From the NCBI GenBank assembly GCA_003244105.1, contig QHBK01000006.1, positions 124,001 through 188,000 of the forward strand: DNA of 64,000 nucleotides, in the 5' to 3' direction. The notes beneath the pieces were generated by a model. It was not told the DNA's origin and ran no database searches. It saw nothing but the letters and a program-made list of their open reading frames with translations. Each line of letters starts with the position of its first letter. The first letter of the stretch is position 1. The position numbers and the translations under genes are program-made. This DNA is from Candidatus Eremiobacter antarcticus (GTDB taxonomy: Bacteria > Vulcanimicrobiota > Vulcanimicrobiia > Eremiobacterales > Eremiobacteraceae). This document shows positions 1-64,000 of this stretch, in pieces.

Positions 1-101
1 CGCGGGAGTTCAACGCGTTTCTGCGCAGCAAGCTGCGCTGGGACGACGCGACCCTGTGCGCGATCGGCGAAGGCCCGGCCTTGGCCGTGGTGCGCTCATA
101 A
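1..101 (+). CDS. C-terminal end of an unidentified protein (5' cut by window)
   Basis: An open frame enters from the left edge and ends at TAA 99-101, giving the last 32 residues of a protein. The tail ends in GEGPALAVVRS. It is too short to assign to a family. The only support is that the frame is open, has typical high-GC codon use and stops just before the converging gene on the other strand. Confidence 0.4.
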   Translation, partial: REFNAFLRSKLRWDDATLCAIGEGPALAVVRS

Positions 102-110
102 GCGCTTGAG

Positions 111-752
111 CTACGTGCCGGTGGGTACTGGTGCTCCGGCGGTCTCGATATGCTTGCCGCAGCTCACGATCAGCGCGGCCGCAGCCTCGGAGGTCAGCCG
201 CTCGGTGTTCACGATGATGTCGTACAGACTGGGATCTCGCCAGTTGACAGAATAGTACTGCTGCATGTAGGCGGCGCGGTGCTGATCCGATTTGCGGATC
301 TCTCTGATCGCCTCTTCGGCTGAACAACCGCGCCGAGAACGCATTCGCCGCACCCGCACGTCGAATGGCGCGGTGACGAACGCCCCAAGCGCATCCGGAC
401 GGTTTTTGAGCAAGACGGGCGCGCCGCGCCCTATCGCCACGAGCGACTTGGTGCGCGCTCGCTCTTGGATGATTCCCGCTGTCAGCGCGACCAGGCGCTC
501 TTCCGACCAGTCCGGCAGACCTTCGGCGGCATACGCTTCGGGATAGGCTGCGGTGATCACGCGGAAAAGGCGATCCACGAAGCCTTCGACGTGCTCGTCG
601 TGCGCCTCCACATACGCTGCCGGCGCTCCGATGCGGGTCGCGACGAGATCGATGATCTGCGTGTCGAGCAGTTCGGCGCCCAGCAGCGCGGCGACGCGCT
701 CGCCGACTTCGCGTCCGCCTGCGCCGATCTCCCGGCCGATGGCGACGATCAC
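111..752 (-). CDS. cytidylate kinase-like family protein
   Basis: A 213-residue P-loop protein of the cytidylate kinase-like family, which is related to Cmk but usually of unproven substrate. The N-terminus has GREIGAGGREVGERVA at residues 6-21, the family's variant of the nucleotide-binding loop (typically SREYGSGGREIA). A central IGRGAPVLL segment and a basic RVRRMRSRRG lid-like stretch follow, as expected for a nucleoside monophosphate kinase fold. It lies 12 nt downstream of the 116-residue gene on the same strand, so the two are probably co-transcribed. The phosphate acceptor cannot be read from sequence, and true Cmk could be encoded elsewhere. Confidence 0.8.
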   Translation of the reverse strand: MIVAIGREIGAGGREVGERVAALLGAELLDTQIIDLVATRIGAPAAYVEAHDEHVEGFVDRLFRVITAAYPEAYAAEGLPDWSEERLVALTAGIIQERARTKSLVAIGRGAPVLLKNRPDALGAFVTAPFDVRVRRMRSRRGCSAEEAIREIRKSDQHRAAYMQQYYSVNWRDPSLYDIIVNTERLTSEAAAALIVSCGKHIETAGAPVPTGT

Positions 753-764
753 AGCGGGGGCGCC

Positions 765-1115
765 TTATCGGCCGCCGTTCGCGGACCCTTCAGTAGCGCT
801 GGGTGCATCGGGCCCCTCGACGTCCGCCCAGAGGCGAGCCGGCAACTCAGCCATGAGCGCACCGCCTTCGCGCTGTAAGGTGTCGGCGGCTTGTCGATAC
901 GCCACCGGTGCTGCGTCCAGATCGAGCGCGACAATCCAACGTAGATCGGTGCGGCGGTTATCGCCGCGCTGCGGCGCCCGAGGCTTTTCACCCGGCGGCA
1001 CCGCGGCGATCAGAATCGCGTCGGGATCGGTCCCCTGATTGCGGAACCAGTCCACAGCTCCGGTCGCCTGACCCAAGACATCGAAAGAAGCGGCCACCAA
1101 CCTGCGCTCGTGCAT
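765..1115 (-). CDS. small protein resembling the general-stress YflT domain
   Basis: A 116-residue protein. Residues 5-42 read as one strand-helix-strand unit (LVAASFDVLGQATGAVDWF then a DPDAILIA strand). This resembles the heat/general-stress YflT-type domain, where a sequence like VVGVF..REEAERAVEELR is usual. The C-terminal half is polar and unassigned. It starts the two-gene minus-strand unit with the cytidylate kinase-like gene and is divergent from icd, so the 138 bp between 1116 and 1253 should hold promoters for both. The family link is by pattern only, and an uncharacterised protein is the alternative. Confidence 0.55.
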   Translation of the reverse strand: MHERRLVAASFDVLGQATGAVDWFRNQGTDPDAILIAAVPPGEKPRAPQRGDNRRTDLRWIVALDLDAAPVAYRQAADTLQREGGALMAELPARLWADVEGPDAPSATEGSANGGR

Positions 1116-1253
1116 TCCGCACCATCAATTGGGTCGTGGCAACCACAACCCTGCACGCGTAACGGATACCGGGCTGCTCGCGAAGCGACATCTGTTGCGC
1201 GCCTGCGGTGCGAGTCAAAGGTCCGAGCGCGCGACGTCGCGGAAGAGCAAATC

Positions 1254-2699
1254 ATGCACACAAAGACGCCGATCACGGTGGCGTACGGCGACGGCATCGG
1301 CCCCGAGATCATGCAGGCGACGCTCGACGTGATCATGGCCGGCGGCGCGCAGCTCGATCTGGACATCATCGACATCGGAGAGAAGGTCTATCTGTCAGGC
1401 GAGGTCGCCGGTATACAGCCGAGCTCCTGGGATTCGCTGCGGCGCACGAAAGTTTTCCTCAAAGCGCCCATTACCACGCCGCAAGGCGGCGGTTTCAAAA
1501 GCCTCAACGTCACCACCCGCACGACGCTCGGCCTGTACGCGAACGTTCGTCCGTGCGTCTCCTACGACCCGTTTATCCGGACGAAGCATCCCGGCATGAA
1601 CGTCATCATCGTACGCGAGAACGAAGAAGATGTCTACGGTGGGATCGAGTATCGCCAAACGCAGCAGATGGCCGAGTGCTTGCGGCTCATCTCGCGGCCG
1701 GGCACGGAGCGGATCGTGCGCTTCGCGTTTGAATACGCGCGCCGCAACAACCGCAAAAAAGTGACGTGCTTCGCTAAAGACAACATCATGAAGATCACGG
1801 ACGGCCTGTTTCACCGCATCTTCGACGAGATCGCGGGGCAGTACGCGGACCTCGAGCACGAGTTCTGGATCGTCGATATCGGCGCAGCGAAGCTCGCGGA
1901 CACACCGCAGGCGTTCGACGTGGTTGTGCTGCCGAATCTGTACGGTGACATCCTGTCCGACGTGGCCGCTCAAATCGCGGGGTCGGTGGGCTTGGCCGGC
2001 TCGGCCAACATCGGTGACATGTGTTCGATGTTCGAGGCCATCCACGGCTCGGCGCCGCGCCGTGCCGGCCAAAACGTCGCGAACCCATCAGGACTCATGC
2101 AGGGCGCCATCCTGATGCTCGTCCATATCGGCCAATCCGACGTTGCAAGCCGGGTGCAAAACGCATGGCTGAAGACCATCGAGGACGGCATCCACACCTA
2201 CGACATCTATAAGGAAGGCGTCAGCAGGCAAAAGGTAGGCACGAAAGAGTTCGCCGCGGCTGTGATCGCAAGATTGGGCCAACAGCCGGGGACGCTCCCC
2301 GCTGCGCATTACGCCGCGGCCGACGAGTGGAAAGCTCCGCCGCTGGAACGCCCCCGATCCGAGCGCAAGGTCATGGTCGGTGTCGACGTCTATGTCGAAT
2401 GGAACGACGGCAAGCCGCAAGACCTCGGATCCAGGTTGCGGCAAGTCGGGGGCGCCACGCTTGAGCTGGACACCATCTTCAACCGCGGCACCATCGTCTG
2501 GCCGAGCGGGTTGCCGGAGACGTTTTGCACCGACCACTGGCGTGCGCGCTTTTTGGCCACGAACGGAAAAGCGCTCGAACACGGCGACATCGTCACGCTG
2601 CTGACCAAAGTCAACGATGCCGGCTTCGACTGCATCAAGACCGAAAATCTCTACACGTTCGACGGCGTGCCGGGCTATTCGTCCGCCGAAGCGCAGTAG
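1254..2699 (+). CDS. icd: isocitrate dehydrogenase, Thermus-type
   Basis: Decarboxylates isocitrate to 2-oxoglutarate in the TCA cycle; NADP is the likely cofactor. The 481-residue length matches the long Thermus-type enzyme, which carries a C-terminal extension beyond the core shared with isopropylmalate dehydrogenase. Visible signatures are AYGDGIGPEIM near the N-terminus, NVIIVRENEEDVYGGIEY in the active-site loop, NLYGDILSD around residue 227 (Mg and substrate site) and EAIHGSAP near residue 262. ATG 1254 was chosen over the longer frame because GGAAGAG lies just upstream at 1241-1247 and homologous sequence begins here. acnA follows after 9 nt, so two consecutive TCA enzymes share a transcript. 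Citrate synthase is not in the window. Confidence 0.93.
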   Translation: MHTKTPITVAYGDGIGPEIMQATLDVIMAGGAQLDLDIIDIGEKVYLSGEVAGIQPSSWDSLRRTKVFLKAPITTPQGGGFKSLNVTTRTTLGLYANVRPCVSYDPFIRTKHPGMNVIIVRENEEDVYGGIEYRQTQQMAECLRLISRPGTERIVRFAFEYARRNNRKKVTCFAKDNIMKITDGLFHRIFDEIAGQYADLEHEFWIVDIGAAKLADTPQAFDVVVLPNLYGDILSDVAAQIAGSVGLAGSANIGDMCSMFEAIHGSAPRRAGQNVANPSGLMQGAILMLVHIGQSDVASRVQNAWLKTIEDGIHTYDIYKEGVSRQKVGTKEFAAAVIARLGQQPGTLPAAHYAAADEWKAPPLERPRSERKVMVGVDVYVEWNDGKPQDLGSRLRQVGGATLELDTIFNRGTIVWPSGLPETFCTDHWRARFLATNGKALEHGDIVTLLTKVNDAGFDCIKTENLYTFDGVPGYSSAEAQ

Positions 2700-2708
2700 G
2701 CGGCAGCG

Positions 2709-5423
2709 ATGATGGACTCGTTCGGCACCCAAGCCACCCTGCAAGCGGGTTCACAAGAATACGGCTACCGCAGCCTGACGGCGTTGGAGGCGGCCGGTAT
2801 CGGTCATCCTTCCAAGCTCCCTTTCTCGCTGAAGGTGCTCCTCGAGAATCTGTTGCGCTGCGAAGACGGCCGGTCCGTCACGGCAGCCCACATCCAGGCG
2901 TTGGCCAACTGGGATCCGGCGCGGCCGGTGCGAACCGAGATTTCCTTTCGGCCGGCGCGGGTGCTGTTGCAAGATTTCACGGGTGTGCCCGCGGTTGTGG
3001 ACCTCGCGGCAATGCGCGACGCAATGGCGGCGCTGGGCGGCGATCCCGGCCGCATCAATCCGCTGCAAGACGTGGAGTTGGTCATCGACCACTCGGTGCA
3101 GGTGGACGCCTGGGGCAGCCGGGCCGCGTTCCAAATCAACGCCGATAAGGAATTCGAACGCAACCAAGAGCGCTATGCGCTGTTGAAGTGGGCTCAGTCG
3201 GCGTTGCACCGCTTTACCGTCCTGCCGCCCGACACGGGCATCGTCCATCAGGTCAATCTCGAGTACTTGGGGCGCGTCGTCTTCGAGGAGAAGTTCGGCA
3301 ACGGCATCCTGGCGTATCCGGACACGCTGGTCGGCACCGACTCGCACACGACCATGATCAATGGTCTCGGCGTCTTGGGCTGGGGAGTCGGCGGCATCGA
3401 AGCGGAGGCTGCGATGCTCGGGCAGCCGCTGAGCATGCTCGTGCCGGAGGTTGTCGGTTTTCGCCTCACCGGCAAGCTGCCGGAAGGCGCGACCGCGACG
3501 GACCTCGTCCTCACGGTCACCCAGATGCTGCGCCGCCACGGCGTGGTCGGAAAGTTCGTGGAATTTTTCGGCACCGGCTTGAGCAATCTCAGCGTCGCAG
3601 ACCGGGCGACCATCGGGAATATGTCGCCTGAATACGGCTCGACGTGCGCCATCTTTCCGATCGACGAAGCGAGCCTGGAATATCTGCGCCTCACCGGCCG
3701 AGACGAGCGTCAGTTGCGCCTCGTGCGAGCGTATGCGGAAGCTCAGGGCCTGTTCCGAACCGATTTCTCGCACGACCCCGCCTTCAACAGCGTGGTCGAG
3801 CTCGACCTGACGACGGTCGAACCGTGCATCGCGGGTCCCAAACGGCCGCAGGACAGAGTGCCTCTGCGCACGGCCAAAGATGCGGTCGTCGCGACGGCTC
3901 AGGCCGCCGGCAGAGCCGCTTCGAGCGGCGGCAGCGACGGTGGTTCAGGCTCGGTCGCCACACTGACGGAAACACAGACGGGCGTTCGAGACGGCTCGAT
4001 CGTCATCGCCGCCATTACGAGCTGCACGAACACGAGCAACCCGGCGGTCCTCGTGGCGGCCGGGCTTTTGGCGAAGAAGGCCGTCGAGCGGGGCCTCAAA
4101 CCGCCGCCCTGGGTGAAGACAAGTTTCGCTCCCGGCTCAAAAGTGGTCACCGACTACCTGCAAAAGGCCGGGCTCACCACGTACCTCGAGCAGCTCGGCT
4201 TTTTCTTGGTGGGCTACGGATGCACGACATGCATCGGCAACAGCGGTCCCTTGGATCCGGCGATCGCGCAGGACATCTCGCAGCACGCGCTCTCCGTGTG
4301 CGCCGTCTTGTCGGGCAACAGAAACTTCGAGGGCCGCATCCATGCGCTCGTGCGGAACAACTACCTTGCGTCGCCGCCGTTGGTGGTGGCGTATGCCTTG
4401 GCCGGCCGCATGGACATCGACATGCTCAACGAGCCGCTCGGTGAAGATTTCGAGCGGCGGCCGGTGTTCTTGCGCGATCTGTGGCCGTCGTCGCAAGACG
4501 TCAGCCGCGTGGTCGCAGAATCGGTCGCCGAATCCATGTTCCGGCTGCAGTACGCGCATGCGTTCGCGGGTGACGAGCGCTGGCAGTCGCTGCAAGTCCC
4601 GAACGCGGAGCGTTTTGCCTGGCAGTCCGACTCGACATACGTGCGCCGGCCGCCCTTCTTCGAAGGCGTCAGGCAGCAACCGGAAGCGCCGAAGGATATC
4701 AACGGCGCGCGCGTTCTCGCACTGCTTGGTGACAGTGTGACGACGGATCATATCTCACCGGCCGGCGCGATCGCCTTGAACTCGCCGGCCGGCGCCTATC
4801 TTGTGGAGCATGGAGTGGCGCACGCCGACTTCAACTCGTACGGCGCCAGACGCGGCAACCACGAGGTCATGATGCGCGGCACGTTCGCGAACGTCCGGCT
4901 GCGCAACCTGATGGCTCCCGGAACCGAAGGTGGCGTCACCCGCCACTTGCCGGATGGCGTGCCGGGCTCGATCTTCGACGTCGCAATGAGGTATCGCGAG
5001 GAGAACGTTCCACTCATCATCATCGCCGGCAAAGAATATGGTTCCGGCTCGTCGCGGGATTGGGCCGCGAAGGGGCCGCTGCTGCTGGGCGTGCGCGCCG
5101 TGATCGCGGAGAGCTTCGAACGCATCCACCGCAGCAACCTCGTGGGCATGGGCATCCTGCCGCTCCAGTTCGCGGGTGAGGATAGCGCTGCCGCATTGGG
5201 CCTTTCCGGAGAAGAGATCTATGATATCTTGGGTGTCGAGCTCGGCTTAACCCCGGGCATGTTCCTTACGGTACGGGCCCACCGACTGAACGGAGGGACG
5301 GTCTCGTTGAAAGTGCTCGTGAGGATCGACACTCCCGACGAGGTCGAGTACTACCGGCACGGAGGCATCCTGAACTACGTCTTGCGCAGCCTCTCAAGCG
5401 CCACGGAAGCCGGCGCACAGTAA
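2709..5423 (+). CDS. acnA: aconitate hydratase A
   Basis: Interconverts citrate and isocitrate using a [4Fe-4S] cluster. The 904-residue length fits the AcnA/IRP1 type. The cluster cysteines are visible in ITSCTNTSNP (Cys near residue 438) and GYGCTTCIGNSGPL (two Cys near 505 and 508). The swivel domain carries GDSVTTDHISPAG and GSGSSRDWAAKGP, which hold substrate-binding Ser and Arg. Two ATGs stand in tandem at 2709 and 2712, with no strong Shine-Dalgarno sequence. It lies 9 nt after icd. Cluster supply would come from the suf operon at 54-59.6 kb. The C-terminus looks intact, although an Hsp20 remnant begins at its stop codon. Confidence 0.96.
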   Translation: MMDSFGTQATLQAGSQEYGYRSLTALEAAGIGHPSKLPFSLKVLLENLLRCEDGRSVTAAHIQALANWDPARPVRTEISFRPARVLLQDFTGVPAVVDLAAMRDAMAALGGDPGRINPLQDVELVIDHSVQVDAWGSRAAFQINADKEFERNQERYALLKWAQSALHRFTVLPPDTGIVHQVNLEYLGRVVFEEKFGNGILAYPDTLVGTDSHTTMINGLGVLGWGVGGIEAEAAMLGQPLSMLVPEVVGFRLTGKLPEGATATDLVLTVTQMLRRHGVVGKFVEFFGTGLSNLSVADRATIGNMSPEYGSTCAIFPIDEASLEYLRLTGRDERQLRLVRAYAEAQGLFRTDFSHDPAFNSVVELDLTTVEPCIAGPKRPQDRVPLRTAKDAVVATAQAAGRAASSGGSDGGSGSVATLTETQTGVRDGSIVIAAITSCTNTSNPAVLVAAGLLAKKAVERGLKPPPWVKTSFAPGSKVVTDYLQKAGLTTYLEQLGFFLVGYGCTTCIGNSGPLDPAIAQDISQHALSVCAVLSGNRNFEGRIHALVRNNYLASPPLVVAYALAGRMDIDMLNEPLGEDFERRPVFLRDLWPSSQDVSRVVAESVAESMFRLQYAHAFAGDERWQSLQVPNAERFAWQSDSTYVRRPPFFEGVRQQPEAPKDINGARVLALLGDSVTTDHISPAGAIALNSPAGAYLVEHGVAHADFNSYGARRGNHEVMMRGTFANVRLRNLMAPGTEGGVTRHLPDGVPGSIFDVAMRYREENVPLIIIAGKEYGSGSSRDWAAKGPLLLGVRAVIAESFERIHRSNLVGMGILPLQFAGEDSAAALGLSGEEIYDILGVELGLTPGMFLTVRAHRLNGGTVSLKVLVRIDTPDEVEYYRHGGILNYVLRSLSSATEAGAQ

Positions 5424-5553
5424 TACCGCGGCGCGGCGGCTTCTGACTCTCGATACCGATAAGGTCAGCGCGGAGTACGACAGCGGCATTCTGCGCGTGA
5501 CGGTGCCGCTGATGAAGCCGGCTCAGGCCAAGAAGGTATCCATCAAGGGCTGA
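5422..5553 (+). pseudogene. remnant of a small heat-shock protein (Hsp20) C-terminus
   Basis: Immediately after the acnA stop, a different frame encodes about 43 residues ending at TGA 5551-5553. It contains DTDKVSAEYDSGILRVTVP and then PAQAKKVSIKG. This is the C-terminal half of an alpha-crystallin domain, where families typically read V.ADKI.A.Y.NGVL.VTLPK....KKI.V. The N-terminal region and the first half of the domain are missing, and no start codon or ribosome site precedes it. It therefore looks like a decayed or deletion-truncated hsp20, followed directly by its original terminator. Confidence 0.7.
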
Positions 5554-5572
5554 TCTGCCCTAGCCCAATCCG

Positions 5573-5605
5573 GCAGGCGGTCGACACGACCGCCTGCTTT
5601 TTATT
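5573..5605 (+). terminator. strong intrinsic terminator after acnA/hsp20 remnant
   Basis: A perfect 11-bp stem, GCAGGCGGTCG (5573-5583) with CGACCGCCTGC (5587-5597), has a 3-nt loop and is followed by TTTTTATT. It ends the icd-acnA transcript and the Hsp20 remnant, before the ABC permease genes. Confidence 0.9.
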
Positions 5606-5703
5606 GTCACGGGCTCTCAAGAGGGCGGCGCCGTCGCGGCACAGCCCTAAAGAGGCAGGCAAGCTCGGCGAGCCGAACGCATGGGCCCAATCAGTCCAAA
5701 CGC

Positions 5704-6687
5704 ATGCTGACATACACCATCCGCCGGACGCTGCAGGCCATTCCGCTGATGATCCTCATCAGCATCATTCTGTTCGCCATTCTCCATCAGATGCCGGGCG
5801 GGCCGCTCGCGCCCTACATGCAGAATCCCCACATCACCGCCGCGGACATCGAGCGGCTCAAGCACAACTTCGGTTTAGACCGCCCAGTCTGGGTGCAGTA
5901 CCTGTCGTGGCTCGGGAAGTACCTGACGGGCGACTGGGGCTGGTCGACGATGAACTCGACGCCCGTCACAGAGGCCATCTTGGAACGGCTGCCGGCGACG
6001 CTGGAGCTGATGGGCGTGTCGTTTGTCGTCTCGGTCACCCTCGGGCTCATTGCCGGCATCTTGGCGGCGGTCAAGCCATATTCGCCGGTCGACTACTTCG
6101 TCACGACCTTTGCGTTTTTCGGATTCTCGATGCCGGTCTTTTGGTTCGCGCTGATGCTGCAGATGCTGTTCTCGGTGACGGGCATCCACTTCCAGATGTT
6201 CGGGTACGCGTTCGATTTCAGTTTGCCGTCGGCCGGAATGACGTCGACGGAAGGCGGCAATTTCGTCGATCGGGTCAGGCATTTGGTGCTCCCCGTGATC
6301 ACGCTGGCTCTCATACAACTGGCGACGTGGTCGCGCTTCACGCGCGCATCGATGCAAGAAGTGCTGCACACGGATTACATGCGTACGGCCGCCGCCAAAG
6401 GCCTCACGTTTTTCAGCATTCTCATCAAGCACGGACTGAAAAACGCGCTCATGCCGGTCGTCACCATCACGGCGCTGTCCCTCCCCGGGCTTTTCGGGGG
6501 CGCCATCATCACGGAATCGATCTTCGCCTGGCCCGGGATGGGACGTCTGTTCATCACTGCGCTCCAACAGCAAGACTTTTCACTGCTCATGGGCTATCTG
6601 GTCCTGAGCGCCTTCTTGGTGGTGTTCTTCAATTTGCTGGCCGACCTGGCGTACGGCTGGCTGGACCCACGCGTGAAGTATGACTAG
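5704..6687 (+). CDS. ABC transporter permease, DppB/OppB family
   Basis: An inner-membrane permease of 327 residues for the peptide/nickel/opine class of importers. It starts with the family's N-terminal helix (YTIRRTLQAIPLMILI), followed by the periplasmic segment containing FGLDRPVWVQY. The cytoplasmic EAA loop reads AAAKGLTFFSILIKHGLKN near residue 229, where the ATPase docks. About six membrane helices can be drawn. The partner DppC-type gene follows after 9 nt. No binding protein or ATPase gene of this class is adjacent, so those parts must be encoded elsewhere or to the left of the window. The substrate cannot be read from sequence. Confidence 0.92.
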   Translation: MLTYTIRRTLQAIPLMILISIILFAILHQMPGGPLAPYMQNPHITAADIERLKHNFGLDRPVWVQYLSWLGKYLTGDWGWSTMNSTPVTEAILERLPATLELMGVSFVVSVTLGLIAGILAAVKPYSPVDYFVTTFAFFGFSMPVFWFALMLQMLFSVTGIHFQMFGYAFDFSLPSAGMTSTEGGNFVDRVRHLVLPVITLALIQLATWSRFTRASMQEVLHTDYMRTAAAKGLTFFSILIKHGLKNALMPVVTITALSLPGLFGGAIITESIFAWPGMGRLFITALQQQDFSLLMGYLVLSAFLVVFFNLLADLAYGWLDPRVKYD

Positions 6688-6696
6688 GATGCAAGC

Positions 6697-7629
6697 ATGG
6701 CAGGCATAACGCAGACGATCCCCTCGGGCGCGTTGCTGCCGGTCCAGGGCGTCGAGGAGTATCCGCAAGATCGGCACCAAACGTGGCGCAAATTCTCTCG
6801 ACACCGCCTCGCGCTGTCCGGCGCCATCGTCCTGCTGCTGCTGGTGTTCGGCGCGACCGCCGCGCCCTGGCTCTCACACTTCGACCCGAACGCCATCGAC
6901 ACGCAGTGGTCAGGGACGCCGCTTGCTCCTGGAGCGTTCGGCCACTGGATCGGCACAGATGAGATCGGCCGCGACCTCTACACGAGGCTCTTGTTCGGGG
7001 CGCGCATCTCGCTGACGTTGGCGGTCTTTGCGGTCGTCATCGAAGTCGTGCTGGGAACGCTCATCGGCGCCGTCGCCGGCTACTACGGCGGTAAAATCGA
7101 CGGCGCGCTGATGCGCCTGACCGACACGTTCTTGTCCATCCCGCTGTTGCCGTTGTTGCTCGTCATCACCGGCATCGTCGCGGCAAGCTCGAGCAAGGCC
7201 GCGCTCAATTTCGCGTCCATCGTGCTCATCATCGGGTTGCTGTCGTGGATGAACGTCGCCCGCTTGGTGCGCGGATCGTTTCTGAGCTTGCGGGAGAAAG
7301 AGTTCTGCGAGGCCGCCCGGGCCATCGGCAGCAACGACTCGCGCATCGTCATCCGTCACCTGCTGCCCAACGCCGTCGCCCCGATCGTCGTCCAAGCGAC
7401 CCTGGATGTCGGCAACGTCATCCTGCTCGAGTCGGCGCTCTCGTATTTGGGCTTCGGCATTCAGCCGCCGACCGCGTCCTGGGGCAGCATGCTCGCCAAC
7501 GCCCAAGAGAACATCACAATCGCGCCGTGGGCTGCGATCTATCCCGGCCTCTGCATCTTCATCACAGTGCTGGCGGTGAATTACATGGGCGACGGGCTGC
7601 GCGACGCGCTCGATCCGAACGTCCAATAA
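6697..7629 (+). CDS. ABC transporter permease, DppC/OppC family
   Basis: The second permease of the peptide-type importer, 310 residues. It shows the N-terminal cytoplasmic tail and first helix (ALSGAIVLLLLVFGATAAPW), then the family hallmark GTDEIGRDLYTRLLFGARISL. The EAA loop reads EAARAIGSNDSRIVIRHLLPN and contacts the ATPase. The C-terminus contains SALSYLGFGIQPPTASWG, which is highly conserved in OppC/DppC. It lies 9 nt after the DppB-type gene. It is followed by tRNA-Leu, so no ATPase genes follow as in a standard dpp operon. Confidence 0.92.
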   Translation: MAGITQTIPSGALLPVQGVEEYPQDRHQTWRKFSRHRLALSGAIVLLLLVFGATAAPWLSHFDPNAIDTQWSGTPLAPGAFGHWIGTDEIGRDLYTRLLFGARISLTLAVFAVVIEVVLGTLIGAVAGYYGGKIDGALMRLTDTFLSIPLLPLLLVITGIVAASSSKAALNFASIVLIIGLLSWMNVARLVRGSFLSLREKEFCEAARAIGSNDSRIVIRHLLPNAVAPIVVQATLDVGNVILLESALSYLGFGIQPPTASWGSMLANAQENITIAPWAAIYPGLCIFITVLAVNYMGDGLRDALDPNVQ

Positions 7630-7682
7630 CTGCGAGCAGCTTTGGCCCGCGCCGCGCTTGACGCTGTGGCGCATCGGTCCGC

Positions 7683-7766
7683 GCCCAGGTGGCGGAATTG
7701 GTAGACGCGCTAGTTTGAGGGGCTAGTCGGGTAACACCGGTGCAGGTTCGAGTCCTGTCCTGGGCA
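7683..7766 (+). tRNA. tRNA-Leu (anticodon GAG)
   Basis: A complete class II tRNA cloverleaf of 84 nt. The acceptor stem is GCCCAGG/CCTGGGC (7683-7689 and 7759-7765) with discriminator A7766. The anticodon stem CTAGT/GCTAG encloses loop TTGAGGG, giving anticodon GAG (Leu, codons CUC/CUU). The long variable arm CGGGTAACACCGG and the T-loop TTCGAGT are both present. The 3' CCA is not encoded. Confidence 0.96.
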
Positions 7767-7783
7767 AGAGAAACGGAGTGGTT

Positions 7784-8815
7784 GTGAAGTTTGCGATCGG
7801 CATCGACCTTGGGGGAACGCATACCGCGGCAGCGGCGGTGAGTCACGACGGCACGATTCTGGCTCGAGCGGAACGAGAGCTCTCGGATCTCGAGCCTGAT
7901 GTCGTCGTCGATGAGATCGACCGGGCCTTCAATGAAGTCTTAGGCGCGCTGGACTCCGCCGATTGCGTCGGCGTCGGTATTGGGGCCCCCGGCAACATCG
8001 ATGAAAAAACAGGCAGCGTCCGCTTCTCCCCGAATTTCCACTGGCATGACGTGCCATTGCGGGCGCTGCTCGAGAAACGCATCAAACACCCGCTGCACAT
8101 CCTCAACGACGCGCGCTGCGCCACGCTCGGCGAGTACCTGTACGGCAGCGGCAAAGGCGTCTCGGAATTCGCGCTTCTGACGTTGGGCACGGGCATCGGC
8201 GGGGGATTCATCGCGGGTGGCAAGCTCGTCATCGGCGCTGCCATGGGCGCGGGCGAAGTTGGCCATCATGTGATCCGACCAGACACGGGTTTTGTATGCG
8301 GCTGCGGCAAGATCGGCTGTTTCGAAGCGCAGGCTTCCGGCATGGGCCTGCTTCGTCACGCGCTCGCGCTTGCGCCCTCCTTTCCTCGCAGCTCGCTTTT
8401 GACGCGCAAGCCGCCCGAGCGCTGGGGCACCAAGATGATCCGCAAGGCAGTGATGAAAGGCGACGAACATGCAAGCGCCGCATGGCAGCGTTTCCTCGCC
8501 GACCTCGCGCTCGGCGTCTCCAACATCATCGCCTTCATGAACCCCGCGGTGATCGCTCTCGGCGGCGGCGTCGGACAGACGGACAAGAGCGTCTTAGCGC
8601 AGCCGCTGACCAAACTCGTGGATGCGCTCACGACTATGGTGCCCAAAGGCATGACGCGCATCGTGTCCGCCACGCTGGGAAACGACGCCGGCATGATCGG
8701 CGCCGCGGCTTTAGCGCAAGCCGGAGGGGTCAGCGCCATCGCTCATTCGCTTGACGGCGTTCCGCGGCAATCGTCGGCATCAGCAACGTTGGCCATCGCA
8801 AAATCTCCGCGCTGA
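7784..8815 (+). CDS. ROK-family sugar kinase (glucokinase-like)
   Basis: A 343-residue ROK protein, probably a cytoplasmic ATP-dependent hexose kinase. The phosphate-binding motif is GIDLGGTHTAAA at the N-terminus. LNDARCATLGEY carries the catalytic Asp. LGTGIGGGFIAGG and GEVGHHVI follow, then the zinc-binding ROK motif CGCGKIGC. An insertion with KPPERWGTK is unassigned. There is no N-terminal HTH, which favours a kinase over a ROK repressor. GTG 7784 was chosen over GTG 7778 because GGAG at 7775-7778 overlaps the earlier codon but sits 5 nt before this one. The gene begins 17 nt after tRNA-Leu. Its exact sugar is unknown. Confidence 0.87.
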   Translation: MKFAIGIDLGGTHTAAAAVSHDGTILARAERELSDLEPDVVVDEIDRAFNEVLGALDSADCVGVGIGAPGNIDEKTGSVRFSPNFHWHDVPLRALLEKRIKHPLHILNDARCATLGEYLYGSGKGVSEFALLTLGTGIGGGFIAGGKLVIGAAMGAGEVGHHVIRPDTGFVCGCGKIGCFEAQASGMGLLRHALALAPSFPRSSLLTRKPPERWGTKMIRKAVMKGDEHASAAWQRFLADLALGVSNIIAFMNPAVIALGGGVGQTDKSVLAQPLTKLVDALTTMVPKGMTRIVSATLGNDAGMIGAAALAQAGGVSAIAHSLDGVPRQSSASATLAIAKSPR

Positions 8816-8837
8816 GAACCATACGTCTGGAGGTGTC

Positions 8838-9539
8838 ATGAAGCGTTCCTTCATCCTATCAATCTGCTTGGTAGCCGCCTGTGTGGCCCTGTCCTTGGGA
8901 TGCTCCAAACAATCCACCGCTCCCCAGCAGCAGGCGCCGCAAGCGGCCGCGAGCGGTCCGCTTGAGAATCCGATCCACTTCCCGCTCTACGCGGGCGCCA
9001 CGGTCATGGCCGTGAAGCAATTCAATCAGACGGTGAGTGCCGGCCAAGCCGGAACGGGATTGCTCTCCTCAGGCGCCGGCACGTACGGCGGGAATGAGGT
9101 CATCGCGGGTTCGAGCGCGTCGTTTGGACAACTGCGGGCGTGGGTCAAGCAGCTCGAAGGCGCTCCGCCCGCGGGCTACAGCGTCCAGACCATTCCAGGC
9201 AGCATGTCGTCCGTGAAAGCGGTCGCCAACAAGAACGGCATTGATTTCGCGCTCTTTCGCGATGCGAAGGATCCGAAACACGGCGTCCTGCTCGTCGCGA
9301 TGGATCCCAGCCGCGCCAATGAGAAGCTGGGACCGGCGTTGTCGATGCTGTCGAAATATCAATCGCTGCCCAGCATGCTGCGTGAGAACATCGACGCCGG
9401 CTTGAAAAAGCGCTCAGGCGTCTCCATCGAGGAGATCACGCGGGCAGGCAGCCCGCTCGGAGTCGCGCTCAACGCCATGAGCGATTTCCGCGGCAACGAC
9501 CGCCGCGCTGTGCTCTTGGTCGATGCTGCCAAACAGTAG
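8838..9539 (+). CDS. secreted lipoprotein of unknown function
   Basis: A 233-residue protein with a clear lipoprotein signal: basic MKRS, a hydrophobic stretch, then a LSLGC lipobox with Cys near residue 22. A Gln/Ala/Pro linker follows the lipidated Cys. The rest is a mixed alpha/beta domain with no motif I recognise. GGAGG at 8829-8833 just upstream supports ATG 8838 over a longer frame. It lies between the ROK kinase and the sialidase-like lipoprotein, all on the same strand, which suggests an envelope-related unit. Confidence 0.72.
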   Translation: MKRSFILSICLVAACVALSLGCSKQSTAPQQQAPQAAASGPLENPIHFPLYAGATVMAVKQFNQTVSAGQAGTGLLSSGAGTYGGNEVIAGSSASFGQLRAWVKQLEGAPPAGYSVQTIPGSMSSVKAVANKNGIDFALFRDAKDPKHGVLLVAMDPSRANEKLGPALSMLSKYQSLPSMLRENIDAGLKKRSGVSIEEITRAGSPLGVALNAMSDFRGNDRRAVLLVDAAKQ

Positions 9540-9551
9540 ACCCGGGTAGCG

Positions 9552-11042
9552 GTGCGCCGCTCGCGCGCGTGGATCATCCTAGCCGCGCTTACCTTGTCGG
9601 CCGGGTGCGGAGGCGGCGGCGGAGTCAGTCCCCCGATGAGGCTGACGCCGACGCCTCCGCCGTCCGGGATCGTGCGGATCAGCGCGGATCCCTTCACCAA
9701 CGCGTCGAGCCGCCACGCGTCCGAAGTCGAGCCCTCGGCTTTCGCTGCGGGCGCCACCATCGTCGCAGCAGCGCAAGCCGGCCGGTTCTTCGTCGCCGGC
9801 GCGTCCGACATTGCGTTTGCCACCTCCCTCGACGCCGGCGCGACATGGACGGCTGGGATATTGCCGGGCACGACCGACATCGTCCAGCCAGGGAGTCCCT
9901 TCCAAAGCGTCAGCGATCCGGTCGTCGCGTTCGACGCGGCACACAACACGTGGCTGATCGGCTCGCTGCCGGTCCGCTCGGACAACGGTGCCACACCCGC
10001 CGCCTTGGTGAGCCGGTCCAGCGACGGCGTTCACTGGAACGATCCCGTGCAAGTGTCACCGGGTCAGAGCTCGATCGACAAGGACTGGATCGGGTGCGAC
10101 GACATGCGCACCAGCCCATTCTTCGGCCATTGTTACCTTGAGTGGGATGAGCCGGCGGCGAACGGGCTCGTGCACATGAACACCTCGACCGACGGCGGAG
10201 CGACATGGGGGCCCATCCGCAACACGTCTGGAAATCTAGCCGGCATCGGCGGACAGGTCATCGTACAGCCGAGCGGCGCGGTGATCGTGCCCATCGACGA
10301 CAATACCGAGCAGAACGTGTTTGCGTTCACGTCGGCGGACGGGGGCAACAGTTGGAGCCAAGCCGTGCACGTTTCGACGATCGTGGATCATTTCGAAGGC
10401 GGGGGACTGCGCAGCGGTCCCTTGGTGTCGGCGGCCGGGGACGCCGCCGGCAACGCGTACGCCGTGTGGCAGGACTGCCGCTTCCGCGCGCGCTGCGCAG
10501 CCAACGATCTCGTCATCAGCACCTCGGTGAACGGAGTCACCTGGACAGCGCCCGCGCGCATTCCGATCGATGCGCTGACCAGCAGCGCAGATCATTTCCT
10601 GCCCGGCTTGAGCGTCGACCCTGCGACCGCCGGCTCGAACGCCCACCTTGCGCTGACGTACTATTATTACCCCAACAGCGCGTGCACCGCTGCGAGCTGC
10701 CAACTGTTCGCCGGCTTCATCTCGTCGCCGAACGGCGGCGCGACCTGGTCCGCGGCGGTGACGCTCGCAGGGCCGATGAGCCTCTCATGGCTTGCGCCCA
10801 CGAATCAAGGTCCGATGGTCGGGGACTACTGCGCGGCTGCCTTTTCCGCGGGCCGGCCTTTCGCGATATTTACCGCCGCTCGCGCGTCGGCGGGCGGTTT
10901 GTTGAACGAGGCCATGTACGCTTCCCGCGTGGGCGCGCTTGGGCTGCTGTCTCTGGCTCAGCGCAGCTCCGCAGGGGAAAAGCCCATCCCGGGAATCGTT
11001 TCCGATCATCCGCCTCGCGTTCGCCCGGTCCGCATCAGATAA
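9552..11042 (+). CDS. sialidase-like beta-propeller lipoprotein
   Basis: A 496-residue exported protein beginning with GTG. The signal peptide ends in LTLSAGC, a lipobox followed by a Gly run. The body carries repeated Asp-box (BNR) motifs such as SLDAGATW, STDGGATW, SADGGNSW, SVNGVTW and SPNGGATW, at least five and roughly evenly spaced. These are the hallmark of sialidase-type propellers. I cannot see a convincing sialidase Arg triad, so it may bind or bridge glycans rather than hydrolyse sialic acid. It starts 12 nt after the previous lipoprotein gene, so the two are likely co-transcribed. Confidence 0.82.
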   Translation: MRRSRAWIILAALTLSAGCGGGGGVSPPMRLTPTPPPSGIVRISADPFTNASSRHASEVEPSAFAAGATIVAAAQAGRFFVAGASDIAFATSLDAGATWTAGILPGTTDIVQPGSPFQSVSDPVVAFDAAHNTWLIGSLPVRSDNGATPAALVSRSSDGVHWNDPVQVSPGQSSIDKDWIGCDDMRTSPFFGHCYLEWDEPAANGLVHMNTSTDGGATWGPIRNTSGNLAGIGGQVIVQPSGAVIVPIDDNTEQNVFAFTSADGGNSWSQAVHVSTIVDHFEGGGLRSGPLVSAAGDAAGNAYAVWQDCRFRARCAANDLVISTSVNGVTWTAPARIPIDALTSSADHFLPGLSVDPATAGSNAHLALTYYYYPNSACTAASCQLFAGFISSPNGGATWSAAVTLAGPMSLSWLAPTNQGPMVGDYCAAAFSAGRPFAIFTAARASAGGLLNEAMYASRVGALGLLSLAQRSSAGEKPIPGIVSDHPPRVRPVRIR

Positions 11043-11096
11043 GCATCGCACGCTTGGCGATCCGGCGTTCATGAGTCGTACGGAGGGCACGACCTC

Positions 11097-12068
11097 ATGA
11101 AATCATCGGCAGCAGTCGCGATTGTGGCGCTGCTGCTTGCGTTCGGTTCGCTCTACCTTCGCGGTGTGGAGCTTGCGCACGCCGGCTTAGACAGCGTGTC
11201 GCGCAACGATGCGGAAGATCACAGCGGAACGCTCGGACCCTACTACGTGGATGATGGCGGCCATCCTGAACACCGCGCGCGCGGAGTGACTATGCACGAC
11301 GAGGTTCCCATGGTCGATTACGGCCGAGGGGGGCAGCTCAATCCGGTCCTCGTGGAGCAGTATGCCTTAGAGCTGTTCCATCGATACGCGCGCTCTCACA
11401 GCGCTGAGGACAAACGCCTCTTCCTCGTCCAAGCCGATTGGTTGCGTCGTTTCTGCCGTCAGGGGCGCTGCGAGTACGAGTTCCCGTTCCCTCCACAGAT
11501 AAGCTCAGCGCGCTGGGTCTCGAGCCTCGGTCAAGCGCAAGAGATCTCGGTGCAGCTGCGCGCCTATCAGCTGACGGGTGACACCAAGTTTTTGGCCGCT
11601 GCCAACGCTGCCTACCGGGTCCTCGTGACGCCCTTTCCCCGGGGGCCCATGATGCTCTCCGGCGAGGAAGCGTGGTTTGAAGAATATCCGCAAACGCCCG
11701 CGACGCACGTGCTGAACGGCCACATGTTCGCGCTCCTGAGCCTGTGGGAGTATTACCGTGTGACGCACGATCCCAGCGCCCGAAACTGGTTTTTGCGCGG
11801 CATCGCAGCTTTGAAGTCCGGCATCCAACAATCCGACACCGGTTTTTGGGCGCGTTACGACCTGCTGCACGCGCAGCTATGCTCGCGCAAATACCTCAAT
11901 ATCGAGATCGCGCAGCTCATCACGCTCTCGGGCATCGCGAACGACGAATTCCTCGCAGAAATCGCACAGCGATTTGAAGCGTACAAGACGAATCCGATCT
12001 TGAGCTTGCGCGTGCGATGGTACGCGCTGCACCATCCGCATGCGCTGAGCGAAGTCGTCAGCGACTAA
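11097..12068 (+). CDS. D-glucuronyl C5-epimerase C-terminal domain protein
   Basis: A 323-residue protein with an N-terminal hydrophobic segment (VAIVALLLAFGSLYL) that is a signal peptide or membrane anchor. The body matches the C5-epimerase C-terminal domain. RWVSSLGQAQEISVQLRAY comes first, then GEEAWFEEYP and HVLNGHMFALLSLWEYY, where family members read WFEEYP...VLNGF.FSLLGLYD. C5-epimerases invert uronic acids in heparosan- or alginate-like polymers. Whether this bacterial copy is an epimerase or another alpha/alpha-toroid carbohydrate enzyme is not proven. It follows two lipoprotein genes on the same strand, and its last 4 nt overlap the converging DJ-1-like gene. Confidence 0.8.
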   Translation: MKSSAAVAIVALLLAFGSLYLRGVELAHAGLDSVSRNDAEDHSGTLGPYYVDDGGHPEHRARGVTMHDEVPMVDYGRGGQLNPVLVEQYALELFHRYARSHSAEDKRLFLVQADWLRRFCRQGRCEYEFPFPPQISSARWVSSLGQAQEISVQLRAYQLTGDTKFLAAANAAYRVLVTPFPRGPMMLSGEEAWFEEYPQTPATHVLNGHMFALLSLWEYYRVTHDPSARNWFLRGIAALKSGIQQSDTGFWARYDLLHAQLCSRKYLNIEIAQLITLSGIANDEFLAEIAQRFEAYKTNPILSLRVRWYALHHPHALSEVVSD

Positions 12069-12757
12069 GAGACCCTCGGGGCCTCCGGCTGTTCCCCGAG
12101 CCTTTCGAGAATGCGACGCCTAGTCTCGAACAAAGCGGCCGTCGCCTCGGTGACCGATTCAACATCCCCACGCCGGGCCGAGGCGGGCGAACCCGAGTCA
12201 AAAGGCGGTTGTGGATCGTACTCCATGCTGAGCTGGATTCGGCGGGCCACGGCTTCTCCCGACGTGCGAGCCGCGACCGTAAGCGCGAAATCGATGCCGG
12301 CGCTGACGCCTGCGGCTGTTATTCTGTCTGCGTCGACAACCACGCGTGCCTTGACCGGCTGGGCGCCGAACAGAGGCAAAAGATCGAGATAGCGCCAGTG
12401 AGTGGTAGCTCTGTATCCCCGCAACAAGCCGGCGGCTCCCAGCGCCAACGCTCCCGTGCATACCGAGGTCACCCAACGAGCACTTCCCGCCATGCGGACG
12501 AGATGGCCGAGCACCTCGCGGTCTTGCAAAACGTCGCTGATGCCGGGACCGCCGGGCATGCATATGAGATCGCACGCTGATGCGGTTCCGTGCGTACGGG
12601 TTGGGGAGAAGAGGAGGCCCTTATCTGACAGTACCGGCGCTCCTGACGCGGCGATCAGTTCAACCTCGCAGCCGGGTAAGCGCGAAAACACCTCGTGCGG
12701 ACCGACGACGTCGAGCGCGGTCACGTTGGGAAAAACGAAAATGCCTATGCGATGCAC
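12065..12757 (-). CDS. DJ-1/PfpI family protein (isonitrile hydratase-like)
   Basis: A 230-residue class I glutamine amidotransferase-like protein of the DJ-1/PfpI superfamily. IGIFVFPNVTALDVVGP opens the domain and CMPGGPG carries the oxyanion region. The nucleophile elbow is SVCTGALALGAAGLL, with the reactive Cys, followed by ATTHW with a His. This arrangement is typical of isonitrile hydratase and of the N-terminal half of GlxA-type AraC regulators. No AraC HTH is present: the C-terminus is a short helical tail, so an enzyme or a redox/glyoxal-type function is more likely than regulation. It converges with the C5-epimerase-like gene. Confidence 0.83.
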   Translation of the reverse strand: MHRIGIFVFPNVTALDVVGPHEVFSRLPGCEVELIAASGAPVLSDKGLLFSPTRTHGTASACDLICMPGGPGISDVLQDREVLGHLVRMAGSARWVTSVCTGALALGAAGLLRGYRATTHWRYLDLLPLFGAQPVKARVVVDADRITAAGVSAGIDFALTVAARTSGEAVARRIQLSMEYDPQPPFDSGSPASARRGDVESVTEATAALFETRRRILERLGEQPEAPRVS

Positions 12758-12775
12758 GGCCGGTCCTTGGGCGAC

Positions 12776-15700
12776 CTACTCTCCGACGGGCGAGAGCAGT
12801 TCGTCGAGATCCGCCCGCGTGAGCGATTTCGCGAAAGCCGCATCGCTCGATACGACTGAATCCGCCAGCGCCTGTTTGCGCTGCTGGAGCGACTGGATCT
12901 TCTCTTCGACGGAACCCAACGTCACCAACCGGTAGGCCGTCACCGGCTTGGTCTGTCCGATGCGGTGCGTGCGGTCGATCGCCTGGCGCTCGATGGCCGG
13001 GTTCCACCAGGGGTCGTAGAGCACCACGTAATCTGCCTCGGTGACCGTCAGGCCCACGCCGCCGGCTTTCAAGCTCATCAAGAAGATCGGGGGACCGTCC
13101 GGGCGGCGGAAATCATCGAGCACTTTGCTGCGGTTCTTCGTCGAACCGTCCAGATACGAATACGTGCGCTTGCGCGAGTCGAGCGCCTCACGCATCAGCC
13201 CGAGCATCTCGGTGAAGGAGGAGAACACGAGCACGCGGTGGCCGGATTCGATGATGGATTCGAGCAGCTCCAAAAAGGCCTGGAACTTGCCGGAGGCTTC
13301 GTCGTCCTCGCGCCAGTGATCGCCGATGAGGCCGGGGTGGCAACAGATCTGGCGCAGCTTCGTCAACGCGGCGAGGATGGAGAGCTGCGCTCTTGCGATT
13401 CCCCGTTCGTCCACCTCGCGCAAGATGTCGCGCCGCGCGCGCAGCACCGTCTCGCGATAGGCCTTTTTCTGCGACGCCGTCATCTCGCATTCGATGGTCT
13501 GCTCGGTGCGCGAGGGCAGATCGGCGGCCACTTGCGTCTTCAACCGCCGGATCATGAACGGCTGCACGCGGCGCGCCAAGCGCTGCTGCTTGTCCACGTC
13601 GCCGTCGCGCATGATGGGCGTCTCGAACGCGTTGCGGAAATGGCTCTCCTTGCCGAGAAGGCCAGGCATGACGAAATCGACGATTGACCACAGGTCCAGC
13701 ACGGAATTTTCGATGGGCGTGCCGGTCAGCGCAAGCCGCTGCTCCGAGTGGATGCCTTTGATGACTTGCGAGATCTTCGCTTGCGGGTTTTTGATCTGCT
13801 GCGCCTCGTCCAAGACGATGGTGCGGAAATTCAACCGGTTCAACGTCTCCGCGTCGCGCCGCGCCAACGCATACGAGGTGACAAGCAGGTCGAACTTCCG
13901 GGCATCGTTGTAAACGGCTTCGCGGCCCGAACCGGCGCTCAGCAGCGTGACCTTCATCTCCGGCACGAAACGCGCTGCCTCGCTCAGCCAGGTGTGCGTC
14001 ACTGACGTCGGGCACACGATGAGATTGGGAGCGCTCCCGCAGCGCCGGCGCTCGCGTTCCAAATACGAAAGCACTTGCAGCGTCTTGCCGAGCCCCATGT
14101 CGTCGGCCAAAATGCCGCCGAACGCGTAGCGCCCGAGATATGCCAAGAAATCCAAGCCCTTGCGCTGGTACGGGCGCAAGATGCCGCTCAAGTGCTCGGG
14201 CGGATCGATCTCCTCGATGCCGGAAAAACCCCGCACCGCTTCGCGAAGCTCGCGCAGCCGGCCGGGCAGGCCCTCATCGCCGCATGCTTTGGCAAGGTCG
14301 TCATACACTGACAGCATCTGGGCGGTCGTAAGACGCGCTCGTCCGCCGCTCTCCAAGCCGCCGCCGAAACCGCCGGTGGCCTCCCGAAGCAGTGCGAAGG
14401 TCGAGAGGTCGATGAAGCGGCCGTCGGCCAGGCGATAGTACCGGCCTGTGCTTTGCCACAGGGCCTTGACGTCTTCGGGCGACAGCGCCTGGCCGTCGAG
14501 CAGCAATTCGACGGAGATCTCCAGCCAGTCGATGGGGCCGGTGGAAGCGGCGGAGGTCTTGTTACGAACCTTGGCTTGCCCTTTTTCCTTTTGCGCCTCG
14601 TCCCCGTCGACGGACAAAGAAACGTGGAGGGCCTTGGGGCCATCCACGAGGGACTTCACTGTTTCGTCCAAGTCCAGGTGAAAATCGGATCGCCACGCCG
14701 GAAGCGTCTCGGTGCCGAACTGGTAGCTCGCGTCGGTGCCTTCCATCCGCCACGCGGTCTCATCGTAGTGCGGCAGCGGCTCGTTCGGATGCTCGAGACA
14801 CCAAGAGTCGTAGATAGCTTTCCACGGCCTAAAACCGCTGGACTCGAGCTTGCTCTTGACCGACAAAGCGACGGCCGGGTCGCAGTATGCGTAGCGCGGA
14901 ATGCCGTCTCTTTGTGGACTGTCGATGCGGTGCAGCGGGTTGAACTCCATCGTCGTGATCGGCCAATGAGCTCCGCTCTTGGCATCCTCCACCGCCGCGT
15001 CAGCCGTGATTCCGTCGCCTTGCCAACGCAGCCGCACCAAGGTCTGCTTTTCCATCTCCGAAGGCGGAAGCAGCAACGTCGCGGCCGTGTCCTGTTCGAG
15101 CAGCGCATGAGCCCGTTCGAGGAGGCGAGGGATTTCAGCGGGTGTCAGCCGCACCGACGCAGCGCTGCGAAAACGCTCGACGATGCGCACGCCGAAGGAG
15201 CCGTCGTGCATGTAGAACGTCTGACCGTCGAAGAGCCATGTGGGCATGGCATCGATCGTCCGAACGGTGCTGACGTCAACCGAGGATCCGTCGGGGCGCG
15301 TGAACGATGCAACCAGATCCAAATCACCGCTCTGCTGGCGCTTTCCGGAGAGCCGCAGCCGCAGAGGCGAGAGCGAGATTCTGCTGACCGGCATCGATTC
15401 CGGATGCGAGCCAAGGTGATCGTCATGGCGCACGCGCGGATGCGCGATGAGGCGCAGCAACAGCTGAGCGAAGTTGTTGCTCAAGCGCGCGGTGTGCTCG
15501 CTCGAGGGCCGCGCCAACGCATAATCGGCCGGCATGCCGAACATATGGCCGAGCGACGCGTCGGAGAGCAGCGCGCTGTCGTACCGGTCCCACTCCTCGC
15601 CGGTGAGATTCGCCTGCCGCGTGGTCCGGTAAAGCTGCTGCAGGTCGGCGTGCGTCCGCCCGACGCCGTGAAGCTTGGGAGCGTCGAGCGCCAAGCGCGC

Positions 15701-16360
15701 GTAGAACACGCTCAAGCGTTCATCGAATCCGATCACGACCCAGAGACGCCGCCGCGGCGTGACGGTCTCATGATGCGGAGACAACAGGTCCAAGAGTTCG
15801 GCCAGCTGAGCCGTAGCGGTTGCGCCACCGGAAGCAACGGCGTGGGTCGCGCCGTTGCGGACCCCGTTTCCCGCGGCGCCATTGGTCGCGGCGCCGTTGC
15901 CGGCTGCATGCCCGTCGGTCGACGGTGCGACGAACGTTTCAACGGGCGGTTCTGGAGACGTATCCGCCTCGCGCAAAGAAGGCGACGCCAACTCTGCGAG
16001 CATGCACAACGCTGCGACGGCGTGCTTGCAATCGTATCCATAGCGGCAGGTGCAATTGCAGCGCATGCCCAGCGGGGGACGCGAGGAATCGCGGGTCAAC
16101 GTCGTCGTGTGCGTTTCCGTATCCGCAACGGTGGCCACAATATCCGAGCGCCGCAGATTCAGGCAGCGCACTTTGCCGCGCGCGTGCGCGGCGATGCCTT
16201 GGGCGATCACCGGCTTGGGAAAGGTCCCCTCGATCGCGCTTTGCGAGGGGATGGATGATTGCCACAAACCGAGCGGGGGTCCGCCTCGTTCCGGCCCGAC
16301 CCCCTCTTCAAATCGCAACGTCAAAGGTTGGTTGACTTTAGATTGTGCGCGAACAGCCAT
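12776..16360 (-). CDS. SWIM-zinc-finger SNF2-family helicase
   Basis: A 1194-residue ATP-dependent DNA translocase of the bacterial SNF2/HepA-like class. A SWIM zinc finger (CNCTCRYGYDCKH, about residues 98-112) precedes a long middle region. The SNF2 core has DDMGLGKT near residue 757 (motif I), DEAQQIKN near 851 (motif II) and LTGTPIENS (motif III). The C-terminal helicase half has SLKAGGVGLTVTEAD and QAIDRTHRIGQ. ATG 16360 was preferred to a frame 37 codons longer because the similarity-like region starts here and the extra residues are low-complexity basic. It is divergent from ndh across 142 bp. The family acts on DNA or RNA polymerase complexes; the target here is unknown. Confidence 0.92.
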   Translation of the reverse strand: MAVRAQSKVNQPLTLRFEEGVGPERGGPPLGLWQSSIPSQSAIEGTFPKPVIAQGIAAHARGKVRCLNLRRSDIVATVADTETHTTTLTRDSSRPPLGMRCNCTCRYGYDCKHAVAALCMLAELASPSLREADTSPEPPVETFVAPSTDGHAAGNGAATNGAAGNGVRNGATHAVASGGATATAQLAELLDLLSPHHETVTPRRRLWVVIGFDERLSVFYARLALDAPKLHGVGRTHADLQQLYRTTRQANLTGEEWDRYDSALLSDASLGHMFGMPADYALARPSSEHTARLSNNFAQLLLRLIAHPRVRHDDHLGSHPESMPVSRISLSPLRLRLSGKRQQSGDLDLVASFTRPDGSSVDVSTVRTIDAMPTWLFDGQTFYMHDGSFGVRIVERFRSAASVRLTPAEIPRLLERAHALLEQDTAATLLLPPSEMEKQTLVRLRWQGDGITADAAVEDAKSGAHWPITTMEFNPLHRIDSPQRDGIPRYAYCDPAVALSVKSKLESSGFRPWKAIYDSWCLEHPNEPLPHYDETAWRMEGTDASYQFGTETLPAWRSDFHLDLDETVKSLVDGPKALHVSLSVDGDEAQKEKGQAKVRNKTSAASTGPIDWLEISVELLLDGQALSPEDVKALWQSTGRYYRLADGRFIDLSTFALLREATGGFGGGLESGGRARLTTAQMLSVYDDLAKACGDEGLPGRLRELREAVRGFSGIEEIDPPEHLSGILRPYQRKGLDFLAYLGRYAFGGILADDMGLGKTLQVLSYLERERRRCGSAPNLIVCPTSVTHTWLSEAARFVPEMKVTLLSAGSGREAVYNDARKFDLLVTSYALARRDAETLNRLNFRTIVLDEAQQIKNPQAKISQVIKGIHSEQRLALTGTPIENSVLDLWSIVDFVMPGLLGKESHFRNAFETPIMRDGDVDKQQRLARRVQPFMIRRLKTQVAADLPSRTEQTIECEMTASQKKAYRETVLRARRDILREVDERGIARAQLSILAALTKLRQICCHPGLIGDHWREDDEASGKFQAFLELLESIIESGHRVLVFSSFTEMLGLMREALDSRKRTYSYLDGSTKNRSKVLDDFRRPDGPPIFLMSLKAGGVGLTVTEADYVVLYDPWWNPAIERQAIDRTHRIGQTKPVTAYRLVTLGSVEEKIQSLQQRKQALADSVVSSDAAFAKSLTRADLDELLSPVGE

Positions 16361-16502
16361 ACTTTTCAAACTTCGCCAGGGGCTGGATGCCTCCCGCCTC
16401 AGCCGCTTGCTGTCACGCGGGTTTGCGCGGGACTTTTCTCTTATGGATGCGCATTTCTCAGCAACTGCCAACAGGCATCGCGCGGATGTCAGTGTAGATG
16501 CA

Positions 16503-17828
16503 ATGGATGAGGTTTCTTCAGTGAGCAGTTCGGCTGCGGCGAGCCGCGTCGTGATCCTGGGGGGCGGATTCGGCGGCCTCTATGCGGCGCTGCGCTTGCA
16601 ATCGCTCCTTCGCGGGCGACGGGACGTGGACGTCACGCTCGTGAACCGTGAGAACTTCTTCTTGTTCACGCCGATGCTTCCGCAGGTCGCGACCAGCGGA
16701 CTCGACACGCGGCACATCGTGGCCACCATCCGTCGCATCTGCCCGCGCATCCGCTTCTACGAGGCCGACGTGAAGGCGGTCGATTTCGCGAACAAGACCG
16801 TCACGATCGTCCATTCCGGTGCGCGTCCCCGTACCTTGCCGTACGATCAGCTGCTGCTCGCGCTTGGAAGCGTCACCAACTTCTTTGGCATCCCCGGCTT
16901 GGCAGAACACGCCCTGACGATGAAGTCGCTGTCGGATGCCATCCGCCTTCGCAATCACGCGCTTGATATGTTGGAGCGAGCCGAGCTTGAGACCGACGCC
17001 GGCCGGCGGCGGGAGCTTTTGACCTTCGTGGTCGCGGGCGCCGGCTTCGCGGGCATCGAGACGGCTGCCGAGCTCGACATCTTCATGCGACGGGCGGCTC
17101 GCTCGTACCGCAGCTTCACACCGGCCGACATCCGCACCGTCATCGTCGACGCCCAGGACCGCATCTTGCCGGAGCTGAGCCCCACGCTTGCCCAGTTCAC
17201 GTTGCAGACGCTGCAAAAGCGCGGGGTCGAATTTCATCTCAACGCCAAAGTAGCGGGCGCTGACGCCAGCGGAGTGACGCTGCATGCAGGCGAGCGCATC
17301 GCGACGCACACGCTTGTCTGGACGGGCGGTGTAGCCGCGCATCCGTTCATCGCGACGCTCCCGGGCGCGACGTCGCGAGGTAGGCTTCCGACGGAGCCGA
17401 CGCTGGCCATGCGAGGCAGCGACAGAGTGTGGGCGGTCGGCGACTGCGCCGAGGTGCTGGATGCGCAGGGAAAACCGTATCCACCGACGGCCCAGCACGC
17501 GCTGCGCGAAGGCGGGCATGCGGGGGACAACATCCTGGCAGCGATCGACGGGCGCGCGCTGCGGCCGTTCGCCTTTACCGCGATCGGCCAGATGGCGAAC
17601 CTTGGGAGGCATCGCGGCGTGGCCATGGTCGGCGGGTTGAAGATCTCCGGCTTCCCGGCATGGTGGCTGTGGAGGACGTACTATCTGAGCCGTCTGCCAA
17701 CGCTCGACAAGAAGATACGCGTCGCCATTGACTGGACACTGGATCTGTTCTTTGCACGCGACACCGTGCGTCTGTCGCTTCCGGAGCCAAAGGTTCCATC
17801 CGCCCCGGCGCTTTCAGCGAACGAGTAG
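16503..17828 (+). CDS. ndh: type II NADH dehydrogenase (NDH-2)
   Basis: A single-subunit, non-proton-pumping NADH:quinone oxidoreductase of 441 residues. The FAD-binding fold begins with VVILGGGFGGLYAALRL. The second Rossmann motif for NADH reads FVVAGAGFAGIETAAEL, and WAVGDCAEVLD closes the FAD site. PPTAQHALREG is the conserved quinone-site region. The C-terminal half has the amphipathic/hydrophobic patch (SGFPAWWLWRTYYLSRLP) that anchors NDH-2 to the membrane. An alternative GTG start at 16521 has GAGG 8 nt upstream and would remove six residues. The gene is divergent from the SNF2 helicase. Rotenone-insensitive respiration is implied. Confidence 0.92.
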   Translation: MDEVSSVSSSAAASRVVILGGGFGGLYAALRLQSLLRGRRDVDVTLVNRENFFLFTPMLPQVATSGLDTRHIVATIRRICPRIRFYEADVKAVDFANKTVTIVHSGARPRTLPYDQLLLALGSVTNFFGIPGLAEHALTMKSLSDAIRLRNHALDMLERAELETDAGRRRELLTFVVAGAGFAGIETAAELDIFMRRAARSYRSFTPADIRTVIVDAQDRILPELSPTLAQFTLQTLQKRGVEFHLNAKVAGADASGVTLHAGERIATHTLVWTGGVAAHPFIATLPGATSRGRLPTEPTLAMRGSDRVWAVGDCAEVLDAQGKPYPPTAQHALREGGHAGDNILAAIDGRALRPFAFTAIGQMANLGRHRGVAMVGGLKISGFPAWWLWRTYYLSRLPTLDKKIRVAIDWTLDLFFARDTVRLSLPEPKVPSAPALSANE

Positions 17829-17898
17829 GCATTCAAGGAACGTTCCACCGGCACGGGCAAAGATTCGCATTTCAACCGATGTGTACCGCCGCACCCTC

Positions 17899-18915
17899 AT
17901 GATGATCCGCGCCGACCGGCTGACCAAACATTTCCGCACCCTGCGCCGCAAAGACGGTGTGCTGGGGACCCTCACTTCGCTGTTCTCCCGTCATTACGAG
18001 CTCAAAGAAGCGGTCCGCGACGTTTCCTTTGAGCTTCAGGCGGGAGAGCTCGTCGGCTACATCGGCCCCAACGGAGCCGGAAAGTCCACCACGATCAAGA
18101 TGCTCACCGGCATCCTGGTGCCGTCGAGCGGCGACTGCGTGGTGAACGGCATCGTGCCTTGGCTCGACCGCAGGAACAACGGCAAGCACATCGGCGTCGT
18201 CTTCGGCCAGCGCACGCAGCTGTACTGGGATTTGCCGCTCATAGAATCGTTCGCGTTGCTTCGGGCCATCTACAGCATCCCGCAAGACGTCTACACCCGC
18301 AACCTTGCCGAGTTCAGCGAATTGCTGAACCTCGATGAGTTCATCCGCACTCCGGTGCGTCAGCTCAGTCTGGGGCAGCGCATGCGCGGAGATTTCGCCG
18401 CCGCCATGCTGCACAATCCGAAGGTCGTCTTCCTCGACGAGCCGACCATTGGGCTCGACGTCGTCGCGAAGGAATCCATTCGCGGCTTCATCGGCCGCAC
18501 GAACCGCGAGCGAGGCACGACGTTCATTTTGACGACCCACGATCTCAACGATGTGGAAAAGCTGTGCGAGCGAATCATCCTCATCGATCGCGGGCAGAAG
18601 CTGTACGACGGCAGCATCGATGCGATCAAGCGGCGCTTCGGCCGCAACCGAATTCTGACGGCCGAAATCGACGGTTACTGCGCCGATTGCGACATCGAAA
18701 TGGCGGGCGCGAAGCTGCTCTCGCAAAACGGGAACCGGATCTCCTTCGAGTTCGACCGCGAGTCGGTGCGGGCCGACGAGCTCATCGTGGCCTTGGCGAA
18801 GCAATACGAGCTCAAGGATGTGACCGTGACCGAACCCGCGCTCGAGACGATCATCCGCCAGATCTACATCAGCGGATTGAGTCCGGATCCGCTGCTCGAG
18901 GGAGCGTTGCCGTGA
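17899..18915 (+). CDS. ABC-2 type exporter ATPase
   Basis: A 338-residue ATP-binding subunit. Walker A is GPNGAGKSTTIKML, the Q-loop is VFGQRTQLYWD, the signature is LSLGQRMRGDFAAAML, and Walker B is VVFLDEPTIGLD followed by the H-loop TTHDLND. The LSLGQRMR variant and the C-terminal extension of about 110 residues are typical of the COG4586-type ATPase that pairs with two PF06182-like permeases, both found downstream. ATG 17899 opens the region with family similarity; a GTG at 17881 is possible. The stop overlaps the Kelch gene start (GTGA at 18912). The substrate is unknown. Confidence 0.92.
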   Translation: MMIRADRLTKHFRTLRRKDGVLGTLTSLFSRHYELKEAVRDVSFELQAGELVGYIGPNGAGKSTTIKMLTGILVPSSGDCVVNGIVPWLDRRNNGKHIGVVFGQRTQLYWDLPLIESFALLRAIYSIPQDVYTRNLAEFSELLNLDEFIRTPVRQLSLGQRMRGDFAAAMLHNPKVVFLDEPTIGLDVVAKESIRGFIGRTNRERGTTFILTTHDLNDVEKLCERIILIDRGQKLYDGSIDAIKRRFGRNRILTAEIDGYCADCDIEMAGAKLLSQNGNRISFEFDRESVRADELIVALAKQYELKDVTVTEPALETIIRQIYISGLSPDPLLEGALP

Positions 18916-20027
18916 GCGCGCGCGCCGCAATCGCTCGCCTCGTCCGCAGGGCAGTTGTCGTGGTCGCATGCCTTGCTGCTCTTGTGTCATCACATCCAAA
19001 AATCGGAGCCGCTCCAGCGCCCGCCGCATCGGGCGATCTGGCGCCGCCGGACTATCGCGCCGACCTGAACGCCGGTGTCTGGGTACGAGGTCCGAACTTG
19101 CCTTCGCCGCGCCAGGACGCGGCCGCTGTCACGCTCGCCGACCGGGTCTACGTCATCGGCGGGTTCGGCCAGCACAACCAGCAGATGAACACCACGCTCG
19201 TGTGGGAGCCCCAAGTGGTGCCGGCGCCCACGGCGCAAGCTGGCGAGCAGCGGGCCGGCTCGCGATTCGGCACCTGGACGTATGCAGCACCGATTCCGGA
19301 ATCGGTCGATCATGCAGCAGCCACCGTGCTGGCGAACTACATCTATGTGGCGGGCGGCCGCATCGAAAACCTCGTGACCAACAAGTTCTGGCGCTACGAC
19401 GCGGCGGCGGATTCATGGGTGGAACTCCCTTCCATGCCGGTGCCGCGCTACGGCGCCGCGATGCAAGCGGTGGGCGCGAAGCTGTACGTCATCGGCGGCG
19501 CGGTATCGCATGCCAACGATGCGACCAGCATCGAGGTGTTCGATACGACGACGAATCGCTGGAGCCTCATCGACAGAGCGCTGCCGTCGGGGCGCATGGC
19601 CTTTGGCTCGGTCGTTCTCGACGACAAGATCATCATGGTCGGCGGACGTGACGATCAGGAGCGCAATCTGATCGGCTGCGACATCTACGACCCCGCGCGC
19701 AACCGCTGGGGACTCTGCTCGCCCCTGCATCAACCGCGCAGCGATTTCGGCTTGAGCGTCGTGGCAGGCCGCCTGATCGCAGCCGGCGGCGAGGACCTGC
19801 GCTTCGATCGCACCACGCAGACGACGGAGATCTCCGAATCGTTCCTGCGCGGCTGGCTCAACGGTCCATGGCTGCCCGGACCTCGCCATGGCATGTCGCC
19901 GGTCACCGTCGGCAACGTCATGTGGCTGATCGGCGGCGCTTCCTGGTCAGGCACCGCGCCTTCGACGGTCGTGCTGCGGTATGTCAGCCCGGTCGTCAAG
20001 GTGAAACTCAAAGGCCGCAGCCAGTAA
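18912..20027 (+). CDS. secreted Kelch-repeat beta-propeller protein
   Basis: A 371-residue protein starting at GTG 18912, overlapping the ATPase stop by 4 nt, so translation is coupled. A long basic N-region and hydrophobic core (VVVVACLAALVSS) form a signal peptide. Kelch units follow, marked by VYVIGGFG, IYVAGGRI, LYVIGGAV and IIMVGGRD, and ending in MWLIGGASW, about five or six blades. Kelch propellers usually bind proteins or glycans; one branch has sialate-mutarotase activity. Its place between the ATPase and the two permeases suggests a periplasmic partner of the exporter, which is inference. The next gene starts 24 nt downstream. Confidence 0.9.
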   Translation: MSARAAIARLVRRAVVVVACLAALVSSHPKIGAAPAPAASGDLAPPDYRADLNAGVWVRGPNLPSPRQDAAAVTLADRVYVIGGFGQHNQQMNTTLVWEPQVVPAPTAQAGEQRAGSRFGTWTYAAPIPESVDHAAATVLANYIYVAGGRIENLVTNKFWRYDAAADSWVELPSMPVPRYGAAMQAVGAKLYVIGGAVSHANDATSIEVFDTTTNRWSLIDRALPSGRMAFGSVVLDDKIIMVGGRDDQERNLIGCDIYDPARNRWGLCSPLHQPRSDFGLSVVAGRLIAAGGEDLRFDRTTQTTEISESFLRGWLNGPWLPGPRHGMSPVTVGNVMWLIGGASWSGTAPSTVVLRYVSPVVKVKLKGRSQ

Positions 20028-20051
20028 ACACGGCGGCGCTTTCGCACTGAC

Positions 20052-20849
20052 ATGGCCTACGGCGCGTACCTCGAGTTCGCCAAGCGTGCCTTTTCACGCG
20101 AAGGCACGTACCGCCCTCAGGTGTTCACGCACATCGCGTCGGTGCTGTTGCGCGTCTTCTTGCTCTCGACGCTGTGGACGGCGCTGTATCGCAATAACGG
20201 CATGCAGGCCGGCATCCCGCTGCACGCCATGATCACCTATGCGACGCTTGCCCTGCTGCTCGATCTCATCTACGGCGTCAACGGAGCGTATGTCGTGCGC
20301 GAGAAGATCCGCGAGGGCTCCATCGCGATCGACCTGATGCGGCCCATCAGCGTGCCCCTGTACGTGTTCGCGGACACCATCGGACAGACAGCCTTCGCTG
20401 CTCTGCAGATCGTCCCCGCGCTCGCGCTCTCCTTGCTGCTCGTGCACGTCGATGCTCCGCAGTCAGCTCTTCACTTCGGCGTCTTTCTCGTGAGCGTGGG
20501 GCTGGGCTTCATCGTCAACTTCGCATTGGACATGATGATGGCGACGGTGACCTTTTGGACCATGGAGATCTTCGGCGTTCAGCTCATGGTGCAGTTCATG
20601 ACGTCGCTGCTGTCGGGCGCGTTGGTGCCGTTGTATTTCTTCCCGCAGGGCGTCTTGCAGCGCCTTGCGCTCTCCTCGCCGTTCGCAGCGATCTACAACG
20701 CGCCGCTCTCCATCTACATCGGCAAGGTCGGCGACGATGGGCTGTTGCCGATGCTCGGCTTCCAGCTCATCTGGGCGGTCGTCTTCGGCCTCGCTGCCTT
20801 TGTGCTGTGGCGCGCCGGCGAGCGGCGGGTGGTGATCCAAGGTGGCTAG
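20052..20849 (+). CDS. ABC-2 exporter permease (first of two)
   Basis: A 265-residue integral membrane protein with about six helices, of the PF06182/COG4587 type. The N-terminal cytoplasmic segment AYLEFAKRAFSREGTYR leads into the first helix (HIASVLLRVFLLSTLW). The region around VREKIREGSIAIDLMRPISVPLY matches the conserved coupling-helix segment of this permease class (REGRLDRLLLRPL in the sister gene). It overlaps the next permease gene by 8 nt. Together with the ATPase it should make a heteromeric exporter with one copy of each permease. Confidence 0.88.
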   Translation: MAYGAYLEFAKRAFSREGTYRPQVFTHIASVLLRVFLLSTLWTALYRNNGMQAGIPLHAMITYATLALLLDLIYGVNGAYVVREKIREGSIAIDLMRPISVPLYVFADTIGQTAFAALQIVPALALSLLLVHVDAPQSALHFGVFLVSVGLGFIVNFALDMMMATVTFWTMEIFGVQLMVQFMTSLLSGALVPLYFFPQGVLQRLALSSPFAAIYNAPLSIYIGKVGDDGLLPMLGFQLIWAVVFGLAAFVLWRAGERRVVIQGG

Positions 20850-21651
20850 CCGTTACGTCGCGGCCTACCGGCAGTTCTGGCGCCTCAACACGCTGACGCT
20901 GCTCGAATACAAGGCGAACTTCTTCATCTGGTTCGCTTTCACGATCGTCTATCACGGCATCGCGGTGGCGACGATCTGGATCATGATGTCGCGCTTTCCA
21001 TCCATGAACGGGTGGCGCTGGCAGGAAGTGTTCTTCCTGTACGCGCTGTACATGGTCGGGCACACGCTCAACAACACGTTCTTCTTCACGATCGGGGAAG
21101 TCCCCGATCACATTCGCGAAGGCCGCTTCGACAGGTTCTTGGTGCGCCCGCTCGACCCGCTCTTCCAGGTGCTATCGCAGCCTGGTCAGATTTGGCCGGA
21201 CGAATTCGCGATCGCGCTCGTGTTCTTCGCGTTCGCGCAAGGCGCGGTCCATCTGCAGTGGACGGCGGCCGGAGCGCTGCTGCTGGTGTTCGCGGGTCTG
21301 GGCGGGGCGCTCATCGACTTCGCCGTCCAGCTGTTCGTCGCTACGCTGTCGTTTTGGGTCATCCGCATGGACGCGCTGCGTTGGGTGGTCATGTCGTTGG
21401 AGAACGACTTCACGCGCTACCCGCTTTCCATCTACAACAAAGCGGTCAGGATCATGCTCGCCTACGTCTTTCCCTTTGCCTTCATGAACTATTTTCCGGC
21501 GACGACGCTGCTGCACAAGACGAGCCAAGCCGGCTACACGGTCAATCCGATGCTGGGATGGTTGACGTTGGCCGTGGGTGCGGTGTGGTTCAGCGCCGCT
21601 TATCTTTTTTGGCGAGCCGGCGTGAACCGGTATCAGGGAACGGGTTCTTGA
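20842..21651 (+). CDS. ABC-2 exporter permease (second of two)
   Basis: A 269-residue membrane protein of the COG3694 type, started by GTG 20842 inside the end of the previous gene. The coupling segment EVPDHIREGRFDRFLVRPL is the diagnostic motif of this permease family. It has about six hydrophobic helices, with the last near VGAVWFSAAYLFWRAGV and a short tail. It is the last gene of the exporter operon and converges on the zinc-ribbon gene 4 nt away. Confidence 0.88.
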   Translation: MASRYVAAYRQFWRLNTLTLLEYKANFFIWFAFTIVYHGIAVATIWIMMSRFPSMNGWRWQEVFFLYALYMVGHTLNNTFFFTIGEVPDHIREGRFDRFLVRPLDPLFQVLSQPGQIWPDEFAIALVFFAFAQGAVHLQWTAAGALLLVFAGLGGALIDFAVQLFVATLSFWVIRMDALRWVVMSLENDFTRYPLSIYNKAVRIMLAYVFPFAFMNYFPATTLLHKTSQAGYTVNPMLGWLTLAVGAVWFSAAYLFWRAGVNRYQGTGS

Positions 21652-21655
21652 GTCG

Positions 21656-21859
21656 CTAGAAGCGGATGCGGTCCATGAGCCAGCGGTAGTACGTCTGGCG
21701 CGGCGACTCGTCGGTGCGCGGATAGAGCGACAGCCCGCAGTGACGGCACGACAGCTCGGTGTCGCCGTACCCGAGCGTCGGGTACCAGGCCTTCTGGCAT
21801 TGCAGGTTGCCGGACGCGCACTTCGGACAATAGTGCGCCAACAGGGATTGTGCCAACAC
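21656..21859 (-). CDS. small zinc-ribbon protein
   Basis: A 67-residue protein with two CxxC knuckles, CPKC near residue 12 and CRHC near residue 40, separated by about 25 residues, so a single zinc ribbon is likely. The tail has aromatic and basic residues (TYYRWLMDRIRF). The frame stays open upstream to about 22063, but that part overlaps the tryptophanase start and is low-complexity. GTG 21859 is the best nearby start, though no clear Shine-Dalgarno sequence precedes it. Function is unknown; such ribbons are often nucleic-acid or protein-binding modules. Confidence 0.55.
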   Translation of the reverse strand: MLAQSLLAHYCPKCASGNLQCQKAWYPTLGYGDTELSCRHCGLSLYPRTDESPRQTYYRWLMDRIRF

Positions 21860-21998
21860 AGCGCACGGCTTACATGCAATCCGCGGGCATTCCTGGAGCC
21901 TGTGCGCCCGGCCAGCGTAGGCGGCGCCGCGCGCATCCGCGAACCCGCAACGCGCCGGCCCGCGAGCGCCGCGCTTGAGTGAGCCGGAGGGCGCCTTC

Positions 21999-23420
21999 GT
22001 GACTTTCAAAACGATCATCGAACCCTTCCGAATCAAGGCGGTCGAGCCGATCCGGATGACCACCCGCGAGCAGCGTCAGCGCTTGCTGGACGACGCCGGC
22101 CGCAATCCGTTCCTGCTGCGGGCTGACGACGTTTTGATCGATCTGCTAACGGACAGCGGAACCGGGGCAATGAGCGCCGAGCAATGGGCCGGCATCATGC
22201 GCGGCGACGAGTCGTACGCCGGCGCGAACTCCTACTACCGCTTCGCGGCTGCGGTCGAAGACATCTTCGGTTTTCACCACGCGCTGCCCACGCACCAAGG
22301 AAGGGCGGCCGAGCGCATTCTCTTCTCGACGATGTGCAAGCCCGGTGACGTCGTGCCCAACAACACCCACTTCGACACGACGCGCGCCAACATCGAGTAC
22401 GTCGGAGCGGCCGCGGTCGACCTGCCGATTCCGGAAGGCCTCTCGCCGTCCGCTTCCCACCCGTTCAAAGGCAACATGGACGTCGACGCGTTGCGCCGAC
22501 TCATTGCGCGGCACGGTCGCGAGAAGATCCCGCTCGTCATGCTGACGGTGACGAATAATTCGGGCGGCGGTCAGCCCGTCTCCATGGCGAACATCAAGGC
22601 GGTGCGCGCGGTCTGCGGCGAGGCGCACATCCCGCTGTACATCGACGCCTGCCGCTTTGCGGAGAACTGCTGGTTCATCCACGAGCGCGAGCCCGGCTAT
22701 GCGGACGCGGCCATCATCGATATCGCCCGCGAGCTGTTCTCGTATGCGGATGGCTGCACCATGTCGGCCAAAAAGGACGGCTTGGTGAACATCGGCGGGT
22801 TCCTGGCGACGAATGACGACGCGCTGGCCAAGCAAGAAGCGGCGCTGCTCATACTCACCGAAGGCTTTCCGACCTACGGCGGATTGGCCGGGCGCGACCT
22901 CGAGGCGATGGCCATCGGCTTGCGCGAGGTGTTGGAGCCGGACTACTTGCGCTACCGCATCGCCTCCACGGCGTATTTCGGCCGTCACTTGACCGATATC
23001 GGTTATCCGATCGTTCAGCCCCCGGGCGGGCACGCGATTTACGTCGATGCCGCCGCGCTCCTGCCGCACATACCCGCGCGCTCGTTTCCCGGGCAGGCGC
23101 TTTTAGGAGAGCTCTACCTCACGGGCGGCATCCGGGCCGTCGAGATCGGAAGCGTGATGTTCGGCAAAACGGACGAGACAAGCGGCGAGGAGACGACGGC
23201 TTCGATGGAGCTCGTGCGCCTGGCCATCCCCAGGCGTGTCTACACCCAAAGCCACGTCGACTATTGCATCGAGGTGATGGCGGATGTCTACAAGCGCCGC
23301 TCGTCCATCGCAGGTCTGCGCATCGTCTCGCAGGCGCCTCCGCTCCGTCACTTCACAGCGCGCTTCGCACCCGTCGAATATACGGGCTCGCTGACGAGCT
23401 TGAGGGAGTCCGGTTCATGA
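21999..23420 (+). CDS. tnaA: tryptophanase (beta-eliminating lyase)
   Basis: A 473-residue PLP enzyme that splits tryptophan to indole, pyruvate and ammonia. The PLP lysine lies in GCTMSAKKDGLVNIGGF. IEPFRIKAVEPIRMTTRE at the N-terminus and EGFPTYGGLAGRDLEAMAIG are family signatures shared with tyrosine phenol-lyase. The substrate-specificity region reads GIRAVEIGS: it has Ile where tyrosine phenol-lyase has the Arg that binds the phenol hydroxyl. This favours tryptophan, although other stretches look intermediate. GTG 21999 was chosen because GGAGG at 21986-21990 sits 8 nt upstream. The stop overlaps the thioesterase start (ATGA at 23417). I see no tnaC-like leader. Confidence 0.86.
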   Translation: MTFKTIIEPFRIKAVEPIRMTTREQRQRLLDDAGRNPFLLRADDVLIDLLTDSGTGAMSAEQWAGIMRGDESYAGANSYYRFAAAVEDIFGFHHALPTHQGRAAERILFSTMCKPGDVVPNNTHFDTTRANIEYVGAAAVDLPIPEGLSPSASHPFKGNMDVDALRRLIARHGREKIPLVMLTVTNNSGGGQPVSMANIKAVRAVCGEAHIPLYIDACRFAENCWFIHEREPGYADAAIIDIARELFSYADGCTMSAKKDGLVNIGGFLATNDDALAKQEAALLILTEGFPTYGGLAGRDLEAMAIGLREVLEPDYLRYRIASTAYFGRHLTDIGYPIVQPPGGHAIYVDAAALLPHIPARSFPGQALLGELYLTGGIRAVEIGSVMFGKTDETSGEETTASMELVRLAIPRRVYTQSHVDYCIEVMADVYKRRSSIAGLRIVSQAPPLRHFTARFAPVEYTGSLTSLRESGS

Positions 23421-23875
23421 CGCAAGCGGCGGACCCGTTCACCATCGAGGAATACGTGCGCTGGAGCGATGTCGACGCCGCCGGCATCGTCTGCTACGGC
23501 GCTTTCGTGCGCTTCGTCGAGCTGGCCGAAACGGAGCTGTTCCGTTCCGCCGGCATGGCATACGGCGAAGTGTTCGAGCGTTTCGATTGCTGGCTGCCGC
23601 GCGTGCACTTCTCATGTGACTTTCACGCGCCCGCTCGCCTGGACGAAAGGTTGCGTTTGAGCGCGTGGGTGGACCGCTTGGGCAACAGCTCGGTGACCCT
23701 TTCGTTCGCGATCGACAACACCGCCGGCGTCCGGATCGCGGACTTTCGAGTGGTGCTCGTGTGCCTGGACCGCAAGACGTTCTCGCCCAGGCCTCTGCCC
23801 GGGGAGCTGCGCAGCGCGCTCTGCGGGTACCTGAGGGAGCCGCAAGCCGGCGCTGACCTTAGTGGTAGGGGGTAG
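23417..23875 (+). CDS. acyl-CoA thioesterase, 4HBT/YbgC-like hotdog fold
   Basis: A 152-residue hotdog protein. The active-site segment WSDVDAAGIVCYGAFVRFVE matches the 4HBT family pattern (..D.AGIVYF..YLR..E), with the catalytic Asp. The later strand RVHFSCDFHAPARLDERL is the usual second sheet region. Its ATG overlaps the tryptophanase TGA, so the two proteins are translationally coupled. The pairing of a thioesterase with a tryptophan-cleaving enzyme is not one I recognise. The acyl substrate is unknown; phenyl- or hydroxybenzoyl-type CoA thioesters are typical for this family. Confidence 0.86.
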   Translation: MTQAADPFTIEEYVRWSDVDAAGIVCYGAFVRFVELAETELFRSAGMAYGEVFERFDCWLPRVHFSCDFHAPARLDERLRLSAWVDRLGNSSVTLSFAIDNTAGVRIADFRVVLVCLDRKTFSPRPLPGELRSALCGYLREPQAGADLSGRG

Positions 23876-23879
23876 GAAC

Positions 23880-24068
23880 CTAGGCGCCTTTGGCTCGGCG
23901 CGACGCGCCCGCGTCGTTCGACAAGCAGAACCCACACGGCTCCATGCCCACTTCTTGGGCCTGTCCATCGGTGAGCGTGAGCACACTCCCTTGCGCATCC
24001 AACCGCCGCTGACACTCACTGCCGGGGGCGTGATAGACGCGCTCGCCTATGATGCATACGACTTCCAT
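23880..24068 (-). CDS. small Cys/His protein, possible metal-binding module
   Basis: A 62-residue protein. VYHAPGSECQRRL in the first half and GMEPCGFCL in the second resemble the short Ada-like or nuclease-associated module, where sequences such as VYHRPGC..L......A...GYRPCK.C recur. That pattern would place one His and three Cys for a metal. The strand, length and pattern support a real gene even though no Shine-Dalgarno is evident before ATG 24068. It converges on the thioesterase gene. Role unknown. Confidence 0.5.
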   Translation of the reverse strand: MEVVCIIGERVYHAPGSECQRRLDAQGSVLTLTDGQAQEVGMEPCGFCLSNDAGASRRAKGA

Positions 24069-24096
24069 ATGAACGTGCTTACAGCGGGCCTAAGCG

Positions 24097-24114
24097 TGGG
24101 CCTCTTTTGGCCCA
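24097..24114. repeat. perfect inverted repeat upstream of two divergent genes
   Basis: TGGGCC (24097-24102) and GGCCCA (24109-24114) flank a 6-nt pyrimidine-rich loop. The repeat lies between the small Cys/His gene (minus) and the STAS gene (plus). It could be an operator or a hairpin in a leader; no T-tract follows on either strand. Confidence 0.4.
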
Positions 24115-24262
24115 AGGGACGGCTCGTAACAATCTCACAGTGTTCTGGTCACAGATGCGTAACCGTCGAGTTCGACGCTTCGTTATGACAGTAGCGCCGC
24201 CCGCCGAACCCGACCGGACACGCGCATTTCAGCCGATATTAAAAGAACGTGAAAACGGTATT

Positions 24263-24622
24263 ATGATCTTACAGACACTCCCCGCGACCTGCGGATGGCA
24301 TCTTTTCAAAATCGAAGGCCAATTGGACTTCGTCGCCGCTCCCACGGTGCAGACCGCTTTGCGACACGCTGCCGGGTACGATCACGGCCACATCTTGATC
24401 GACTTGGAAGATCTCAAGATCGCGGACGAAAAAGGCGTGAGCGCGCTTGCGTCCGCCGTGCGACGCTTACTGGTCGAATTCTCCGAGACCCGCGTGGCAT
24501 TCATCGTCAAGGACGAATGGCTCGCCGAAACGCTCAAGAACGCCGAGTTCCCGGCCGCCGTTCCCGTCTACCGCAGCAGTGACGAAGCGCTCGGCGCACT
24601 GCAGTTGAAGCGCGCCGCCTAA
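24263..24622 (+). CDS. STAS-domain anti-sigma factor antagonist
   Basis: A 119-residue single STAS domain. LFKIEGQLDFVAAPTVQTAL is the first strand-helix pair. ILIDLEDLKIADEKGVSALASA is the central strand and loop that in SpoIIAA carries the phosphorylatable Ser. Here the usual (D)SSG position reads DEKG, so a phosphorylation-independent or degenerate partner-switch protein is possible. ATG 24263 places the domain at the N-terminus. A start at ATG 24185 would add 26 residues; neither has a strong ribosome site. No anti-sigma kinase or sigma factor is adjacent. Confidence 0.75.
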   Translation: MILQTLPATCGWHLFKIEGQLDFVAAPTVQTALRHAAGYDHGHILIDLEDLKIADEKGVSALASAVRRLLVEFSETRVAFIVKDEWLAETLKNAEFPAAVPVYRSSDEALGALQLKRAA

Positions 24623-24653
24623 GACTCGACATCCAGGCGCTGACAGAGGACCC

Positions 24654-24687
24654 GCAAGCTTCGGTTCCCTAATACCGGCTTGCTTCT
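24654..24687 (+). terminator. possible terminator after the STAS gene
   Basis: GCAAGC (24654-24659) pairs with GCTTGC (24678-24683), and inside it CGGT pairs with ACCG after a 2-nt bulge. TTCTTC follows instead of a clean T-run, so termination may be weak. Confidence 0.35.
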
Positions 24688-24731
24688 TCGCCGTCCGGCG
24701 GCGAGGTCGTTCTTTGCCGCGAGGTGCGCCG

Positions 24732-25166
24732 ATGTCATCGCTTTCCCAAGGTCCGCGCGTGACGCGCGGTGAGTCAATCTCCCGACACCATCGTTACGAC
24801 GCGGCGGACATCTCCGATTTCGCGCACCGCGCGGGAGACCGCAACCCCGTGCACCACGACGTCGGCGCTGGCGCGAGCTCGCGCTTCGGCAAGCGGATCG
24901 CCTCTGCCGAGCACACGATGGCGCTCATGATCGGCGTGGCGGCCTCCTGGCTCGCCGAGCGCGGCACGGCCATCGGATTGGGCTGTTCCTTCCGGTTCAC
25001 GGCGGCCGTTCGCGAGGGCGACACCTTGGAGCTCAAATGGGTCGTCAGCGACGCCTTCTTCAAAGAGTCTTTGGGCGGTATGATCGTCGTCTTCGACGGC
25101 TCCGCGACCAATCAGGACGGCCTTGTGGCGATGAAGGGCAGCCTGCAGATGCTGCTGCAGGAGTAG
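24732..25166 (+). CDS. MaoC-like (R)-hydratase fold protein
   Basis: A 144-residue hotdog protein. The hydratase motif appears as DFAHRAGDRNPVHHD, matching (A)..SGD.NPIH.D, with the catalytic Asp and His in place. The following FGKRIASAEHTMALM corresponds to the usual FG..IAHGM..... segment, but with Ala-Glu-His in place of the exact motif. It may hydrate enoyl-CoA in fatty acid or polyester metabolism. ATG 24732 has GAGG at 24721-24724, 7 nt upstream, which decides the start over TTG 24714. rpoZ follows after 46 nt. Confidence 0.8.
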   Translation: MSSLSQGPRVTRGESISRHHRYDAADISDFAHRAGDRNPVHHDVGAGASSRFGKRIASAEHTMALMIGVAASWLAERGTAIGLGCSFRFTAAVREGDTLELKWVVSDAFFKESLGGMIVVFDGSATNQDGLVAMKGSLQMLLQE

Positions 25167-25212
25167 CTCGGGGGGCAGGCCGCTTTTCGTCTTTGGCGAA
25201 GAGTCAACGTTC

Positions 25213-25446
25213 ATGAAAGAACCAAAAACGCCGCCGTCATTCGGCGACATTGATCGCTTATTGGAGCGCATTCCGAACAAGTACCTGCTGGTGAACGCGG
25301 CCCGCGTGCGGGCGCAGCAGTTGGTCAACCGCGACGAGCCCACCGTGGAAGGCGCTGACCCCGAAAAGGCGGTCACGACGGCGTTCGCGGAGATCACGGC
25401 CGATACGCTCGACATCGAGATCAACCAGAGCCGGATTCGTCCCTAA
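25213..25446 (+). CDS. rpoZ: RNA polymerase omega subunit
   Basis: A 77-residue protein matching omega: IDRLLERIPNKYLLVNAARVRAQQL is the conserved core (usually NRYELVLVAAKRARQL), followed by the PEKAVTTAFAEI helix. Omega binds the beta' C-terminus and helps core assembly; RelA/ppGpp effects also depend on it in some phyla. Gene order here (not next to gmk or spoT) is atypical compared with proteobacteria. It converges with queD. Confidence 0.88.
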   Translation: MKEPKTPPSFGDIDRLLERIPNKYLLVNAARVRAQQLVNRDEPTVEGADPEKAVTTAFAEITADTLDIEINQSRIRP

Positions 25447-25483
25447 GAACCCGTTTCCGAAGGACGCGACAAGAAAAGCGCTT

Positions 25484-25852
25484 TCAACGCTGCTCTTTGC
25501 GCCAGCGCGCCAAGGAGTTGGGGGTCTCGCGGACGATGATCTCGTCGATGGAGACCCGGGAGCCGACCGCGGTCTGCAGCTTGGCGGCGAGCACGCACGC
25601 GATGTTCTCGGCGGTGGTCTGCAGTTCGTCAGCCGCGAACTCGGGCCGTTCGTTCAGATCGCAGTGGTCAAATTCATCGACCACTCCGCGCAGCACATTG
25701 AAGTCGACAACCATGCCGTGCTCGAGCTGCGCGCTCGAGGCGGTGATTTCCACATCGTAGCGGTGGCCGTGCGGGCGGTTGCACGGAGATTCGAACGGCA
25801 CGTGCAATTGATGAGCCGCGTCGAAGTGACAGGAACAGCTGATCGAGATCAC
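25484..25852 (-). CDS. queD: 6-carboxytetrahydropterin synthase
   Basis: A 122-residue QueD/PTPS-family enzyme of queuosine (7-deazaguanine) synthesis, converting dihydroneopterin triphosphate to 6-carboxytetrahydropterin. The zinc histidines are in CHFDAAHQL and in CNRPHGHRYDVEI, which also holds the catalytic Cys (PCN). ENIACVLAAKL and DEIIVRET complete the fold; the Glu is the conserved substrate-pterin anchor. GTG 25852 overlaps the queE stop (GTGA), so the pair is coupled. No queC or queF occurs in the window. Confidence 0.9.
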   Translation of the reverse strand: MISISCSCHFDAAHQLHVPFESPCNRPHGHRYDVEITASSAQLEHGMVVDFNVLRGVVDEFDHCDLNERPEFAADELQTTAENIACVLAAKLQTAVGSRVSIDEIIVRETPNSLARWRKEQR

Positions 25853-26535
25853 CTGCCGGGCGCACCGTTCCACAGCAGGTAATGAAGCTGCGGAAGGACG
25901 CGCACGTCGTAGGGCCGCAGCTCCGCTCGCGCAAGGACCGCTTGCGTGAGCTGCTCTAAGAAATTGAGATAGGATGCGCTGCTTCCCGCTCTCGTGCTTT
26001 CCGGTTGAAAGATGATGGGCATTGCAAGCGGCGCCCCGCCGAGCTGCCGGATGCACGCGACCGCTTCCTCGAAATCACCCGGCTCCCCGATGACGAACTT
26101 CAACTGCATACGGGCGGCTGCCGTGGCGCAATACTTGCGCAGCACGCTGAGCTTCGGCGAATAACCTGAGGTGCCTACCTTGGGGCTGATCGAGAAGAGC
26201 GAAACGGCGGGAAGGTCCGCAAAGATCGTGCCGCTTGTCTCGACCGTCACATGCCGGTCGGCGAGGACTGCGACGAGCGGCCGTATGTCTTGCAACAGCG
26301 GTTCGCCGCCGGTGATGACGACGTTGCGAAGGGAGCCGGCGGCGACGCGCAGTTCCTCGACCGAGCGCTCCACGCCCGCGTCTCCCGCGAGCGCATATGG
26401 AGTGTCGCACCAGGAGCAGCGCAGCGGGCACTTGTCCAGACGGATGAACAACGCGGGCGCTCCGATGCGTTCGCCTTCTCCTTGGATGGAGACGAACGTC
26501 TCGTTGACCATCAGCGTCGCGGTCTGCGTGATCAT
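25849..26535 (-). CDS. queE: 7-carboxy-7-deazaguanine synthase
   Basis: A 228-residue radical SAM enzyme. The [4Fe-4S] motif is CPLRCSWCDTPY (C-x3-C-x2-C), preceded by FVSIQGEGERIGAPALFIRL, which is diagnostic of QueE. VVITGGEPLLQ is the SAM-binding GGE motif, and TVETSGT follows. It performs the ring contraction of 6-carboxytetrahydropterin made by QueD, whose gene overlaps it by 4 nt. ATG 26535 was chosen; ATG 26511 is also possible. It is divergent from the EF-G-like gene. Confidence 0.92.
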   Translation of the reverse strand: MITQTATLMVNETFVSIQGEGERIGAPALFIRLDKCPLRCSWCDTPYALAGDAGVERSVEELRVAAGSLRNVVITGGEPLLQDIRPLVAVLADRHVTVETSGTIFADLPAVSLFSISPKVGTSGYSPKLSVLRKYCATAAARMQLKFVIGEPGDFEEAVACIRQLGGAPLAMPIIFQPESTRAGSSASYLNFLEQLTQAVLARAELRPYDVRVLPQLHYLLWNGAPGR

Positions 26536-26644
26536 GCGCTGTTTTTCGCCTCGGCGGCCAAGCCGACCCGCCCCGGCCGCGCTCGGCAAGACCCGGCATC
26601 ACGAGCGTCGAAGCGGCCACGTCCCCGCCTAACATCGCGAGGTC

Positions 26645-28714
26645 ATGATGGCTGCACCGCAAGCCCAAGGCATCAGAAATGTCGCTTTCGTCGGACCGCA
26701 TCACAGCGGGAAGACGACGCTCGTGGAGGCGCTTCTCGCTCACGCCCAAGCGATTCCGCGCAAGGGTGCGGTGACCGATGGGACGGCGACCACCGATCAC
26801 GACCCAGAAGCCCAAGCGCATCAGATGTCGGTCGCTCCAAGCTTCGCATACCTCACGAGCGGCAACGTCCGCGTGAACATCATCGACTGCCCGGGGGCGG
26901 TCGATTTTTTTGAAGAGACGCGCTATGCGTTGCTGGCCGCGGATGCGGCGGTCATCGTCGTCGAGGCCGACCCGAATCGCTTGGCTCAGGTCGAGGCGTT
27001 GGTCGATTATCTCGAGAGCAAAGCTCTGCCGCACTGTTTTGTGATCAACCGCGTCGATCGCCCGGGCGCGGATTTCATATCGACGTATGCCGCCTTGCGC
27101 CAGCGCTTTGGGAACCACGTCGTGGCAGAGCAAGCGCCCATCGGTCAAGGCGAAGGTTTCAGCGGATTCGTGGACGTGGTCGCGATGCGCGCGTACAAGT
27201 ATGGGGACGGCGGCGCCGCCGCCTCGAGTGAGTTCCCCGACAACATAGCCAGCAAGAATCACGAAGAGCTGTTGGAAGCGCTCGCGGACTTCGACGATCA
27301 TCTCATGGAAGAGATACTCGAAGGACAGGAGCCTAGTCTGGAAGAGGTGGAGCGTGATCTGGCGACGGACGTCAGTGCCGATAAGATCATCCCCGTCTTG
27401 GTGGCAAGCGGCGTGCGCGGCTGGGGAGCGCCCGAGCTGCTCGCCGTCATGATCCGGCAGTTCCCGGATGCGACCACGATCAGCAGAACCGATCGCTCGG
27501 GCAAGGCTGTGGAGCCGTCGCCGTCAGGCCCAGTCGTCGCTCAAGTGTGCAAGACCATGGTGCACCCGCAGAGCGGCAAGCTTTCGATCGCGCGCATCTT
27601 CTCGGGGACGCTCAACGCCGACGCGCAACTGGTCAACGTTAGCCGCGGAGATGTGAAGGAACGGCCCGGCGGCCTGTACACGCTCTTGGGCAAAGCGCAA
27701 GCGCCCGCGAACAGTGTTGGCCCCGGCAACATCGTGGCCATCGCGCGCCTAGAAAGCGCGCAGACCGGCGACACGCTGTGCACCGGCGCGGCCAAAACGG
27801 TGATGCCGTTGCACGCCCCCCCGAAACCTGCGTTCACGCTGGCGCTGCGACCGCACGAGCGCAGCGACGAAGCGAAGCTCTCGCAGCTCTTGGTGCGCAT
27901 GAAGGAGGAAGACCCGACGCTCAGCGTCGAGCGCGCGCCGTTCACGGACGAATTGTGCCTGCACGGCTATGGCGAGATGCATCTGGCGGTCACGGTCGAG
28001 CGCCTGCAGCGCAAGTACAATGTCAAGCTTGACACCCAGCTGCCGCAGGTGCCATATCGCGAGACCATCACGGGCAAGACGCAACAGCAGGGCCGTTACA
28101 AGCATCAAACCGGAGGCCACGGCATGTTCGGCGACGTGCACGTCGAGATCGAACCGCTGCCGCGCGGCAAGGGCTTCAAATTCGACGAGCGCATCGTCGG
28201 AGGAGCGGTGCCCAAAAACTTCTTTCCCGGCGTGGAAAAAGGCGTGCGCGAGGCGCTCGAAAAAGGACCGATCGGAGGGTTCCCCGTGGTGGACGTGCAT
28301 GTCACGCTCTACGACGGCTCATATCACAGCGTGGACTCGAATGAAATGTCGTTCAAGCTCGCCGCCTCGCTCGCCATGCGCGAAGGGCTTCCCAAGTGCC
28401 ACCCCGTGCTGTTGGAGCCGATCCAGCGCGTCGAGATCACGGTGCCTTCCCACTACACAAGCACCGTGCTGCAGCAGGTGAGCGGCCGCCGCGGCCAGAT
28501 CGCAAGCTACGGTCCGGCAGAGGGCCGCCGGGGATATGACACGGTCAAGGCGCTCATCCCCCAATCAGAGCTGCCCCGCTATCTCACGGATCTGCGAACG
28601 GCGACGCAAGGCCTCGGGTACTTCACGGCAGAGCACGACCACTTCGAGTATGCGCCTCCCAAAGTCGTGCAGACGGTGACCGCCGAGCGCAAAGAGATGG
28701 CCGTTGCCAAGTAA
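26645..28714 (+). CDS. EF-G-like translational GTPase (EF-G2 type)
   Basis: A 689-residue five-domain GTPase close to EF-G but not canonical FusA. The G1 loop reads GPHHSGKTTLVEALL, with HHSGK in place of AHIDAGK. The G3 region is IIDCPGAVDF, with CPG for TPG, and G4 is VINRVDRPGAD, with NRVD for NKxD. Domain IV is present (GRYKHQTGGHGMFGDVHVEI and GGAVPKNFFPGVEKG). EF-G2 paralogs like this are ribosome-stimulated GTPases of unclear role, so a specialised factor is more likely than the main translocase. ATG 26648 may be the true start because GAGG sits close to 26645. The next gene overlaps its end by 11 nt. Confidence 0.9.
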   Translation: MMAAPQAQGIRNVAFVGPHHSGKTTLVEALLAHAQAIPRKGAVTDGTATTDHDPEAQAHQMSVAPSFAYLTSGNVRVNIIDCPGAVDFFEETRYALLAADAAVIVVEADPNRLAQVEALVDYLESKALPHCFVINRVDRPGADFISTYAALRQRFGNHVVAEQAPIGQGEGFSGFVDVVAMRAYKYGDGGAAASSEFPDNIASKNHEELLEALADFDDHLMEEILEGQEPSLEEVERDLATDVSADKIIPVLVASGVRGWGAPELLAVMIRQFPDATTISRTDRSGKAVEPSPSGPVVAQVCKTMVHPQSGKLSIARIFSGTLNADAQLVNVSRGDVKERPGGLYTLLGKAQAPANSVGPGNIVAIARLESAQTGDTLCTGAAKTVMPLHAPPKPAFTLALRPHERSDEAKLSQLLVRMKEEDPTLSVERAPFTDELCLHGYGEMHLAVTVERLQRKYNVKLDTQLPQVPYRETITGKTQQQGRYKHQTGGHGMFGDVHVEIEPLPRGKGFKFDERIVGGAVPKNFFPGVEKGVREALEKGPIGGFPVVDVHVTLYDGSYHSVDSNEMSFKLAASLAMREGLPKCHPVLLEPIQRVEITVPSHYTSTVLQQVSGRRGQIASYGPAEGRRGYDTVKALIPQSELPRYLTDLRTATQGLGYFTAEHDHFEYAPPKVVQTVTAERKEMAVAK

Positions 28715-31271
28715 CCGGCAGGCGCTCGCGCGCCGCTCCTTTGCGCTTGCGAGCGCGAAACCTCAGTACGCACCGGACCGGCCGGCAGCTGTCGAGCACA
28801 TCGCGCTGGTGCTGCGCTTTGATTTCGAAAAGCACATCCTGTTCGCGACCTGCCGGACAACCCTGAGCGCGGTCGGCAAGCCGTTGCACGCCATCGAGAT
28901 GGATTGCGCGGACCTCATCATCAAGTCGGTGCACAGCGCCGCAGGCAAGCGCATGGAGCACGAGACCGTCGGCGGCAAGCTGCACATTGCGCTTGGACAA
29001 CCGGTCCAGCCCGGCAAGTCGACGGTCGTGGTCGTCGAATACGAGGCGCGCCAGCCGCGCCAGGGTATCTATTTCGTCTCGCCGGACGAGGCGTATCCGG
29101 ACAAACCGGTCCAAGTCTGGACGCAAGGCCAGGACCAGGACGCCCACTACTGGTTCCCCTGCATCGACTACCCGAATGCGAAGGCGACGACGGAGATCAT
29201 CGCGACGGTGCCGGCCGATTTCTTCGTGTTGAGCAACGGCGTGCTCGCCGAGGTGAGCGCGGACAAGAGCAGCAAGACCAAGACCTATCATTGGAAGATG
29301 GAAACGCCTCACGTCACCTATCTGGTCAGTTGCGTCGCGGGGAAATTCGCTGAGCACACGGACATGGTGGGCCGGCTGCCCGTGTCCTACTATGTCAGGC
29401 CCGGCCGGGAGGAAGAAGGCGCGCGCTCGTTCGGCAAGACGCCGAAGATGATCGGGTTCTTCGCTGACAAGCTCGACGTGCCGTATCCCTATGTGAAGTA
29501 CGCGCAGATCGCGGTGGCCGACTTCATCTTCGGCGGCATGGAGAATACGACTGCGACCACGCAGACCGATACCACGCTGCACGACGAGCGGGCGCACGTG
29601 GACTTCTCGAGCGATAGCCTCGTGGCGCACGAGCTCGCGCACCAGTGGTTCGGCGACCTTTTGACCTGCAAGGACTGGTCGCACGCATGGCTCAACGAGG
29701 GGTTTGCGACCTACTTCGACGCACTGTTCCGCGAGCACGACCGTGGTCCGGACGAGTTCGACTACTATCGCCTGCAATTGGCCGCTCGTTACTTCGAAGA
29801 GGATAGTCAACGGTACCGCCGTCCGATCGTCACCAATATCTATTCCGAGCCCATCGATCTGTTCGACCGACACCTCTACGAGAAGGGCGCATGCGTGCTG
29901 CACATGGTGCGCCGCATGCTGGGCGATGAGCTGTGGTGGCGCGCCATCCACCGCTACGTCGAAGACAACGCCTATCAAAACGTCGAGACGATCGACTTGG
30001 TGCGCGCCATCGAAAAGGTGACGGGTCGAAATCTGCTGCCGTTCTTCGATCAGTGGATCTTCAAGGCTGGGCATCCCGAGTTCAAAGTGCGGTACCAGTG
30101 GGATGAAGTCACCAAGTCCGTCCTCGTCGCTGTGGCTCAAACGCAAGAGACGTCCCAAGCGACGCCCGTGTTCTCGCTGCCGCTGACCGTGGCGTTCGGT
30201 TTTCGGCAAAAGCCTGAGCTGAAGTATCAGATCTTCTGCGACAAGAATGACCAGACGTTCACGTTCGCGCTCGAGCAAAAGCCGGATGCGTTCTACTTCG
30301 ACCCGCAAGGCGATGTCCTCAAGACGGTTGAGCTGCATGCCCCGCGAGAGATGCTGATCCGCCAAGCGCTGGAGGACAAGCACCTGTCCGGCCGCGTGGA
30401 CGCCATCCGCGCGTTGGCGCGCGATTCGTCCATGGAGGTCGTCGACGCGCTCGAGCGCCTGCTCGCGGGCAAGGCTTTTTGGGGCGTGCAGGCCGAGGCG
30501 GCATTCGCGTTAGGTAAGATCCGCACGGATCATGCCTTTCAGGCGCTGGTTCGCGCCCGCGGCGTCGCTCACCCCAAAGCTCGGCGCGCGGTGGCGGATG
30601 CCTTGGGAGCGTTTCGCGGCGACGAGGCGTGCGACGCGTTGGCACCGATGCTGCGGCGCGACGAATCATACTTCGTCGAATCGGCCGCCGCCGCGGGCAT
30701 CGGCAAGACGCGTTCCGCCAAGGCATTTGCGTTGCTGCGCAAAGCGCTTTCGAAGCAATCCTGGAACGACGTCGTGCGCGCGGGTGCCATGCGCGGCTTC
30801 GGACACCTCGGCGATGAGCGCGCCATCGACATCTGCCTGGAGTGGACGCCGTACGGAAAGCCTCCGTCTTCCCGGTATGCGGCGATCGAAGCGCTCGGCA
30901 AGCTTGCGACCGGAAACAAGGCGGTGCGCGAACGGCTGCTGGAGCTCATGGACGACAAGAACTTCCACGTGCGCATCACCGCGCTGGATGCTTTAGAAGA
31001 ACTGCACGATCGCGCCGCGATTCCGGCGATCGAGAACCTGGCCGCTCAAGATGTCGACGGCCGGCTGAAAAGACGCTGCGTGGAAGCGGCGCGCGCCATT
31101 CGCGAATATCAGGAGAAGCCGTCCGAGATGCATGTGCTGCGCGACGAGATCGATTCGCTGCGCGAGACGAACAAGACGTTATTGGACCGCTTGGAACGTC
31201 TCGAAGCGGCAGGCAAGCCACATGCCAACGGCCGCAGTCAGGGAAGCCGCCGAAAAGTCTCCCGCCGCTAG
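28704..31271 (+). CDS. M1-family aminopeptidase with C-terminal HEAT repeats
   Basis: A zinc metalloaminopeptidase of 855 residues. The exopeptidase motif is FGGMENTTATT, and the zinc site is HELAHQWFGDLL with the third ligand in WLNEGFATYF, so the active site is intact. The front is the beta-sandwich domain. The last 300 residues are HEAT-like helical repeats (ALGKIRTDHAFQALVRARG, AAAGIGKTRSAKAFALLRKA, MRGFGHLGDERAIDI), ending in a short coiled coil (RDEIDSLRETNKTLLDRLE). TTG 28704 overlaps the EF-G-like gene and has GAGATGG just upstream. No signal peptide is seen, so it is probably cytoplasmic. The peptide substrate is unknown. Confidence 0.93.
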   Translation: MPSNRQALARRSFALASAKPQYAPDRPAAVEHIALVLRFDFEKHILFATCRTTLSAVGKPLHAIEMDCADLIIKSVHSAAGKRMEHETVGGKLHIALGQPVQPGKSTVVVVEYEARQPRQGIYFVSPDEAYPDKPVQVWTQGQDQDAHYWFPCIDYPNAKATTEIIATVPADFFVLSNGVLAEVSADKSSKTKTYHWKMETPHVTYLVSCVAGKFAEHTDMVGRLPVSYYVRPGREEEGARSFGKTPKMIGFFADKLDVPYPYVKYAQIAVADFIFGGMENTTATTQTDTTLHDERAHVDFSSDSLVAHELAHQWFGDLLTCKDWSHAWLNEGFATYFDALFREHDRGPDEFDYYRLQLAARYFEEDSQRYRRPIVTNIYSEPIDLFDRHLYEKGACVLHMVRRMLGDELWWRAIHRYVEDNAYQNVETIDLVRAIEKVTGRNLLPFFDQWIFKAGHPEFKVRYQWDEVTKSVLVAVAQTQETSQATPVFSLPLTVAFGFRQKPELKYQIFCDKNDQTFTFALEQKPDAFYFDPQGDVLKTVELHAPREMLIRQALEDKHLSGRVDAIRALARDSSMEVVDALERLLAGKAFWGVQAEAAFALGKIRTDHAFQALVRARGVAHPKARRAVADALGAFRGDEACDALAPMLRRDESYFVESAAAAGIGKTRSAKAFALLRKALSKQSWNDVVRAGAMRGFGHLGDERAIDICLEWTPYGKPPSSRYAAIEALGKLATGNKAVRERLLELMDDKNFHVRITALDALEELHDRAAIPAIENLAAQDVDGRLKRRCVEAARAIREYQEKPSEMHVLRDEIDSLRETNKTLLDRLERLEAAGKPHANGRSQGSRRKVSRR

Positions 31272-31285
31272 CGCTAACCGGCCGC

Positions 31286-31492
31286 CTACGGCTTGGCCAA
31301 CATCACCGACGTGGATTTGATGAGGGCAGTCACCTCGTCGCCGATCTTGAGATCAAGTTCGCTGACCGCCTCGGCCGTGACGAGCGCGACCACATGGTTG
31401 TCGCCGACGCGCAGGCTGACTTTGGCCATGAGCCCGTCGGAATCGATGGACTGCACGACGCCCGGCAGCTTGTTGCGAGCGCTAAACCGCAT
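31286..31492 (-). CDS. molbindin-type TOBE-domain protein
   Basis: A 68-residue single TOBE (Mop) domain: MRFSARNKLPGVVQSI at the start, DNHVVALVTAEAVSELDL in the middle and GDEVTALIKSTSVMLAK at the end. This matches molbindins, which bind molybdate or tungstate as hexamers. It overlaps the upstream PucR-HTH gene by 11 nt, and its 3' end lies 14 nt from the converging aminopeptidase. No mod transporter or molybdopterin gene is near, so its partner enzymes are elsewhere. Confidence 0.88.
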   Translation of the reverse strand: MRFSARNKLPGVVQSIDSDGLMAKVSLRVGDNHVVALVTAEAVSELDLKIGDEVTALIKSTSVMLAKP

Positions 31493-31856
31493 CCGCCACC
31501 GCGAGCGCGAATAAAATCGCCGCCATCACCTGCGGAGCATCGATATTCAAGCGCAGCAGCGCGACGACGCGGTCGAGCCGGTAGCGCACGCTGTTGCGAT
31601 GCAAGAACAGCCTTTCGGCGGTCTTGTCGACGCGCGCGCCGCAGGCGTAGTACGCGCGCAACGTCGCCATCAGGTCGCTGCGGCGTTCTTCGTCTTCGCG
31701 CGCCAACGGCAGGAGCATGCGGCGGCATTGTTCTGTGATGTCCGGGTCGCGAAGGGCAGCCGACGCGGCGGCCCGCAGCAGGGCGTCCACGTCTGGCGCC
31801 AAGGACGTCGTGGGCCGCCGATAGCGCGCGAAACGCGAGGCTGCGTCAGAAAGCAT
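31482..31856 (-). CDS. stand-alone PucR-type helix-turn-helix protein
   Basis: A 124-residue protein made essentially of the PucR C-terminal HTH domain: LMATLRAYYACGARVDKTAERL then FLHRNSVRYRLDRVVALL, the usual HTH_30 pattern (..LHRNTVRYRL.R). Normal PucR/CdaR regulators carry a long N-terminal sensing region, which is absent here. It overlaps the lipoprotein gene by 11 nt at its start and the molbindin gene by 11 nt at its end. Regulation of molybdoenzyme or purine-type genes is possible but only inferred from the neighbour. Confidence 0.8.
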   Translation of the reverse strand: MLSDAASRFARYRRPTTSLAPDVDALLRAAASAALRDPDITEQCRRMLLPLAREDEERRSDLMATLRAYYACGARVDKTAERLFLHRNSVRYRLDRVVALLRLNIDAPQVMAAILFALAVADAV

Positions 31857-32961
31857 TGAAGATCACCAGGCTTCCGGCGGGATCGAGCGCATAGAGAAGC
31901 GACCCGTCGGTGCGCAAGGCGCTCAGGGGAACGGAGTAAAACCCGCGGTCCGTGCTCGTTTGACCGTTGAACGCGATCGCCAGGCGGCCGACAAGCGAGC
32001 CCGGCGGCGAACCTGTGCCGATGCCTGCAAAATGTCCGAGCAGATACGAACCGCTGCTTGGCGATCCCACGAGTCCGTAAAACGACGACACGCCGTCCAG
32101 CGTTGCGACGCCATTGGGCTGCGGCGGGGGCGTAAGCTTGAACGGGTTGACGACCGCGGGGCCTGGCAGCGCCAGGCTGTAGGTCGATCCATCCTTGTGC
32201 GCGATCGTGTAGGTGCTAATCGACAGCGAGCCCGTCGTGGCGACGACGGCGTCAGCCGACATCGTGCCGGCGCTGCCCGTGTACGTGTAGGATCCTGTGA
32301 TGCGGCCTGTGCCGTCAAGGTTGAAAGCCGCCCAGTTCACCGTACCGGTCAGCGTGTCTTGGGTGATCAGCACGTGGGTGCTGTCGGCCGCTAGGTTGCG
32401 CACGCCGGAAGCGGGCAAGCCATCGGAAAGGCTGACCGAGGGGACACACGTCGTGACGCCTGCGGCGGGCGGCGCGCATTTTTTGACGGCGCCCAATGGA
32501 TCCGAAAACCAGTCGTCGCCGGATCCATCGATCGCCACGGCGCGCGGTTGGAAACCCGACGGCAAGAAGTACGAGCCGTTGTTGGCGCCCGATGATCCCA
32601 CTTCGATGAAGGTAGAACGCCCGGTGCTGCCGCCCGTGCCTAGCGCGCCGACGCCGCCAGGGCTGTTGATGAGGTCGAGCGCGATGTCGAACGCCCCGAT
32701 GCCCAAGCCTTCCACCAGCTGGGGGGCGGTCAAAGACACAGGCGGCCCGCCGCCTCCGCCGCTGTTGTTGCGATTCACGTTGTGGTGGTGCAGTGCCGTG
32801 AGCGCGACGCCTACTCCCAACAACGCCAAGAGGGCGACGTACGGTTGAGATTGCGGGGGCACGGGGCTGCCGGTATCGATCGGCTGCGAACAGCTGACCG
32901 TGCCGGCCGCAAGCATGCAGGCCATGATGAGCATCGCTGTGCATTTTCGCAACGGCGCCAT
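31846..32961 (-). CDS. secreted lipoprotein with Gly/Ser-rich body
   Basis: A 371-residue protein with signal peptide MAPLRKCTAMLIMACMLAAG and lipobox TVSCS. The next segment is a hydrophobic stretch (PYVALLALLGVGVALTAL) that could be a second membrane helix, then a His/Asn/Gly linker. The body is beta-rich, with SSGANNGSYFLPSGFQPRAV, GDDWFSDPLGAV and VRNLAADSTHVLIT. It looks like a propeller or NHL-like streptogramin-lyase fold, without a clear signature. The stop overlaps the PucR-HTH start. It is divergent from the E1alpha gene. Function unknown. Confidence 0.7.
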   Translation of the reverse strand: MAPLRKCTAMLIMACMLAAGTVSCSQPIDTGSPVPPQSQPYVALLALLGVGVALTALHHHNVNRNNSGGGGGPPVSLTAPQLVEGLGIGAFDIALDLINSPGGVGALGTGGSTGRSTFIEVGSSGANNGSYFLPSGFQPRAVAIDGSGDDWFSDPLGAVKKCAPPAAGVTTCVPSVSLSDGLPASGVRNLAADSTHVLITQDTLTGTVNWAAFNLDGTGRITGSYTYTGSAGTMSADAVVATTGSLSISTYTIAHKDGSTYSLALPGPAVVNPFKLTPPPQPNGVATLDGVSSFYGLVGSPSSGSYLLGHFAGIGTGSPPGSLVGRLAIAFNGQTSTDRGFYSVPLSALRTDGSLLYALDPAGSLVIFNAF

Positions 32962-33010
32962 GTGTCTGCACTACGTTCTCGCGCCGGCAAAGTCCTCATG
33001 ATGCAGCCTC

Positions 33011-33042
33011 ATTATAGGAAGAGAAGGCCGCCGAAGCGTCAA
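33011..33042 (-). promoter_or_regulatory. possible promoter for the lipoprotein-PucR-molbindin operon
   Basis: On the minus strand TATAAT (plus 33011-33016) is a perfect -10. TTGACG (plus 33037-33042) is the best -35, but the 20-bp spacer is longer than ideal. A start near 33004 would give a leader of about 43 nt before ATG 32961. If real, it argues that the E1alpha gene begins at 33055 rather than at 32998, because the promoter would otherwise lie inside it. Confidence 0.35.
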
Positions 33043-33054
33043 ACGACTTGGGCC

Positions 33055-34071
33055 ATGAAAAGTGAGCCGCAAATCCGTGCGATGCTGCCGGAGGGGCTGT
33101 CGGCGGAGTCATTGCGCGACATGTACTATTGCATGGTGCTGACGCGCACGTGCGACGACCGCGCGTTCGCGCTGAACCGGCAAGGCAAGATACCGTTTGC
33201 GGCGACCTGTCAGGGCCATGAGGGCGTGCAAGTGGGTGCGGCGTACGCGCTCAAGCGCGGCACCGATTGGATCGTGCCGTATTATCGCGATACGGCGCTC
33301 GCCATCGCCTTCGGAGTGACCCCGCGCGAGCAGCTGATGTGCCTCTTCGCGCGCAAGGCTGACGTCTTTTCAAGCGGCCGGCAGTTCCCGAACCACTACA
33401 GCGTTCCGCATAAGAACATCGCGAGCATCTCTTCTATTATCGCGGCGCACGTCACGCACGGCGTCGGCATGGCGCTGGCATTCAAGATGCGCAAGGAGCC
33501 GGCGGTCACGCTCATCACCTTCGGAGAAGGTTCCACGAGCGAAGGCGAATGGCACGAGGCGCTCAATTTCGCCGGCATCCACAAAGTGCCGGCCGTTTTT
33601 CTGTGCGAGAACAACGAGTTCGCCATCTCGGTTCCGCAGCGCTTGCAGATGGCGGTCGAGAACGTGGCCGACCGGGCGGCGGCTTATGGCTTACCCGGCG
33701 TGATCTGCGAGGGCACCGATCCGGTCGCGACCTACCTGTGCGTCCGCGAAGCCGTCGAGCGCGCTCGTCAGGGCGGTGGACCGACGCTCATCGAGGCGAA
33801 GTGCTACCGGGCCATGTCGCACACGAGCGACGACAACCAGCTCACGTATCGCACAGCCGAGGAGATCGAAGCGCTCAAGGTGCGCGACCCCATTCCGCGT
33901 TTTGAGGGTTGGCTGAAGGAGCGTGGGCTGATCGACGACGGCACGACTGAAGAGCTGAAGAAAAAGGCGCTGGCAGAAGTGAACGAGGCCACCGACTGGG
34001 CCGAAGAGCAGCCACCGCCCACCGAAGAAGACCTTTACACGCACGTCTACGCGTCGGGACCGCTGTCGTAA
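33055..34071 (+). CDS. 2-oxoacid dehydrogenase E1 component, alpha subunit
   Basis: A 338-residue thiamine-diphosphate-dependent subunit that decarboxylates pyruvate or branched-chain 2-oxoacids. The TPP site is visible as FGEGSTSEGEWHEALNF, then ENNEFAIS about 24 residues later (the GDG...NN motif, here GEG). YYRDTALAIAFG and QFPNHYS are conserved around the active site, and MSHTSDDNQ carries the loop with the regulatory Ser in relatives. ATG 33055 is preferred; a start at 32998 would add 19 basic residues without family similarity. E1beta follows at once. The mix of features fits a Thermus-like branched-chain/pyruvate type, and substrate is open. Confidence 0.9.
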   Translation: MKSEPQIRAMLPEGLSAESLRDMYYCMVLTRTCDDRAFALNRQGKIPFAATCQGHEGVQVGAAYALKRGTDWIVPYYRDTALAIAFGVTPREQLMCLFARKADVFSSGRQFPNHYSVPHKNIASISSIIAAHVTHGVGMALAFKMRKEPAVTLITFGEGSTSEGEWHEALNFAGIHKVPAVFLCENNEFAISVPQRLQMAVENVADRAAAYGLPGVICEGTDPVATYLCVREAVERARQGGGPTLIEAKCYRAMSHTSDDNQLTYRTAEEIEALKVRDPIPRFEGWLKERGLIDDGTTEELKKKALAEVNEATDWAEEQPPPTEEDLYTHVYASGPLS

Positions 34072-35055
34072 ATGGCCGTCAAGACAGTCCTCGAGAGCGT
34101 GCGCGACGCGCTGCACTCCGAGATGGAGCGCGACCCAAGCGTCTTCCTCATGGGCGAAGACATCGGGCCACGGGGCAACGTCTTCCGCATCACCGCCGGC
34201 TTTTTGGACGAGTTCGGCCGGGACCGGGTGGTCGACACGCCGCTCGCGGAAGCGTCGATCGTCGGCATCGCCGTCGGCGCCGCCATGGCGGGCATGCGTC
34301 CGGTCGCGGAGATCCAGTTCGCCGACTTCATCTATCCGGCGTACAACCAGATCGTGGGGGAAGCCGCGAAGATCCGCTATCGCAGCGCAGGCGGCAACTC
34401 ATGTCCGCTGGTCGTGCGCACGCCCTACGGCGGGGGCGTGCGGGGCGCGCTCTCGCATTCGGTGAGCGTCGAGGCGCTGTTCTATCACGTTCCCGGATTG
34501 AAGGTCTGTGCACCGTCCACGCCCGCCGACACGCAAGGACTGCTTACGAGCGCGATTCGCGATGATGACCCCGTGCTGTTCCTGGAACACAAGCGCACGT
34601 ATCGGCTCATCAAGGGCGAGGTTCCCGCCGGCGACTACACCGTTCCCATCGGCAAAGCTGACGTCGCTCGGACGGGCAAGGACGTCTCGGTCATCACCTA
34701 CGGCTTGATGCGCCACTTCGCGATGGAAGCAGCGGAGCAGCTAGCCGGCCAAGGCATCGAGACCGAAGTCATCGACCTGCGGTCGATCAGGCCGATGGAT
34801 CGCGAGACGATTCTCAACAGCATCGGGAAAACTCGCAAAGCTCTGATCGTGCATGAAGACCAGAAATTTGGCGGCATCGGCGCAGAGGTGTCCGCGATCA
34901 TCGCCGAGGAGGCGCTTTTCGAACTGGACGCTCCGGTGAAACGCTTGTGCGGACCTGATGTTCCGGCGATGGGCTACGCAAAGGAATATGAAGAGGCGTT
35001 CATGCCGAGCCCCGCGCGCATCGCCGACGCGATCAAAGCGCTCGCCGATTTCTAA
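34072..35055 (+). CDS. 2-oxoacid dehydrogenase E1 component, beta subunit
   Basis: The beta subunit, 327 residues, starts directly after the E1alpha stop. Signatures are the N-terminal VFLMGEDIGPRGNVFRITAG, the active-site stretch RTPYGGGVRGALSHSVSVEA (His of the substrate site) and VPGLKVCAPSTPADTQGLL. The C-terminal domain ends in GPDVPAMGYAKEYEEAFMP, which contacts E2. It forms an alpha2beta2 E1 with the preceding gene, and E2 follows after an 11-nt gap that holds a strong ribosome site. Confidence 0.93.
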   Translation: MAVKTVLESVRDALHSEMERDPSVFLMGEDIGPRGNVFRITAGFLDEFGRDRVVDTPLAEASIVGIAVGAAMAGMRPVAEIQFADFIYPAYNQIVGEAAKIRYRSAGGNSCPLVVRTPYGGGVRGALSHSVSVEALFYHVPGLKVCAPSTPADTQGLLTSAIRDDDPVLFLEHKRTYRLIKGEVPAGDYTVPIGKADVARTGKDVSVITYGLMRHFAMEAAEQLAGQGIETEVIDLRSIRPMDRETILNSIGKTRKALIVHEDQKFGGIGAEVSAIIAEEALFELDAPVKRLCGPDVPAMGYAKEYEEAFMPSPARIADAIKALADF

Positions 35056-35066
35056 GAGGAGAGACG

Positions 35067-36356
35067 TTGCCCACCGTTAGGATGCCGCAGTTGGGAGAGA
35101 CGGTGACCGAGGGCACCGTTGGGCGCTGGCTCAAAAAAGAGGGCGAGGCGGTCGCCAAATACGAGCCGCTTCTGGAAGTGGAAACGGACAAGGTAGCGTC
35201 GGAGATTCCCTCGCCGTTTGCGGGAATGCTCAGCAAAGTGTTCGCCGAAGAGGGCGCGACCATTCCGGTCGGTGCACCCATCTGCGAGATCGGCGAGGCG
35301 ACGGGAGCGCAAGCGCAGGCGAGCAAGCCTGTCGCAGAAGCTCCGGCGCAATCCGCCGGTACTGCTGTGGCGTCGCCGGTCAGCGAGCCGGTCGCAGCAT
35401 CCGCGCCGGCCAGCGTCTCTGCAGCTCGATCGGCGCCTTCGCAATCCACGGATGGCGTGCGTTACTCGCCGGCCGTCCGCAAGCTCGTGCGCCAGCATCG
35501 CATCGACGTTAAGCAGTTGCCCGGCACAGGCCGCGGCGGCCGCGTGACCGCGGTTGACGTTTTGAAGTTGATCGAATCCGGCGGCGCCCGGCCGGCGGCG
35601 CCCGCTGCTTCGGCCCAGCCATTGCAAATGCCGGCAGCGCATCCGCAACCTCTGCCGATTGCGCCGCCCGGCGAAGGCGACACCGTCGTTCGCGTGACGC
35701 AGATGCGAAAGACGATCGCGGAACGCATGGTGCTGTCCAAGACGACGATTCCGCATGCCTGGTCGATGGTGGAAGCCGACGTCACGGCAGTTGCCAAATG
35801 GCGTGAAACGGAAAAGGAAGCGTTCAAGGCGCGCGAGGGCGCCAACCTCACGTTCCTTCCCATCATGGTGCTAGCCGTGTGCGGCGCCTTGCGCGAGTTT
35901 CCGGCCGTCAACAGCACGTGGGCGGGCGACAAGATCATCTTGCGCAAGGGCATCAACATCGGGATCGCGGTCGAGATTGAAGACGGCTTAGTTGTGCCGG
36001 TGATCCGTGACGCCGACGATTTGAGCCTGGCCGGCGTTGCCCGCGCGGTTCACAGCCTGGCGGGCAAGGCGCGCAGCCGCAAACTGACCATGGAAGAGAT
36101 GACCGACGGCTCGATCACGGTCGACAACACCGGCGCTTTGGGCAGCATCGCGTCCGTGCCGATCATCAATCCGCCGCAAGCCGCCATCATCACGATGGAA
36201 GCGGTGGTCAAGCGCCCGTGGGTGATCAACGACGCCATCGCGATCCGTTCGATCATGAACGTCTGTCTGTGTCTCGATCATCGAGTGTTGGACGGCGCGA
36301 TCGCGTCGCGCTTCTTGCAGTCGGTGAAGCGCAGACTGGAGACGTTTTCGGTCTAG
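35067..36356 (+). CDS. dihydrolipoamide acyltransferase E2 component
   Basis: A 429-residue E2 with an N-terminal lipoyl domain (EVETDKVASEI, with Lys as lipoylation site) and a long Ala/Pro linker. The peripheral-subunit-binding domain follows (RYSPAVRKLVRQHRID, GTGRGGRVTAVDVL), then the catalytic core with DHRVLDGAIASRF, where the catalytic His-Asp pair sits. TTG 35067 is the start, with AGAGGAGA at 35056-35063 just upstream. The operon lacks E3 (dihydrolipoamide dehydrogenase), which must be encoded elsewhere. A terminator follows the stop. Confidence 0.93.
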   Translation: MPTVRMPQLGETVTEGTVGRWLKKEGEAVAKYEPLLEVETDKVASEIPSPFAGMLSKVFAEEGATIPVGAPICEIGEATGAQAQASKPVAEAPAQSAGTAVASPVSEPVAASAPASVSAARSAPSQSTDGVRYSPAVRKLVRQHRIDVKQLPGTGRGGRVTAVDVLKLIESGGARPAAPAASAQPLQMPAAHPQPLPIAPPGEGDTVVRVTQMRKTIAERMVLSKTTIPHAWSMVEADVTAVAKWRETEKEAFKAREGANLTFLPIMVLAVCGALREFPAVNSTWAGDKIILRKGINIGIAVEIEDGLVVPVIRDADDLSLAGVARAVHSLAGKARSRKLTMEEMTDGSITVDNTGALGSIASVPIINPPQAAIITMEAVVKRPWVINDAIAIRSIMNVCLCLDHRVLDGAIASRFLQSVKRRLETFSV

Positions 36357-36376
36357 GCTGGCACGCGGCAGAAATT

Positions 36377-36407
36377 GAAGAGGACGGCTTTGCGGCCGCC
36401 CTCTTTT
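36377..36407 (+). terminator. terminator of the 2-oxoacid dehydrogenase operon
   Basis: GAGGACGGC (36380-36388) pairs with GCCGCCCTC (36395-36403) with a single A/C mismatch and a 6-nt loop, and TTTT follows at 36404-36407. It stands between E2 and the converging TonB-receptor gene, and may also slow transcription from the other side. Confidence 0.75.
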
Positions 36408-36430
36408 CACGAGGCTCTCTACTGGTTCCG

Positions 36431-39400
36431 TCAGATCTTCACGTTGACCTGGAAGTACAGCTGTAGGGGCAGCGGAAGATTGAACGAGTTGACGTCGCCG
36501 TATGACGGAACGAACGGCTGCGCGAAGTACTGGTTGAGCGGCACACCGTTCGCGGTCGTGTCGTTGGCGCCCGCGCCGTTATAGAAGTTGCTGATGTAGA
36601 ACGTGTTCGAGATGTAGCCGCACACGTTCTTATCCGGCGGATACTGCTTCGACCAGGGCGTGGTCGAACCGCCGAAGCAGCGGTTCACCAAGTTGGCCAC
36701 GGTAAGGTTCGCGGTCACCTTCGGGTTGATGTCGTAGCTGAGCTGCAAGCCCATGTTGAACTGCCAAGGCTGGCGGAACTCGCCGAAGCTGTCGAACCGG
36801 CTGGTTGCCGGATTGGGGATGAACAAGCTCCCAAGCGAGCTGCCGGAGCTCGATGGCGCAAAGGCGCACGACGTGTAGTCCGCCCGCAGCGGGTCGCCGC
36901 CGCTCGACGGAATCGCTTCGTTGTTGGCGGTGCACACGCGTGGATCGACACCAAGCACGTCGGCCGGCGTGCCGTATGTGGCCCCTTGGTTAAGCGTGAA
37001 GCCGGGTGTGATGGCGAACTTGTTGTGCCGATAGCTGGTCACCAGCGAGAACGTGTTCGGCGACACGTACGGGAAATCCAAGCCTGTGTCGTACCAGCCG
37101 AACTTGTCGAGCAGCGGCTGGGGCGCCATGTTGTAGTAGGGGTTGCGGATCGCCACGAACGCTCCGCCGGCGTCGTCCGTGCAGGTCGGGTCGGCTGTCG
37201 CGTCAGCGGTGCTCTGGTAGCAGGGCGCTCCCCCACCGGCCTTGGTCAGCAGATTGAAGTTCTGGATATCCTGGTTGTAGGGATCCACCGGATTGATCGT
37301 CGAGTGCTGGTAATTGCTCCACCGCTCTTTCGAGTTTGTGTACGTGTAGGAGAAGACTCCCGACAATCCGTTGCGGTTGAAGTCGCCTTTTGTGAGCTGA
37401 ACCTCGATGCCGGTCGTGCGCTGCGTGCCTGAATTGAAGGCAGGCGAAAGGGCGATGGTGGGAACGTTTGCGCTTTCGAAAAGCTCATCCGTGGCCCAAC
37501 GGTAGTAGGGCGTCAACTTCACCGAATAGTCGGTTCCCGGAAAATGGTGCTCGATCGAGAAGTCGTAGTTATTCGAGAATTGCGCCAGCGCGTCGTGGCG
37601 CGGTGTGTTGAAACCGAAGGGCAAGAAGCCGATCAGCTGGGCGGCGAGATTCTCCTCGAAACTGTTGTATTGAATAGCATAATTCTGGGGTTGCTGCGCG
37701 TAGCGGCCGGCGCTGAAGCGCAAGACCGTGTCGGAATTCACCGTGTAGGTCATGCCGAAGCGGGGCTCCGAGTATGTCTGTGTGTACACGCGCCCATATT
37801 GGTTGGAGATCAGCAAGTGGCCATTGGCGCCGTCGGGGTGGACCGTCTGCACGCCGTTTGAGGGGTCGACGATGCAGTTGAAGGTCACATAGGGGGTCAG
37901 TGTTGATGCATCCTGCGGAGCCTGTGGCACTAGCAACGGCTGGAGCGTGACCGGATTGTAGCAATACTCCCGCTGCGCTGCGCCGAACCAGAAGTTTTTG
38001 CCCGGCGTGTTTGTGTCCGCCAAATCGAACTCGTCACGGCTGATGCGCACGCTGAAGTTGAGGTCTAGCTTCGGCGTCGGACGCCAATCGTCGATGAGCG
38101 CGAAGTTCGTGAACTTGGGCACCAGCGAGTTCAAGCCGCCTTGGTTGCCGGTGTAGGTGAGAAGGAAGGCGGCGCCGGCGCGGCAAGCTGGGCTCGTCGC
38201 GGGAATGTCGCCGGACGTGCACGGGTTTTGCGCCAAGCCGGCCGTCGGATGCCTAAACGTCCCTTGGCTGATGGAGTCGTTGCACGGCGCCGGGTCACCT
38301 GCGGCATAGCTGTCGAAGCCGTTATCGCCTGTGCCGTCGCTCGTGGCGAAGCATTGAGAGCCGTTGGTCAGATTGCTGACCTGTTGATTCCGCGTGTTGA
38401 AGTTGTTCAGATTGTTGGCCCGCAGCGTAGCAGCCGTCACGTAACCCAGCGCGGCGGTGATTTGATTCTTGTCGCTGATCTGCTGCACGTACTGGGCCTG
38501 CACGCCGCGCGTGTGGGTGTCGACTTCGTAATCGAAGTTCGTGGCGCCAAACCCGCTGCCGATGCCGCGCCGTGACGCGCCGCTGCGGTTGGTGTTGGAA
38601 TAGAACGTGTAGCCGAAGATCCGGAAATAGGAATTGTCGTTGATGTTGCGCTGATACTGCAGCTTGAGGATGTTGGCGGTGTCCCAACGCGCGTCGCGGT
38701 AGTCCGCCGGCAGCTTGGATACTACGCCGTCCGGGCACTGGCCCGGCACAGTAACCCGGGTATCACTGTTGTTGCAACGGTTGGAAGGCGAGCCCGGGAA
38801 CAGGTACGCGATCGGCTGGATGTCGGCCGGCGCCAAGAACGAAGTCCCACCGGGATATGTGAAGAAGTCGGGCCAGTGCGGCTGGCTGATATCTCCTTGA
38901 TCTACCAGGCCCTGCACGAGCGTCCGGCCCGCGTCATTGACGCCGCTGTAGTACTGCCGGTACTGCGAGGATGACGTGTACAAGAGCTGGACGTCGTCTC
39001 TTCCATTGTCATAGCGATGCGGAATGCCGAAGTGGAAGTTTCCGATCGCGTCGCGTCCTGCGATGAACGAGATGAAGTCATACACTGGACTGAACGTCGA
39101 AAAACAGCCCGGATCTGTGTTGACAAAGGCGGTCGCAGGGTTGGTGTAGGTGGCGTCTCCGTTGCACGTCGGATAGACGGCCGGGAAGAAGCAGCACGTG
39201 AACGAGGTGTCGTTCGTCGGCCCTTGGGGATAAGGGAACTGATTCAGCAGACCAGCTCCATTGTTCTGATCGAGGTAACGGAAAGCCGGGTTGTAGCCGC
39301 TGAAACCGACGTAGTATGAGAACAGGCGGTTGGCGGTCCCGCCGCCGACTTCGAAGGAAGCGTCGTGATAGAACGTCGGAGTGCCGACGCGCGCTGACAA

Positions 39401-40189
39401 GTTGGCGTAGCCTGGATAGCTGCCCGATTTTGCGACCTGGTTGATGAAACCGGCCAGACCGCTCGCGTTGGAGTTGGCGCTGCCTCCGCCCGTGTATATC
39501 TGCAGCTCTTGTTGGCCGAACGTGGACGCCGAGTGGCCCGGGTAGTTGTCGAAGGAGCGGTTGACGGGCACGCCGTCATATTCGTAGCCGATCTGATCGT
39601 AGTAGCCGCCGCGGATGTAGACTGTTTGGTTCACGCCCATCTGGCCGGGCGGCACGAAGGCGCCTGGCATGGATGCGATGGCCGAATACGCCTGGTCGAG
39701 AGAACCGCCGCCGCCCAGCGGCGCGGATGCCGAGGTCAACGCCGGGTTGACCGAATAGACGTCCGTCACGGTGCCGGGGCGCACCACGCTCAAAGAAGAT
39801 CGCACGGTCACCGTGCCGATCGTCTTCAGGCTTTTCAGCACCGCCATGGAAACGGTCTGCGCCTGATCGGCGAAGACGCTGATGCCCTGCAGCTGCTTGG
39901 GTTCGTAGCCCTCTTTGTGAACCGAGATCACGTACGTATCGGGGAGCAAGGACAAGAAGTTGAACTTGCCGCCCGCATCGGTCGTGGTCGTCGCCGACTG
40001 CGACGGGCTCACCGCGCTGACCGACACCCCGGACACCGGCGCCAGGGACGTGGCATCCGTCACGAACCCTGACAACGACCCGGTCGTGCCCGCACGAGCT
40101 GGGGCGCAAACCAGGCAGACGATGAGCGACAACAGACATGTCGGCGCGAGCAAACGGGAAAAGGCTGCGTGAAATCGGCTACTCAGCAT
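36431..40189 (-). CDS. TonB-dependent outer-membrane receptor with carboxypeptidase-regulatory-like domain
   Basis: A 1252-residue outer-membrane protein. A Sec signal peptide covers residues 1-33 (hydrophobic LLSLIVCLVCAPARA). A CarboxypepD-regulatory-like fold follows at about 36-115 (GSLSGFVTDATSLAPVSGV, TTTTDAGGKFNFLSLLPDTYVISV). The plug comes next (VYIRGGYYDQIGYEYDGVPV and GGGSANSNASGLAGFINQVAK). The remaining 950 residues are a long barrel with many aromatic, Tyr-rich strands, ending in LPLQLYFQVNVKI. Such receptors (SusC/OmpA-like or Oar-like) import large ligands or mediate surface roles. The ligand is unknown; no SusD-like gene is adjacent. It shows that the cell has an outer membrane. 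Confidence 0.93.
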   Translation of the reverse strand: MLSSRFHAAFSRLLAPTCLLSLIVCLVCAPARAGTTGSLSGFVTDATSLAPVSGVSVSAVSPSQSATTTTDAGGKFNFLSLLPDTYVISVHKEGYEPKQLQGISVFADQAQTVSMAVLKSLKTIGTVTVRSSLSVVRPGTVTDVYSVNPALTSASAPLGGGGSLDQAYSAIASMPGAFVPPGQMGVNQTVYIRGGYYDQIGYEYDGVPVNRSFDNYPGHSASTFGQQELQIYTGGGSANSNASGLAGFINQVAKSGSYPGYANLSARVGTPTFYHDASFEVGGGTANRLFSYYVGFSGYNPAFRYLDQNNGAGLLNQFPYPQGPTNDTSFTCCFFPAVYPTCNGDATYTNPATAFVNTDPGCFSTFSPVYDFISFIAGRDAIGNFHFGIPHRYDNGRDDVQLLYTSSSQYRQYYSGVNDAGRTLVQGLVDQGDISQPHWPDFFTYPGGTSFLAPADIQPIAYLFPGSPSNRCNNSDTRVTVPGQCPDGVVSKLPADYRDARWDTANILKLQYQRNINDNSYFRIFGYTFYSNTNRSGASRRGIGSGFGATNFDYEVDTHTRGVQAQYVQQISDKNQITAALGYVTAATLRANNLNNFNTRNQQVSNLTNGSQCFATSDGTGDNGFDSYAAGDPAPCNDSISQGTFRHPTAGLAQNPCTSGDIPATSPACRAGAAFLLTYTGNQGGLNSLVPKFTNFALIDDWRPTPKLDLNFSVRISRDEFDLADTNTPGKNFWFGAAQREYCYNPVTLQPLLVPQAPQDASTLTPYVTFNCIVDPSNGVQTVHPDGANGHLLISNQYGRVYTQTYSEPRFGMTYTVNSDTVLRFSAGRYAQQPQNYAIQYNSFEENLAAQLIGFLPFGFNTPRHDALAQFSNNYDFSIEHHFPGTDYSVKLTPYYRWATDELFESANVPTIALSPAFNSGTQRTTGIEVQLTKGDFNRNGLSGVFSYTYTNSKERWSNYQHSTINPVDPYNQDIQNFNLLTKAGGGAPCYQSTADATADPTCTDDAGGAFVAIRNPYYNMAPQPLLDKFGWYDTGLDFPYVSPNTFSLVTSYRHNKFAITPGFTLNQGATYGTPADVLGVDPRVCTANNEAIPSSGGDPLRADYTSCAFAPSSSGSSLGSLFIPNPATSRFDSFGEFRQPWQFNMGLQLSYDINPKVTANLTVANLVNRCFGGSTTPWSKQYPPDKNVCGYISNTFYISNFYNGAGANDTTANGVPLNQYFAQPFVPSYGDVNSFNLPLPLQLYFQVNVKI

Positions 40190-40285
40190 GGCGCTTCTTT
40201 CTAAGTTTTACGCGTTGCAATAGGCGATCCGTGGTGGGGGGCGGCTCGTCGAATTTCTGAACTTGGGCGTGGTGAAGTCTGCGAC

Positions 40286-40314
40286 ACAATAAAAAAATAC
40301 CCGTTTCGCATCAA
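40286..40314 (-). promoter_or_regulatory. possible promoter of the TonB-receptor gene
   Basis: On the minus strand TTGATG (plus 40309-40314) and TATTGT (plus 40286-40291) are separated by 17 bp, each matching the sigma70 consensus at 4 of 6 positions. They sit about 100 bp upstream of ATG 40189, in the 292-bp gap between the receptor and the MFS gene. The gap otherwise shows nothing I can name. Confidence 0.3.
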
Positions 40315-40481
40315 GTGTAGCCTTGAAGGCTTCTTTTGAACGCCTTGACCGCGACGTGGTATCCTCTGTGGTCGCTGAGCGACGGTTCGCTATGCACCGC
40401 ATTGGCCCTGCGACTTCCTCGCGCGCTCGGGCGCCGCTCGCGCTCGATTGGCCGAATCTCCTGCGCGAGCAAGCCAAAGTC

Positions 40482-41759
40482 TTATGCAAGGTCTCGCAAC
40501 GCGATGAAACGCGTCATCGCCGCGCTGGCGACGAGCACAAGAGCGCCGGCTATGGCCAGAGTCGACGGCAGGGACGTGAGCGTGGCGGCGGATCCGAGCA
40601 GCCACGCGCCGAGCGGCATGAATCCCAAGAAGATCATCGTGTAGAGCGACATCACGCGGCCGCGCATCACGAGCGGCGTGTGGGTCTGGAGCAGCGTGTT
40701 GGTCATGCCCATGAACAGCATGATCGCAGCACCTAAGACGACGAGCGCGCACGACGCCGACAGGACGTTGCGCGTCAGAGCGAAGCAGAAAAGGGCGGCG
40801 CCCGAGGCGATGCCGCTTGACAGCATCAGGATGCCCCGGCGGTGCTGTGCCCCGATGAATGCTGTTGCGATCGAGCCGCCAAGAGCTCCCGCACCCGAGA
40901 CTGCCATCAGGATTCCCAGCCCGTCCGCGCCCCTGTGGATGACGCCCTTGGCGAAGGCGGGCATGAGCTGGATGTAAGGCCGAGCGACGATCGACATGAG
41001 CACGGCGAGCGCGAAGATGGCAAGGATCGCGGGCTGCGAGCGGACATAGCGCAGGCCGTCCAGCATCTCGTGCCAGATGCCGCGACGTTCCACGTCTAAA
41101 AGTGGGGGCTTGGGAGAAATCGCGCCCAACGCCAACAGGACAGCACCGTAAGAGAGCGCGTTGATGTAAAAACAATCAGCCACCCCGACGGTGCTGACGA
41201 GAATGCCGCCCAACGCCGGACCGATGATCGCGGGCCCGTTGAATGCCGCCGAGTTCAGGCCGATGGCATTCATCAGCTGACCCTTGGGCACCAAATGCGG
41301 AACGAGCGACTGGCGTGTCGGGGCGTCGAACGACAATCCCGCGGCCGACACGGCGGCGAGGACCAGGACGTGCCAGATTTTCACGACGTGCAGCTGCGAC
41401 AGAATGGCAAGCGCTAAGGCGCTGATCCCCAGCGCCGATTGGCTGATGATCAGGAGCCGGCGCCGGTCCACCCGATCGGCCAGTGTGCCGGCGACGCCTG
41501 ACAGCAAAAAAACCGGAATCGCTCGCACGAACCCGACAAGGCCGAGATAAAAAGGGGCGAGCGTCTGGTTGGGTGAGAGCTCGACGACGAGCCAGCCTTG
41601 GGCGAGCGTGGCCATCCAGCTGCCCGTGTTGGAGACGAGCAGGCCAGCCCACAACAGCCGGAACTCTTTATAGGCAAGAGCGCCGAAGCGGCGGGAAATG
41701 ATGGGCGTCGACCCAGGCTCGCTTACATCGTGACCGTCCGGCATCGCCACTCGATGCAT
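40482..41759 (-). CDS. MFS transporter (EntS-like exporter family)
   Basis: A 425-residue inner-membrane protein with about 12 helices. The first transmembrane pair contains LLWAGLLVSNTGSWMATLAQ and the family-typical motif A is GTLADRVDRRRLLII. DAPTRQSLVPHLV and GPALGGILV are typical of the PF05977 (EntS/MFS_3) branch, which exports siderophores and other small molecules. It lies between the TonB receptor and the LuxE-LuxC-aminotransferase operon, all on the same strand, but 475 bp separate it from the latter. The substrate is unknown. Confidence 0.88.
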   Translation of the reverse strand: MHRVAMPDGHDVSEPGSTPIISRRFGALAYKEFRLLWAGLLVSNTGSWMATLAQGWLVVELSPNQTLAPFYLGLVGFVRAIPVFLLSGVAGTLADRVDRRRLLIISQSALGISALALAILSQLHVVKIWHVLVLAAVSAAGLSFDAPTRQSLVPHLVPKGQLMNAIGLNSAAFNGPAIIGPALGGILVSTVGVADCFYINALSYGAVLLALGAISPKPPLLDVERRGIWHEMLDGLRYVRSQPAILAIFALAVLMSIVARPYIQLMPAFAKGVIHRGADGLGILMAVSGAGALGGSIATAFIGAQHRRGILMLSSGIASGAALFCFALTRNVLSASCALVVLGAAIMLFMGMTNTLLQTHTPLVMRGRVMSLYTMIFLGFMPLGAWLLGSAATLTSLPSTLAIAGALVLVASAAMTRFIALRDLA

Positions 41760-41824
41760 GTTTTGGCCGACGACGGGTTAGTCCCGCGCTGACTTAAGGA
41801 CTTGGCGCGGCTCTATGCTACCTG

Positions 41825-42080
41825 CAGAACAGAAACGGCCGAGCACGAGGCTCGGCCGTAACTGTTAGGTCGATAGCGTTTCGCCTGGCGTAGGAATCTG
41901 TCTTTCCGGTGAGCAGATTCGTTTGCGTAGGCTTAACTGGGACGCGATCCCCAGAGCTATCATCCGGTTTGAGGCCGGATCCCCAACGGTAGGGGCACCA
42001 TCTCCGAGAAGTTCGGCTCTCTACGCTTGCAAACGTAGCACCCGTTGTTGCTTTCGCTTCTCGGCACCGCGGTCGGTGTG
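41825..42080 (-). ncRNA. candidate structured RNA of unknown class
   Basis: The gap 41760-42234 contains a run of hairpins best read on the minus strand. CTTCTCGG/CCGAGAAG (42057-42064 with 42004-42011) encloses CTACG/CGTAG (42021-42025, 42034-42038). CCCC/GGGG (41981-41984, 41992-41995) comes next, then ATCCGG/CCGGAT (41962-41967, 41975-41980), GGGA/TCCC (41939-41942, 41948-41951) and GAATCTG/CAGATTC (41894-41900, 41914-41920). An intrinsic terminator closes the run. I compared it by eye with tmRNA, RNase P, SRP, 6S and common riboswitch motifs and none fit. A frame of 113 codons through this stretch has no protein-like character. Confidence 0.45.
41828..41866 (-). terminator. terminator closing the candidate RNA
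   Basis: A 9-bp perfect stem ACGGCCGAG/CTCGGCCGT (41835-41843, 41851-41859) has an outer AACAG/CTGTT extension separated by a 2x2 internal loop. On the minus strand the stem is followed by TTCTGTTCT. On the plus strand no T-run follows. Confidence 0.65.
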
Positions 42081-42085
42081 GTCGC

Positions 42086-42115
42086 AGTATAATCGAAGCT
42101 CGTGCGCGCGCGCAA
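42086..42115 (-). promoter_or_regulatory. possible promoter for the candidate RNA
   Basis: On the minus strand TATACT (plus 42086-42091) lies 18 bp from TTGCGC (plus 42110-42115). This would start transcription near 42080, at the edge of the hairpin run. The same bases give a perfect TATAAT on the plus strand (42088-42093), but no good -35 partners it. Confidence 0.3.
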
Positions 42116-42145
42116 CGGAACGATTGTTCGTTTTTGAAAATAAAT

Positions 42146-42208
42146 TGTGGATAGGCCAAGGCATAGTGTGGATAAACAAGCGCACGACGGTGAGCGCATT
42201 GTGGATAA
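42146..42208 (+). promoter_or_regulatory. cluster of three DnaA boxes next to an AT-rich stretch
   Basis: TGTGGATAG (42146-42154), TGTGGATAA (42167-42175) and TGTGGATAA (42200-42208) are, read on the minus strand, TTATCCACA boxes: two perfect and one with a single mismatch. All three have the same orientation, within 63 bp. Just upstream, 42124-42146 is AT-rich in an otherwise GC-rich region. This could be a replication origin segment, a DnaA-titration site or a DnaA-controlled promoter. dnaA, dnaN and gyrB are not in the window. Confidence 0.6.
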
Positions 42209-42234
42209 CGCAGTCATTTGCGGAAAGGGTCGGA

Positions 42235-43626
42235 TTACCGAACAACAACTGCGGGCGCCGCAACCGCATTCGCAAACGTGCTTTCAAGAACGCGCGCGCA
42301 GAAGCGAAGCTGTTCAAGGCTGATCGTCAAGGGCGGAGAGAGCGAGATGACGTTGCGATGCGGACCGCACGTCAATATGAGCACCCCATTGATCATCGCT
42401 TCACGCATCACCTCAGCCGCAAGCTTCGCATCGGGACCGCCGTCGGGCGCCGTGCACTCAAGACCCCAAAGCAGCCCGCAGCCACGGATGTCGCTGATGC
42501 GCCCGTCAGAGCAGGCTGCGACGCCTTGCAGCAGGGAGCGCACGCTGCCCTCGAGCTCTGCGGCTCGTTCGGCCAACCGGTGCTTGCGCAGTTCGGCGAT
42601 CGACGCAAGCGCCGCGGCGCAGCCGGCCGGATGGCCGAGAAAGGTTCCGGTATGCATCGCTTCGCCGCCGGAGAGAGGCCAACGATCCATGATCTCCGCT
42701 TTGCCGACGCAGGCCGCGATCGGGAAACCGGAAGACATGCCCTTGCCCAGGCAGAGAAGATCCGGCACGATGCCCGCGCGCTCGCACGCGAACCAGCGGC
42801 CGGTGCGCCCGAACCCCGTGAAGATCTCATCGACGATGAGGACGAGGCTGCGCTCGTCACACATTTCCCTCAAGCCCTGCAGCCAGCCGGCGGGCGCGGG
42901 CACGACGCCGCCGCGCCCCGCGACTGCCTCGACGATGACTGCGCCGATATCAGCGCCTTTAGGCCCATCGAGCAGCGCGCGAACTGCGGCAAGACAGGCA
43001 GCGTCGCAGTCTCCACGACAGTGCGACAGCGGACAGCGATGAGCGTTCGGGTACGGCGCTCTGACCGCAAATGGCGCGAGTTGTGCGCGCAACGGCGCTT
43101 TGAACTCATCACGGTCGGTAAGCGGGAGTGTTCCATAGCTCAGGCCGTGATAGGCGTCTGTGAAGCAAATGACGCCCGGCTTGCCGGATGCGATGGCGGC
43201 GGTTTTCAAAGCGGCTTCGACCGCTTCCGCGCCGGTCGCGGCAAAGATCACGCGCTTGGCGCCCTCGCCGGGCGTCAGTCCGCAAAGAAGCTTGGCGAGC
43301 GCAAGGCGGTTCTCGGTGGGATAGACGTCGCCCATGCCATGGAAAAGCCGCCGCGCTTGAGCGGCCATCGCTTCGACGACCTGGGGATTGCTGTGTCCGG
43401 CGGCTGCGACACCAAAGGCGCCGGTCAGATCGACATAGACATTGCCGTCGACGTCGACGATGTTGGCACCGTGTGCGTCAGAGAGAAAGATCGGAAACTC
43501 GTCGCTCACATAAGTGATGTTGCGGCTCTCGTACGTATGAAGCTGCGCGGACAAGCGCCGGCTGTTGGGACCCGGTGGAGAGATATTGATGTCGGCGAAG
43601 CGGCCGCCCAGAGAGTCCTCGCTCAT
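42235..43626 (-). CDS. class III PLP aminotransferase
   Basis: A 463-residue PLP enzyme of the GabT/ArgD/GSA type. The cofactor lysine is in CLGKGMSSGFPIAAC, preceded by LVLIVDEIFTGFGRTGRWFA, where the Asp pairs with the pyridine N. GATGAEAVEAAL and FHGMGDVYPTENR are typical N-terminal elements. A Cys-rich insertion (HRCPLSHCRGDCDAAC) resembles the CPFG..C region of GABA aminotransferases. ATG 43626 overlaps the stop of the LuxC-like gene (ATGA). The genetic link to LuxE/LuxC suggests it aminates the aldehyde that they make; this is inference. Confidence 0.88.
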   Translation of the reverse strand: MSEDSLGGRFADINISPPGPNSRRLSAQLHTYESRNITYVSDEFPIFLSDAHGANIVDVDGNVYVDLTGAFGVAAAGHSNPQVVEAMAAQARRLFHGMGDVYPTENRLALAKLLCGLTPGEGAKRVIFAATGAEAVEAALKTAAIASGKPGVICFTDAYHGLSYGTLPLTDRDEFKAPLRAQLAPFAVRAPYPNAHRCPLSHCRGDCDAACLAAVRALLDGPKGADIGAVIVEAVAGRGGVVPAPAGWLQGLREMCDERSLVLIVDEIFTGFGRTGRWFACERAGIVPDLLCLGKGMSSGFPIAACVGKAEIMDRWPLSGGEAMHTGTFLGHPAGCAAALASIAELRKHRLAERAAELEGSVRSLLQGVAACSDGRISDIRGCGLLWGLECTAPDGGPDAKLAAEVMREAMINGVLILTCGPHRNVISLSPPLTISLEQLRFCARVLESTFANAVAAPAVVVR

Positions 43627-44780
43627 TGGGGCAGGGTGAAATCGGAAATCGTGGGACGATAGCCAAACGGCGGCCGCTGCATTTCGCCAAGCGCGCACAC
43701 GCGGCTGGCGCCGGCGGCTTGGAAGAGAGATCGCAACTCCTTGTGGTTGTCGCCCGCGACAGCCACGGTGTCAAAACGCGCACCCAACGCGCTGGCGGCC
43801 GAGGCAGCCTGTGCCGCGTCCAGGCAGGGCTTTGCGACGGCGATGCGCCCGAATCCCATGCAGACAGGCTTGCCAAATGATTGCGCCGCGACGACGTGCG
43901 ACGGTGCACCGCGCTGCGCCGCACCCACGAAAATCCCGCTGCCTTCACCCGACGGTAGGGCGGCAACGGCCAAGCGGCGCAGCGCCGCCGCGACCGCTTC
44001 CCTCTCAAGCTCGTCCGCGGGCGCCCGCGGAAAGCGCTCCGCCAAGCGCGTTAGCGCCGCATGGAGCGCTTCTGCAAAGGCAACGCAGCGGGGCTCGTCG
44101 CCTTGCACGTAGATGGTCTGAGGCGACATGCAGCCCCGCTGATCGAAGAGCGCTATATCCTGCGCCGCGGCATCAGCCGCCTGCGGCAACTGCGCGTTCG
44201 CGGAGACGTACGCGATGCTGTACGCATTGCCGTATGCCCTCACGACCGTGCGCGGCGGCGCTCGGCGCTCCACGTCCGCGATAGTCGCGTCTTCGCCGAA
44301 GACGACGATGATGTCCGCACGCGCAAAGGCGGCGTCTTCGCGGCTTGCGTCACCTCCGCTCCAGTACGTGGCTGTCACGGTGTCAACGAACGGCTCTCCG
44401 AAGGCGTCGAACTGCGATGCAAGGATCTCTGGCAGACGGCGCTCCGCGTGCGAGGATTTCAGCACAACCTTTGCGCCTGCAACGGCTGCGCAAAATGCGC
44501 AGGCGACCGCCGGTCCGATGATGTTGCCGGGCAAGATGGCGAGCGCGCTCGGCGGCGCGAGGGGCGGGGCTGCCTGGCGGCGATACCGGCAGGCGGCTGC
44601 CTCAAAATCGTACAGCGCGTTGTCCAAGGCGGTCTCAATCGTTTGGCGCGGCCATTGACCGCCTGCCAGCGCTGTGCGAGCCTGCCTCCGAACAGCGGAG
44701 TTCGCATTGCTCCAGGCCGCAGCAGCTCGCGTCAGAAGCGCCGGAACCGGCTCCACCGGCATCGTGGTGTCGAGCTTCAT
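43623..44780 (-). CDS. LuxC-family acyl-CoA/acyl-enzyme reductase
   Basis: A 385-residue fatty-acyl reductase of the LuxC family, which takes an acyl group onto a cysteine and reduces it to the aldehyde with NADPH. The catalytic Cys lies in FDQRGCMSPQTIYV, the family's hallmark. AILPGNIIGPAVACAFCAAV precedes it and GIFVGAAQRG follows. The fold is aldehyde-dehydrogenase-like. The start codon overlaps the LuxE-like stop and its stop overlaps the aminotransferase start, so all three are coupled. There is no luxAB anywhere in the window. Confidence 0.88.
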   Translation of the reverse strand: MKLDTTMPVEPVPALLTRAAAAWSNANSAVRRQARTALAGGQWPRQTIETALDNALYDFEAAACRYRRQAAPPLAPPSALAILPGNIIGPAVACAFCAAVAGAKVVLKSSHAERRLPEILASQFDAFGEPFVDTVTATYWSGGDASREDAAFARADIIVVFGEDATIADVERRAPPRTVVRAYGNAYSIAYVSANAQLPQAADAAAQDIALFDQRGCMSPQTIYVQGDEPRCVAFAEALHAALTRLAERFPRAPADELEREAVAAALRRLAVAALPSGEGSGIFVGAAQRGAPSHVVAAQSFGKPVCMGFGRIAVAKPCLDAAQAASAASALGARFDTVAVAGDNHKELRSLFQAAGASRVCALGEMQRPPFGYRPTISDFTLPQ

Positions 44781-45922
44781 GCGCTGCTCAGCATTGCATC
44801 GATCGCGGTGCTGCATCCCTTGGGCGGCGCTGCTGTCGAGCGTCCGACAAAACGAAAGCCGCCCGCTCGTGCCATGCCGAGATCGGCCGTCAGGACGGCC
44901 GCCACCGAGCCGCGGTTAGAAAGGTCCAGGCAGCGCAGCAATCCCGTCTCTCCAGGTGGCAGCTCGCGTTCGTCGACCGGGTTGACGACCGTCCAGCGCG
45001 ACCAATGCGGTGCGATTTTGAGGTCATGACGAGGTGGCCGTCCGGCCAGGACGTCGCCTAAGTTCGCATCGTAACACTGGCTGCCAAGCTCGCACATGCC
45101 GTATTCGGAAATGCAGAAGTCGCGCGGAACTCCGAACACCTCGGTCAAGAGCCTGTAGAAGTCGTCTCGCGCGAGCGATCGGGATCTTCCTTTGAAGCCC
45201 CCCGTCTCCACGGTGCGGCTTCCCGGCGGCAAAGCGAACATCAGCTCGCGTTCGCGGCACGCGTCGAAGAAGTGCACGAAGGCAAACGCCGTGCCGAAGA
45301 CGAGCATCGGGCGTCGCGCGCGTGCCAGCGCGCGAGCGGCGGCGTCGACATCCAACGCTCCCTCGCGGACGAAAAATCCCCCGCCGGCGCCAAAATTGGC
45401 GAACAGGTGCGAGAGCATGTAGGCAAGCGATGAATGCGGTGCCTCGCCGAACGTCGGCGACAACATGACCATGTCGATACGGGGCATGTCGGGCAAGACA
45501 CAAGCCTTGAAATGCGTCCGCAAAGAAGCATCGTAGAGCTCCGTCGATTCCAGCTCCAAAACGGAAGCCGGACCACCGTCGCGCGTGCTGCCGCTGGAGC
45601 TGAATCGGACGCTCTCGCGGTCTTGCGGGAACGCCGCGAGGCGCACGTCCGCAAACGACGAGGTTGGAACGGCCGGAATCTCGCTCCATATGCGCACCTG
45701 CCCAGGCGTCACTCCGCGGCTCGCACAGTACCGGCGGTAGAACTCGTTATGATCGAATTGATGGTCGAATAGCGTCAGCGCGAGGCTTTGGAATTCAGCA
45801 TCGCTTTCAGCCGCGCTCCCAGGTCCGCTTTCAATGAAGGACTTGATCCGGCGATCGAGCTCGCCCGCCGCTTGCCGCCGCGTCAGCTCTCGTTCTGTTG
45901 CTTGTCGCACATCGAATTGCAT
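44777..45922 (-). CDS. LuxE-family acyl-protein synthetase
   Basis: A 381-residue ATP-dependent acyl-activating enzyme of the LuxE type (adenylate-forming, PaaK-like). The phosphate-binding loop reads FSSSGSTRDG. FTS-type active-site elements follow (VETGGFKGRSR, ISEYGMCELGSQCY). A Cys in KGCSTAIDA lies about 12 residues from the C-terminus, matching LuxE, whose acyl-accepting Cys is also near the end. Start choice is open: ATG 45922, or TTG 45937 five codons upstream. The LuxC gene overlaps by 4 nt. In Vibrio this pair reduces myristic acid; here the acid is unknown. Confidence 0.86.
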   Translation of the reverse strand: MQFDVRQATERELTRRQAAGELDRRIKSFIESGPGSAAESDAEFQSLALTLFDHQFDHNEFYRRYCASRGVTPGQVRIWSEIPAVPTSSFADVRLAAFPQDRESVRFSSSGSTRDGGPASVLELESTELYDASLRTHFKACVLPDMPRIDMVMLSPTFGEAPHSSLAYMLSHLFANFGAGGGFFVREGALDVDAAARALARARRPMLVFGTAFAFVHFFDACRERELMFALPPGSRTVETGGFKGRSRSLARDDFYRLLTEVFGVPRDFCISEYGMCELGSQCYDANLGDVLAGRPPRHDLKIAPHWSRWTVVNPVDERELPPGETGLLRCLDLSNRGSVAAVLTADLGMARAGGFRFVGRSTAAPPKGCSTAIDAMLSSA

Positions 45923-46055
45923 GAAGATATCTGTCAAAGCACGTCGTTCTTGGCAACGCGCGCAGACTGGACCTCCGGCTCGAAAGCTGCCGCGTTGCAG
46001 GGCAGCGCTGGCCCCGGCCTAAAGGCCAGACGCATATGGATGGGCATCCGCCGCC

Positions 46056-46697
46056 GTGATTGTGGATCAGTTTGCCGTCGGCCCGCTGGAGTGCAACTGC
46101 ATCATCCTGGCGGACGAACCAGGCGGACAGGCGATTGTCATCGACCCCGGAGAAGAACCCGCGCGAATCTTCGCGGCGCTGGAGAAACACCAACTGCGCC
46201 TGGCAGCAGCGGTGGCAACGCACGCGCACATCGATCATGTCGGCGGACTGGCCGCCTTGAAGCAGCTCACCGGCGCGCCTGCCATGATGCACGAGGATGA
46301 CGTGCCGCTCTACGAGCAGATGGCACTGCAGGCCGCTTGGCTCGGCGTGCCTGCGCCCGCGATCACGACCGTTGATTCGTATCTGCGCGACAAGCAGTTT
46401 GTCGGTTTCGGGGCGTGCGCGCTGCAAGTGATGCACACGCCCGGGCACTCGCCGGGCAGCGTCAGCTTCTTGCTCGACGAGAAGGTGCCGGTCGTCTTCA
46501 GCGGAGACACGCTGTTCGCGGGCAGCGTCGGAAGAACCGATTTGTGGGGCGGCTCCTTTGCAGCATTGCTGGCGTCCATCCACAAACGGCTGCTGTCACT
46601 GCCGGATGATATCGCGGTCGTGCCCGGCCACGGTCCGAGCACATCGATCGGCGACGAGCGGCGTTCCAACCCGTTCTTGCAAGACGTGCCGGGCTAG
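46056..46697 (+). CDS. metallo-beta-lactamase-fold hydrolase (glyoxalase II-like)
   Basis: A 213-residue MBL hydrolase. The metal motif is THAHIDHVGG (HxHxDH), with further ligands in HTPGHSPGSVSF, FSGDTLFAGSVGR and VVPGHGPSTSI. The N-terminus PLECNCIILAD is typical of the glyoxalase II / YcbL group, which hydrolyses thioesters such as S-lactoylglutathione or other bacterial thiol esters. GTG 46056 is the start. Two small genes follow 8 and 0 nt later and are likely co-transcribed. Confidence 0.87.
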   Translation: MIVDQFAVGPLECNCIILADEPGGQAIVIDPGEEPARIFAALEKHQLRLAAAVATHAHIDHVGGLAALKQLTGAPAMMHEDDVPLYEQMALQAAWLGVPAPAITTVDSYLRDKQFVGFGACALQVMHTPGHSPGSVSFLLDEKVPVVFSGDTLFAGSVGRTDLWGGSFAALLASIHKRLLSLPDDIAVVPGHGPSTSIGDERRSNPFLQDVPG

Positions 46698-46705
46698 GTC
46701 TGCGT

Positions 46706-46936
46706 ATGGACGACAGCGCCGGCAAGGCAGGTGAGAGTGCTACGGAAGCACGCAACCCGTACCGCTTTGAGTGGGATGAGGACTTGGAACTGTTCGCGCG
46801 CGGCGTCATCGATGAGGCGATGGCCAAGACTGCAACGTCGCCGCGTCAGTTCGCGTACTATTCGACGATGGCCGCCAAGCGGATCGTCCAGCATGTCTTA
46901 CAGAAATTCCAGCGGCGCAGCAAAGGCGAACGGTAG
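46706..46936 (+). CDS. small hypothetical protein
   Basis: A 76-residue acidic-then-basic protein. The core PYRFEWDEDLELFARGVIDEA is followed by a helical segment (FAYYSTMAAKRIVQHVLQKFQ) and a basic tail. No family is recognised. Support comes from its position: it starts 8 nt after the MBL gene, and its stop (TAG 46934-46936) is directly followed by the ATG of the next gene, an operon-like arrangement. Confidence 0.6.
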   Translation: MDDSAGKAGESATEARNPYRFEWDEDLELFARGVIDEAMAKTATSPRQFAYYSTMAAKRIVQHVLQKFQRRSKGER

Positions 46937-47356
46937 ATGTCCGAAGAGATAGGACCGCGCCTGCCGCCGCCGCTCCAATTCGAGCTCGGAACCTTGGAGG
47001 ACGACGCGTCACCAGCGCAGGCGCTTCTTCTGATTACCGTCGATGCGGATGGCATGCCCAGGCTTGCTGTCATGTCGCGTGCTGAACTCAGCGCGCCGGA
47101 CCGGGCGCACCTCATGGTCGCGGCCAGCGCCGCTTCCCGGACATGTGAAAATCTGAGGCGCTCCGGTCAGGCGGCGATTTGGTGCGTGCTGGATGCCGCA
47201 GCGTATACAATCCGCGCAGCGGCGCAGGAATCGCAAAGCGCTAAAGACCCCGCGCTCCGCACATTTGAGCTCACGATCACGTCCGTGCTGCGAGACTTTC
47301 AAGCGCAAGCCCCGATGACAGCCGGGCCGACCTACCGGCGCATGGGCCTCACATGA
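46937..47356 (+). CDS. pyridoxamine-phosphate-oxidase-like FMN split-barrel protein
   Basis: A 139-residue protein with the FMN-binding split-barrel pattern: ALLLITVDADGMPRLAVMSRAEL as the first strands, then SRTCENLRRSGQAAIWCVLD, which resembles S.K..NL..NP.V.L. in pyridoxamine oxidase-like proteins. The FMN-binding residues cannot be confirmed by eye. It may be an oxidoreductase or haem-oxygenase-like protein. It abuts the previous gene and ends next to the GH15 stop codon, convergently. Confidence 0.65.
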   Translation: MSEEIGPRLPPPLQFELGTLEDDASPAQALLLITVDADGMPRLAVMSRAELSAPDRAHLMVAASAASRTCENLRRSGQAAIWCVLDAAAYTIRAAAQESQSAKDPALRTFELTITSVLRDFQAQAPMTAGPTYRRMGLT

Positions 47357-49381
47357 TCATTCGACAGACAGCGAGAGGTCGGCTGAGCCCTTAGCGGGCT
47401 GTTGCAGATCGGTCCAGCGGCGCACGTACTCCGCGAAGGTCAAGCAGTACGTCGCGTGGCTCCAGGTCAACGGCGAGACCGACAGCGGCACGCCGGTGAA
47501 CGGATGAGCCTGCTCGGCCAGAACTCCGCTGTGCAAAGCGTGATCGCATGCCCAGCGCATCGGCATTTTCGCGGCGCTCAAATCCTCGAGCGTCTTCGCC
47601 GTCGCGATCGCATATTGCGCCAACCAGAGCGTGCAGATGAACCACGGGTTGCCCGGAACAGATGCGGGGACGTCCTGCCAGCGCTGGTAGCGGTCGCGTT
47701 CATAGCGGGCGCAGCCGCCCACATCCGTCTTGAGCCATAGCCGTTCGCGCACCGCGTTGATCGTGGACACGATGCGGGGTTCGTCCGGGCTGAACATTTC
47801 GAAGTACCACAATCCGAAGAGGCTGCTGTCGACAGTCTCATCCCGGATGATCGCGCCATCGTCGCCCACGTTGATAGTGCGAAGGAAGCGGTTCAGGTCG
47901 GGCGCCCAGGCATACCGTATGGCGGCCTGTTTGATCTCGTCAGCCACGGCATTGTACATGTCGCTGCGCCGGTTCTCACCGAAGAGCTTGGTGAAGTTGG
48001 CTGCGGCGCGCAAGCCGGCCCACACGGCCCCCAAGGTGAAGGCGTGTATGCCGTGGCGTTCTTCCCATAGGTCGTAAGAGGGCAGCGGCAGTTTCGTGGC
48101 CGGATCGCGATAGCGGCACATAAAATCGCCGGCCGTCGTCACGATGCGCCGGTAGAGCGGCCGGATGAACTCCACCTCGCGATATCGTTTGTAGTGCTCC
48201 CACAAGGCGTACAGCACCAAGGCGGTCTCGTCTTCCTGAATCGGGAGCTGCTCGTTGCCGGCTTTGTCCATCCAAGGGTGCCAGGATGACGCAAGCGAGC
48301 CATCGGGATTGTACTTATGAAGAAGGTAGCCGCCATCGGTGAACGCATTGGCGCAGAAGTTGAAGAAGTTCGCGCACGGCGCCTGATACCCGGCCTTGAT
48401 GAGCGCGCAGGCAGCCAACGCGCCGTCGCGCGGCCACATGTACGAGTACGTGTCGCGCGAGAAACGCAGGATATCGGTGTCGTTGGCCGCGATGATCGCG
48501 CCTCTGCTGTCGATCTGCGTCCGCATGACAAGCAGGCTGCGCTTGTATTCTCTGATGAACCGCTCGTCGAGGTCCGCGCCGTCTATGTGCTCCTTGTTGA
48601 TCCACAGCCGCCAGTAGTCGGCAGTGCGCTCGATGAACCGCGATGGGCCCCGCTCGCGAACGAGCTCGTCGAGCCCACGCACATCAGGCCACGTCTCGGC
48701 CAAGGCCAGCCAGTGGTGAAACACCACTTCTTCGCCGGCCGCCACGTCGGGCGCATGCAGCGCTATTGTTCCGTCGACCGAGCCTTGAGCGATCGGATTG
48801 CGTCCGAGTTCGCCGTCCTCGGCATCGCGCCACGTGCCCTCGAGGCCGTTGACCTCTTTCAGACCGGTCGCCCACGACGAGATGCCGATATGGTGTCCGG
48901 CTTCATCGCCGATCTGACCGTTCATCAAGAAATAGCGCCGCCGCTTGTAGGCGATGAGCGCGCTGATGTTCGGGTGATAGGCAAAGGTGTCGCCGATGTC
49001 ATTGCCCTCGATGTGCAGATCGTAGTGGAAGAACATGCGGATCTCGCGCGGCTCGGAAGCGAGATTGGTCACGGCGACCCGTCGGAAGAGGATATTGCGA
49101 TCGAAATCCACGGCATCGGTGCAGATGACGCGCAGCTCCAGCTCCTCGTGCTCGAGCGTCACTTTGGTGACGATGGAATCGGCGGCGTATTCTATGGTGC
49201 GCTGCCATGAGTCGTCGGAGAACCAGCTGAACGCCCCAGCAACCCAGATCCCCGTGTGGCAGATATCGCCCGGGTTGTGGTTCTCGGCGCCGACGTACGG
49301 AAAATAGATATCGCGGAGCTGGTAACGGCCGTCGAAGGTCACGAGCATGGAACCGTTGCCGATGGGAACATCGCGGGGCAT
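47357..49381 (-). CDS. glycoside hydrolase family 15 protein (glucoamylase/trehalase-like)
   Basis: A 674-residue protein. The N-terminal third is a beta-sandwich (MPRDVPIGNGSMLVTFDG, LRDIYFPYVGAENHNPGD). The (alpha/alpha)6 barrel carries the family motifs: SYMWPRDGALAA, YDLWEERHGIHAFTLGA with the general acid Glu, and the C-terminal AEQAHPFTGVPLS with SPLTWSHATY, where the catalytic base Glu lies. No signal peptide is present, so it is cytoplasmic, probably acting on trehalose, maltodextrin or glycogen. It is divergent from the GGDEF gene with 161 bp between them. Confidence 0.9.
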   Translation of the reverse strand: MPRDVPIGNGSMLVTFDGRYQLRDIYFPYVGAENHNPGDICHTGIWVAGAFSWFSDDSWQRTIEYAADSIVTKVTLEHEELELRVICTDAVDFDRNILFRRVAVTNLASEPREIRMFFHYDLHIEGNDIGDTFAYHPNISALIAYKRRRYFLMNGQIGDEAGHHIGISSWATGLKEVNGLEGTWRDAEDGELGRNPIAQGSVDGTIALHAPDVAAGEEVVFHHWLALAETWPDVRGLDELVRERGPSRFIERTADYWRLWINKEHIDGADLDERFIREYKRSLLVMRTQIDSRGAIIAANDTDILRFSRDTYSYMWPRDGALAACALIKAGYQAPCANFFNFCANAFTDGGYLLHKYNPDGSLASSWHPWMDKAGNEQLPIQEDETALVLYALWEHYKRYREVEFIRPLYRRIVTTAGDFMCRYRDPATKLPLPSYDLWEERHGIHAFTLGAVWAGLRAAANFTKLFGENRRSDMYNAVADEIKQAAIRYAWAPDLNRFLRTINVGDDGAIIRDETVDSSLFGLWYFEMFSPDEPRIVSTINAVRERLWLKTDVGGCARYERDRYQRWQDVPASVPGNPWFICTLWLAQYAIATAKTLEDLSAAKMPMRWACDHALHSGVLAEQAHPFTGVPLSVSPLTWSHATYCLTFAEYVRRWTDLQQPAKGSADLSLSVE

Positions 49382-49542
49382 GACGGGCTTGCTTATTGTC
49401 CCTCGCAGAGCGGACCTCTGCCGCTATTCGTCGCTCTCAAAGAGCAGCCGGACGGGTCGACGGCGGCGATTACTGCCGATAATCAAGGGGCGGCACCCGT
49501 CTCCCCACAACTACGTCCTCAGGAACGGATTCACACCCAGAA

Positions 49543-52149
49543 ATGGACGAGATCAAGCCAGGGCAGCCGGCATCGCAAACGCCGGCTGCGGAGCAGCTCG
49601 AAGCAGTCGCCCGAGTGGCCCATGTCTTCACCGCTGAAAGCGGTCAAAAGGCCATCGCCGCGCTGCACGAGATGTTGTTCGAGCGCAGCGTCCGGCGCTT
49701 CACCGTCGCGACGCTCGACCGCGATTTGGCGAGCCCCGTGCGTTATCACTACCACGTCGACTTGAGCGCTGCGGTCGCTGATCCGCTGGACCCACAAACG
49801 CTGGCGCTTGCGCTCGGCGCGGAGCAGCAGCGAGAGCTGCCGTCCGTCACTCCCATACGCCGTCTGGACAAGACGGGCATGGTGATATCCCGTGGCCGCC
49901 TCAGCCATGCCATCGTCTCCCCGCTGCGCGTGGGCGGCGCCATCATTGGCTTCAGCCTAGCCCAAGCCGATGTCGCCTTCTCGCCGGCCGACGCGGCCGT
50001 TCTTCAGTTCGCATCGGTGTTGCTGGCTCAAGACCTCGAGATCACCCGCGAGTCCGCCGTCGGCGCGCATGCGGCGCGCTCGCTCAACATGCTGCTGGAA
50101 ACGGCGCGCGCGCTGTCGAGCGGTCTCGATTTGTCAGAGTTATTCGCGAAGTTCCATACGCTCGTCGGCGGCGTCATGGATGCCTCGCTGTTCGTGGCCG
50201 CGCTGCTTACAGCGGACGGAGAAAATCTCGAGATCGAGTACAGCGCTGAATTCGGCCGCCGATCGGTCGAGCGAGTCCGGTTGCCGCTCACGACGGTATC
50301 GGGCGACGTCTTGCGGTCCGGGTCGCCCGTCATCATCCGGCGGCCGGAAGATTGGCGAACAGTGCGCTCGGTGACCCTGGGAGAGGAATCCGATCCCGCC
50401 TCGGCATTGATCGTGCCGATGAAAGTGGGCGACCGCGTGGTGGGCGTGCTTTCGGTGCAGAGCCCGCGCGCCAACTCCTACACCGAATCCGATTGCGACT
50501 TGCTCACCGCCATCTCGGAGCAAGCTTCGGTGGCGGTCGAGAACCTCAAGAACTTGCGGGCCAGCATCCAGCGCGCCGCCGACCTCAACCTGCTTGTGGA
50601 AGTGGCGGGCGCCGTGTCGTCGGAGCTCGACCTCCATCGCGTCTTTGCCAAGATTCACGACCAGGTGAAGCGCGTCATCGACGCCCCCTTGTTCTTCGTC
50701 GCCTTGACCGCGGGCGACAACTCGATGACGTTCGAGTACATGATCGAGGGCGACAAGACGTATCCGCCTTCCGAGCATTCCATGGAGGGCACGATCGTCG
50801 GCCGGGTCATCGAAAGCGGCAAGCCTGTGCTCGTGCGCAACGCGGAAGAGCGCGACAGCATGAGCCGCACGAGGATCGGCGAGGGTCCGACCACGGTGCA
50901 ATCCATCGTCGCGGTGCCTATGCACGTGCCCGGACAGACGATCGGCGCGATCTCCGTCCAGTCGTACGAGGCCAACGCCTATGACGAACGCCACCTCAAG
51001 CTGCTGCGCGCCATCGCAGAGCAGTCCGCCGTCGCAGTGCAAAACGCAAAGCTATACGAGCGGGCCAAAGAGCTTGCGGACAACGACGCGCTCACCGGCC
51101 TGCCGCATCAGCGGTCCCTGCAGGAGCGCCTCGCCTACGAACTCAAACGCGCGCGGCGCACGGGCTCGCCGCTGTCGCTTCTGATGATGGACGTCGACAA
51201 GTTCAAGACCTTCAACGACACGTACGGCCACCCGTGCGGCGATCTGGTGCTCAAAGAAGTTGCCGCCGTGTTGCGGCGGGTCGCGCGCGCGACCGACGTC
51301 ATCGGACGGTACGGCGGCGATGAGTTCTGCGCCATCCTCCCTGACACCGACGGGCACGCCGCCTTGCGGTTCTCAGAGCGGCTGGAAGGGGAGATTGGAC
51401 TCCGGCCGTTTGAGATCGACAAAGCGCAGTTGGTCCCGATCCGTCTGTCGATCGGCGCAGCCGTCTACTCCAACCACAGCGATGGCAACGACGATCTGAT
51501 CGGGATCGCCGATGCCGCTCTTTATGCCGCCAAACGCGGTGAGACGGAATACCGAGGCACGGCCGACGACATGCTGTCTATGCTTGAGGGAGACGTGGCC
51601 GCCTTTCGGCCGTTCATCGCTGCACTCGCCAACACCGGACGCGTGAAGAGGGAACAGCTGATCAAAGTCAACCGGCTGGCGGGCGTCTACGCCCGTCTTG
51701 CCGGGCTCGACGATGCGCAACGCCACCTGCTGCAGTGCGCGGGCGCAGTGCTCAACCTCGGGGAGTTGTCAATCCCCGCCGGTATTTTGAGCAAGCCGGC
51801 ACAGCTCAGCGCCGAAGAGTACGAGCGGGTCAAGCAGCATCCGCAACTGGGCTACGGGATGCTGAACGGAGTCCCCGGCGGCGATGCCGTTGCGCAGACC
51901 GTGCTCCACCATCAAGAACGGTTCGACGGCAGCGGCTACCCTCGCGGACTGGCGGGCGCAGATATACCCCTGCCCGCGCGCATCCTCGGGGTGCTCGAGG
52001 CGTATGCGGCGATGCGCAGCGCCCGGCCCCAGCGCAGAGCTCTTACCGACGGTGAGGCGCGAGCAGAACTGCACGCAGGCGCCGGAACGCAATTCGACCC
52101 CGAAGTGGTGGTGACGTTTCTGAAGAGCGAGCCGGCCCAGACGGAGTGA
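49543..52149 (+). CDS. GAF-GGDEF diguanylate cyclase with degenerate HD-GYP domain
   Basis: An 868-residue signalling protein. Two GAF-like domains (about residues 180-330 and 345-505) follow a long N-terminal region. GGDEF is intact near residue 590 (RYGGDEFCAILP), and an RATD inhibitory site lies five residues upstream, so feedback-regulated c-di-GMP synthesis is expected. The C-terminus is an HD-GYP module (residues 725-865): GYP survives (HHQERFDGSGYPRG), but the HDxGK position reads LNLGELSIP. Both metal-binding His and Asp are therefore gone. Phosphodiesterase activity is unlikely, and the domain is probably a sensor or scaffold. Confidence 0.9.
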   Translation: MDEIKPGQPASQTPAAEQLEAVARVAHVFTAESGQKAIAALHEMLFERSVRRFTVATLDRDLASPVRYHYHVDLSAAVADPLDPQTLALALGAEQQRELPSVTPIRRLDKTGMVISRGRLSHAIVSPLRVGGAIIGFSLAQADVAFSPADAAVLQFASVLLAQDLEITRESAVGAHAARSLNMLLETARALSSGLDLSELFAKFHTLVGGVMDASLFVAALLTADGENLEIEYSAEFGRRSVERVRLPLTTVSGDVLRSGSPVIIRRPEDWRTVRSVTLGEESDPASALIVPMKVGDRVVGVLSVQSPRANSYTESDCDLLTAISEQASVAVENLKNLRASIQRAADLNLLVEVAGAVSSELDLHRVFAKIHDQVKRVIDAPLFFVALTAGDNSMTFEYMIEGDKTYPPSEHSMEGTIVGRVIESGKPVLVRNAEERDSMSRTRIGEGPTTVQSIVAVPMHVPGQTIGAISVQSYEANAYDERHLKLLRAIAEQSAVAVQNAKLYERAKELADNDALTGLPHQRSLQERLAYELKRARRTGSPLSLLMMDVDKFKTFNDTYGHPCGDLVLKEVAAVLRRVARATDVIGRYGGDEFCAILPDTDGHAALRFSERLEGEIGLRPFEIDKAQLVPIRLSIGAAVYSNHSDGNDDLIGIADAALYAAKRGETEYRGTADDMLSMLEGDVAAFRPFIAALANTGRVKREQLIKVNRLAGVYARLAGLDDAQRHLLQCAGAVLNLGELSIPAGILSKPAQLSAEEYERVKQHPQLGYGMLNGVPGGDAVAQTVLHHQERFDGSGYPRGLAGADIPLPARILGVLEAYAAMRSARPQRRALTDGEARAELHAGAGTQFDPEVVVTFLKSEPAQTE

Positions 52150-52191
52150 TGCCGTCGCGAGCGCGACTGGGCGCTCGAGAGGCGCAAGGGG

Positions 52192-52356
52192 TCAGTCTTT
52201 GCTTACCGGTTCCTTCTTCTTGATGCGGACAATAGCGAGCGCGAACGCAGTTCCTGAAGACTTGCGCACGAGATAGCCGTCCGGAAGGCGGTCGAACACG
52301 ACAAAACCCGCGGCTTGTGCTTCTTCCAAACTCGAAAAGATTTTTATGCCTGACAT
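52192..52356 (-). CDS. 54-residue small protein coupled to the STAS gene
   Basis: A short frame starting ATG 52356, one nucleotide after the STAS stop, and ending TGA 52192-52194. Residues include SGIKIFSSLEEAQAAGF and FDRLPDGYLVRKSSG, then a Lys-rich tail ending EPVSKD. The strand-helix-strand pattern and the tight spacing argue for a real gene. No family recognised; a partner of the STAS protein is possible. Confidence 0.6.
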   Translation of the reverse strand: MSGIKIFSSLEEAQAAGFVVFDRLPDGYLVRKSSGTAFALAIVRIKKKEPVSKD

Positions 52357-52357
52357 G

Positions 52358-52741
52358 TCAGGAAGCCAAGCTGCCTGGTTGGGCCGCTTGCGCGACGCTG
52401 CGAGCTGCGCTGAGGGAGTCGACGACCGTCACCATGCGGGCGATGCCCGCGAAGTCGAAGAGGCGTCGTATGGAGATGCTGGCAGAGACCACGACGACTG
52501 CCGATCCGACATCGGCCAGCTTGCGCAGGGCCGATATCAGCGAGCCGAACCCTGAGGAACTGACCGCTTTGGTCTTGCTCATGTCGATGATCACGGTGGG
52601 CTCGCGCCGCGCGACGATGCGCCCGATGTCGCGCGTGAACGCCTTGGCGCACGCAACATCGAAGCGGGGGCCGACCGTGACGGTGTCCGTCGGCGGCAGG
52701 AGCCGCGCGGCGGAACGCAATGAAATGGTTTTTGTCTTCAT
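52358..52741 (-). CDS. STAS-domain anti-sigma factor antagonist
   Basis: A 127-residue STAS protein. VIIDMSKTKAVSSSGFGSL holds the phospho-acceptor motif with SSSGF (Ser in the usual place), and LISALRKL follows. The final helix ends VDSLSAARSVAQ. Unlike the other STAS protein in the window (24263-24622), the phosphorylatable Ser is kept, so partner switching controlled by a kinase is likely. No kinase or sigma factor gene is adjacent. Gene order STAS then the 54-residue gene, 1 nt apart, points to one transcript. Confidence 0.82.
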   Translation of the reverse strand: MKTKTISLRSAARLLPPTDTVTVGPRFDVACAKAFTRDIGRIVARREPTVIIDMSKTKAVSSSGFGSLISALRKLADVGSAVVVVSASISIRRLFDFAGIARMVTVVDSLSAARSVAQAAQPGSLAS

Positions 52742-52786
52742 GTCCTCGACCGCAAACCGGTCATCCCAAGCTGAATGGTCTTACCC

Positions 52787-52816
52787 TTAATACGTTCGCG
52801 TGTGACGCGACGGCAA
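52787..52816 (-). promoter_or_regulatory. possible promoter of the STAS/small-protein operon
   Basis: On the minus strand TATTAA (plus 52787-52792) and TTGCCG (plus 52811-52816) are 18 bp apart, each 4 of 6 against sigma70 boxes. Transcription would start near 52780, about 40 nt before ATG 52741. The rest of the 244-bp gap to the NifU-like gene shows nothing I can name. Confidence 0.35.
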
Positions 52817-52985
52817 GTCGGCGGGTGCCGACGGTGTGCCATTTGTCATAGCAACGTCATACCGTCGCTCAGCTAACGCTGACGATGAGATGTTCATCCT
52901 CGGGGCTACGTTACAACTTGATGAGTATTCGCTGAATTTGTGAGCGGCGCTTCGCGCAGTGGCGGCGCGCTTCGATGAGATTCCG

Positions 52986-53393
52986 CTACTGGATTTTTGC
53001 GAAACTTTCAGCAGCGCTTTCGGGTGCGGCCGACTTGCGGTAGTTGGCGCAGGTGATCCGGAGGGCCTCAAGCACGCGGTGCGGATAGTCTTGCTTTCTT
53101 GCGGGATACCCGCCGAGAAATTCCTCGACGGCTTCGGGCGCCAGCTGCTCGGCTTCCGTGACCGTCTTACCTTTGGCAAGCATGGTCACGATCGCGCAGG
53201 TTGCCACTCCAAAACCGCAGCCGGTCGTGAAGTAACTGATGTCCTCGATGCGTTCATCCGGTCCGACCTTGAGATAAAACGTGTACATGTCGCCGCATGA
53301 GTCCGAGAAGTACTCGCCGGTCGCCGACGGATTCTCCATCTGAGCGAAGCCGTGGCGGTTCGTGACCAATTCCTGAAACTTGGGAAAGTCCAT
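52986..53393 (-). CDS. IscU/NifU-like Fe-S cluster scaffold protein
   Basis: A 135-residue scaffold. The three canonical ligand cysteines appear as SCGD (Cys33), GCGFG (Cys59) and RITCANY (Cys114), with an extra Cys66. The pattern follows IscU/NifU-N rather than SufU, whose usual Lys/Arg insertion is absent. It begins 3 nt after the sufR stop, so it is transcribed with the regulator. The window therefore holds two scaffolds: this one and sufU at 59205. Confidence 0.85.
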   Translation of the reverse strand: MDFPKFQELVTNRHGFAQMENPSATGEYFSDSCGDMYTFYLKVGPDERIEDISYFTTGCGFGVATCAIVTMLAKGKTVTEAEQLAPEAVEEFLGGYPARKQDYPHRVLEALRITCANYRKSAAPESAAESFAKIQ

Positions 53394-53396
53394 CGT

Positions 53397-54068
53397 CTAT
53401 CTCCGCATCTCGTCATTTTGGACGCTTGGCGTATTGGCCGGCGCGCCGGCGAACTGAAACTCGCAGCGGTCGTCGCCCAGGGCGATCGACGCCACTTGCC
53501 GCGCTTTGCCCGGCAGTATTTCTTCCATGAGACTGTGCACCATACCGCAAAGCTGCGGATACGCCGTGACCGCATCCTTGAACGGGCAGTTGTGCTCCCG
53601 CAAGACGTAGCCGTCGGCCGAGGGGCCGTACTCAACGTCAACGCCGCGCTCGGTCAAAAAGTTGGCGAGCTCTGCAATGCGCCCCTCGGTGTCCTTGCCG
53701 GCAAAGCGCGGACCGTGACGCTCCGCCGAGCGTCGGCCGATCTTGGCGAATAGCCGCGTGAGGCCTTCCGCGCCCGTCTCGCGCCGCACCTCATCGAGGA
53801 TGGCATTGACGAGCAACGGGTAGCGCTGCGGAAAAAGCCGTTCGCCTTCCGGCGTGAGCGAGTAGACGAGCGTGGGCTTCGTGCGGCCGATCCGCTCGGA
53901 ACGCTCGTTTACCAGACCGTCGCGTTGAAGTCTGGCCAGATGCTGGCGGACGGCATTGGCGGTGACATGGTGCTCGAGCGACAACTGGGCCGCGGTGGCG
54001 GCTCGATGACGCTTCAGATATTGAACGATGCGCCCGCGCGTCGTCTGGAAAAAGCTTGCTTCTCTCAT
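53397..54068 (-). CDS. sufR: SufR-type iron-sulfur cluster regulator
   Basis: A 223-residue winged-helix regulator (residues 9-60: FFQTTRGRIVQYLKRHRAAT, TANAVRQHLARLQRDGLV). The C-terminal domain has Cys161, Cys174 and Cys202, giving C-x12-C-x27-C, the three-cysteine arrangement that I recall for actinobacterial SufR; a fourth Cys of the cyanobacterial type is missing. Such proteins bind a Fe-S cluster and repress the suf operon when clusters are sufficient. ATG 54068 has AGGAA 6 nt upstream; TTG 54071 is an alternative. It is divergent from sufC, with a shared palindrome between them. Confidence 0.86.
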   Translation of the reverse strand: MREASFFQTTRGRIVQYLKRHRAATAAQLSLEHHVTANAVRQHLARLQRDGLVNERSERIGRTKPTLVYSLTPEGERLFPQRYPLLVNAILDEVRRETGAEGLTRLFAKIGRRSAERHGPRFAGKDTEGRIAELANFLTERGVDVEYGPSADGYVLREHNCPFKDAVTAYPQLCGMVHSLMEEILPGKARQVASIALGDDRCEFQFAGAPANTPSVQNDEMRR

Positions 54069-54084
54069 CAAAGGTTCCTAGACC

Positions 54085-54113
54085 ATTATAGGGAAACCAG
54101 CACAGATTATCAA
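54085..54113 (-). promoter_or_regulatory. sufR promoter
   Basis: On the minus strand TATAAT (plus 54085-54090, perfect) and TTGATA (plus 54108-54113, 5 of 6) have an optimal 17-bp spacer. Transcription would start about 10 nt before ATG 54068. The -35 box overlaps the left arm of the palindrome at 54111-54124. Confidence 0.75.
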
Positions 54114-54124
54114 GCATTATCTTG
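54111..54124. promoter_or_regulatory. candidate SufR operator, CAAG-N6-CTTG
   Basis: CAAG (54111-54114) and CTTG (54121-54124) are inverted with a 6-bp spacer; the flanking T/A pair extends it by one base. The site touches both the sufR -35 and the sufC -35. I recall cyanobacterial SufR operators as CAAC-N6-GTTG, the same spacing with one changed base per arm. Confidence 0.6.
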
Positions 54125-54150
54125 ACTATCTTCTGGTGCACGCCTACAAT
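54122..54150 (+). promoter_or_regulatory. suf operon promoter
   Basis: TTGACT (54122-54127) and TACAAT (54145-54150), each 5 of 6, have a 17-bp spacer. The predicted start is near 54157, which excludes the longer possible sufC start at 54122 and fits TTG 54194. Confidence 0.8.
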
Positions 54151-54193
54151 AGAAGAAGCGCCCAAACAGCGCGCCACAACGAAAGAGGTTAGA

Positions 54194-54955
54194 TTGCCGA
54201 TCCCCCTTCTTGAGATCCGCGATTTGCACGTCGCAGTCGGTGAGAAAGAGATCATCCGCGGCATCGATTTGACCATCGAGCGCGGCACGGTCCACGCCCT
54301 TATGGGACCCAACGGGTCCGGCAAGAGCACCCTGTCGCTCGCCCTCATGGGCCATCCAAAATACACCGTCACGATCGGCGATATGCTCTTCGAAGGCCGC
54401 AGCATCTTGGACATGAAGACTGAGGAGCGATCGCTCGCCGGCATGTTCTTGTGCTTTCAGTATCCCTCCGCCGTGCCCGGCGTCAGCGTGGCGAACTTTT
54501 TGCGCAACACGTTGATGGCGCGCCACAAGGGTCAGGCGCCCTTGAAGCCGGCGAGGTTCAAGCAGCTGCTCGAGGAGAGCATCGCCAAGCTCAAGATGGA
54601 TCCGTCAGTGTTGGGGCGCTACGTCAACGACGGATTTTCCGGAGGCGAGAAGAAGCGCTTGGAGATTCTGCAGGCGCTCGTGCTGCAGCCGACGCTGTCC
54701 ATCTTGGACGAGACTGATTCAGGCTTGGACATCGACGCGTTGCGCATCATCGCCCAAGGGATCGAAGCGCAGCGCGGTCCGGAGCGCGCGATCCTGCTCA
54801 TCACGCATTACCAGCGCGTGCTCAACTATGTGAAACCCGACGTGGTGCACGTCATGCTGCATGGAAGAATTGTGAAACAAGGCGGGTTCGAACTGGCTCA
54901 AGAGCTGGAAGCCAGAGGTTACGATCCGCTCATCAAACAGCTCGTGGAGGCATAG
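54194..54955 (+). CDS. sufC: SUF system ATPase SufC
   Basis: A 253-residue soluble ABC ATPase that energises Fe-S assembly on SufBD. Walker A is [14 protein letters not shown], the signature [12 protein letters not shown], Walker [17 protein letters not shown], and the H-loop ITHYQRVL. All match SufC. TTG 54194 was chosen: AAAGAGG at 54182-54188 is just upstream, and the promoter lies within the longer frame. It is the first gene of the operon sufC-sufB-sufD-Rieske-sufS-sufU, followed by sufB after 9 nt. Confidence 0.95.
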
Positions 54956-54964
54956 ACGATTTCG

Positions 54965-56377
54965 ATGGCCCTCAAAGAACAAGTGCTCGTCGATCAAGAC
55001 TACAAATACGGTTTTCGCGATGAGACCCTGAATTACGCGTTCAAGTCGCGCAAGGGTGTCGATCACGACATCGTCGAGCAGATCTCGCAGATGAAGGGCG
55101 AGCCGCAGTGGATGAGCGACTTCCGCCATCGCTCGCTCGACATCTTCTTCAGCAAGCCGATGCCGGCATGGGCGGACAACGAGCTGCTCGGCCAGATCGA
55201 TTTCGACGACATCTATTACTACATGCGCGCCTCCGACGTCGAAGGCCGCTCGTGGGAAGATGTGCCGGCCGATATCAAGCGCACGTTCGACCGTTTAGGC
55301 GTTCCGCAGGCAGAGCGCGCCTTTCTCGGCGGCGTCACCGCGCAATACGATTCTGAAGTCGTCTATCACAGCATCCGCAAGGATTTGGAAGCGAAGGGCG
55401 TTCTGTTCTCTGACATGGGCGTAGGGCTGCGCGAGCACGAGGACATCGTCCGCCAGCACTTCGCGACCGTCATCCCGCCCGCGGACAACAAGTTCTCGGC
55501 GCTCAACTCGGCCGTGTGGTCCGGCGGGTCGTTCATCTGGGTTCCGCCGGGCGTGCATGTGGACATCCCCTTGCAGGCATATTTCCGCATCAACTCCGAG
55601 AGCATGGGCCAGTTCGAGCGCACGCTGATCATCGCCGAGCCCGGCTCCTTCGTCCACTACATCGAAGGATGCACCGCGCCCACGTTCTCCAGCAACTCGC
55701 TTCACTCTGCGGTCGTGGAGCTGATCGCCAAGGAAGGCGCGCACATCCGCTATACCACGATCCAGAACTGGTACAAGAACGTCTACAACTTGGTGACCAA
55801 GCGCGCGTTGGCCGAGAAGAACGCGCACGTCGAGTGGGTCGACGGCAACATCGGCTCCAAGCTGACCATGAAGTATCCGTCGGTCTATCTCATGGGCGAA
55901 GGCGCGCGCGGCGACGTGCTCTCCATCGCCTATGCAAGCGAAGGCCAGCATCAAGACGCCGGCTCCAAGATGGTGCACGCCGCGCCCAACACCACCTCGC
56001 TCATCACGAGCAAGTCGGTGAGCAAAGGCGGCGGCCGCACGACCTACCGCGGCTTGGTCAAGGTCTACGAAGGCTGCGACGGCGTGAAATCCAACGTGCG
56101 CTGCGACGCTCTGCTGATGGACCCCGAATCGCGCTCCGACACCTATCCGACCATGGAAGTGGACGCCAAGAACGTGCGCATCGAGCACGAGGCGACGGTG
56201 TCCAAAGTCGGCGAGGAGCAGCTCTTCTACGTGATGAGCCGCGGCTTGAGCGAAGTCGAAGCCACCACCATGATCGTCAACGGTTTCTTCGAGCCGTTCG
56301 TGAAGGAACTGCCGATGGAATACGCCGTCGAGCTCAACCGCTTGATCGCGCTCGAGATGGAAGGCTCAGTCGGCTGA
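54965..56377 (+). CDS. sufB: Fe-S cluster assembly scaffold SufB
   Basis: A 470-residue scaffold subunit. The N-terminal [14 protein letters not shown] is typical. [21 protein letters not shown] and [21 protein letters not shown] carry the conserved beta-helix repeats and the cysteine implicated in sulfur transfer. [19 protein letters not shown] near the end matches SufB. It forms SufBC2D with sufC and sufD. A 16-nt gap to sufD. Confidence 0.95.
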
Positions 56378-56393
56378 CAGACACGCGCTACCA

Positions 56394-57602
56394 GTGAGTC
56401 AACTCGTCATCGACACCGGCATCGATCGCAGCTTGGTCGAGCGATTGAGCGCGGGGGAACCCGCGTGGCTGCAGCACGCGCGCCTCGCGGCGTTGGAGCG
56501 TTTGAACGCGATGCCCCAGCCCGACGATCGCACCGTCGGCTGGCGACGCACGGCGCTGGACGGCCTTGATTTGTCCCCGCCTATGCCGGTTGGTCCGGAG
56601 TACACGCTGACGATTTCGGACGCCGATGGCAAACAAGGCGTGAGGGCAACCACCCTCGCTGACGCATCCCTGTCCGGCGACGGCACCCTGCAAGCGATGC
56701 TGGAGCATGCCCACATCGGCCGTTCGGTCAGCCGCTATGCGGCGCTCACGGAGAGCGCGTGGCAAGCCGGCATCTTCATCTATATACCGGCGGGCGTCGA
56801 GGTCTCAGAACCCATCAGTATCGAGCTGCACGAAGGCTCGTACCCGCGCATCGCGCTGATCGCGGGCGCCAACTCCCAGGCCACCGTTGTCGAGACGCAT
56901 CGCGAAGCTGCCAGGCTGTCTTCCGGCCTCGTCGACATGCTCGTGTGCGGCGGCGCTTCGCTGCGCTACGCGCACGTCCAGGAGTGCGGGCCTTCGACCG
57001 CCGTCTTCTCCCACCAGCGCGCCGTCTTGGAGCGAGACGCGCGCTTGATCACCTTGAACTTCGGCATCGGGGGCCGGCTGGCGCGCAACGACGTCGAGGT
57101 CGAGCTGCAAGGCCGCGGCGCGGAGAGCGAGATGTTGGGCCTCGTCTTCGCCGAGGGCGCACAAGAATTCGACTACCACACGCTGCAGGGGCACCGCAGC
57201 CCGGATACCCGCAGCGACTTGCTCTTCAAGAACGCGCTCGACGACCGCTCGCATTCCTCGTACACCGGCGTGATCGTGATCGATCGCGGTGCGCAGCGCA
57301 GCGACGCCTATCAAGCCAACCGCAACATCCTCCTGAGCGAGGGAGCGCGCGCAGACACCGAGCCGAAACTCGAGATCGAGGCCGACGACGTGCGCTGCAC
57401 GCACGGCGCGACCGTCGGTCCGATCGACGAAGAGCAGCTCTTCTATGCGAGCAGCCGCGGTCTCGCCCCCGATGACGCCGCTCGCTTGATCGTGGAGGGG
57501 TTCTTCCAAGAGGTGTTTGAGAAGTTCGGCGATGCGCGCGTCACCGAGGCCTTGCGGGGGCGCGTCTCCCCCCATCTGGGCCGCATCGGTGCCGGCTCTT
57601 GA
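56394..57602 (+). CDS. sufD: Fe-S cluster assembly protein SufD
   Basis: A 402-residue paralogue of SufB with the same right-handed beta-helix. Visible family features are the N-terminal helical part (EPAWLQHARLAALERL), FIYIPAGVEVSEPISIEL and the C-terminal GATVGPIDEEQLFYASSRGL. The Cys-containing segment of SufB (EGCTAP) has no equivalent, as expected. GTG 56394 is the start. Its stop overlaps the Rieske start by TTGA. Confidence 0.93.
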   Translation: MSQLVIDTGIDRSLVERLSAGEPAWLQHARLAALERLNAMPQPDDRTVGWRRTALDGLDLSPPMPVGPEYTLTISDADGKQGVRATTLADASLSGDGTLQAMLEHAHIGRSVSRYAALTESAWQAGIFIYIPAGVEVSEPISIELHEGSYPRIALIAGANSQATVVETHREAARLSSGLVDMLVCGGASLRYAHVQECGPSTAVFSHQRAVLERDARLITLNFGIGGRLARNDVEVELQGRGAESEMLGLVFAEGAQEFDYHTLQGHRSPDTRSDLLFKNALDDRSHSSYTGVIVIDRGAQRSDAYQANRNILLSEGARADTEPKLEIEADDVRCTHGATVGPIDEEQLFYASSRGLAPDDAARLIVEGFFQEVFEKFGDARVTEALRGRVSPHLGRIGAGS

Positions 57603-57922
57603 CGTCGACGCAAACCGTCCGAGTGGCAACAATCGACGAGCTGCCCGAGGGCAAGGTCATCGTCGTGAGCGCTGCCGAGCGGCGCATCGCGCTGTGCAAC
57701 TACGGCGGTGCGATCTATGCCATCGACGACGTGTGCACGCACGACCGCGGACCGTTAGGCGAAGGCGAGCTCATCGGCCACGAGATCGAATGTCCGCGCC
57801 ACGGCGCGCGTTTCGACGTCACCACCGGGCGAGCTACCCGTCTGCCGGCCGTTCGACCCGTCCAAGCGTATCCCGTCCACGTCGTCGACGGCGCCGTTTC
57901 CGTCGAGGTGCCCCAGCCATGA
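57599..57922 (+). CDS. Rieske [2Fe-2S] ferredoxin in the suf operon
   Basis: A 107-residue Rieske-type ferredoxin. The cluster motifs are CTHDRGPLGEG (C-x-H) and CPRHGARFD (C-x2-H), both complete. The short length and context match the non-haem iron oxygenase ferredoxin subunits that are often placed between sufD and sufS in Actinobacteria and relatives. It probably passes electrons to the assembly machinery. Its start (TTG 57599) overlaps the sufD stop, and its stop overlaps the sufS ATG. Confidence 0.92.
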   Translation: MTSTQTVRVATIDELPEGKVIVVSAAERRIALCNYGGAIYAIDDVCTHDRGPLGEGELIGHEIECPRHGARFDVTTGRATRLPAVRPVQAYPVHVVDGAVSVEVPQP

Positions 57923-59208
57923 AGGCCGCGGAAAGATCATTGCTTGAGTCACCCGTTCTCGCTCCTGCGCCGACGCCGTTCAGCGACACGGAGATCGCTC
58001 GAGTGCGGTCGGAATTCCCGATTCTCAAAGAGCGCCCGCACGGCAAGCCGCTCGTGTTCTTGGACAGCGCCGCCTCCTCGCAGAAGCCGATCCAGGTCAT
58101 CGATGCGATGGACGACTATTATCGCCGCTACCACGCCAACATCCACCGCGGCGTCTATCACATCAGCGAGCTTGCAAGCGAAGCCTATGAAGAAGCGCGG
58201 GCGAAGATCGGGCGCTTCATCGGAGCGCGCGACGCACACGAATGCATCTTCGTGCGCAACGCGACCGAGGGACTCAACTTGGTCGCCTACTCGTGGGGAC
58301 GCCACCACATCCAGCGCGGCGACGTCATCGTCTTGACCGAGATGGAGCATCACTCCAATCTCGTGCCCTGGCAGATCCTGGCGCAAGAACGAGAAGCGGA
58401 GCTGCGCTTCGTTCCGGTGACGCCCGACGGGTTATTGGACCTCGGTGGGCTCGACGACATCCTCGACAGCGCCAAACTGTTCGCCTTCACGGCAGTCAGC
58501 AACACGCTCGGCACCGTCAATCCTGTCAAGCACTTGAGCGCCCGGGCTCATGCGGCCGGCGCTATCGCGGTCGTCGACGGCTGTCAGGCCGTGCCGCGCA
58601 TGCCGGTCGATGTCGCCGATTGGAATTGTGATTTCATGGCGTTCTCGGCGCACAAGATGCTCGGGCCGACGGGCGTCGGCATGCTGTGGGGCCGCAAGGA
58701 ATTGTTGGACGCCATGCCGCCTTTCTTGAGCGGCGGCGGCATGATCAAAGTGGTCAACCTCACCTCTTCGACGTACGCGAGCGTTCCCGCGCGCTTCGAA
58801 GCCGGCACCCCGGCCATCGCCGAAGCAGTCGGGTTTTCCGCCGCCGTCGATTATCTCGCGGCTCTCGGCATGGAGCGCATCCATCAGTCCGAATCGCGGC
58901 TCGCGACCATCGCGCTGCGGCGTCTGGCCGAGCAGTCCAACATCACCGTCTATGGACCGCCGATGGAGCAACGCACGGGCGTCATCTCCCTCACGGTCGG
59001 CGACATCCATGCCCACGATCTCGCGAGCATCCTGGACAGCGAAGGCGTGTGCGTGCGAGCGGGCCATCACTGCAATCAACCGCTCATGGAGAAGCTTGGA
59101 GTACCCGCGACGGCGCGTGCGTCGTTTTACGTCTACAACACGGTGGAGGAGATTGAAGTCTTCATCGCCGCGTTGGACAAGGCCAAGCGCATCTTCAAGA
59201 TCGCGTGA
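57919..59208 (+). CDS. sufS: cysteine desulfurase SufS
   Basis: A 429-residue PLP enzyme that mobilises sulfur from cysteine as a persulfide. The PLP lysine is in FMAFSAHKMLGPTGVGML. The persulfide Cys is in RAGHHCNQPLMEKLG near the C-terminus, in the short SufS-type loop. FLDSAASSQKP and ANIHRGVYHISELASEAYEEAR are typical N-terminal features. ATG 57919 overlaps the Rieske stop (ATGA), and its stop overlaps sufU (GTGA). Confidence 0.95.
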   Translation: MKAAERSLLESPVLAPAPTPFSDTEIARVRSEFPILKERPHGKPLVFLDSAASSQKPIQVIDAMDDYYRRYHANIHRGVYHISELASEAYEEARAKIGRFIGARDAHECIFVRNATEGLNLVAYSWGRHHIQRGDVIVLTEMEHHSNLVPWQILAQEREAELRFVPVTPDGLLDLGGLDDILDSAKLFAFTAVSNTLGTVNPVKHLSARAHAAGAIAVVDGCQAVPRMPVDVADWNCDFMAFSAHKMLGPTGVGMLWGRKELLDAMPPFLSGGGMIKVVNLTSSTYASVPARFEAGTPAIAEAVGFSAAVDYLAALGMERIHQSESRLATIALRRLAEQSNITVYGPPMEQRTGVISLTVGDIHAHDLASILDSEGVCVRAGHHCNQPLMEKLGVPATARASFYVYNTVEEIEVFIAALDKAKRIFKIA

Positions 59209-59648
59209 ACGAATCCATGAAAGACATCGCCGGCATGGATGAGCTCTATCGCGACTTCATCCTCGACCATTATCGCAACCCGCGCAACGCAGGCACGCTG
59301 GAGCATCCCGACGCCAGCTTCGAGGACGTCAATCCTTTGTGCGGAGACAAGATCCGCATGGATGTCAGCGTGCGCGACGGCGCGGTCGCGGACGTGAGAT
59401 TCCGCGGCCGAGGCTGCGCCATTTCGCAAGCGTCGGCGTCATTGCTCACGGAAGACATCAAGGGCAAATCCCTTGCGGAGGTCGAGCGGCTGAACGCCGA
59501 TGATGTGGTGGCCAACCTCGGCATCAACATATCGCCGGCGCGTTTGAAGTGCGCCCTGCTGGGCCTGAAGGTCTTGAAGCATGCGCTCGCGCTCGAATAT
59601 CAGCCGACGGAAGAGGAAAAAGCATACCCCGACGGCCAGCCGTCCTGA
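59205..59648 (+). CDS. sufU: SufU sulfur acceptor / zinc protein
   Basis: A 147-residue SufU. The zinc ligands are NPLCGDKIRM, RGCAISQASASLL and LKCALLGLKVLKHAL, the usual three Cys plus Asp. The extended insertion between the second and third Cys (about 18-20 residues longer than IscU) marks it as SufU, which takes persulfide from SufS. GTG 59205 overlaps the sufS stop; ATG 59217 is an alternative start. It ends the operon. Confidence 0.92.
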   Translation: MNESMKDIAGMDELYRDFILDHYRNPRNAGTLEHPDASFEDVNPLCGDKIRMDVSVRDGAVADVRFRGRGCAISQASASLLTEDIKGKSLAEVERLNADDVVANLGINISPARLKCALLGLKVLKHALALEYQPTEEEKAYPDGQPS

Positions 59649-59667
59649 CCACCCGCGCGCCACTTTC

Positions 59668-59997
59668 TCAAGCGGCTTGCACCACCACGGCCGTTCCGTA
59701 GCATAACACTTCGCTGACGCCTGGCCCGATATCCGTGCCGTCATAGCGGACGGCGATAACGGCATTGGCACCCAGCAGTTCTGCGTGGCGGATCATCAGT
59801 TCGTATGCCTCCGCGCGCGCCTTCTCACACAGCTCGGTGTATAACGTGATGTTGCCGCCGACCATCTGTTGCAGCATCGCGCCAAAGCTTCCGAAGATGC
59901 TGCGCGAACGGACGGTGATGCCGCGCACCAGACCGAGGTGCCTGCTGACGGTCTGACCTTCCAGCGCGAACCCGGTTGTGACGAGCGAATGATCCAT
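59668..59997 (-). CDS. YbjQ-family (DUF74) protein
   Basis: A 109-residue small protein of the YbjQ/heavy-metal-binding family. The pattern [26 protein letters not shown] is diagnostic, followed by [22 protein letters not shown] and [11 protein letters not shown]. It forms pentamers in known structures; its role is unclear. ATG 59997 has GAGGAGG just upstream, a strong ribosome site that decides the start over a frame 21 codons longer. It converges on sufU. Confidence 0.9.
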
Positions 59998-60071
59998 GCT
60001 CAACCTCCTCAAAGCCAAAGGGAGAAAACCAGCAGGAAATGGCCGTTTGCGGTGTCGCAACTAGCGAGGCG

Positions 60072-60473
60072 ATGCCAGTTCACCCCATCCATCACCTATC
60101 TATCGGCACGGATGCATTCAACGTCGCCAAGAAGTTCTATGGCGCGTTGCTGCCGGCGCTCGGTTTCGACCAGGTCTTCGAAAAGGACGAGTCATTCGGC
60201 TACCAGCGCGAAGGCTTCGAGATCATCATCGTCAAGGGCAAGAGCCTCAAAGACGACGTCTACGACGAAGAGCGGCGCGTCGGCTTCGATCACCTCGCTC
60301 TGACGGCCGATTCACGTGCCAAAGTGGACGAATGCGCGAAGATCCTCGACGAGCTGGGAGCCGACATCGATGATCCGCCCGGCATCGTCAGCGAGTACGG
60401 CGATGACTATTACGCGATGTGGGTGCGCGATCCGAGCGGATTACGCATCGAGGTGGTCTACCAGGGCCGCTAG
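60072..60473 (+). CDS. VOC/glyoxalase-family protein
   Basis: A 133-residue single-module VOC protein. IHHLSIGTDAFNVAKKFYGALLPALGF is the first half and VGFDHLALTADSRAKVDECAKIL the second; metal ligands would be His at HHLSI, Glu in DPSGLRIEVVY, and the DHLAL His. It may be a glyoxalase-like or dioxygenase-like lyase. Start: ATG 60072 or ATG 60039, both with close purine stretches; the shorter begins exactly at the domain. It converges with typA 30 nt away. Confidence 0.82.
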   Translation: MPVHPIHHLSIGTDAFNVAKKFYGALLPALGFDQVFEKDESFGYQREGFEIIIVKGKSLKDDVYDEERRVGFDHLALTADSRAKVDECAKILDELGADIDDPPGIVSEYGDDYYAMWVRDPSGLRIEVVYQGR

Positions 60474-60503
60474 CCGGCGCCCGCGTCAGGCCTCGTTCTA
60501 AAA

Positions 60504-62333
<1,830 letters not shown>

Positions 62334-62414
62334 CGCTTCAGAGGAGATTAGCCTGTGCGGCGCGCGATGCCTCGCGCAGGCCGTGTCTTTGGGCGGACAG
62401 AACCGAGTCGCTTC

Positions 62415-63149
62415 ATGCCGACGCTTCCGAACGGCGACGATCCGTCGCGCCAAGAATTCCGCCCCTACAGCGGACAGATCAGTCCCGACGCAGATCCCTC
62501 CTACGATCCGGCCAACGACCCCACGGTGCGCACGATCGGCGTCATGGGATCGGCCGGCGGGCAGCTTCCGGACGAGATACGGCGGCGCAGCTACGACTTG
62601 GGTGTCGCAATCGCAAACGCGCACTGCGTGCTCATCACCGGCGCATGCCCGGGATTGCCGTACGACACCGCGCGCGGAGCGCGCGCTGCGGGCGGATTGG
62701 TCGTCGGCATCTCGCCCGCTCTTTCGCGCAGCGAGCATGTGATCAAATACGCTTCGCCGGTGGACGCATTCGACGTCATCATCTACACCGGCAGCGGGTT
62801 GATGGGTAGAGAAGTGCACAACATCCACTCGTCGGACATCGTCATCATCGCCGGTGGCCGCTCGGGCACGCTGGGAGAGTTCGCGATCGCCTTCGACGAG
62901 GGCAAGCTGATCGGAATCCTCGCCAACTCAGGCGGCATCGCCGATGACCTGCCCGACATCGTGCCGCGCATCCACAAGACGACCGGCGCGAAGCTCATCT
63001 ACGAAGCCGATCCGTTCAAGCTGGTCGCCGACTGCATCGACGAGTATCAAAGAGAACACTACAAGCGGCCTTCGACCTTTGTGGAAGGCACGTCAAAAGA
63101 GGAGCTGGCATGGCGCGCATCACTTTCATCGGAGCTGCCGGCGTCGTAA
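62415..63149 (+). CDS. LOG-like Rossmann-fold (SLOG) protein
   Basis: A 244-residue nucleotide-binding protein. Motifs are IGVMGSAGGQLPDEIRRR at the start of the fold, CVLITGACPGLPYDTARGA, and the catalytic-type AGGRSGTLGEFAIAFDEGK (the PGGxGTxxE pattern). This matches the SLOG/TIGR00725 family, related to LOG phosphoribohydrolases and DprA-type folds, many of which await a function. The first 25 residues are a disordered lead. ATG 62415 is used; GTG 62355 would lengthen it. It overlaps the next gene by 40 nt. Confidence 0.82.
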   Translation: MPTLPNGDDPSRQEFRPYSGQISPDADPSYDPANDPTVRTIGVMGSAGGQLPDEIRRRSYDLGVAIANAHCVLITGACPGLPYDTARGARAAGGLVVGISPALSRSEHVIKYASPVDAFDVIIYTGSGLMGREVHNIHSSDIVIIAGGRSGTLGEFAIAFDEGKLIGILANSGGIADDLPDIVPRIHKTTGAKLIYEADPFKLVADCIDEYQREHYKRPSTFVEGTSKEELAWRASLSSELPAS

Positions 63150-64000
63150 CGGGGAGCAAGCACCTCCTTGAGACGGATGCCGGGGCGCGCGTGCTGCTCG
63201 ACTGCGGGATGTATCAAGGGCTGCGCGACCTGACGGAACGCAATTGGATCCCGCCGCCTGTGGATCCCAAGACCCTGGACGCGGTGCTGCTGTCTCATGG
63301 GCACCTGGACCACTGCGGCTATCTGCCGGCGCTCGCACAGCAGGGCTTTCGCAAGCCCATCTACTGCACGGCCGCCACAGCCGAAGTCGCCGAGCTCGTG
63401 CTGCGCGACGCCGCGCATTTGCAAGAAGACGAAGCAGCGCGCGCGGCCAAGCATCCGGAGCGCGGGCTGCACACCACGCCCTTGTACACCGATGCGGATG
63501 TCGATGTGGTGGCGTCGCTTTTCTCAAGCGCGCGCTATGACGACATGCGCGACGACATCGCCGGCTGCCGCTTCTGCCTGAAGGACGCCGGACATATCTT
63601 GGGCTCCGCGATCATCGAAGTGTATTTCGAGTCCAAGAAGCTGACGTTCACGGGAGATCTCGGCCGCTATGGCAGGCCGCTGCTGCACGATCCATCCGCG
63701 ATCGCGCAAAGCGATTACGTGATCGCGGAGTCAACCTACGGAGACCGGCTGCACCCGAAGAACGATCCGCAAGAAGACCTGTGCGCCGTGATTCTGGCGG
63801 CGCAGCAGCGGCATGGTGTCCTCGTGATCCCGTCGTTTGCCGTCGGGCGCGCGCAGGAGATCCTCTACGCGATCGGCCGGTTGCAAGCTGCAAACCGCAT
63901 TCCGCGGCTGGCGATCTACGTCGACAGTCCGATGGCCATCGCGGCTGACGCCATCATGGAGCGCCACCCCGAAGCGATGCGCTTCGATCTCAAAGAGCGG
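63110..64000 (+). CDS. beta-CASP metallo-beta-lactamase RNA nuclease (3' cut by window)
   Basis: The first 297 codons of an MBL-fold, beta-CASP nuclease of the KHPSP/CPSF-like group. Metal motif LSHGHLDHCGYLP (HxHxDH), with later ligands at DAGHILGSA and FTGDLGRYG. The beta-CASP domain begins with VIPSFAVGRAQEILY, typical of this family. It is expected to act on RNA. Start ATG 63110 has AGAGGAG 5 nt upstream and lies inside the end of the SLOG gene, so translation is probably coupled. The 3' end is beyond the window. Confidence 0.9.
   Translation, partial: MARITFIGAAGVVTGSKHLLETDAGARVLLDCGMYQGLRDLTERNWIPPPVDPKTLDAVLLSHGHLDHCGYLPALAQQGFRKPIYCTAATAEVAELVLRDAAHLQEDEAARAAKHPERGLHTTPLYTDADVDVVASLFSSARYDDMRDDIAGCRFCLKDAGHILGSAIIEVYFESKKLTFTGDLGRYGRPLLHDPSAIAQSDYVIAESTYGDRLHPKNDPQEDLCAVILAAQQRHGVLVIPSFAVGRAQEILYAIGRLQAANRIPRLAIYVDSPMAIAADAIMERHPEAMRFDLKER

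Follow-up and report, generated by a model that had tools for sequence, protein, structure and literature searches.

A conserved LuxE–LuxC–aminotransferase operon of class Eremiobacteriia as a candidate carboxylic-acid-to-amine pathway

Analysis of the window, a 64,000-nucleotide stretch of Candidatus Eremiobacterota DNA, revealed a minus-strand operon encoding, in transcript order, LuxE, LuxC and a class III aminotransferase (AT), with the catalytic Cys, Cys and Lys all intact. The trio probably constitutes a split, ATP-driven cascade converting a carboxylic acid that has no second carboxylate to a primary amine. The three genes are linked, their catalytic residues are conserved, and the ATs form a separate clade with an altered substrate pocket.

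The three-gene operon

44777..45922, minus strand: LuxE-type acyl-protein synthetase (adenylating); ATG start; PF04443, E=8e-18
43623..44780, minus strand: LuxC-type thioester reductase; PF05893, E=4e-35
42235..43626, minus strand: class III PLP aminotransferase of a distinct clade; PF00202 (Aminotran_3), E=2e-97

The three open reading frames and their Pfam families agreed with the original prediction, as did the ATGA overlaps that couple them (LuxE–LuxC, 44777-44780; LuxC–AT, 43623-43626). The catalytic residues it had named were likewise all present and conserved across relatives: the acyl-accepting Cys370 of LuxE ('GCS'; codon 44813-44815), near the end of the 381-residue protein and invariant in 42/42 relatives; Cys217 of LuxC in RGCMSPQ (codon 44130-44132), invariant in 51/51 relatives; and the PLP Lys of the AT, K295 in LGKGMSSG, present in every alignment row covering that position. 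Family profiles of LuxE and LuxC matched PDB 7xc6_E (E=5e-32) and 7xc6_A (E=7e-32), respectively, from the solved Photobacterium LuxC–LuxE complex, and the NCBIfam equivalog cut-offs were not reached by either protein (LuxE, 48.7 vs 550 bits; LuxC, 55.6 vs 750 bits). The operon neighbours scanned with Pfam included no luciferase gene, in line with the original prediction on luxAB, and no luxD. Upstream of the annotated starts, a TTG at 45937 is a possible alternative for LuxE, and the list of open reading frames offers an ATG at 44816 for LuxC.

Distribution and gene order

A search for the triplet in relatives, suggested with the original prediction, revealed that the trio was kept across the class and occurred, in a different order, in three other phyla. 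The trio-type AT was found in 102/117 genomes of class Eremiobacteriia, compared with 0/32 genomes of other classes. The order LuxE–LuxC–AT was kept in families f1, f2 and f3, with all three genes on the same strand; 12 locus records from f1 and 49 from f2/f3 showed this arrangement, some of them overlapping. Another 12 f2 records, mostly from genus g12, showed LuxC–AT without an adjacent LuxE, which lay elsewhere on the same contig (two g12 genomes were followed) or past the short flank covered; the separation in g12 suggests that LuxE may serve more than one reaction. At one locus (L174) the LuxE–LuxC gap contained an opposite-strand gene and thus represents an insertion, and in genome G025 (loci L027 and L178) LuxC and the AT shared a single open frame. 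The same three genes reordered as AT–LuxE–LuxC were present at 12 loci in Deltaproteobacteria/Myxococcota, Omnitrophota and Verrucomicrobia, and LuxE–LuxC pairs without the AT were common in Gemmatimonadota, Verrucomicrobiota and Holophagales. Since the trio was kept class-wide and recurred in other phyla, chance association was excluded, supporting the view that the three genes form one unit. Because it is nearly universal in the class, its role is more likely a core one than the production of an accessory secondary metabolite.

This conservation also bears on the direction of the reaction. In reverse, the AT would deaminate an amine and LuxC would act as an acylating aldehyde dehydrogenase producing a thioester, resulting in amine degradation; the closest relatives of the AT include catabolic GABA and putrescine aminotransferases, and LuxC is distant kin of aldehyde dehydrogenases. 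However, retention of the trio in nearly every genome of a class whose genomes are small (about 1.9–4.5 Mb) suits biosynthesis better, the ATP spent by LuxE on thioester formation has no obvious role in degradation, and the trio was not seen to be linked to any gene for amine uptake. We regard degradation as very unlikely.

A known amino-acid pathway, which the original prediction had named as a competing account, might also explain the triplet: acting on N-acetylglutamate (ornithine/arginine) or alpha-aminoadipate (lysine), the trio would replace ArgB-ArgC-ArgD or LysWXYZJ, the last step in both pathways being performed by class III ATs. ArgC above cut-off was missing in 11/11 f1 genomes and LysA in 9/25 genomes, and leuCD and metY adjoined the operon in most f2 loci. 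The complementary presence and absence expected of a replacement was nevertheless not found, as a good ArgC coexisted with the trio in 10/14 f2/f3 genomes and LysA was present in 16/25 genomes, including that of the window. Homocitrate synthase above cut-off was detected in 0/25 genomes, and almost every genome contained a single LeuC-type protein above cut-off; on both grounds, the leuCD neighbours were rejected as homoaconitase. The trio AT, moreover, lacks the Arg residues that bind such carboxylated substrates (see below), and amino-acid synthesis appears quite unlikely. Two further products were considered. A need for 5-aminolevulinate from glutamate by this route was rejected, as HemA was present in 25/25 genomes. 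Putrescine via a PF02784 decarboxylase was dropped: the sole clear PF02784 member per genome was LysA, which permits no conclusion on putrescine.

The aminotransferase clade and its substrate pocket

In the phylogenetic tree, 32 trio ATs formed one clade (support 100/100) separate from 24 other class III ATs. Pocket positions follow E. coli GabT numbering, and the positions were checked. The window AT carries F71, L162, R238 and S428 at GabT positions 50, 141, 211 and 398, and the 71 distinct trio ATs had F, L (M in one), R and a small or uncharged residue, respectively. Both carboxylate-binding Arg residues of GABA aminotransferase, R141 and R398, were accordingly replaced in all 71, with Arg in place of E211. 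By contrast, in 23 other class III ATs, many of them from trio-bearing genomes, positions 141, 211 and 398 were mostly R or K, E and R, respectively, and the trio replacement pattern was seen in 0/23.

Judged from sequence, these changes would fit an aldehyde without a carboxylate. Without the two Arg residues that bind the carboxylates of GABA and 2-oxoglutarate, the AT should act on a carboxylate-free aldehyde, and binding of the donor may have passed to the invariant Arg at position 211. TamH uses L-Glu as its amino donor (PMC9594044), and because the trio AT is without the usual Glu-binding Arg, the donor of the trio enzyme is uncertain. The fold model of the AT (pLDDT 82.5) had a GABA transaminase as its top PDB match, with solved racemases ranking close behind the GABA transaminases. 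Since class III PLP enzymes also include racemases and lyases, transamination is assigned here by family.

Neighbouring genes and an intergenic RNA element

41830..42079, minus strand: conserved structured RNA element in the AT–MFS intergenic region (covariation and fold z-score)
40482..41759, minus strand: MFS_3 transporter (Pfam); putative system member, neighbour kept only in family f1
46056..46697, plus strand: metallo-beta-lactamase-fold hydrolase (Pfam); divergent neighbour kept only in f1 and not counted as part of the system

The MFS gene starts (41759) 475 bp downstream of the AT and had been proposed to export the product. Its proximity to the trio stands; however, it was linked only in f1, and the RNA element, with a promoter-like box and terminator hairpin of its own, lies between them. 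This limited linkage weakens the exporter idea, and the gene was set aside as product exporter. The RNA element contained 26 pairs changed on both sides, had a fold z-score of -3.9, and was present in 13/14 f1 genomes but, within the phylum, in no genome outside f1. A promoter-like TATACT box occurs just upstream and a terminator hairpin is present; the predicted element is probably a separate transcript, without implied regulatory action on the operon. An Rfam search of the element returned no family, the weak matches (e.g., SorX) resting on the terminator hairpin.

The gene next after the AT in almost all f2 and f3 loci encodes a GFO/IDH/MocA-family dehydrogenase, also in genus g12 with its relocated LuxE. 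This arrangement raises the possibility that aminated polyols or sugars are produced, a sugar acid being reduced and aminated with the dehydrogenase supplying an extra step. However, the window genome contained no close GFO relative, weak ones occurred in only about half of f1, and no GFO gene was linked to the trio in other phyla; the dehydrogenase is thus at most a lineage-specific addition, and an aminated sugar or polyol seems unlikely.

Proposed pathway and its significance

In the preferred acid-to-amine cascade, LuxE would adenylate the acid and then load the acyl group onto its own C-terminal Cys; LuxC would accept the acyl group on its Cys and use NAD(P)H to reduce this thioester to an aldehyde; and the AT would convert the aldehyde to the amine. 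We infer which way the reactions run, in what order, and that the aldehyde is handed on. Thus, of the acid-to-amine unit originally predicted, linkage, catalytic residues and the AT pocket argue for the assignment, and the chemistry itself is a proposal read from these features, with the fatty amine, aryl-alkyl amine or lipid headgroup of that prediction as candidate products. Tentatively, and somewhat short of an even chance, the substrate would be an acid of hydrophobic or other neutral character, for instance a fatty acid with a branch or a hydroxy group, although the sequence does not fix it. Only just short of even is our confidence in the broader proposal that class Eremiobacteriia and scattered members of three other phyla share a core pathway in which LuxE–LuxC and a new AT subfamily with a rebuilt pocket turn a carboxylic acid into a primary amine not yet described, be it a lipid component, a cofactor or a compound resembling polyamines.

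Eremiobacterota is an abundant, mostly uncultured soil phylum, and the trio-bearing class has been little studied. The trio very probably has a cultivated carrier, Vulcanimicrobium alpinum (DSM 115291), which makes it testable. The published polar lipids of this species name no aminolipid (PMC9758169), a weak argument against a major amino-lipid. Should the proposal hold, the conversion of acids to amines, known from a handful of secondary-metabolite fusions, would be near-universal in a whole bacterial class and rest there on a different enzyme set, implying a missing core metabolite in Eremiobacterota and providing a three-enzyme acid-to-amine system for biocatalysis.

Comparison with known systems

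In the literature examined we found no described system with the LuxE–LuxC–AT trio, consistent with the original prediction. The fatty acid reductase of luminous bacteria (LuxC–LuxE, 7xc6) similarly combines an adenylating LuxE bearing a near-C-terminal acyl Cys with a LuxC bearing a catalytic Cys, whereas the trio has a linked AT and neither luciferase nor LuxD among the scanned neighbours. In the GNAT–LuxE–LuxC cassette of other classes of the same phylum, LuxE also adjoins LuxC, but a GNAT-like gene lies upstream, LuxC is longer, LuxE is far nearer Pfam LuxE and the trio AT is absent. The GABA and putrescine aminotransferases (class III) share fold and PLP site with the trio AT and are its best sequence and structure matches; R141, E211 and R398 of GABA aminotransferase are nevertheless replaced throughout the trio clade (L, R and S in the window AT).

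GriC–GriD is related to the Lux enzymes. This pair, from grixazone synthesis in Streptomyces griseus, is a two-protein carboxylic acid reductase according to a report citing Suzuki 2007 (PMC10179220). Its substrate is an aromatic amino-hydroxybenzoate, and the aldehyde is not aminated. Flagellin glycosylation islands of Aeromonas and enterobacteria also carry LuxE and LuxC without luciferase (PMC7874193, PMC4875605), but accompanied by ACP, FabG and AMP-ligase genes and glycosyltransferases, with no class III AT partner described.

The closest parallels in chemistry are TamA–TamH (tambjamine) and PigE (prodigiosin), which convert an acid or acyl thioester via an aldehyde to an amine (PMC9594044, PMC8341465). 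As proposed for the trio, a Cys-dependent reductase yields the aldehyde and a class III AT aminates it, the TamH product being a fatty amine (PMC9594044, PMC8341465). In TamH and PigE, however, AT and reductase are fused and the reductase resembles in type the acyl-ACP reductase of cyanobacteria, whereas the trio has separate open reading frames and a LuxC reductase (PF05893); acid activation is by an A-ACP protein in those systems and assigned to LuxE here. The window AT, a class III enzyme by Pfam, scored 214.8 bits with NCBIfam PigE, below the cut-off of 850. Acid-to-amine conversion by thioester reduction and class III transamination is therefore partly anticipated by TamA–TamH and PigE, with activating and reducing domains unrelated to those of the trio.

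A conserved LuxE–LuxC–aminotransferase operon

The original prediction of three minus-strand genes for a LuxE-type synthetase, a LuxC-type reductase and a class III aminotransferase (AT) was borne out in the window, with an ATGA common to each adjacent pair. The features of the locus are as follows.

44777-45922, minus strand: LuxE gene (Pfam LuxE, E=8e-18)
43623-44780, minus strand: LuxC gene (Pfam LuxC, E=4e-35)
42235-43626, minus strand: AT gene (Pfam class III aminotransferase, E=2e-97)
41830-42079, minus strand: structured RNA element, 250 nt, between the AT and MFS genes

E-values are those of the window proteins, whose genome comprises 2.64 Mb in 19 contigs. None of the three proteins (0/3) reached the NCBIfam curated cut-offs, and they are thus divergent members of their families. 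When relatives of LuxC and LuxE were compiled into profiles, each profile matched the solved Photobacterium LuxC–LuxE complex (7xc6) over nearly the full length of the profile.

Loci of Candidatus Eremiobacterota were collected by a profile scan of genome contigs with a LuxE alignment, and the AT was searched with its own profile (E<=1e-125) in 117 genomes of the class Eremiobacteriia and 32 genomes of other classes. The triplet proved to be kept in relatives: 102 of the 117 class genomes contained one AT match each, compared with 0/32 in the other classes at this threshold, and the class genomes without a match were mostly fragmented or incomplete. The order LuxE–LuxC–AT was found in 12/12 uncut locus records of the window's family (f1), and in one further genome (G001) the AT is truncated at a contig end, with the RNA element adjoining. 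Records from the other two families (f2 and f3), some overlapping and some with short flanks only, showed LuxE–LuxC–AT in 49 and LuxC–AT in 12; at three loci (L174, L181 and L182) LuxE lies 1.2–1.4 kb upstream, and in one f2 genus it was relocated to the leuCD–metY region of the same contig (two genomes followed). A genome consisting of one contig of 3,508,363 bases (G014) carries the trio at C1:1574482-1578014.

At L174 the operon is split: between LuxE and LuxC, on the opposite strand (11704-12984, plus strand), stands a gene whose product is predicted to be secreted and repeat-like; L181 and L182 have similar LuxE–LuxC gaps, the gene itself having been read in L174. Separately, LuxC and AT domains share one open frame in genome G025 (L027 1-2664 and L178 7555-10233, both minus strand), possibly a natural LuxC–AT fusion judging from the reading frame.

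The next gene 3' of the AT in nearly every f2 and f3 locus (L098, L101, L106, L111, L117 and L165-L184) encodes a GFO/IDH/MocA dehydrogenase. Most f2 loci also have a metY homologue and a CoA_binding_2 gene 5' of LuxE, with divergent leuCD nearby. None of these genes was linked to the trio in f1 loci, which are flanked by a metallo-hydrolase gene on the upstream side and by an MFS gene on the downstream side. The core common to loci of all three families is LuxE, LuxC and AT only.

A candidate non-coding RNA beside the trio

The RNA element is strongly conserved; its fold is backed by changes on both sides at 26 base pairs and has a z-score of -3.9, and the element is equipped with a promoter-like TATACT box and a terminator hairpin. 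It matched no Rfam family at the curated gathering score. Present in 13 of 14 f1 genomes, adjoining the trio where the contig shows the site, and absent from all other genomes of the phylum searched, it is a candidate new ncRNA.

Distribution in other phyla

Mapping of the phylum spread, which is a lower bound from 80 loci among the matches listed, placed the trio, within a collection of named genomes, also in Deltaproteobacteria/Myxococcota (including Minicystis rosea DSM 24000), Omnitrophota and, among the matches listed, one Verrucomicrobia genome. The order outside the class was AT–LuxE–LuxC in at least 12 full cases, with AT–LuxE only in at least two more. The same three members in two different orders provide strong evidence that LuxE, LuxC and AT serve one function.

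LuxE–LuxC without AT occurred, among the matches listed, in Gemmatimonadota, Verrucomicrobiota and Holophagales. Other classes of the window's phylum have a different arrangement, GNAT–LuxE–LuxC, in which a GNAT-like gene precedes LuxE and a longer LuxC (L051-L066), a separate Lux-like cassette. In some Verrucomicrobiota (L095, L100, L109), the gene after LuxE–LuxC resembles that for 6-pyruvoyl-tetrahydropterin synthase and takes the place of the aminotransferase gene. In two Sumerlaeota loci (L082 7896-10248; L104 7938-10342), the gene immediately after LuxE encodes a class I aminotransferase of the aromatic type; this may be a parallel case in which an acid-activating enzyme is paired with a transaminase.

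The aminotransferase pocket

Residues were numbered on the E. coli GABA aminotransferase (GabT) sequence, with I50, R141, E211, K268 and R398 checked by position; in GabT, R141 and R398 hold the substrate carboxylates, and E211 pairs with R398. The alignment comprised 71 distinct trio ATs, drawn from every phylum with the trio, and 23 further class III ATs, many of them taken from genomes that also supplied trio ATs.

Residues at GabT positions in the two sets of aminotransferases
Position 50: Phe in the 71 trio ATs
Position 141: Leu, one Met, in trio ATs; R or K in 19/23 others
Position 211: Arg in trio ATs; E in 17/23 and R in 0/23 others
Position 268: Lys in trio ATs
Position 398: Ser, Thr, Ala, Gln, Gly, and Val once, in trio ATs (one row misaligned, one gapped); R in 19/23 others

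By this alignment, both carboxylate-holding arginines are lost in the trio ATs and Arg substitutes for Glu at 211; such a pocket would be unsuited to a dicarboxylic partner. In an IQ-TREE phylogeny, 32 trio ATs formed one clade (support 100/100) against 24 others. The AlphaFold model of the AT (mean pLDDT 82.5) best matched GABA transaminases, followed by racemases, and the closest solved relative of the Omnitrophota AT was a putrescine aminotransferase.

A known amino-acid pathway (arginine/lysine), which had been put forward as a competing account of the triplet, is unlikely, because most genomes with the trio also have ArgC or LysA and the AT pocket argues against it. HemA was universal in the genomes examined. 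ArgC over the cut-off was absent in 11/11 f1 genomes, and LysA over the cut-off in 9 of 25 high-completeness genomes.

A predicted acid-to-amine route and its known counterparts

The trio is likely to form an acid-to-aldehyde-to-primary-amine route. LuxE would convert an acid with ATP to acyl-AMP and then acyl-Cys, LuxC would reduce acyl-Cys with NAD(P)H to the aldehyde, and the AT would form a primary amine from the aldehyde and an amino donor; these steps are assigned by the precedent of TamA–TamH and PigE and by the families to which the proteins belong, the Lux reductases and the class III ATs. An amino-lipid is a possible product; the published lipids of Vulcanimicrobium alpinum include no named aminolipid (PMC9758169). 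No description of a LuxE–LuxC–aminotransferase system was found in the open-access papers searched. TamA–TamH in tambjamine and PigE in prodigiosin synthesis are established cases of this overall conversion, carried out there by different parts (PMC9594044, PMC8341465). The amino donor may differ: TamH uses L-Glu, whereas the trio AT is without the usual Glu-binding Arg.
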